A stretch of DNA of 25,904 nucleotides, from the IMG/VR virus record IMGVR_UViG_3300022074_000335, positions 1 through 25,904 of that record; one strand, given 5' to 3'. This document shows positions 1-25,904 of this stretch, piece by piece. The stretch comes from a virus. The notes below the pieces were generated by a model. The model was not told the origin of the DNA and did not search any database. It saw only the letters and a list, made by a program, of their open reading frames with translations. The position numbers were made by a program, and so were the translations under genes. Numbering within the stretch: the stretch's first letter is position 1; every line of letters begins with the position of its first letter.

Positions 1-1
1 T

Positions 2-292
2 GATATATCCAGAGATGAACAGATCCACGTTGCGACAAATAGTCTTGTATGTGCTGAGTTGGGGCTTGTTCCTAGCTCTTCTTTGGATAAGCTTCGGAAG
101 GCAACTATACAATGGGTACTACAACCCTTAACAGAAAACAATACTGATAAATATTTAAGCAAAAAATTTTGGCTGGATGCAAGCGATCAGTTAATGTATC
201 AGGGCAAAGCCCCACAGTTTTCTGACACAAAAGCAGCTCGCATGCCAGCATTCTTTGAACATGCAAACACCAACCTCCCACAATATGCTTGA
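2..292 (+). CDS. Ribonucleotide reductase class I small (beta) subunit, C-terminal part
   Basis: The frame is open at the left edge, so the start lies outside. The visible part is 96 codons. Near the N-terminal edge it reads SRDEQIHV, which matches the E-x-x-H metal-ligand pair (RDEALH type) of the last ferritin-like helix of class I R2 proteins. Family knowledge: R2 holds the dimetal-tyrosyl radical cofactor for reduction of ribonucleotides to deoxyribonucleotides, supplying dNTPs for phage replication. Cyanopodoviruses commonly carry such a gene just before their structural genes, which fits this position. The tail ends in an aromatic/acidic stretch (FFEHANTNLPQYA) that may dock to the large subunit. 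The other metal ligands are outside the window, so activity cannot be judged. Confidence 0.75.
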   Translation, partial: DISRDEQIHVATNSLVCAELGLVPSSSLDKLRKATIQWVLQPLTENNTDKYLSKKFWLDASDQLMYQGKAPQFSDTKAARMPAFFEHANTNLPQYA

Positions 293-458
293 GTCCATCA
301 TCGGACCAACCATTAGTTCTATACAAGTAGAGCTTGAAGAGAATTTCCCACCCGTTAATCCACATCCTAAGCAAGCCATCGGCGAAGTCATGTACTTAGC
401 CGGGCAACGCTCAGTGGTCGAGTGGTATAACAAACGAGTCAGTAAGGATGAGAATTGA
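285..458 (+). CDS. Small hypothetical phage protein (57 aa)
   Basis: I do not recognise the family. The ATG at 285 overlaps the preceding stop by eight bases (ATGCTTGA), a normal coupled start. An upstream in-frame ATG (261) and TTG (255) would add a few residues inside the reductase gene and are less likely. The product is acidic at its N-terminus and has a compact, folded-looking sequence (FPPVNPHPKQAIGEVMYLAG, then a helical RSVVEWYNKR). Its 3' end overlaps the next gene by 11 bases. It sits between the reductase and the head genes; its role is unknown. Confidence 0.6.
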   Translation: MLESIIGPTISSIQVELEENFPPVNPHPKQAIGEVMYLAGQRSVVEWYNKRVSKDEN

Positions 459-882
459 AAACATACAGACGTGGCAACTACCACGAGTCTGGCATCTCAT
501 CAAACCTTTAATAGACAAAGCCCTAGATCATAGTCTCGGTGAACGGATGGCATCAGATATGCTGGAAGATCTTATGAACGACCAGCTCTGGTTGCTAGCA
601 GGCATCGACGAACAAGGGGACTTGGCTGGAGTATTAGTAGCTGAAGAGATTGTACACCCTCAAAAGAAAGAGCTGTATGTACATGCTTGGGCTACACAAA
701 CTGGCTATGGTTTTGACGATTGGGTAGAGTTATTTGAACAGTCACTGCTAGAGATAGCATCAGATCATGGCTGTCATTATATATCATCTAACTGTCGTAA
801 AGGCTTGGCTAAAAAAATGACAACAAAACGTGACTGGAATGAATCATATTCTGTCATAAGTAAACCCGTACCAATGGAGTAA
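448..882 (+). CDS. GNAT-like acetyltransferase-fold phage protein
   Basis: 144 aa. The layout suggests a GNAT (acyl-CoA N-acyltransferase) fold: an N-terminal helical part, a central beta strand pair (residues 47-66, LWLLAGIDEQGDLAGVLVAEE), a helix at 90-106, and a C-terminal segment RKGLAKKM..RDWNESYSVISK (117-139). The last resembles the 'K-x-GF-x-E-x-Y-V' ending of GNAT-like proteins found in T7-type phages. A clear acetyl-CoA pyrophosphate loop (Q/R-x-x-G-x-G/A) is not obvious, so it may be a structural or inactive member. The start overlaps the previous gene and has AAGG directly against the ATG, so it probably depends on coupling. Its position before the head genes suggests late expression. 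Confidence 0.55.
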   Translation: MRIENIQTWQLPRVWHLIKPLIDKALDHSLGERMASDMLEDLMNDQLWLLAGIDEQGDLAGVLVAEEIVHPQKKELYVHAWATQTGYGFDDWVELFEQSLLEIASDHGCHYISSNCRKGLAKKMTTKRDWNESYSVISKPVPME

Positions 883-886
883 ATAA

Positions 887-2386
887 ATGGGTGGAGGAAA
901 AAAAAGTAAGAGTAAGAGCAAGAGTAAGTCAAAGCCTAAGACTAAAGCTCAGAAACAATTCTCAGCTAACAAAGCTAAAGGCTTGGGTACAGGAAGTGCT
1001 GCTAAAGCTAACAAAGCAGCTAACAAAGCTAAAGCTAAGTCTAACTACTCAGCATCACAAGCTGCTAAAGGTAAGACAACAACATCATCTGCTTCTAAGA
1101 AAACATCTGGAGTAGGTCCTGTGTCTAGTGGTAAGGCTTATGCCAAAGCTGTTAACTCGGCTAAGAATCAACCTACTAAGAAGACATCAGGTGTCGGACC
1201 AGTAGCTAGTGGTACATCCTATGCAGCAGCTGTAAACTCAGCTAAGAATGCACCAACTAAGAAAACATCAGGCGTTGGACCAGTAGCAAGCGGAGCTAAG
1301 TATGCTGCGTCACTTGCAAGTGCACCAAAGGCTAAGTCTAGTCCTAGTTATAACGATGGACAGCTAGTAGCTATGGATAACCTAGGTAGTAAACTAGCTA
1401 TCGGAGCAATGACTGGTATAGTAGGAGGAGCACTTGGTATAAAAAATAAAGTTCAAGAAGCTGCGGAAAACTTAAGAAGAATAAATGAGCAAAAGATGGA
1501 AGGTCTCGGAGATCAATCATCAATTTATTCTAGCCCCGGTACTTTAGGTGCATCTCTATCAGGTATTGACGCACCTAAGTCAGCACGATTTGAAAGTGCT
1601 ACAGGCTCAGACGCCTTTGCTAACAGTTTAGGTATCAACACAGATGTTGGCGGAGTAAACTATGGTGGCTTAGGATCAGTCAGAGAAGGCGGTGACTTCA
1701 ATCCTAATGCTAATACATCAAGAGCTATCTTCTCAGGAAGTAATCCAAACACATCAGATCTTTCACGAGAGAGCTTTAACTTCGGACCAACTGTAGATAG
1801 ATTTGGTCGAGGGGATGACTATGCTAGAAACATTAATGAGTTCGGCATGAGGTTCGGAGATACATCCGAAGCAAGAGCTGACGCATACAACAACACACTA
1901 ACAGGTCGTAAGAATTTATTTGATAATGCAACCTCTGGGTCTGGACCAGTAGCTAGCGGCGATGCTTATGCACGAGGTCTAGAGGTTAGCAGATTTGGTA
2001 GCCCAATGAATGCTGGCAAGACTATATTAAATACAATCCCCGGTGTCAATTTTAGATTACAAAATGATAAGGAGTTAGCTGACTCAGTTGGTAGAGCTCC
2101 TACTCTAACTGGAGGAGGTGGCGGCGGAGGTGCTAGATTTGCAGCCGCAGCACTTACACCAGAAGAGATTCTATTACCAGAGGAAGTTTCACCAGCAGCA
2201 GCTGGACCTACCTATCAGCAGACAGGCTTAGATAATAATAGACTGATGCAGATACAGCAAGAAGCGTATCGACAAGCATACAACCCAATGACAGTAGGAG
2301 GATTTAATCCTATGTTTAGATTCTTTGGGAGTAGACAGGGACCACGTAGAGGTGCGTTCCGTAGAGCATTTACAAGAACAGGTTAA
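887..2386 (+). CDS. Lys/Ser- and Gly-rich repeat protein in T7 gp7.3 position (putative tail/virion assembly protein)
   Basis: 499 aa. The N-terminus is a nearly pure KSKSK/AKANKA basic stretch (1-70). It is followed by three 27-residue repeats starting KKTSGVGPV (residues 71, 98, 125), with a diverged fourth copy (SGSGPVASGDAYARG) at about 350. There is a short hydrophobic stretch at 170-186 (AIGAMTGIVGGALGI), then a Gly/Asn-rich middle, a Gly8 run near 409-415, and a basic, aromatic end (FNPMFRFFGSRQGPRRGAFR). T7 encodes a small basic tail-assembly protein, gp7.3 (also starting MGKK), directly before the portal; this product has the same place and a similar basic start but is far longer. 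Equivalence is inference. GGAG seven bases before the ATG is a good ribosome binding site. Confidence 0.6.
   Translation: MGGGKKSKSKSKSKSKPKTKAQKQFSANKAKGLGTGSAAKANKAANKAKAKSNYSASQAAKGKTTTSSASKKTSGVGPVSSGKAYAKAVNSAKNQPTKKTSGVGPVASGTSYAAAVNSAKNAPTKKTSGVGPVASGAKYAASLASAPKAKSSPSYNDGQLVAMDNLGSKLAIGAMTGIVGGALGIKNKVQEAAENLRRINEQKMEGLGDQSSIYSSPGTLGASLSGIDAPKSARFESATGSDAFANSLGINTDVGGVNYGGLGSVREGGDFNPNANTSRAIFSGSNPNTSDLSRESFNFGPTVDRFGRGDDYARNINEFGMRFGDTSEARADAYNNTLTGRKNLFDNATSGSGPVASGDAYARGLEVSRFGSPMNAGKTILNTIPGVNFRLQNDKELADSVGRAPTLTGGGGGGGARFAAAALTPEEILLPEEVSPAAAGPTYQQTGLDNNRLMQIQQEAYRQAYNPMTVGGFNPMFRFFGSRQGPRRGAFRRAFTRTG
1097..1327 (+). repeat. Three tandem in-frame repeats coding KKTSGVGPV units
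   Basis: Two full 81-base units (1097-1177, 1178-1258) and a shortened third (1259-1327) encode KKTSGVGPV(S/A)SG..YA..(V/L).SA. Third-codon positions differ between copies, so the repeat is old and kept at the protein level. A distant copy lies near 1931-1993. Confidence 0.85.
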
Positions 2387-2388
2387 TC

Positions 2389-3963
2389 ATGACAGCAAAA
2401 TCTAGGTATGATAATTTATCCAGTGATCGTTCCCAGTTTTTGACCGAAGCAGAAGACGCAACCAAACTTACACTACCATATCTTGTGCGTGGTCACGAAG
2501 ACTACCACAAAGGTATGAAACAACTGAAGACACCATGGCAGTCAGTGGGGGCTAAAGGAGTTGTAGCGTTAGCATCAAAGCTATCACTATCTCTCGTCCC
2601 TCCACAGACTAGCTTCTTTAAGCTACAGCTAGATGAATCCCAGTTAGGACAGGAGTTTGATCCGCAAGTAAAATCAGAACTAGACTTATCCTTTGCAAAG
2701 ATAGAACGCACCATCCTTGATGCGATCGCAGCATCAGATGATCGTGTAGTAATACACCAAGCATTACAACATCTCGTTGTAGGTGGTAATGCACTTATCT
2801 TTATGGGTAAAGACGGACTGAAATTATATCCTCTGAATCGCTTCGTAATAGAACGAGATGGTAACGGACAGGTGATTGAAATTGTCACAAAAGAAAGAAT
2901 CAATAAGGATCTAATTCCAAACTATGAAGACATCGCACCAAACAAGATGTACGAGCGTCTCTCAGAGGAAGATCCAGATGAAGAAGAATGTGATGTGTTT
3001 ACTCACGTCAAGCGAGACAACAATAGATTTGTCTGGCATCAAGAGGTACACGACAAACGACTACCGGGGTCACAAGGTAAGTCACCAGTAGATAGTACAC
3101 CATGGCTACCACTACGTTTTAATACAGTAGATGGAGAAGCTTATGGTAGAGGTAGAGTAGGACAGTTTATCGGAGACCTTAAGTCTCTCGAAGCATTGTC
3201 TCAAGCTATAGTAGAGGGTAGTGCAGCAGCTGCTAAGGTTGTATTTACTGTATCACCATCTAGTACTACCAAGCCACAGACACTAGCAGCAGCTGGTAAC
3301 GGAGCTATCGTACAGGGCAGACCAGATGACATTGGTGTCGTACAAGTAGGTAAGACAGCTGACTTCGCTACGGCGTTGCAGCACATGCAGACACTCGAGA
3401 AGCGGTTGAACGAAGCGTTCCTGATACTGTCAGTAAGACAGTCAGAACGTACAACAGCTGAAGAGGTACGTATGACACAGATGGAACTAGAGCAACAGCT
3501 CGGCGGCCTATTCGGACTGCTCACGGTTGAGTTCTTAGTACCATATTTAAATAGAAAGCTTAGTATATTCCAGAAGACAGGAGAGATACCACGTATACCC
3601 AAGGGTATGGTGAAGCCTATCATTGTAGCTGGTATAAATAGTCTAGGCAGAGGTCAAGATGTGCAAGCACTTGGCGGCTTCTTACAAACTATTGCACAGA
3701 CAATGGGACCAGAAGCTATTACTACATACATAAACCCAGAAGAGGTTATCAAGAGACTCGCAGCAGCACAAGGTATAGATGTATTAAATCTTGTGAAGAG
3801 CATGCAAGAAGTACAACAAGAACAGCAGCAAGCAGCAGCACAACAAGCAGAGCAAGCAGCAATCGAAGGTACACCAGCTCTGATGAAAGCACCTTTAATG
3901 GACCCAACTAAAAACCCTCAGCTACTAGAACAGCAAGGAGGACAACAACCACCACAAGAATAA
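2389..3963 (+). CDS. Portal (head-tail connector) protein, T7 gp8-like
   Basis: 524 aa, close to T7 gp8 (536 aa). The N-terminus (RYDNLSSDRSQFLTEAEDATKLTLPYL) and the central block at about 354-373 (RTTAEEVRMTQMELEQQLGG, followed by LFGLLTVEFLVPYLNRKL) are typical of podovirus head-tail connectors. The C-terminus (from about 480) is Gln/Ala-rich and probably extends into the head or contacts the core. A dodecamer of this protein forms the vertex through which DNA is packaged and to which the tail binds. It lies two bases after the previous gene and two bases before the scaffold gene, in a head-assembly operon. Confidence 0.92.
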   Translation: MTAKSRYDNLSSDRSQFLTEAEDATKLTLPYLVRGHEDYHKGMKQLKTPWQSVGAKGVVALASKLSLSLVPPQTSFFKLQLDESQLGQEFDPQVKSELDLSFAKIERTILDAIAASDDRVVIHQALQHLVVGGNALIFMGKDGLKLYPLNRFVIERDGNGQVIEIVTKERINKDLIPNYEDIAPNKMYERLSEEDPDEEECDVFTHVKRDNNRFVWHQEVHDKRLPGSQGKSPVDSTPWLPLRFNTVDGEAYGRGRVGQFIGDLKSLEALSQAIVEGSAAAAKVVFTVSPSSTTKPQTLAAAGNGAIVQGRPDDIGVVQVGKTADFATALQHMQTLEKRLNEAFLILSVRQSERTTAEEVRMTQMELEQQLGGLFGLLTVEFLVPYLNRKLSIFQKTGEIPRIPKGMVKPIIVAGINSLGRGQDVQALGGFLQTIAQTMGPEAITTYINPEEVIKRLAAAQGIDVLNLVKSMQEVQQEQQQAAAQQAEQAAIEGTPALMKAPLMDPTKNPQLLEQQGGQQPPQE

Positions 3964-3964
3964 C

Positions 3965-4738
3965 ATGGAAGGAAACACACTAACTATGGAGTCTAATGTT
4001 GAGACTACAAGCCTTGACAATCTATCAGCAGATGAGCAAGACTCCCTAGAAGTTGGTGAGAAAATGGAGCAAGCTCAAGAACAACTACTAGCTGGCAAGT
4101 ACAAAAGTGCTGAAGAGTTAGAGAAAGGGTATCTTGAGCTGCAACAAAAACTTAGTAACAACCAACCAAATGAAGAGCAGCTACAAGCTGAACCAGAAGG
4201 AGACGCAGAACCTACTATACTAGATAGAATATGGGAAGAGTCTACAACTCAAGAAGAGTTTAGTCCAGAGTTAACTGAAGAGATCAGTAAGATGAGTTCA
4301 ACTGATCTTGCTAACATGTACTTAGATTACAGACAGGCAAACGAAGGAGCTGAACCAGAAGTTGGTAGAGATTTTTCTCAACAAAACATACAAGAACTAC
4401 AAGGTGTAGTAGGTGGAGCAGAAAACTATGGTAACATGATAGAGTGGGCACAGCAATCTCTGAATGAACAAGAGATTAATATGTTCGATGCTGTCATGCA
4501 ACGTGGAGATCCACTAGCTGCATTCTTCGCAGTCAGATCGCTAGCCTACGCATACAATGATGCGGTAGGAAACGATGGAACTATGGTACAAGGTAAAGCA
4601 CCAAGACAAAGTAGCAGTCAGTTCCGTAGCCAAGCAGAAGTTATAGAAGCTATGGGCGACCCACGCTACGAAAACGATTCAGCATATCGTCAAGATGTGA
4701 TGGACAAACTTACAAGATCACCAAACGTAAACTTTTAG
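3965..4738 (+). CDS. Capsid scaffolding protein, T7 gp9-like
   Basis: 257 aa, strongly acidic, mostly helical, immediately downstream of the portal gene as in T7. A coiled-coil segment (KYKSAEELEKGYLELQQKLS, about 45-64) is followed by acidic linkers and a C-terminal part ending in DKLTRSPNVNF, the end that usually touches the capsid shell. Scaffold proteins shape the procapsid and leave before or during packaging. The start is ambiguous: the ATG at 3965 has no ribosome binding site, while an in-frame ATG at 3986 is preceded by GGAAGGAAA, so translation may begin at residue 8. Confidence 0.85.
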   Translation: MEGNTLTMESNVETTSLDNLSADEQDSLEVGEKMEQAQEQLLAGKYKSAEELEKGYLELQQKLSNNQPNEEQLQAEPEGDAEPTILDRIWEESTTQEEFSPELTEEISKMSSTDLANMYLDYRQANEGAEPEVGRDFSQQNIQELQGVVGGAENYGNMIEWAQQSLNEQEINMFDAVMQRGDPLAAFFAVRSLAYAYNDAVGNDGTMVQGKAPRQSSSQFRSQAEVIEAMGDPRYENDSAYRQDVMDKLTRSPNVNF

Positions 4739-4748
4739 GAGAACAATT

Positions 4749-4868
4749 ATGCCGATGGGACCCGGAACTTATGGTTCAAAAAAAGGTAGACCAAAGAAGA
4801 AGATGAGCAAAGGTTTATCTAAGCTACCTACAGCAGTACAAAAGAAAATTCTTAAGAAGAAAAAATAG
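4749..4868 (+). CDS. Tiny basic protein MPMGPGTYG.. (39 aa)
   Basis: A 39-codon gene with a strong ribosome binding site (AGGAGA at 4736-4741, eight bases before the ATG), which supports it as real. The product starts MPMGPGTYGSKKGRPKKK and ends in a run of Lys (KKILKKKK). Very short proteins beginning MPMGxGTYG and rich in Lys recur in marine phage structural regions as far as I recall; no function is known to me. The GRPKKK segment resembles an AT-hook-type DNA-binding core (GRP flanked by basic residues), which is suggestive only. It sits two bases before the next gene. Confidence 0.7.
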   Translation: MPMGPGTYGSKKGRPKKKMSKGLSKLPTAVQKKILKKKK

Positions 4869-4870
4869 TC

Positions 4871-5566
4871 ATGGCTTATTCTGACACACTAGATAAGTTA
4901 GGTCAGATTAAGATGACCAACATGAATCTAATACATAGCCAGATCCCTCACGTTAAGGGGGATCTCACGGCTGGTAAGGATACTAAACAACCCGGAGGTA
5001 TTCCGAATAGACCTTACGAAGCACCAAAAGAAGATCCTAATAATCCTTACGTGCCTGCACCTCAAAAAGCTAGCCTTACTCAGCAACAGATGGATAGCCT
5101 TAACAAGGTATTCCCCGGTGCTGAAGGTAGAATAAATAAGTTTAGAAAGAAACAGTTTAACTTAAATCCTATGCAAATAAAACCACAAGGTCCGCAGTTA
5201 CCTGACCTAGCGATGGATTTTAACGACGCAATGGGAGGTGGTGGTTTTGTTGGAACACAAAGAACCAACGTTTTTATTAATCAAGGCGGAGAAGCTTACA
5301 TTCTTGAACCTAATGGAAACTTTAAGTTTGATGGAATGTACAGTCCCGAGATACACGGACCAGTGTTTCCAAGAGCACAAGCTAACAACGATATGAAGAT
5401 AGCTAAAGGTTTTGTTAGAAATGTAGGAGAGCCTGTAGGTGTAAGAAGTTATGTCGAAGCTCTTAAAATTATAGACGACACTGAACCAAACCCATTAAAA
5501 AAACAACTTAAAATGTTAAGGTTAGAAAGGTCTAATCCTCTCGACCCTAGTATAGGGGGAGTATAA
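4871..5566 (+). CDS. Hypothetical protein (231 aa) between scaffold and hli
   Basis: I do not recognise a family. The N-terminal 75 residues are Pro/Asn-rich and look disordered. Residues 76-100 form a helix rich in Gln and Lys. The centre (about 120-165, GGGGFVGTQRTNVFINQGGE then AYILEPNGNFKFDGMYSP) has alternating strand-like residues. The C-terminal 50 residues are helical and basic (KKQLKMLRLERSNPL). No signal peptide or membrane segment is seen. The gene ends with a TAATG overlap with the next start, so it is translated together with the basic micro-proteins downstream. A minor virion protein or assembly factor is possible; this is a guess from location. Confidence 0.65.
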   Translation: MAYSDTLDKLGQIKMTNMNLIHSQIPHVKGDLTAGKDTKQPGGIPNRPYEAPKEDPNNPYVPAPQKASLTQQQMDSLNKVFPGAEGRINKFRKKQFNLNPMQIKPQGPQLPDLAMDFNDAMGGGGFVGTQRTNVFINQGGEAYILEPNGNFKFDGMYSPEIHGPVFPRAQANNDMKIAKGFVRNVGEPVGVRSYVEALKIIDDTEPNPLKKQLKMLRLERSNPLDPSIGGV

Positions 5567-5823
5567 TGGCACGAAAGAAAGTACGAAAGAGAAACGTCTC
5601 CCTTAGAATCGGCAAGCACAAGAGCCGTAAGGGAGGTCTCACAGCAGCCGGTAGAAAGAAGTATAACGCAGCTACTGGCTCCAACCTCAAGGCTCCACAG
5701 CCCGGAGGTGGTCCACGCAAGAGATCATTCTGTGCAAGATTCAGAGGAATGAAAGGTCCAATGAAGAAACCAAACGGCAAGCCTACACGTAAGGCACTTG
5801 CTATGCGACGATGGAAATGCTAA
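5566..5823 (+). CDS. Small basic DUF6321-like protein (85 aa)
   Basis: 85 aa, extremely rich in Arg and Lys. The core GGLTAAGRKKYNAATGSNLK followed by PQPGGGPRKRSFCAR and the RRWKC end match, from memory, the DUF6321 pattern found in many phages (KGGLTxxGRxKYNxATGSNLKxPQP...SFCAR...RRWKC). Two Cys are kept, one in SFCAR and one as the last residue, which could form a disulphide or bind metal. The role is unknown; nucleic-acid binding is plausible from charge. Start and stop both share bases with neighbours (TAATG on each side). Confidence 0.8.
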   Translation: MARKKVRKRNVSLRIGKHKSRKGGLTAAGRKKYNAATGSNLKAPQPGGGPRKRSFCARFRGMKGPMKKPNGKPTRKALAMRRWKC

Positions 5824-5891
5824 TGGCATACAAAAAGAAAACCAAAAAGAGCAGCAAGTGTGGCTGCAAGCACGGAGGTAAAAAACGCTAA
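5823..5891 (+). CDS. 22-residue Lys/Cys micro-protein
   Basis: Twenty-two codons reading MAYKKKTKKSSKCGCKHGGK plus KR. The ATG shares its A with the preceding TAA, and its own TAA shares an A with the next ATG. This is the same coupling seen at five consecutive junctions from 5566 to 6252, which is the main reason to call such a short frame a gene. The C-G-C-x-H cluster could hold a metal ion. There is no independent ribosome binding site apart from GGAAATG (5813-5819) at the end of the upstream gene. Confidence 0.55.
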   Translation: MAYKKKTKKSSKCGCKHGGKKR

Positions 5892-6061
5892 TGGCTAAAA
5901 GAGGTCTTTACGCAAACATACACGCCAAGAGAAAGCGGATCGCCGCTGGCTCTGGTGAGAAGATGAGAAAGGTGGGTTCTAAGGGAGCTCCCACCGCCGC
6001 TAACTTTACACGTTCAGCGAAAACAGCAAAACCTTACAAGAAAAAAACTAAAAAAAAATAA
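5891..6061 (+). CDS. Small basic 'RGLYANIHAKRKRI' protein (56 aa)
   Basis: 56 aa with the sequence KRGLYANIHAKRKRIAAGSG, then EKMRKVGSKGAPTAANFTRS and a Lys-rich tail. Short proteins with the RGLYANIHAKRKRI..GSGEKMR..GS.GAPT pattern recur across marine and other phages as I recall, and are still of unknown function. Upstream, GGAGGT at 5875-5880 sits ten bases before the ATG as a good ribosome binding site. The stop overlaps the hli start (TAATG). Confidence 0.8.
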   Translation: MAKRGLYANIHAKRKRIAAGSGEKMRKVGSKGAPTAANFTRSAKTAKPYKKKTKKK

Positions 6062-6252
6062 TGACTGACAAACTAATTAACATTTATCCAAATGAGACTC
6101 CACCTAGAGTCATTGAAAACTATCCAATTAACAAACATCCAATCATGACAAACGAAGCAGAAAGATTTAATGGCTGGGCAGCAATGCTTGGTTTCGTAGC
6201 AGCTGTAGGTGCATACGCAACAACAGGACAAATCATCCCCGGTATATTCTAA
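6061..6252 (+). CDS. hli: High-light-inducible protein (Hli/HLIP)
   Basis: 63 aa with one membrane helix and the chlorophyll-a/b-binding motif E34-x-x-N37-G38-W-A-A-M42-x-G44-F45, the hallmark of HLIPs. The helix runs to about residue 54 and the end [10 protein letters not shown] is typical of cyanophage copies. HLIPs bind chlorophyll and carotenoid in the thylakoid membrane and protect photosystem II and newly made chlorophyll proteins from excess light. The N-terminal 30 residues are a phage-type extension. The gene overlaps psbA by one base (TAATG), so Hli and D1 should be made together, within the late structural transcript. Confidence 0.95.
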
Positions 6253-7334
6253 TGGCAGCTATCTCAGTAACAAGAGGTAGTCAAACTTCCAATTGGGAAA
6301 GCTTTTGTGAGTGGGTTACTAGCACAAACAACAGACTATATGTCGGTTGGTTTGGTGTTATTATGATCCCAACATTGCTAACCGCAACAACTTGTTTTAT
6401 TCTCGCCTTCATCGCAGCACCGCCTGTAGACATAGACGGCATACGTGAGCCAGTTTCCGGCTCGTTAATCTACGGAAATAATATTATATCTGGAGCAGTA
6501 GTTCCAAGCTCCAATGCAATAGGACTGCACTTTTACCCAATATGGGAAGCCGGTACACTAGATGAGTGGTTATACAACGGCGGACCATATCAACTTATTG
6601 TCTTCCATTTCCTCATAGGTGTCGCAGCTTATGCTGGTAGACAATGGGAACTATCTTATAGACTCGGTATGAGACCGTGGATATTTGTTGCTTACACAGC
6701 ACCTCTATCCGCAGCTCTTGCTGTGTTCTTAGTCTACCCTTTCGGACAGGGGAGTTTCAGTGATGGTATGCCTCTTGGTATTTCTGGTACTTTTAACTTC
6801 ATGTTTGTATTCCAAGCAGAACACAATATCCTTATGCACCCGTTCCACATGCTCGGTGTTGCTGGGGTATTCGGTGGAGCTCTTGCCGCAGCTATGCACG
6901 GAAGTCTCGTTACTTCCTCTATCGTTAAGGAGACAACAGAAAACGAATCTCAGAATTATGGCTACAAGTTTGGTCAGGATGAAGAGACTTACAACATCGT
7001 TGCAGCCCATGGCTACTTCGGTAGATTAATTTTCCAATATGCTTCTTTTAATAATTCTCGTAGCTTACATTTCTTTTTGGCTACTTGGCCCGTGGTTGGC
7101 ATATGGCTCACCTCAATGGGTATCTGCACCATGGCTTTCAACCTTAATGGTTTTAACTTTAATCAGTCCATTGTCGATACAAACGGCAAGGTCATTCCTA
7201 CTTGGGCAGACGTTGTAAATAGACAGAACTTAGGAATGGAAGTAATGCACGAAAGAAATGCACACAACTTCCCACTTGACTTAGCATCAACTGAGTCAAC
7301 AAACATCGCACTTACTGCACCACACATAGGTTAA
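6252..7334 (+). CDS. psbA: Photosystem II reaction centre protein D1
   Basis: 360 aa, full length, five membrane helices. Numbering is one ahead of the usual scheme. The tyrosine TyrZ (Y162), the Mn-cluster ligands D171, E190, H333, E334, D343 and A345 and the chlorophyll/iron His residues H199, H216 and H273 are all present, so the protein should be functional. Gln131 equals the Gln130 of D1:1-type proteins rather than Glu130. The C-terminal tail after A345 is [15 protein letters not shown], to be removed by the host CtpA protease. Phage D1 replaces damaged host D1 so that photosynthesis continues during infection. No intron or homing endonuclease interrupts it. There is no leader of its own: the start overlaps the hli stop. 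Confidence 0.98.
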
Positions 7335-7404
7335 TTCCTCGTCCGTTCATCGCTATGCGACGCATGCAATCTAGTCATGGAACGGGGGCTAGGTATCGGA
7401 GGAA
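7335..7404 (+). promoter_or_regulatory. Candidate glutamine-II (downstream-peptide) riboswitch
   Basis: CCGTTC (7343-7348) pairs with GAACGG (7380-7385) as P1. Inside are a TCGC-TAT-GCGA hairpin (7350-7360) and a second CATG/CATG pairing (7363-7366 with 7376-7379). The order CGTTCATC, stem, GACGCA, then ATGGAACG agrees with my memory of the glutamine-binding glnA/downstream-peptide RNAs of marine cyanobacteria and their phages. A CTAG at 7371-7374 can also pair with CTAG at 7389-7392, a possible pseudoknot. TTCCTC (7335-7340), right after the psbA stop, pairs perfectly with GAGGAA (7399-7404) in the next ribosome binding site, giving a way to control translation. The family call is by recall, without a covariance search. 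Confidence 0.7.
7398..7403 (+). promoter_or_regulatory. Ribosome binding site GGAGGA for the downstream peptide
   Basis: GGAGG lies five bases before the ATG at 7408 and is the strongest Shine-Dalgarno in this region. It selects the 7408 start over the ATG at 7377, which lies inside the riboswitch. It is the predicted partner of TTCCTC at 7335-7340. Confidence 0.8.
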
Positions 7405-7407
7405 ACT

Positions 7408-7458
7408 ATGACAGTAACTTACGTTTACCGTGGTGTTGTTTATACAAGACACAAGTAA
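7408..7458 (+). CDS. DUF4278/PirA-like short peptide (16 aa), possibly the first part of a split gene
   Basis: Sixteen codons, MTVTYVYRGVVYTRHK, then TAA. The Y-RG-x-x-Y core is what DUF4278 proteins begin with (LTYRGxxY). DUF4278 includes the cyanobacterial PII-interacting regulator PirA, about 50 aa, which affects flux into arginine synthesis (recalled from literature). The strong ribosome binding site and the riboswitch in front support a real, regulated product. Sixteen residues is short for this family. The stop overlaps the ATG of the next frame (TAATG), so this is either a separate micro-peptide or a DUF4278 gene broken by a one-base deletion near 7456. Confidence 0.6.
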   Translation: MTVTYVYRGVVYTRHK

Positions 7459-7589
7459 TGGCACATCAAAGCTCGGTTATGAGAGCAGCAGTCACAAGGC
7501 TAACACCTGAGACATTCCCTGCTCCAGAGCCAGAAAACAAAACTGAAGAAAAGAAAGAAGATGCTCAACTAGAGACTCCTTCCTTCTAA
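7458..7589 (+). CDS. Acidic 43-aa protein, second half of the riboswitch-controlled unit
   Basis: The frame opens with the ATG that overlaps the preceding TAA. The product starts MAHQSSVMRAAVTRLTPETF and continues with a Pro/Glu/Lys-rich, probably disordered tail ending LETPSF. There is no ribosome binding site of its own, so translation depends on re-initiation after the 16-codon peptide or on a -1 slip. Joined to the upstream frame it would give a protein of about 60 aa, near the size expected for a PirA-like protein. An alternative start at 7377 in the same frame would run through the riboswitch and is unlikely. Confidence 0.55.
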   Translation: MAHQSSVMRAAVTRLTPETFPAPEPENKTEEKKEDAQLETPSF

Positions 7590-7748
7590 CAGCACGGGGA
7601 GCACCTCAGAGTCGGACTCCCCTGCATTTGGCTTTTGCCCGGTACGCCGGATACCTCTAGCCGTCTAGACGGTGTGGATAGACACACAACAAAATACGAT
7701 CGAAAAAAAATTCTGTACAGGAAAGCAATATAAACCTTAACCATAACA
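7590..7748 (+). promoter_or_regulatory. Structured untranslated leader of the major capsid gene
   Basis: There is no coding frame here. Hairpins are visible: GGGGAG (7596-7601) with CTCCCC (7617-7622), GGC-TTTT-GCC, CCGG-TACG-CCGG (7639-7650) and the perfect palindrome CCGTCTAGACGG (7661-7672). None is followed by a long T run, so these do not look like an efficient terminator. After them come AT-rich sequence with an A8 run and a weak AGGAAAG (about 7719-7725), rather far from the capsid ATG. Likely jobs are mRNA processing or stability for the most heavily expressed gene, or a phage promoter whose consensus I cannot recognise. Confidence 0.5.
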
Positions 7749-8918
7749 ATGGCACAACAGAATAGCACATTGACCACGGCTCTTACACGCCCGGGTCAGT
7801 CAAACAGTACAGGTGACGCAAGAGCACTTTACTTAAAGCTGTTCAGTGGCGAGATGTTCAAAGGCTTCCAGCACAATGCTATAGCTAGAGATCTTGTAAT
7901 GAAGAGAACCCTAACAAACGGGAAGAGTCTTCAGTTCGTTTACACTGGACACACAAAAGCTGAGTACCACGTACCCGGCAACAGCATACTAGGTAACACA
8001 GATGGTGCACCTCCAGTAGCTGAGAAAACCATTACAATCGACGACCTATTAATCAGTTCTGCGTTTGTATATGAGCTAGATGAAACACTAGCACACTACG
8101 AATTGAGAGGAGAGATTTCCAAGAAGATTGGATACGCTCTTGCTCAGAAGTATGACAGACTTATCTTCCGTCAAATTGCGAAAGGTGCACGTCAAGCTTC
8201 ACCAATCACTAAGTCCGGCTTCGTAGAGCCCGGCGGAACACAGATCAGAGTTGGTACAAACAACCAAGCATCTGACGCATACGTTCCAGCTTCACTAATC
8301 GCAGCCTTCTATGATGCAGCTGCTGCTCTTGATGAGAAAGGTGTAAGCCAAGAAGGACGTGTTGCTGTGTTAAACCCAAGACAGTACTACGAGCTTATAC
8401 AAGGTGTAGGTTCTAACGGTCTTATCAACAGAGACGCACAAGGTACAGCCCTACAGGGTGGACAAGGTATCATTGAAATTGCAGGCATTAAGATCTACAA
8501 GTCAATGAACATTCCATTCTTTGGTTCTTATGGTACTAAGTACGGTTCTGCATCTGCAACTAACCCCGGTGTAACAAGCCCCGGAAACGTAGGTTCATTT
8601 GTAGGTGAAACAGCAGAAGACGCTAGAGCTTCTGTAACAGGTATCAATGGTAACTATGGTAACTCTTCTGACTTCGCTAACAGCTGCGGCTTAATCTTCC
8701 AAAAGGAAGGAGCTGGTGTTGTTGAGTCTATCGGACCACAGGTTCAGATAACTTCTGGCGACGTTAGTGTTGTATACCAAGGTGACGTTATACTTGGACG
8801 TTTAGCAATGGGAGCAGACTTCTTAAACCCTGCCGCTTGTGTTGAACTTATCGCTGGAGCTGCTGTAGGATCTACAGGTAACGCTGCATTCGGTACAACA
8901 TACCCAGCTAACGCTTAA
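7749..8918 (+). CDS. Major capsid protein, T7 gp10-like
   Basis: 389 aa. The position after the scaffold region and before tail tube A, and the sequence (N-terminus STLTTALTRPGQSNS, then ARALYLKLFSGEMFKGFQHN, then KSLQFVYTGHTKAEYHVPG), fit the HK97-fold capsid proteins of T7-like cyanophages. T7 gp10A is 345 aa. It forms the hexamers and pentamers of the icosahedral head around the scaffold. In T7 the capsid gene is separated from the portal and scaffold only by short sequence; here six small genes plus hli and psbA lie between. It has its own structured leader and a strong terminator after the stop, both consistent with very high expression. No frameshift product like T7 gp10B is evident. 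Confidence 0.93.
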   Translation: MAQQNSTLTTALTRPGQSNSTGDARALYLKLFSGEMFKGFQHNAIARDLVMKRTLTNGKSLQFVYTGHTKAEYHVPGNSILGNTDGAPPVAEKTITIDDLLISSAFVYELDETLAHYELRGEISKKIGYALAQKYDRLIFRQIAKGARQASPITKSGFVEPGGTQIRVGTNNQASDAYVPASLIAAFYDAAAALDEKGVSQEGRVAVLNPRQYYELIQGVGSNGLINRDAQGTALQGGQGIIEIAGIKIYKSMNIPFFGSYGTKYGSASATNPGVTSPGNVGSFVGETAEDARASVTGINGNYGNSSDFANSCGLIFQKEGAGVVESIGPQVQITSGDVSVVYQGDVILGRLAMGADFLNPAACVELIAGAAVGSTGNAAFGTTYPANA

Positions 8919-8933
8919 TTTTATTTTTTATAC

Positions 8934-8958
8934 GGGGACTTCGTGTCCCCCTTTTTTT
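8934..8958 (+). terminator. Rho-independent terminator after the capsid gene
   Basis: GGGGAC (8934-8939), loop TTCGT, GTCCCC (8945-8950), then C and seven T (8952-8958). This is an ideal intrinsic terminator. T7 has its T-phi terminator at the same place, between genes 10 and 11, where partial read-through sets the ratio of capsid to tail proteins. The next gene starts on the first base after the T run. Confidence 0.95.
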
Positions 8959-9579
8959 ATGCCTTTTCCAACCACAAACGCTACACAAGAGCTACCAGCT
9001 ATCAATCAGATATTGACATCATGTGGTCAGGCTCCTGTAACTACACTCGATCAAACCAACCCGGAAGTTGCGATTGCTTATGATACACTGTTACAGGTGT
9101 CACGAGAGGTACAATCCGAAGGATGGACTTTTAACAAGGAGTACCACTACGAGTTTAATAAAGATAACAATAATGAAATACTCATTCCTAATAACGTAAT
9201 CCAGATTAAGTTAACAGAGAATGCACAGAATGCACCTTACAGTGCTATCAGAAGATCAGGTAAACTGTATGACAGACAGAACCACAGATACACATGGGAG
9301 TATAGTCCTATTGAATGTGATGTCGTATGGGAGTTTGACTTTATAGATCTACCAGCTCCAGTACAAAACTACATTAAAGCCAGAGCATCTACTCTAGTGT
9401 CTGGTAGAATAGTAGGAGACGACGATCAGTACACACGCTTACAACAGCAAGAAGTACAACAAAGAGCTTTAGCTATGGAGTATGAAACACAACAGGGACA
9501 GTTCACTATGTTTGGACATCCACAAGATTCACAAAACTTCTACCAAAGCTATCAACCATTTCACGCTTTACAACGATAA
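8959..9579 (+). CDS. Tail tube protein A (adaptor), T7 gp11-like
   Basis: 206 aa (T7 gp11 is 196). Residues such as LPAINQILTSCGQAPVTTLD near the N-terminus and REVQSEGWTFN in the middle are typical of T7 gp11-type tail tubular protein A. It forms a ring between portal and nozzle. The ATG follows the terminator T run with no Shine-Dalgarno, so expression relies on read-through transcripts and a poor start. This probably keeps its level low relative to capsid. The stop overlaps the gp12 start (TAATG). Confidence 0.9.
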   Translation: MPFPTTNATQELPAINQILTSCGQAPVTTLDQTNPEVAIAYDTLLQVSREVQSEGWTFNKEYHYEFNKDNNNEILIPNNVIQIKLTENAQNAPYSAIRRSGKLYDRQNHRYTWEYSPIECDVVWEFDFIDLPAPVQNYIKARASTLVSGRIVGDDDQYTRLQQQEVQQRALAMEYETQQGQFTMFGHPQDSQNFYQSYQPFHALQR

Positions 9580-12197
9580 TGCCAGCAGTAACTCAACGAG
9601 TTGACAACTATCTCGGTGGAGTATCTAGACAGTCAGATGATAAGAAACTTCCCGGTCAGGTCGAGGAGTGCATCAACGGCTACCCTGATCCAACCTTCGG
9701 TCTTACAAAGAGACCGGGGTTTCAGCATGTGGGTAATCTAGGTACTGGTACTACATATGACAACTCCAAATGGTTCTTTATATCTAGAACCGATTCAGAA
9801 AAATATATAGGATGTATCACACCAGCGTCAGGAGGCTCTACAGGAGCCATTGCAATATGGAATGCTGCTACCTTTGCCTCATGTAGTGTTACGTACGGTA
9901 CAGGGGCACAGGCATACCTTACAGGAGTACGTACGGATTATGACGTACTGACTGTACAAGATAAATCATTCATAACAAACAAAACTGTCACAGCTAACAA
10001 ATCAGCTGACCCAACATTTAATGCTAACAGACAAGGTACAGTCAAGATAACTGGTGTATCTTCTGATACTAAGTATAATATAAGTGTAGCTGGACAAGCT
10101 ATATCTGAGTATACATCTCCTAATGGTGCTACTTATGATGACGTTTTAACTGAGCTTAGAACTCGAATCAACGGATTAAGTATATCTAACTTAACAGTAA
10201 CTAAACTCAAAGACTCTTTACATCTAGCACGTACTGGTGCATCGTTTACCTTGACAGGTACAGGTGGTATATACGGTACACAGCTAGAAGTATTTCAAGA
10301 CTCAGTGCCTACACTGGGAGACTTAGCTACAGAGTCAGTACATAACCACACAGTTAAGATTATTAACAGTGGTGCATTGACATCTAGTTACTTCTTAAAA
10401 TTTGTTGCAACTAACGGTACATCTGGACCCGGCTACTATACAGAAGCTTTAGGTCATGGCATGTCTACAGGATTAGATGCGGCAACTATGACTCACGAGT
10501 TAGTAAACAATAGTGTTAACAACTTTACATTCCAACGTGTTACATGGGTTGCTAGAGATGTTGGTGATGATGAGACAAACTCACACCCATCATTTGTAGG
10601 ACAAAAGATACAGCAGTCATTCTTTCATAACAACAGATTAGGTTTCTTATCTAACGATACTGTTTCTATGAGTCAGGCTGGTGATTTCTTTAACATGTAT
10701 CACACATCTGCACAGACAGTTACAGACGCTGATCCTATTGACATCAGTGCAAGTACAGTTAAGCCGGTCGCACTTCATAGTGTACTACCGTCTACTCAGG
10801 GTCTAGTGTTATTTAGTGCTAACCAACAGTTTCTTATGGGAGCTGCTGATGGTATACTGACACCAACTAAAACAGTTATTCGTGCCATAGCTAACTATGA
10901 AATGGATACAATTATTGATCCTGTTGATACTGGTACAACAATTAACTTTATTAGTAAGACACCTAGTTATACTCGTGTCTTTGGTATGGTTACACGTGGA
11001 GAAAACGAAAACCCACAGGTAGTTGACATTGGAAGAGTCGTAAACGAATGGGTTCCGGCTACGATAGATACAATGATATCTAGTCCACAGAATCAGTTTA
11101 TTGCATTCTCAGGTCAATCGTCACGATACATATATTTCTTTAGATCATATACAGAAGGTAAAGAAAACAAACTACAGACATGGTTTAACTGGTTAGCTCC
11201 GGGTAATACACAAACTATAGCAGCTGACTCTGATGAATTTTTTGCAGTTACAAAGCAAGGTAGTCAGTTTACTCTCAGCAAAGCGAGTCTTAGCCAAAGT
11301 CCTGATGACGCTATCATTGTTAATAATGATGGACAGAAACTAAATCCATGTATGGATCTATATGCGACAGCTTCTCACGTAGAGTTTGATACAGCTGGTA
11401 ATTTTAGTAAGTGTTTTATACCTTACAATGATGCAACTAACCTGACGCCTGTGCTAGTAATTAAAGGTACTACAGCTACAGGTCAGTTTATTGAATCTGG
11501 ATTTACTATTACACCAGATCGTGTAGTACAGTCTGGTGGTGCTAGAAATGGTCAGACATTTTTTAAAGTACCCGGTAAAAACTTGACCTCTGTAGCTAGT
11601 GATGTTATAGTTGGTTATAAGTTTGACTTTGATGTAATACTACCTAAGACTTACTACAAGATAGATGATGATATGAAACGCAGTGACTTTACTGCTAACC
11701 TTACAATAGCTCGTATGAAGTTTGCTGTAGGTTTATCAGGAGTTATGGGTTTTAAATTAAAGTCTAAAGGTATACGTCAAGGTAAGAAAGAGTATACAGG
11801 TGATGGATCTACTACAGTATATCCTTGGATCAATGATGATATTAACTATATAGATGATGACCAGATCAAAGTTAAAGTAAATAATGTGATAACTACAGCG
11901 TTTACAGTTGACAGAACTGGTGCTCTACCTAAGATTACATTTAGTTCTGCACCAGAAGATCAAGCTACTATACTTATATATCTTGATGAATGGTATAGCC
12001 TTAATCCAGTTATCATGGCTGACGAATATCTAGCTAATGATATTGCAGTCTCAGATCATACTGTATTTACTTTACCTATACACCAAAGACCAACTAACTT
12101 TACACTACGCTTATTTAACGATTCACCATTTCCCGTCTCTCTTAACTCTATGATGTGGGAAGGAATATACTCACCTAGATTTTACAGGAGGACTTAA
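9579..12197 (+). CDS. Tail tube protein B (nozzle), T7 gp12-like
   Basis: 872 aa (T7 gp12 is 794). The N-terminus (RVDNYLGGVSRQSDDKKLPG then QVEECINGYPDP..GLTKRPGF) and the C-terminus (LRLFNDSPFPVSLNSMMWEG..SPRFYRR) are the usual signatures. It forms the tail nozzle and, with gp11, the fibre attachment site. Residues about 738-803 (YTGDGSTTVYPW ... KVKVNNVITTAFTVD ... TILIYLDEW) look like an inserted beta domain of the same kind as the N-terminus of the tail fibre in this window. One-base overlaps on both sides suggest coupled synthesis with gp11 and gp14. Confidence 0.92.
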   Translation: MPAVTQRVDNYLGGVSRQSDDKKLPGQVEECINGYPDPTFGLTKRPGFQHVGNLGTGTTYDNSKWFFISRTDSEKYIGCITPASGGSTGAIAIWNAATFASCSVTYGTGAQAYLTGVRTDYDVLTVQDKSFITNKTVTANKSADPTFNANRQGTVKITGVSSDTKYNISVAGQAISEYTSPNGATYDDVLTELRTRINGLSISNLTVTKLKDSLHLARTGASFTLTGTGGIYGTQLEVFQDSVPTLGDLATESVHNHTVKIINSGALTSSYFLKFVATNGTSGPGYYTEALGHGMSTGLDAATMTHELVNNSVNNFTFQRVTWVARDVGDDETNSHPSFVGQKIQQSFFHNNRLGFLSNDTVSMSQAGDFFNMYHTSAQTVTDADPIDISASTVKPVALHSVLPSTQGLVLFSANQQFLMGAADGILTPTKTVIRAIANYEMDTIIDPVDTGTTINFISKTPSYTRVFGMVTRGENENPQVVDIGRVVNEWVPATIDTMISSPQNQFIAFSGQSSRYIYFFRSYTEGKENKLQTWFNWLAPGNTQTIAADSDEFFAVTKQGSQFTLSKASLSQSPDDAIIVNNDGQKLNPCMDLYATASHVEFDTAGNFSKCFIPYNDATNLTPVLVIKGTTATGQFIESGFTITPDRVVQSGGARNGQTFFKVPGKNLTSVASDVIVGYKFDFDVILPKTYYKIDDDMKRSDFTANLTIARMKFAVGLSGVMGFKLKSKGIRQGKKEYTGDGSTTVYPWINDDINYIDDDQIKVKVNNVITTAFTVDRTGALPKITFSSAPEDQATILIYLDEWYSLNPVIMADEYLANDIAVSDHTVFTLPIHQRPTNFTLRLFNDSPFPVSLNSMMWEGIYSPRFYRRT

Positions 12198-13084
12198 TGT
12201 TTGGTATTATAGCTCCCATAGTTGGAGCAGCCGTTGGTATATACGGAGCTAACAAGCAAGCTAACGCAGCTAAATCTGCACAAGCAGAAAGAAATAATGC
12301 AACAGCAGCACAGCACGAATATAACAAAGAAAAGTGGGAAATGGACAAGCAGAAAATGCTTGCCGACCGTGACTTTGCAGTACAAGAAATAGAAAAAAGA
12401 GCTAGAGAAGAAGGACAGCTCGCAGGGTTTAAAGACGCTACAGCTGCACGACAGTACAATTATCAGCTACAGATTCGTGATAAGCAGCAAGACACTAACG
12501 AACGTATGTTTGAGAAGTCTAATGCTATATTTCAGAATCAGTTAGGTCTTAATGCTTTGCAAGAAAGACAAGCTAGAATGGATGAACGTCAGCAGCTAAG
12601 TGAAATACACGCTGAAAAACGATACGAAAAGAACACAGCCTATATTGATGGTATTCTTGCAGAAGGAGCGATCCGAGCAAGAGGTGTTACAGGTAGATCA
12701 GCAGAGAAAGCAAGAAGTGTAGCTACAATGAAAGCTGCCACAACTCTAACTCTACTCGATCTATCATTACAAAACGCTACGACTGCATCTGAAAGTGCAA
12801 TACGTGGTATCACAAGAGACAGAACAGTAGCTGACTTAAATGCTTACGCATCTAAAATGCTAGATCCCGGCGTATTACCTATGCCTGTACAACCACTTCC
12901 AACACCGATGTCAACATTCATGTATCCTAGAACATACAATGATTATGACTTTGGTCCTGAGCCAGTAGCTGGAGCTATGATTTCTCCATCTTCAGCATCA
13001 GCACAAGTATGGGGTTCAAGTATATCTAGTCTTGCAGGGATGGCGTCACAAATAGTTAGCGGATTTACTCCAAGTGTAGTATAA
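12197..13084 (+). CDS. Internal virion protein, T7 gp14-like
   Basis: 295 aa. It has a hydrophobic Gly/Ala N-terminus (MFGIIAPIVGAAVGIYGANK), then a long Glu/Lys/Gln/Ala coiled coil (about 25-150), then a helical Ala/Thr-rich part and a Pro-rich C-terminus. Its place between gp12 and a very large gp15/gp16 pair identifies it as the first ejected core protein. In T7, gp14 enters the outer membrane and starts the DNA-ejection channel; the N-terminal helix fits that job. It has a strong ribosome binding site (AGGAGG at 12186-12191) and also overlaps the gp12 stop by one base. Confidence 0.8.
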   Translation: MFGIIAPIVGAAVGIYGANKQANAAKSAQAERNNATAAQHEYNKEKWEMDKQKMLADRDFAVQEIEKRAREEGQLAGFKDATAARQYNYQLQIRDKQQDTNERMFEKSNAIFQNQLGLNALQERQARMDERQQLSEIHAEKRYEKNTAYIDGILAEGAIRARGVTGRSAEKARSVATMKAATTLTLLDLSLQNATTASESAIRGITRDRTVADLNAYASKMLDPGVLPMPVQPLPTPMSTFMYPRTYNDYDFGPEPVAGAMISPSSASAQVWGSSISSLAGMASQIVSGFTPSVV

Positions 13085-13085
13085 C

Positions 13086-15560
13086 ATGGTAAGAAGAACA
13101 GAAAAGCCACAACGCTACGGCAAGGGTGGTAGGTTCGGGGGTACACAAATATCGAGAGCTGGCATAAGTGCTATATCAGAGCAATCGAAAACTACAACCG
13201 ATGCACTAAAAGAACAGGCTCGTCAAGATTTACTTATTTCTAAAACGCAGATAAGCGGAATGGAGAGAAAGTATAAAACAGAAGAGCAAAACGCTAGTAA
13301 AGTATATAAGCTTGAAGTAGATGCACCTTATAAAGCACGTAGTAATGCTTTAAAGACTAATGCAGAAACTGAGATCAAGTCTTATAGAGATCAAGCAGCA
13401 GAGTATGATAGACTAGCTGGAGTATGGGGCAGACTTAGCCCCTCTCTTGCTAAAAACTTTCAAACCTTAGCACAGAATACAGAGGACTACATAGCTACAA
13501 CAAGTGCTATAGATGAGTTTAACACTCTAGCTGGTGATGGTACACTTGATAAAATTAAGTATACTTACAACAGAGTAGGACAGAACAACGCATTAGATAA
13601 TGCAGCAAACCAACAAACTAAACTACTAGATCAAGCTATCAATGGAGATCTAGACGCTGAACAAGAGTTTGACTATATGGGTCAGATTCTTAAGACTCGT
13701 AATCCAGTTCTTCAGAAGTTATTTTTTAATGATATAAAAACAAACTTTGATAGTATAGAACAGGATATGCTAGCCTCTGTCGAAGAACAAGGCGGCATCG
13801 ACAAACTAACGGCAACTAGATTATATCAAACTAGAGCTATACAATTATTAGATAGACTAGGTATTAATCCTAAATCAGAAACTGGTTTTAAAATACAAGA
13901 ACTATTTAGACAAAAAGGTCTAGCTAAAGAATCACAGCTATCTCTCGAGCAGCAGTTTATAGACCGTACAACAGTCATAGATACTGGTATAAATCAAATC
14001 AAAGCAGCTTTAGATTCTGGTAACTACAACGAAGCACAGGCTGTATGGAAAACAGTACAGAACAATGTATACTCTTTACCTGTCAAAAACAGAGAAGGTG
14101 TATATAGTAGAAAAATAACTCTTAACAAAGCAGATGAGTTTAGGTCTTGGGCTGAAGGTCTTGTAGGTGATAGTCGATTTGCCGGTGAAGGCGGATGGAT
14201 AGAATATCAGAAAGTAGTACTAGGTATTAGCGATGCTACACCTTATGGCTACGAGATTACTGGAGCCACTGGTAATAAGAATGCAAAGCATAATCGTATT
14301 ATAGGTAAGAACCCTAACTTACTCATGGGATTACGTGAGAAGTGGGAAGCAGCTGATCGCTCTAACACAAAAGCTATACAACATGTAAATGATCGTAGGC
14401 TACAAGCTGAAGCAAAACCATACATACAAAAACTTAGTTCTAATTTTTACAAGAATGCTGATGGTAGTATTAAACCTGAGTTCTATGCTGACTGGCAAAA
14501 AACAAACGGTAACAAATATGCTAGAGAAGCATTTGCTGAACTTATTGGATATGATTCAGAGAATGTAGATGTAAACACATTTAACTCTACACTCCTACAA
14601 TCATACAGACGTGGTGATTTGATGGCTACTTACATGACATGGGCTACAGATTATAACGACGAGAATCAGGAGATAGGTTTTATCATGAGAGACTTACAGG
14701 AACTAGCACGAGTTAGAGGTACTGAAGTCAAAGGTCTTGATGAAAAACTACTACCATTCTTTGAAAGCAAACTTAAAAAAGTATTAGGAGCTGACTCTTT
14801 AGAAGACGTAATGGATGAGTCCAGTACAGACAAAGCTAGAGAAATGCTTGGTGCTACATTAGCTGTATTCAGTGAAACAGCTGGTACAGGTAAAAGTGTA
14901 GAAGAACGCTTTAACGATGCTACTTCTGTAGTTGATGTACTACTAGGTATAGATAGCAAATCTGGAACAGCCTTACCTTTTGATGATAGAGGTTATCGTG
15001 GTCAAGGTGTGTTTAGACAGAAACGTACAAAAGATGGTAAGGTTTTATTTGTCAGAGACTCAGGTGTTGTATTTAACGGTATTACATCTATCGAAATTAA
15101 TGACAGATTAACTAATCAGTTTGGTAGTCAGGTCATGGGTGACAAGCGTAAGACATCTTTAATGAGTTTGATAAACGAACAAGTCAAAGATGGTCATATA
15201 AACTCTACTGACTTTTATAACTTTTTAAACAACGAACCACATAATAATAGATTTTTAAATCATATTGAAACAGATCAGCTCGAAGATGTGAATGCTGTAA
15301 AGCTTAAGAATGCTATCAAAAAGAAACTTGATACTAAAGCTGAACAGAAACAAACAGCTATACAGTGGGGAGCAGCTGAATGGTGTGATGATCATTTAGG
15401 TCCTACAGCTAACGGTGTATATGGTAAGAGCTTAAGCAAACAAGCTTTTGGTGTATGTATGCAGGCTTTAAAAAAAGAAGCAGACGTACAAGGTATACCC
15501 TTACATATGTTTTTAATAGATAATAATAATCCAATAATACAGAAATTTCTACGGAGATAA
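13086..15560 (+). CDS. Internal virion protein, T7 gp15-like
   Basis: 824 aa (T7 gp15 is 747). It starts with a basic, Gly-rich head (RRTEKPQRYGKGGRFGGTQI) and is otherwise soluble and mostly helical, with many Gln/Glu/Lys segments. No enzyme motif was found. Gene order gp14-gp15-gp16 and size make it the middle core protein, which in T7 builds the periplasmic part of the ejection channel. Near the C-terminus are two Cys (EWCDDHLG and GVCMQALK). No lysozyme or transglycosylase active-site pattern is visible. It is two bases from both neighbours' junctions and has only a weak ribosome binding site. Confidence 0.8.
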   Translation: MVRRTEKPQRYGKGGRFGGTQISRAGISAISEQSKTTTDALKEQARQDLLISKTQISGMERKYKTEEQNASKVYKLEVDAPYKARSNALKTNAETEIKSYRDQAAEYDRLAGVWGRLSPSLAKNFQTLAQNTEDYIATTSAIDEFNTLAGDGTLDKIKYTYNRVGQNNALDNAANQQTKLLDQAINGDLDAEQEFDYMGQILKTRNPVLQKLFFNDIKTNFDSIEQDMLASVEEQGGIDKLTATRLYQTRAIQLLDRLGINPKSETGFKIQELFRQKGLAKESQLSLEQQFIDRTTVIDTGINQIKAALDSGNYNEAQAVWKTVQNNVYSLPVKNREGVYSRKITLNKADEFRSWAEGLVGDSRFAGEGGWIEYQKVVLGISDATPYGYEITGATGNKNAKHNRIIGKNPNLLMGLREKWEAADRSNTKAIQHVNDRRLQAEAKPYIQKLSSNFYKNADGSIKPEFYADWQKTNGNKYAREAFAELIGYDSENVDVNTFNSTLLQSYRRGDLMATYMTWATDYNDENQEIGFIMRDLQELARVRGTEVKGLDEKLLPFFESKLKKVLGADSLEDVMDESSTDKAREMLGATLAVFSETAGTGKSVEERFNDATSVVDVLLGIDSKSGTALPFDDRGYRGQGVFRQKRTKDGKVLFVRDSGVVFNGITSIEINDRLTNQFGSQVMGDKRKTSLMSLINEQVKDGHINSTDFYNFLNNEPHNNRFLNHIETDQLEDVNAVKLKNAIKKKLDTKAEQKQTAIQWGAAEWCDDHLGPTANGVYGKSLSKQAFGVCMQALKKEADVQGIPLHMFLIDNNNPIIQKFLRR

Positions 15561-15562
15561 TA

Positions 15563-18500
15563 ATGAACGAAGAAGAACAAACATTAGAAGGTCTGGACTT
15601 TCTTGCACCAGAAGTGGAAGAACCAGTACAACCTGTTAAAGATGCTAGTCCTGTTTTCGCTGCTCCTTTCGGATACAAATTTGGTAACAGCTCCGTAGAT
15701 TTGGATATTAAAAAGAATCACGATACCATGCGTAATGAATACAGAGCATGGTGGGATCTGCCAAAAGGTGAACTGAAAGAACAGAAACAGGAAGAGTTTA
15801 GCCAGAAATACTATGGACTATCTGCTCAAGAAGTCAGAGAAAACCAACGTCAAGCAATGGCTGGCTCTAGTATGTACGGCTCATCTAATCCATTAAAAGT
15901 ATTAGATAACACATTGCAAGGTGTGTCAGCTCCCGGTTTAGGTACTGCTGACTTTGTAATGGATGCAGTGGGTACAATTATACCCGGCATGGGTAAGGTA
16001 GATGACGCATGGGATAAAGCTACAATGCTTGACAACCCTGCACATCAAGGTATACGTCGTATATCATCACTTGTGATACCCGGTATATTAGGTGGTAACA
16101 TGCTACAAGGTTCACTTAATGCAAAGTTTGCAGGCGGTGCATTATTGAGTAAGCCATGGTTTACAAAGCTACTCGCTACTGGTACATCACATGGTATATT
16201 GGATATGGGTATTACATATCTGAATGATATATCCGAAGAGCAGACTATGACTGATGATCTTAGTCAAATGTTTCCTAAGACATTTGGACCCGGTGGAAGA
16301 TTACCATTGTTAGATTTCTTTAGAACTAACGATAGTGAAAGTCCACAGATGCGTAAGCTAAAGAATACATTAGAAGCTGCACCATTGGCTGCCTTTGGTA
16401 GCGTGATTGGTGGTTATGCTGATCTTAAAAAAGGTTATAAATCCATGGACTGGATGGAGCCTTTAGACGAAGCAGCTACAGCTTATAAACAAACTAACTT
16501 ACAATTAGGTGCTGAAAACGACGCATTAATAAGATTACAAGAGATAGACGAGTTGCTAGCTCTTGGTAATGAAAACATGAGTAGAGCTACACAAGATTTA
16601 CTTATTAATGAAAAAATAGCTCTTGAAGATTCTATAGGTCGTACTAAAAATTTAGATGATGTAGCACGTCAGGAAGAAGCTTTTAAAGCAATCGAAGACG
16701 AAGCTGCAATAGATAGAAAACTTGGTGACTCTGAGCAGTTAGAGTTAGACATAAATGGATTAGATCCTGACCTTAATGCTAACCTACTTGATGATGCAGC
16801 TAAAGCTAAACAAAGCACACCTCCCGGGAACGTAGCTAAAAATATGGCAGATACAACTGCTATTAAGAATGGCGATGACTTTTCTACAGGAGACCCAGCT
16901 CCCGTTATTACAGACTCTATGAGACGTAAAGGTCTTTTAGTAGGTCCTACATCACGTGGTGCAGTTATGGGTGTAGCTGAAGAAGCTAGAGACATAGGTA
17001 GATTTAATGCTGTTGTCGATGGTATCAGGTATGGTAGTAAAGAAATGAATGCTGCTGCATGGGGTATCTTTAATGATATTATATCCTCACCTTCTGTAGA
17101 TGATCTACGTGAAGTATTTGCTAGTAGTAAAGATGTTAAGAATCTACTTGGTGGACTATTTAGAGTCGAGTATGTATCAGAAGACCAAGCTCGTGGTATA
17201 GCATTTGGTATTAAGTATTTGTTTGACAGATTCTTAGGTAGACCTATTGCTGAATCATCTGCTAGAGTTATGGATACACTAGGCAGAGAGATAGATACTA
17301 TGGCTGGTGCACTAGATGAAATGGCTCCCTCTGTAGATAGAAACCGTGCTATGGATTTAATTATACAAAAGCTTGAGTTTCTACTAGATGAGTATGCACT
17401 TAACAAATACATATCTGGTTGGCAGTTACGTAACAAAAACTGGTTTGACCAAACACCTCCAGCAACTGCTAGAGAAGCTATCGAAACTTTGACAGCTGAG
17501 TTTACAGAAGTAGAAAATGCTCTACATGCTAAAAACAAAGCATTTACTAAAGAACTAAAACGATTAAAGAAAGAACAGCCCGAAGCTTTAAAACCTTTAA
17601 TGGACGCATTCTCATTAACTAATGGTGATGTAGATAGTCAGATGAAGTTATCGAAGTGGGTAGAAAGCCAGATGTCACCGTTAGGATTGATTAAAAGTCC
17701 TGACCCTAAGAACATGAACTTGTTTGCTAAGGTTGTATGGGGCGTACGTTACAACAATATGTTGTCAGGTATATCTGCATTCAATGCTGGACTAACTAAC
17801 AGTCTACAGTTACTCGCTAAAACAATACATTTAGCATATGGTCATGCTTTAACTATACCTTTTGCACCAAGAAGTGGTGTAGCTGGATTAAAACGTACTC
17901 TTTATTATAACACTGGTTTATTTGAAACAAACAAACGAGCTCTTACAGACGCTTATCGTTTGATGAAGAAAGTAAACAATGATCCAAAAGCTATGTTAAA
18001 TGCAGTTCGTAAGGACTATGTATTTAAGACTGATAAAGAGTGGAATATACTCGAGGATTATGTTAAGGTATACGAGAAGCAAGGTAACTGGGGTAAGGCT
18101 TATCAATTTAAGATAATGTCTGCCATGAAACAGATGGCTGGTATGAAAGCTATGCGATACGGTATGACAGGTCTGGTATTTCCAGATGCTTATACAGGAT
18201 CTCATGTTGCTACTCACATATCACGCTTAAATGCTTATACAGATGTACTTGCAGACCAAGGTTTTCCAAACTTAAAGATGCTTAAACAGGCAGAGCAAGA
18301 AAACTATTCTAAATACTTTGATAAAGACGGACTCATTAAAGATGATGTTGTTAAAGCATTAACTAGCGATATAGCACTAAACACAGATGATGGGTTATCA
18401 ACCTATCTAACTGAAGCAACTACAGCTTATCCTGTACTAAAAGAAGTCATGGCGTTTCCACGTACAGCTTCTAACTACATGAAAGTTGGATTGTCCTACA

Positions 18501-19750
18501 CACCTGTATCAGCTATACCCGGCATGAATAAGTATTCTAAGACTATTTATGCTAGAACAGATTCAGACATAGCTGAGGCTCTTTTAGAGCATGGTATTGA
18601 TATGGCTAAGACACGTAATGCTCGTGTTATATTTGAAGACTTACGAGCTGAGTATGTAGGCAGACAAGCGTTTGCTAACACTCTAGTAGGTACATTATTT
18701 AGTTATGCTGTAGGTGGTAACATACGTGGTAATTTACATCATAATGCAAAGACTCGACAAGATCAAATGAGTCAAGGTCTAGATCCTAAAACTATATGGG
18801 TTCCCGGTCTAAACAAGTGGATAAGCTATAAAGGCTGGATAGGTCTAGAACATGTACTTGCACCTCTAGGTGACTTAGCTATGTACATGAAAGATGCTGA
18901 TGAGCATATAATCGAAAACTGGCAATCAAAGATAGCATGGACTATAGGTGCTACATTTTTAAATGATACACCGTTGTATGGTCTAGAAAGAATCTTTGAT
19001 ATACTTAATGGTAATCCACGTGCAGCCTCTCAGTTTATAGCTGGTGCTGCTAGCTCGATGGTTCCTTTGAGTGGTGGATTAAATGTGATAGCTAATGCTA
19101 TACACTCCGCACAAAAAGATATTGAAACTGATATAGGTCAATTCTTTAAGAACAGACTACCCGGTCTAAAAGGTACTCTACCTTCTGAAATAAATCCTAT
19201 AGATGGTTTACCAGTTCAAGATGCAGCTAACCCAGCTCTCGCAGCTGTTAACGCATTTAGCCCTATAAAGTTTAGTGATGAAGTTAAACCGTATATGCAG
19301 TTTTTACATGACATACGTTATAACGGACTCGGAGCTTTAGCCAAAGATAGTACAGGATCTTATGAATGGTCAGCAACTGATAGACAGATCGTCTTTAAAT
19401 ATTTAGGCGAAATGAATTTAGAGAAAGAAATAATGAGAATTTCTAGCCGAGCAAGCAATCAAAAGGTTATCAAAGATCTTACAGGTCTTAGATCCAGAGG
19501 TGGCCCCGGTGAAGATACAATTAAGTTAAAGTCAAGACTCTCACCTGTACATAGGGAAATAGATTTACTACTTAATAATGCTTTAAAGATGGCTGAAATG
19601 CGATACCTTAAAGATCAACCACTCATCCAACAAGCTATTGTAAACGCACAATTAGCAAAACAAAAAATGAAAGAAGGCGACGTAGAAGGTGCAGAAATTC
19701 TGCAAAAGAAAGACGCCGAAATCAAACAACTAATCAAATACGGTAACTAA
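15563..19750 (+). CDS. Internal virion protein, T7 gp16-like (no N-terminal transglycosylase)
   Basis: 1395 aa (T7 gp16 is 1318), the largest gene in the window and last of the core set. T7 gp16 begins with a lytic transglycosylase domain (ES..P...S..G..GLMQ type). Here the first 100 residues are acidic and charged and contain no such motif. Hydrophobic or amphipathic stretches at about 130-143, 168-200 and 280-300 could enter the membrane. Residues 330-430 are an acidic, Asp/Ala-rich helical linker. The C-terminus is a Lys/Gln/Ala helix (QLAKQKMKEGDVEGAEILQK). By analogy it forms the inner-membrane end of the ejection channel. GGAG at 15553-15556 is a good ribosome binding site. Confidence 0.82.
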   Translation: MNEEEQTLEGLDFLAPEVEEPVQPVKDASPVFAAPFGYKFGNSSVDLDIKKNHDTMRNEYRAWWDLPKGELKEQKQEEFSQKYYGLSAQEVRENQRQAMAGSSMYGSSNPLKVLDNTLQGVSAPGLGTADFVMDAVGTIIPGMGKVDDAWDKATMLDNPAHQGIRRISSLVIPGILGGNMLQGSLNAKFAGGALLSKPWFTKLLATGTSHGILDMGITYLNDISEEQTMTDDLSQMFPKTFGPGGRLPLLDFFRTNDSESPQMRKLKNTLEAAPLAAFGSVIGGYADLKKGYKSMDWMEPLDEAATAYKQTNLQLGAENDALIRLQEIDELLALGNENMSRATQDLLINEKIALEDSIGRTKNLDDVARQEEAFKAIEDEAAIDRKLGDSEQLELDINGLDPDLNANLLDDAAKAKQSTPPGNVAKNMADTTAIKNGDDFSTGDPAPVITDSMRRKGLLVGPTSRGAVMGVAEEARDIGRFNAVVDGIRYGSKEMNAAAWGIFNDIISSPSVDDLREVFASSKDVKNLLGGLFRVEYVSEDQARGIAFGIKYLFDRFLGRPIAESSARVMDTLGREIDTMAGALDEMAPSVDRNRAMDLIIQKLEFLLDEYALNKYISGWQLRNKNWFDQTPPATAREAIETLTAEFTEVENALHAKNKAFTKELKRLKKEQPEALKPLMDAFSLTNGDVDSQMKLSKWVESQMSPLGLIKSPDPKNMNLFAKVVWGVRYNNMLSGISAFNAGLTNSLQLLAKTIHLAYGHALTIPFAPRSGVAGLKRTLYYNTGLFETNKRALTDAYRLMKKVNNDPKAMLNAVRKDYVFKTDKEWNILEDYVKVYEKQGNWGKAYQFKIMSAMKQMAGMKAMRYGMTGLVFPDAYTGSHVATHISRLNAYTDVLADQGFPNLKMLKQAEQENYSKYFDKDGLIKDDVVKALTSDIALNTDDGLSTYLTEATTAYPVLKEVMAFPRTASNYMKVGLSYTPVSAIPGMNKYSKTIYARTDSDIAEALLEHGIDMAKTRNARVIFEDLRAEYVGRQAFANTLVGTLFSYAVGGNIRGNLHHNAKTRQDQMSQGLDPKTIWVPGLNKWISYKGWIGLEHVLAPLGDLAMYMKDADEHIIENWQSKIAWTIGATFLNDTPLYGLERIFDILNGNPRAASQFIAGAASSMVPLSGGLNVIANAIHSAQKDIETDIGQFFKNRLPGLKGTLPSEINPIDGLPVQDAANPALAAVNAFSPIKFSDEVKPYMQFLHDIRYNGLGALAKDSTGSYEWSATDRQIVFKYLGEMNLEKEIMRISSRASNQKVIKDLTGLRSRGGPGEDTIKLKSRLSPVHREIDLLLNNALKMAEMRYLKDQPLIQQAIVNAQLAKQKMKEGDVEGAEILQKKDAEIKQLIKYGN

Positions 19751-19753
19751 CTT

Positions 19754-22700
19754 ATGAGTGCTGTTATACAAAACGAATATACTGGAAACAATAGTACTAC
19801 AACGTACTCCTTTACATTCCCATATCTTAAGACCTCAGACATCAAAGCAAGTCTGGACGGTGTGGATACGACGGCATTTACATTGCCTAATGCAACCACG
19901 TTACAATTTAATACTGCTCCCGGTAGTGGAGTCAAAATCAAAATATTTAGACAAACCAGTGTTGACACTTTAACAGCAACATTTTATGCTGGATCAGCTA
20001 TCAAGTCAGAAGATCTAAACGACAACTTTACACAAAACCTGTACAAAACACAGGAGGTTGGAGCTCGTTTTATCAGTAACCTTGGTGGTACAATGACTGG
20101 TGATCTAAACATGGGTGAAGATACTGTTATTAAGTTTGAAGGTGCAACAGATGATGCACACGAGACTACTATAACAGTAGCTGATCCTACAGCAGATCGT
20201 ACAATTACATTCCCTAACGTCACTGGTAACGTAGTTACTACAGGTGACACAGGTACTGTTGCTACAGGTATGATTGCAGCTGATGCTGTGACTGGTGCTA
20301 AGATAGCTGATGACCAAATCAACTCAGAACACTATGTAGACGGATCTATAGATACACAACACATAGCTGATGCACAAGTTACAACTGCTAAAATAGCTGA
20401 CAGCAATGTCACTACAGGTAAGCTAGCAGCAGATGCAGTAACAGCTGCTAAACTTGCAGACAATGCAGTTGTAACAGCTAACATTGTAGATGCAAATGTG
20501 ACTACAGCTAAGATTGCAGCAGACGCAGTTAACGGTACAAAGATAGCTGACAACAGTATAGACTCAGAACATTATGTAGATGGATCTATAGATAATGCAC
20601 ACTTAGCTAACAACTCAGTAACACTTGCTAAGATGGCAGATGATTCTGTCGGAACTGCTGAACTTGTAGATGGTAGTGTAGATACTGCTAGACTAGCTGA
20701 TAACTCAGTAACACTTGCTAAGATGACTGACAACTCTGTTGGTACATCTGAAGTAGTTGATGCAGCAGTGACTACAGCTAAGATAGCAGACAATGCTGTT
20801 ACAATGGCAAAGCTTGCTAGCGGTACACTGCCTACAGATATTACTGTAGCAAGTGCTAACCTAGTAGACGGTACAGTCGCTACAGCTGATATAGCTGACA
20901 ACGCAATTACATCTGGAAAAATAGCAGCTGGTGCTGTTGATTCTACAGATATAGGTAGTGGTGTTATAGATACTGTTCACATAGGTAGTTCTCAAGTTAC
21001 AACTCCTAAGATAGCTGACAGTAATGTGACTACAGCTAAGATCACAGATGCTAACGTAACTACAGCTAAGATAGCTAATGATGCTATTACGATTGGTAAG
21101 TTAGGTTGTGAGCAAACAACTATATCTGACAGCGACTCTCACATTCCAACATCTGGAGCTGTGGTAGATTATGTTGCTGCACAGCTAGCACCTCTTGGTG
21201 GTCTTGAAGTAATAGCTACAGAAATACTATTTCCAAATACACAACCTAGCTCTGGTGTAGTTATATCTATATCTGATGCAGGCGGTGTAGTAGTTAATGG
21301 ATCAGGTGTAAGTACAACTGGTAGAACAGTTGGTGGTAGTACTGTTACTATTAACGGATTCCCTGCTAGTCTTCAAAGTAAGACAATGGCAGCTGACTTA
21401 GGTCTTATGGTAAGTTCTACTGGCTCAGGTCAGGTATATAACTATCATAAACTATTAGCTAAAGAAGCTGACGTAGAACAATTAAGTAATGACATAAATG
21501 ATTTCGCATCAAGATATAGAGTCGGTTCGACGAACCCTACAAGTTCTCTTGATAATGGTGATTTGTTCTTTAATACTGGCACGGGTAAAATGCTTGTATA
21601 TAATGGAACTAATACTGCATGGGAAGAAGTACAGTCTATAGGTAACTTCTTTATCTCTACATTTAGTGAAGCATTTGATGGTAGTAGAACACAGTTTACT
21701 CTATCTAATGCACCAACAAATGTACAACAGGTATTACTCTCCTTAAATGGTGTAGTACAAAAACCCGGTACAGCATTTACATTATCAGGTTCAACAGTAA
21801 CACTCGCTTCAGCTCCAGCATCAGGTACAGACTTTTTTGCTGTAGTTATGGGTAGTACTGTTAACATTGGTACACCAAGTAACAATACAGTAAGTACAGC
21901 AGTACTGCAAGACGATTCAGTTACTTCAGCTAAGATTGCTGCGAGTAATGTTACAGCAACTGAACTCGGTGCAAATGCAGTTATAACTTCTAAGATTGCA
22001 GACGATGCAGTTACAGCAGCTAAACTCGCAAGTAATGCAGTATTAACAGCTTCTATTGCAAATTATGCAGTGACAGGTGTAAAAATAGCAGCAGAAATTG
22101 ATAACAGTCATCTTACAGCAACAGCAAATATAGCTGGATCAAAATTAGCTGATGGAGGAATATCTACAGCTAAACTAGCAGATGATGCAGTTACTGCTGC
22201 AAAGCTCGCTAACACATCAGTAACAGCAGCAAGCTATGGATCATCAACATCTATACCTTCTATTACTGTCGATGCACAGGGTAGAATTACAGCAGCATCT
22301 GGTAACACAGTTAACACAGATCTAGTCGGTGACACATCACCACAGCTAGGCGGTGACTTAGATACGAACAGCTTTGAGATTAGTTTAGATGATAGTCACG
22401 CTGTTAAATTTGGGGATGGTAATGATTTACAAATTTATCACGATGGAAATGTTAATATTATTAATTCTACTAACAACGGAACTTTAAAATTCCAAAGAGG
22501 TGGTTCAGATGTTTTTGAAATAAAATCAACTGGGTTACAAGGTATAGATAGTAAAAAAGTAATGCTTGGAACAAGTGATGATTTGCAACTTTTTCATGAT
22601 GGCACGCACAGTTACATAGAAGCAAATAACACAGGTAATTTATATGTAGGAACTGTTCATAGTGCAAACTTAATTCTCGTATCAGGTAATACTGGTAGAT

Positions 22701-22942
22701 GGTCATTAAGCACTTCTGGTCATTTATTGCCTGAAGCTAATAACACTTATGACATAGGTACATCATCTTACAGAGTAAGAAACATCTACACCAATGACCT
22801 TCACTTATCTAACGAAGGACATTCAAACGAAGTAGATGGTACATGGGGTGACTGGACAATACAGGAAGGAGAATCAGACTTGTTCTTAAAAAATAACCGT
22901 TCTGGTAAGAAGTACAAATTTAATTTAACGGAGGTATCATAA
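19754..22942 (+). CDS. Tail fibre protein, T7 gp17-like N-terminus with decapeptide repeat shaft
   Basis: 1062 aa (T7 gp17 is 553). Residues 1-105 match the T7 tail-fibre N-terminal attachment domain (NEYTGNNSTTTYSFTFPYLK ... SAIKSEDLNDNFTQNLYKTQ). Residues 171-450 are about 28 ten-residue repeats of the type (T)TAKIADxxV. A globular part at 450-700 contains a second T7-fibre-like beta module (SEAFDGSRTQFTLSNAP..). A second repeat block spans about 713-826. The end carries phage adhesin modules common in marine phages (DLVGDTSPQLGGDLDTNS, DLQIYHDG, RNIYTNDLHLSNEG, GTWGDWTIQEGE). The fibre binds the host surface; the shaft is likely a trimeric beta-helix. Confidence 0.92.
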   Translation: MSAVIQNEYTGNNSTTTYSFTFPYLKTSDIKASLDGVDTTAFTLPNATTLQFNTAPGSGVKIKIFRQTSVDTLTATFYAGSAIKSEDLNDNFTQNLYKTQEVGARFISNLGGTMTGDLNMGEDTVIKFEGATDDAHETTITVADPTADRTITFPNVTGNVVTTGDTGTVATGMIAADAVTGAKIADDQINSEHYVDGSIDTQHIADAQVTTAKIADSNVTTGKLAADAVTAAKLADNAVVTANIVDANVTTAKIAADAVNGTKIADNSIDSEHYVDGSIDNAHLANNSVTLAKMADDSVGTAELVDGSVDTARLADNSVTLAKMTDNSVGTSEVVDAAVTTAKIADNAVTMAKLASGTLPTDITVASANLVDGTVATADIADNAITSGKIAAGAVDSTDIGSGVIDTVHIGSSQVTTPKIADSNVTTAKITDANVTTAKIANDAITIGKLGCEQTTISDSDSHIPTSGAVVDYVAAQLAPLGGLEVIATEILFPNTQPSSGVVISISDAGGVVVNGSGVSTTGRTVGGSTVTINGFPASLQSKTMAADLGLMVSSTGSGQVYNYHKLLAKEADVEQLSNDINDFASRYRVGSTNPTSSLDNGDLFFNTGTGKMLVYNGTNTAWEEVQSIGNFFISTFSEAFDGSRTQFTLSNAPTNVQQVLLSLNGVVQKPGTAFTLSGSTVTLASAPASGTDFFAVVMGSTVNIGTPSNNTVSTAVLQDDSVTSAKIAASNVTATELGANAVITSKIADDAVTAAKLASNAVLTASIANYAVTGVKIAAEIDNSHLTATANIAGSKLADGGISTAKLADDAVTAAKLANTSVTAASYGSSTSIPSITVDAQGRITAASGNTVNTDLVGDTSPQLGGDLDTNSFEISLDDSHAVKFGDGNDLQIYHDGNVNIINSTNNGTLKFQRGGSDVFEIKSTGLQGIDSKKVMLGTSDDLQLFHDGTHSYIEANNTGNLYVGTVHSANLILVSGNTGRWSLSTSGHLLPEANNTYDIGTSSYRVRNIYTNDLHLSNEGHSNEVDGTWGDWTIQEGESDLFLKNNRSGKKYKFNLTEVS
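20264..21103 (+). repeat. Decapeptide repeat array in the tail fibre shaft
   Basis: Thirty-base in-frame units coding ten-residue repeats with a hydrophobic-Ala-Asp and V-T pattern (for example TAKIADSNVT). The first 18-19 units are in strict register from residue 171 to about 355. A short insert (SGTLPTDITVASANLVDG) shifts the phase, and the array then resumes to residue 450. A second copy of a subset (SEHYVDGSID at 191 and 271) shows internal duplication of an 80-residue block. Confidence 0.9.
21890..22230 (+). repeat. Second decapeptide repeat block in the tail fibre
   Basis: About eleven units of the same type (SVTSAKIAASNVTATELGAN and so on, to TAAKLANTSV). The register is less regular, with an insert at AAEIDNSHLTATANIAGS. 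It sits just before the DLVGDTSPQLGG module, as does the array in the second fibre gene. Confidence 0.8.
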
Positions 22943-23463
22943 TGGCTATTATTTTTCCTAACTCCCAACTTGGCGAAGTTATGGGTGAGTCTTGGAGGAT
23001 TACTTCACAATTTTCTGGCGATAATAACTTTTTAGGTGGTAACAGCTTGACTAATTGGGAAAGGTCAGATGATGTTTATGGAGGAACTACTTTATCTTCT
23101 GGGAATATTCTTTCAGAAAGTAATGGTTCATTTACCTTTGGTGCAGATTATTATGGTTACTATTTAATAATTTGGCAGCACTATATGTACTATAACGACA
23201 ATAATAGATATGGTGAATTTAAGCTGCAAGTTAGTTGGAATAGTGGTGCTAACTGGGATAATCATGGTTATGCTACGGCAAGTATATCTCCTAATACAAG
23301 TGAAAACTACAACCAATGTGCTACTGCTACGTCTACGGTTTTTGCGGGTGCTGCAACAAGACTTAGATTTGATCTTTCACAACATAACAATAGTGCTGTT
23401 ACATATGGTGAAACTACTGCACAAGCAACTGGATTTTCAATTATTAGAATAGCGGACGCATAA
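22942..23463 (+). CDS. Small tail-tip/adhesin-like protein (173 aa), function unknown
   Basis: I do not recognise a named family. The sequence is rich in Asn, Ser, Gly, Tyr and Trp with alternating strand patterns (YYGYYLIIWQHYMYYNDNNR, FKLQVSWNSGANWDNHGYAT), as expected for a beta-sandwich such as those at fibre tips. It starts on the last base of the fibre gene's stop with a strong GGAGG in front, so it is made with the fibre. A fibre-tip receptor-binding or fibre-capping subunit is the likely role (inference from context). One Cys; no signal peptide. Confidence 0.65.
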   Translation: MAIIFPNSQLGEVMGESWRITSQFSGDNNFLGGNSLTNWERSDDVYGGTTLSSGNILSESNGSFTFGADYYGYYLIIWQHYMYYNDNNRYGEFKLQVSWNSGANWDNHGYATASISPNTSENYNQCATATSTVFAGAATRLRFDLSQHNNSAVTYGETTAQATGFSIIRIADA

Positions 23464-23465
23464 AC

Positions 23466-23789
23466 ATGAACAGATTTACAGGAGAACCAACACACATAGA
23501 GGACTATTTAATTACAATTCGTCAAGGACAATGGTTTGGTTGGACAGACTCTAAAAACAAAATCTATGAAAACCTTGTAGTTCATCATGGTATAAAACCT
23601 ACTAAAGAAGAAGTTGAAGCTGGTTTCAAAGCTTTAAAAGATAAGTGGACTGCTAATGAATATAAAAGAAAAAGGATAGAAGAATATCCAAATTTAGCTT
23701 CACAACTTGATTACATATACCATAACGGTATAGACAAGTGGAAGACAGATATAGTCGATCCTGTCAAAGCTAAATATCCTAAACCTTAA
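23466..23789 (+). CDS. Small tail-fibre-associated protein (107 aa)
   Basis: 107 aa, soluble, helical C-terminus. The segment RIEEYPNLASQLDYIYHNGI followed by DKWKTDIVDPVKAKYPKP matches a motif (R..EYP.I..QLD...H) that recurs in short phage proteins encoded beside tail fibres; I know no proven function, though assembly-chaperone roles are often suggested. The N-terminus has a WFGWTDSKNKIYENL strand region. It lies two bases after the previous gene and three before the second fibre gene, inside the adhesion cassette. Confidence 0.65.
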   Translation: MNRFTGEPTHIEDYLITIRQGQWFGWTDSKNKIYENLVVHHGIKPTKEEVEAGFKALKDKWTANEYKRKRIEEYPNLASQLDYIYHNGIDKWKTDIVDPVKAKYPKP

Positions 23790-23792
23790 CAT

Positions 23793-25103
23793 ATGGCATT
23801 AACACAAATAAGCACCGCAGGCGTAAAAGACGATGCGGTGACGGCTGGTAAAATTCCAGCCAACGCTGTAGGCAGCAGCGAAATAGCTGCCAATGCTGTG
23901 GGGTCTAGCGAGTTAGCAGACAACGCAGTCGATACAGCAGCAATAGCAGATGATGCTGTTACAGCAGCCAAGATTGCAAATAATACTATAACTGCAACTC
24001 AACTCAATACTGATGCTGTAGATACTGATGCTTTGCAAGTTAATTCAGTTACAACAGCTAAGATAGCAGATCAAGCTGTAACTTTAGCCAAACTACCACA
24101 TGGTACAGGATCTAACGATGGTAAGTTCTTACGAGCAAACAACGGAGCAGATCCTACGTTTGAGACGGTAAGCACAGACTTAGTTGGAGATACAAGTCCA
24201 CAGCTAGGTGGTAACTTAGATACTAACGGTAATAACATAAACTTTGCTGCAAATGATGGTGCTGTATTTGCTAGTGATCTAACAATCTCTCATACAGGAG
24301 ATCATGGAAATATCGTAAATACTGACGGAAACTTAAATATAAAATCACAAGGTAGAATAAGTTTTTTGCCAGCAAATAATAATGACGGAGTAAACATTAT
24401 TAATGGAGGAGCCGTAGAGTTATATTACAACAACTACAAAAAATTTGAGACTACGGATGTTGGCGTAAGAATCTCACATACAGGAGATGCAAACTTACAA
24501 TTAGTAGCTGATAGTGACAATAATGGAAGCAATAACTGGCCGCATGTACAATTTAGGGTAGATAATACAAGTGGACAAGCAGAAGCTCAAGTTGCATATA
24601 GACAAGATAATGCTGTTCTTAAGGTTGATATAGCTGGAACAGAAAAAGTTGGAGTTAACGCAAATGGTTTAGTTTTTAACGGAGACACCGCAGCAGCCAA
24701 CGCACTTGACGACTATGAAGAAGGTACATTTACTGCTGGATGTGCAAATGGTGTAACGTTACATTCAGGTGCTGATCTTTTATCATATACAAAAATAGGA
24801 AGACAAGTTACAGTACGAGGTCAAGTATTAATTGATGGGTCGAATGGTGGTTCCGACTTTATTATTAATAACTTGCCTTTTGCTAATGTGAGTACAACAA
24901 GTGAAGATGACAACCTTTCAGTAGGTGCAGTTAGACTTTGGGATTATAATGTACCAGCAGATACTCTTAATGTAATTTGTGAAGTTAGTTCAAATAATAG
25001 TAATCTTAATTTCTGGCGTAATCGAGATAATAGTTCAGCAGACCGTCTAAATTCCGCACTTAATGGTTATTTAGCATTTACTATAACTTACTTTACTTCA
25101 TAG
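23793..25103 (+). CDS. Second fibre-like structural protein (436 aa)
   Basis: The protein lacks the T7-fibre attachment domain and begins almost directly with decapeptide repeats (residues 11-101). It then carries the same module as the main fibre (STDLVGDTSPQLGGNLDTNG at about 127-146), an NxI/L-rich beta region (SDLTISHTGDHGNIV, INGGAVELYYNN) and a C-terminal domain starting ALDDYEEGTFTAG with LLSYTKIGRQVTVRGQV. That last type is common at the ends of marine phage fibre proteins. It is probably a second adhesin or a fibre extension. The weak start context and clean spacing give no sign of it being a pseudogene. Confidence 0.8.
   Translation: MALTQISTAGVKDDAVTAGKIPANAVGSSEIAANAVGSSELADNAVDTAAIADDAVTAAKIANNTITATQLNTDAVDTDALQVNSVTTAKIADQAVTLAKLPHGTGSNDGKFLRANNGADPTFETVSTDLVGDTSPQLGGNLDTNGNNINFAANDGAVFASDLTISHTGDHGNIVNTDGNLNIKSQGRISFLPANNNDGVNIINGGAVELYYNNYKKFETTDVGVRISHTGDANLQLVADSDNNGSNNWPHVQFRVDNTSGQAEAQVAYRQDNAVLKVDIAGTEKVGVNANGLVFNGDTAAANALDDYEEGTFTAGCANGVTLHSGADLLSYTKIGRQVTVRGQVLIDGSNGGSDFIINNLPFANVSTTSEDDNLSVGAVRLWDYNVPADTLNVICEVSSNNSNLNFWRNRDNSSADRLNSALNGYLAFTITYFTS
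23823..24095 (+). repeat. Decapeptide repeat array in the second fibre gene
   Basis: Nine ten-residue units in exact register (VKDDAVTAGK, IPANAVGSSE, IAANAVGSSE, LADNAVDTAA and so on). They are of the same family as the arrays in the 19754-22942 gene and likewise lie just upstream of the DLVGDTSPQLGG module. Confidence 0.9.
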
Positions 25104-25160
25104 ACCGAAGCTACGTCTTAAAACTAAGCCTAAACCTGTTTTAATCGGAGATTAATCCTA

Positions 25161-25451
25161 ATGGCACTAGCCGAATCAATCGAATACGACAAGATAGAAG
25201 TTGTCGGTTTATACAAAGCGGTGCAAGTCCGCAAAGCAACAGTCATCAAAAAAGATGGTGTTGAACTAACAAGAGCTTTTCATAGATATGTACTATATCC
25301 CGGAACACTCGATGCTTCCGATAACCTTGTAGATACAGATATATCAGGAGAACCAGCAGAAGTATCAGCAATATGTACAGCAGTTTGGACTACAGATATC
25401 AAGGCTGCTTATAAAGCAAAACTTATAGCAGATAAACCTGCTAATCCATAG
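25161..25451 (+). CDS. Conserved cyanophage-type hypothetical protein (96 aa)
   Basis: 96 aa with the segment VQVRKATVIKKDGVELTRAF followed by HRYVLYPGT and a helical AVWTTDIKAAYKAK end. Short proteins with VQVR.A.VI..DG.E..R..HR..L.P are frequent near fibre genes of cyanophages (from memory); their function is not known to me. GGAG at 25147-25150 is a good ribosome binding site in the 57-base gap after the second fibre gene; that gap shows no other feature. The stop overlaps the next GTG start (TAGTG). Confidence 0.75.
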   Translation: MALAESIEYDKIEVVGLYKAVQVRKATVIKKDGVELTRAFHRYVLYPGTLDASDNLVDTDISGEPAEVSAICTAVWTTDIKAAYKAKLIADKPANP

Positions 25452-25843
25452 TGGAAATACCCACCATTGACATACCAGTCATAGAAGTAGGTACAGTAGA
25501 TATACCGTTACCTACAGCTGAAGTACCTTATTATGTACCAATGGTTGTACCTCCGAGTGATCTTAGAGAACCAGAAGGTGCTAAACCAGTAAAAACTGCG
25601 GAGCCTCCACCACCTCCTAAACTAAACTTACCACCCTTACCACCCATTCCTATACCTTCGACTGAAGTACTTGTTACAGCGGCAGCAGCGGCTGTTACAG
25701 CGGTAGCTGCTACAACTCTTACTCAGCCAATTATAGAACAAATTAAAAAGAAATTACAGAAGTTCCTACAAGGTAAGATAAATAAATGGAAACAAAACCG
25801 CCAGAAAAAAAAGGAATCTTCACCAAGCTCAAAGAAAATGTAG
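25451..25843 (+). CDS. Pro-rich single-membrane-segment protein (130 aa)
   Basis: The start is a GTG sharing its G with the preceding TAG, the same one-base coupling used elsewhere with ATG. The N-terminal half is Pro/Val/Ile-rich (IPTIDIPVIEVGTVDIPLPT, then a PPPPPKLNLPPLPPIPIP tract). A short Ala/Val membrane segment follows at about 75-92 (VLVTAAAAAVTAVAATTL), then a very basic tail (KKKLQKFLQGKINKWKQNRQ). The place corresponds to the T7 region of holin (17.5) and spanin genes, so a lysis role is possible, but the architecture is not a recognised holin. It is also compatible with a virion or membrane-anchored protein. It overlaps the next gene by 58 bases. Confidence 0.65.
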   Translation: MEIPTIDIPVIEVGTVDIPLPTAEVPYYVPMVVPPSDLREPEGAKPVKTAEPPPPPKLNLPPLPPIPIPSTEVLVTAAAAAVTAVAATTLTQPIIEQIKKKLQKFLQGKINKWKQNRQKKKESSPSSKKM

Positions 25844-25904
25844 ATGACCATGATGAACAGATGCAAGTACTAGGTGCAGCAGTGCGTCTAGGTGTTGTAA
25901 TCTG
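25786..25904 (+). CDS. N-terminal part of a small cyanophage membrane protein, cut by the window edge
   Basis: The open frame from the ATG at 25786 reads METKPPEKKGIFTKLKENVD, then DHDEQMQVLGAAVRLGVVI, and runs off the right edge. The DDHDEQ..VLGAAVRLG pattern is one I recall at the start of short single-helix proteins in cyanophages near the terminase gene. The hydrophobic turn at the edge suggests a membrane helix follows. It starts inside the preceding gene in another frame, with AAGGTAAG (25770-25777) as a possible ribosome binding site. Confidence 0.6.
   Translation, partial: METKPPEKKGIFTKLKENVDDHDEQMQVLGAAVRLGVVI

Follow-up and report, generated by a model that had tools for sequence, protein, structure and literature searches.

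Between psbA and the capsid gene of a cyanophage lies a compact structured RNA followed by a minute open reading frame, and the question raised by this locus is which signal such an RNA may read and which of the neighbouring genes it governs. The DNA analysed (the window in what follows) is the 25,904-nucleotide stretch of IMG/VR virus record IMGVR_UViG_3300022074_000335; psbA occupies positions 6252-7334 and the capsid gene positions 7749-8918, and the element and the reading frames behind it are on the plus strand. A preliminary description had placed a candidate glutamine-II riboswitch at this site, proposed to time a short peptide by host glutamine and thereby to link the photosynthesis genes of the phage to host nitrogen status.

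Identity and anatomy of the aptamer

When the window was scanned with cmscan, RF01704 (Glutamine-II, or type 2 glutamine riboswitch, formerly the Downstream-peptide motif) was the sole Rfam family above gathering; the match scores 51.5 bits against a gathering threshold of 33 (E-value 5.9e-10 for the whole window), covers positions 1-60 of the 60 of the model, and delimits a complete aptamer at 7341-7394, so that the proposed identity is borne out by the covariance model. The score is identical in the virus record from which the window derives. The type 1 glutamine riboswitch (RF01739) has no match at gathering in the window, no tRNA or tmRNA is found in it, and a search near the element for a sigma-70 promoter or a terminator gave nothing above chance. 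Within RF01704, the aptamer of the window has nothing out of the ordinary.

The first pseudoknot strand, CGTTC (7344-7348), is complementary to the second, GAACG (7380-7384), and one extra base at each end extends the pair to CCGTTC/GAACGG; between them lie the P1 hairpin (7350-7360), composed of TCGC (7350-7353), TAT (7354-7356) and GCGA (7357-7360) in the simple form with a loop of 3 nt, the conserved core CGCATG (7361-7366), of which CGCA is invariant across the phage alignment, and the 5' arm of the P2 helix, ATCTAGT (7369-7375), which pairs with the 3' arm GCTAGGT (7388-7394). The stretch CATGGAACG is found at 7376-7384. The closing helix, the inner hairpin and the motifs listed in the preliminary description are thus all present where it placed them; what that description lacked is the P2 helix. 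The aptamer ends 13 nt before the start of the peptide frame, and the interval holds a ribosome-binding site, GGAGGAA (7398-7404), read directly from the sequence, whose GGAGG (7398-7402) is Shine-Dalgarno-like; the ATG follows at 7408.

The minimum free energy of the element is not unusual with respect to chance (z = 0.13), a test which carries little weight because the aptamer is short and pseudoknotted and the folding program cannot model pseudoknots; the case for the element is therefore carried by the covariance model and by the covariation seen among relatives. The compensatory changes which the preliminary description had left to be sought among related phages are there: in 41 diverse phage elements, all the pairs of P1 (4/4) and P2 (7/7) have changed on both sides, giving 11 of 16 pairs so changed and five invariant, with a covariation score of 0.417 against 0.142 for shuffled and at most 0.113 for slid controls, and with 97.6% of the P1 cells paired. 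The pseudoknot CGUUC/GAACG is complementary in all of these elements and, since its strands are invariant, yields no covariation signal either way.

The closest known system is the RF01704 element of Prochlorococcus and marine Synechococcus, which shares with the phage one the full model, the pseudoknot, P1, P2 and a small YRG (DUF4278-type) reading frame behind. The phage element differs in being a single copy within the head-gene cluster, in the number of YRG motifs of its reading frame (one, against mostly two or three in hosts) and in the first P1 pair, which is U-A in 135 of 142 phage elements and C-G in 51 of 54 host elements; to judge from this pair, the phage aptamers are a lineage separate from those of the hosts. 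The type 1 glnA motif (RF01739) is a related aptamer of the same ligand class and occurs in T4-like cyanophage relatives, whereas the isolate cyanopodoviruses score at most 19.4 bits with this model, below its gathering score of 35. The OM43 phage Melnitz likewise encodes a glutamine riboswitch (PMC9004378), which, unlike the window element, is glnA-like, is placed with a tmRNA gene and belongs to a phage of a heterotroph.

Retention among cyanophages and the peptide behind the switch

A pattern scan of IMG/VR gave at least 120 loci, which together with the window and six GenBank loci made up the 127 examined; among the matches listed, a T7-like cyanophage structural gene is present on 122 of the 127 and psbA on 90, while the remaining five, on short contigs, have psbA or hli alone. 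In an independent sample, anchored on the capsid gene and made up of IMG/VR contigs that extend 700 nt or more upstream of it, the element is found on 45 of 47 contigs (the exceptions being L305 and L322), one of the 45 (L310) having a weak model match accepted by eye since a nested reading frame splits its aptamer. Both samples consist of relatives of the window phage and have little bearing on distant groups; in the phage group of the window, the riboswitch is nearly universal. As to the GenBank cyanopodoviruses, 15 of 23 records have exactly one RF01704 match above gathering, S-SBP1 has an element broken by an insertion, and RF01704 is absent from the other seven (Syn5, P60, S-CBP42, S-CBP2, S-B28, S-SRP01 and DSL-LC07). 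A metabolite sensor becomes in this way a near-core feature of an abundant marine cyanophage group, and through it one may ask directly if lytic phages sense the nitrogen status of their host while infecting; among open-licence papers, none was found that joins cyanophage, glutamine, riboswitch and short peptide.

The link with photosynthesis, the last part of the initial proposal, was not supported. The element follows psbA, and since it is downstream of that gene, the leader controls the peptide frame and not psbA; moreover, it is also kept where psbA is not nearby. S-TIP28 and SS120-1, two of the 15 records with a match above gathering, keep the element with no psbA annotated between the scaffold and the capsid gene, and in some contigs psbA is elsewhere, is separated from the element or comes after it. 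Regulation of psbA itself was thus rejected, on position and on the phages lacking psbA there. The constant neighbours of the element are the scaffold and capsid genes, and the association with photosynthesis is therefore one of position, not evidence.

The reading frame behind the aptamer (7408-7458) encodes 16 residues, MTVTYVYRGVVYTRHK, a one-motif DUF4278-like micropeptide that is unannotated in the window and ends straight after YRGVVYTRHK. The preliminary description was correct in stating that the element precedes a short peptide frame with a strong ribosome-binding site, and this frame is conserved: a YRGxxY frame lies behind 160 of 160 unique phage elements with enough downstream sequence. 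Exactly one YRG-type motif occurs in 162 of 162 phage frames, against three in 56 and two in 17 of 78 host frames; as the frames counted were chosen by a YRG-like motif, its presence is partly by construction, which holds neither for the number of motifs nor for the second Tyr. A host DUF4278-type example reads MTTLTYRGKNYVQ...ELTYRRNVY...ELNYRGVNYTK, and it is the last repeat that the phage peptide resembles. Phage peptide lengths are bimodal, at about 17 and at 32-38 aa; in the short-form isolates inspected (P-SSP7, whose peptide is MKVTFVYRGVAYTRVIG, P-GSP1, NATL2A-133 and P-SSP3) the frame is unannotated, so that a sensor is here tied to a peptide of 12-20 residues overlooked in the inspected GenBank records of this form.

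The peptide frame is under purifying selection: over a 10-codon core, comparison of nearest neighbours gives a dN/dS of about 0.24 in frame against 1.3-1.5 in the other two frames, and the Arg of the core uses five codons with the residue never altered. These data bear on the reading that the switch is a host-derived passenger with no regulatory use in the phage, for which it may be said that hosts carry the same riboswitch class and DUF4278 genes; selection on the frame, the phage-specific first P1 pair, covariation within phages and near-universal retention all speak against it, the last two already disfavouring it, and we regard it as highly improbable.

With DUF4278 (PF14105), a 35-aa phage form scores 29.9 bits (cut-off 25.3, E-value 7.3e-07), two others score below the cut-off, and short forms padded to 20-21 aa give no match, the 16-aa window form being too short for the Pfam scan. 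The N-terminus of the glutamine synthetase (GS) inactivating factor IF17 belongs to this family, which shares with the phage form the YRGxxY motif and its occurrence in small proteins encoded under glutamine riboswitches (PMC6316151); the phage form keeps one motif without the rest of IF17, and the IF7-like C-terminal part, which inhibits glutamine synthetase, is absent from the 16-aa frame, which stops after YRGVVYTRHK. A PDB search with a host DUF4278 protein gave no match. PirA and the known GS inactivating factors are reportedly missing from marine picocyanobacteria (PMC8092223), and the partner of the peptide is therefore probably not the Synechocystis one. Our preferred guess is that the peptide may imitate, with a single repeat, the multi-repeat DUF4278 proteins of the host or compete with them. 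What is unusual at this locus is the phage-wide coupling of the switch to a one-motif micropeptide, together with the nested-gene variants of relatives described below.

Direction of switching and the genes downstream

According to reviews of the class, L-glutamine is bound by the type 2 aptamer of one marine Synechococcus, a Prochlorococcus member activates expression, and there is a functional association with the DUF4278 genes of marine picocyanobacteria (PMC6316151); a crystal-structure study proposes that the ligand stabilises the pseudoknot, whereby the ribosome-binding site is freed (PMC6698751). On these grounds we consider it probable that the element is a phage glutamine-II riboswitch through which glutamine turns on translation of the 16-aa peptide, and probably of a 43-aa frame too, from the late head-gene transcript of a T7-like marine cyanophage; the established part of this explanation is composed of the family membership, the covarying structure, the linkage to YRGxxY frames under purifying selection and the near-universal retention. 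By analogy with the family, L-glutamine would bind and stabilise the pseudoknot, and expression would rise with glutamine; the ON direction of the window copy is that presumed from the studied members of the class.

The anatomy of the window suggests how the off state might be built. A candidate P0 strand, TTCCTC (7335-7340), can pair over 6 bp with 7399-7404 (p 0.04 in a shuffle test), and by pairing with GGAGGAA (7398-7404) it would hide the ribosome-binding site, from which formation of the pseudoknot would pull it off; this strand is not found in all relatives. By the same test, about 19% of phage elements and 0 host elements have a P0 helix at p <= 0.05, and the P0 strands differ in sequence yet match (TTCCTC/GAGGAA in the window, TTCGTAC/GTACGAA in S-TIP37 and 12 bp in L024). 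The same helix lends itself to the opposite sign, in which the glutamine-stabilised pseudoknot joins the 5' and 3' flanks and closes P0 on the ribosome-binding site, making of the phage element an OFF switch. The complementarity retained with different sequences in that subset (the window, S-TIP37 and L024) suits this alternative, as does the absence of P0 in hosts, which implies for the phages an expression platform other than the host one that has been studied; nevertheless the studied members of the class activate (PMC6316151) and most phage elements have no P0, and we judge an OFF switch quite unlikely. A universal P0 anti-RBS helix was rejected, the helix being a subset feature, and a crude folding comparison gave no clear common switch (mean unpaired value of the ribosome-binding site 0.411 free and 0.419 with the aptamer folded).

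Under the preferred, activating reading, translation would probably be passed on beyond the peptide. A 43-aa frame (MAHQSSVMRAAVTRLTPET..., 7458-7589), rich in proline and charge, starts inside the peptide stop codon (TAATG), and many relatives have homologues that overlap the peptide stop in the same way (-1, by one base); to judge from this stop-start overlap, coupling of the two frames in translation is probable. The overlap, present in the window and in many relatives, may also be taken to mean that the peptide itself does little and that the switch acts in cis: glutamine-gated translation of the short frame would govern the 43-aa frame as well as how stable the downstream capsid message is or how well it is translated, and would so tune virion output to nitrogen supply, all the more as the element is always upstream of the capsid gene, even with psbA absent or moved, and as a conserved structured leader comes next. 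A pure leader frame, however, needs no such constraint as the retention of the YRGxxY residues through synonymous codon change; many relatives keep switch and peptide without the 43-aa frame; and a leader proper to the capsid gene is present even in L305 and L322, which have no switch. For these reasons a purely cis-acting role appears unlikely.

The conserved leader before the capsid gene (about 7590-7700) includes the hairpin CCGUC-UAGA-GACGG, a covarying hairpin of the GGUACGCC type and a hairpin of the GUGGGAUAGACCAC type, and has no Rfam match; it is kept in the riboswitch-less L305 and L322, the latter of which also carries a homologue of the 43-aa frame, and its first hairpin resembles a tRNA T-arm in some relatives.

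The final steps of the activating reading are its most speculative: the peptide might copy, in a single repeat, the host DUF4278 microproteins with their two or three repeats, might act on the same host partner as they do, as effector or competitor at high glutamine, and host nitrogen assimilation might in this way be set during virion production.

Genes nested within the P1 loop of related aptamers

Complete genes, 51-66 aa long, were found to sit in the P1 loop of glutamine aptamers of both T7-like and T4-like cyanophages; no prior report of a gene nested in a riboswitch was found among open-licence papers. The insertion that breaks the element of S-SBP1 (L358) is a 54-aa frame inside the P1 loop, and of the IMG/VR loci kept with this frame as query, 80 of 80 have it nested in the same way: the nested AUG follows CGUUCA by 3-4 nt, the stop reaches into the ..GACGCAUGA.. 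core, the P1 arms can still pair, though over only 2 bp in two of the loci, and behind comes a YRG frame. This gene, of 51-56 aa, is a member of phrog_628 and has a nearest-neighbour dN/dS of about 0.11; it occupies the glutamine-II P1 loop of T7-like cyanophages at L298, L310, L323, L325, L358, L363-L442 and L494-L524. Versions at 35-40% identity are nested as well, some loci escaping the strict nesting regex because of contig ends or a single altered base in the CATGGAACGG motif. P1 loops enlarged by hairpin sequence without a reading frame are seen in S-CBP1 (L332), S-CBP4 (L334), L301, L291 and L299; the P1 loop therefore tolerates insertions.

In T4-like cyanophages (L525-L543), tandem glutamine aptamers are present between nrdB and talC, and the second holds an unrelated gene of 52-56 aa. 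Homologues of the latter occur in 313 GenBank phage records; nesting was checked in five, S-RS29, S-SM1, Syn33, S-RIM2 and S-SCSM2R (for S-SCSM2R the stretch examined shows no nrdB or talC), and was found in all of them and in 14 of 14 IMG/VR loci. A third nested gene, of 66 aa, lies in the first aptamer of L526, L529, L539 and S-SCSM2R. Over all nested copies, the P1 arms pair at 94% of the first four positions, whereas shuffling gives 80% and, over 1000 shuffles, never more than 88%; in L535/L536 CCCC/GGGG stands in place of UCCC/GGGA. Rfam scans mostly miss these aptamers with inserts or score them below threshold.

The nested start codon is in or just past the 5' arm of P1 and the stop codon in or beside the conserved core. 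It is hypothesised that nested genes and aptamers regulate one another: folding of the RNA around its ligand would shut off the nested gene and free the YRG frame behind, and the aptamer would be melted whenever the nested gene is translated. That cyanophage glutamine aptamers are on this account gene-holding switches with two outputs, the nested gene and the YRG frame being expressed to the exclusion of one another as set by glutamine, is a possibility that we advance tentatively, holding it to fall short of probable; the nested forms would, if true, be an unusual way to pack a gene into a regulatory RNA. Other placements of phrog_628 also occur: in two T4-like genomes inspected its members stand alone behind a baseplate gene, and in four loci (L510-L513) the gene is truly outside the aptamer. 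In L512 and L513 an intact type 1 aptamer (RF01739, 52 and 50.5 bits) follows just behind the gene, a layout which is possibly an ancestral or alternative arrangement.
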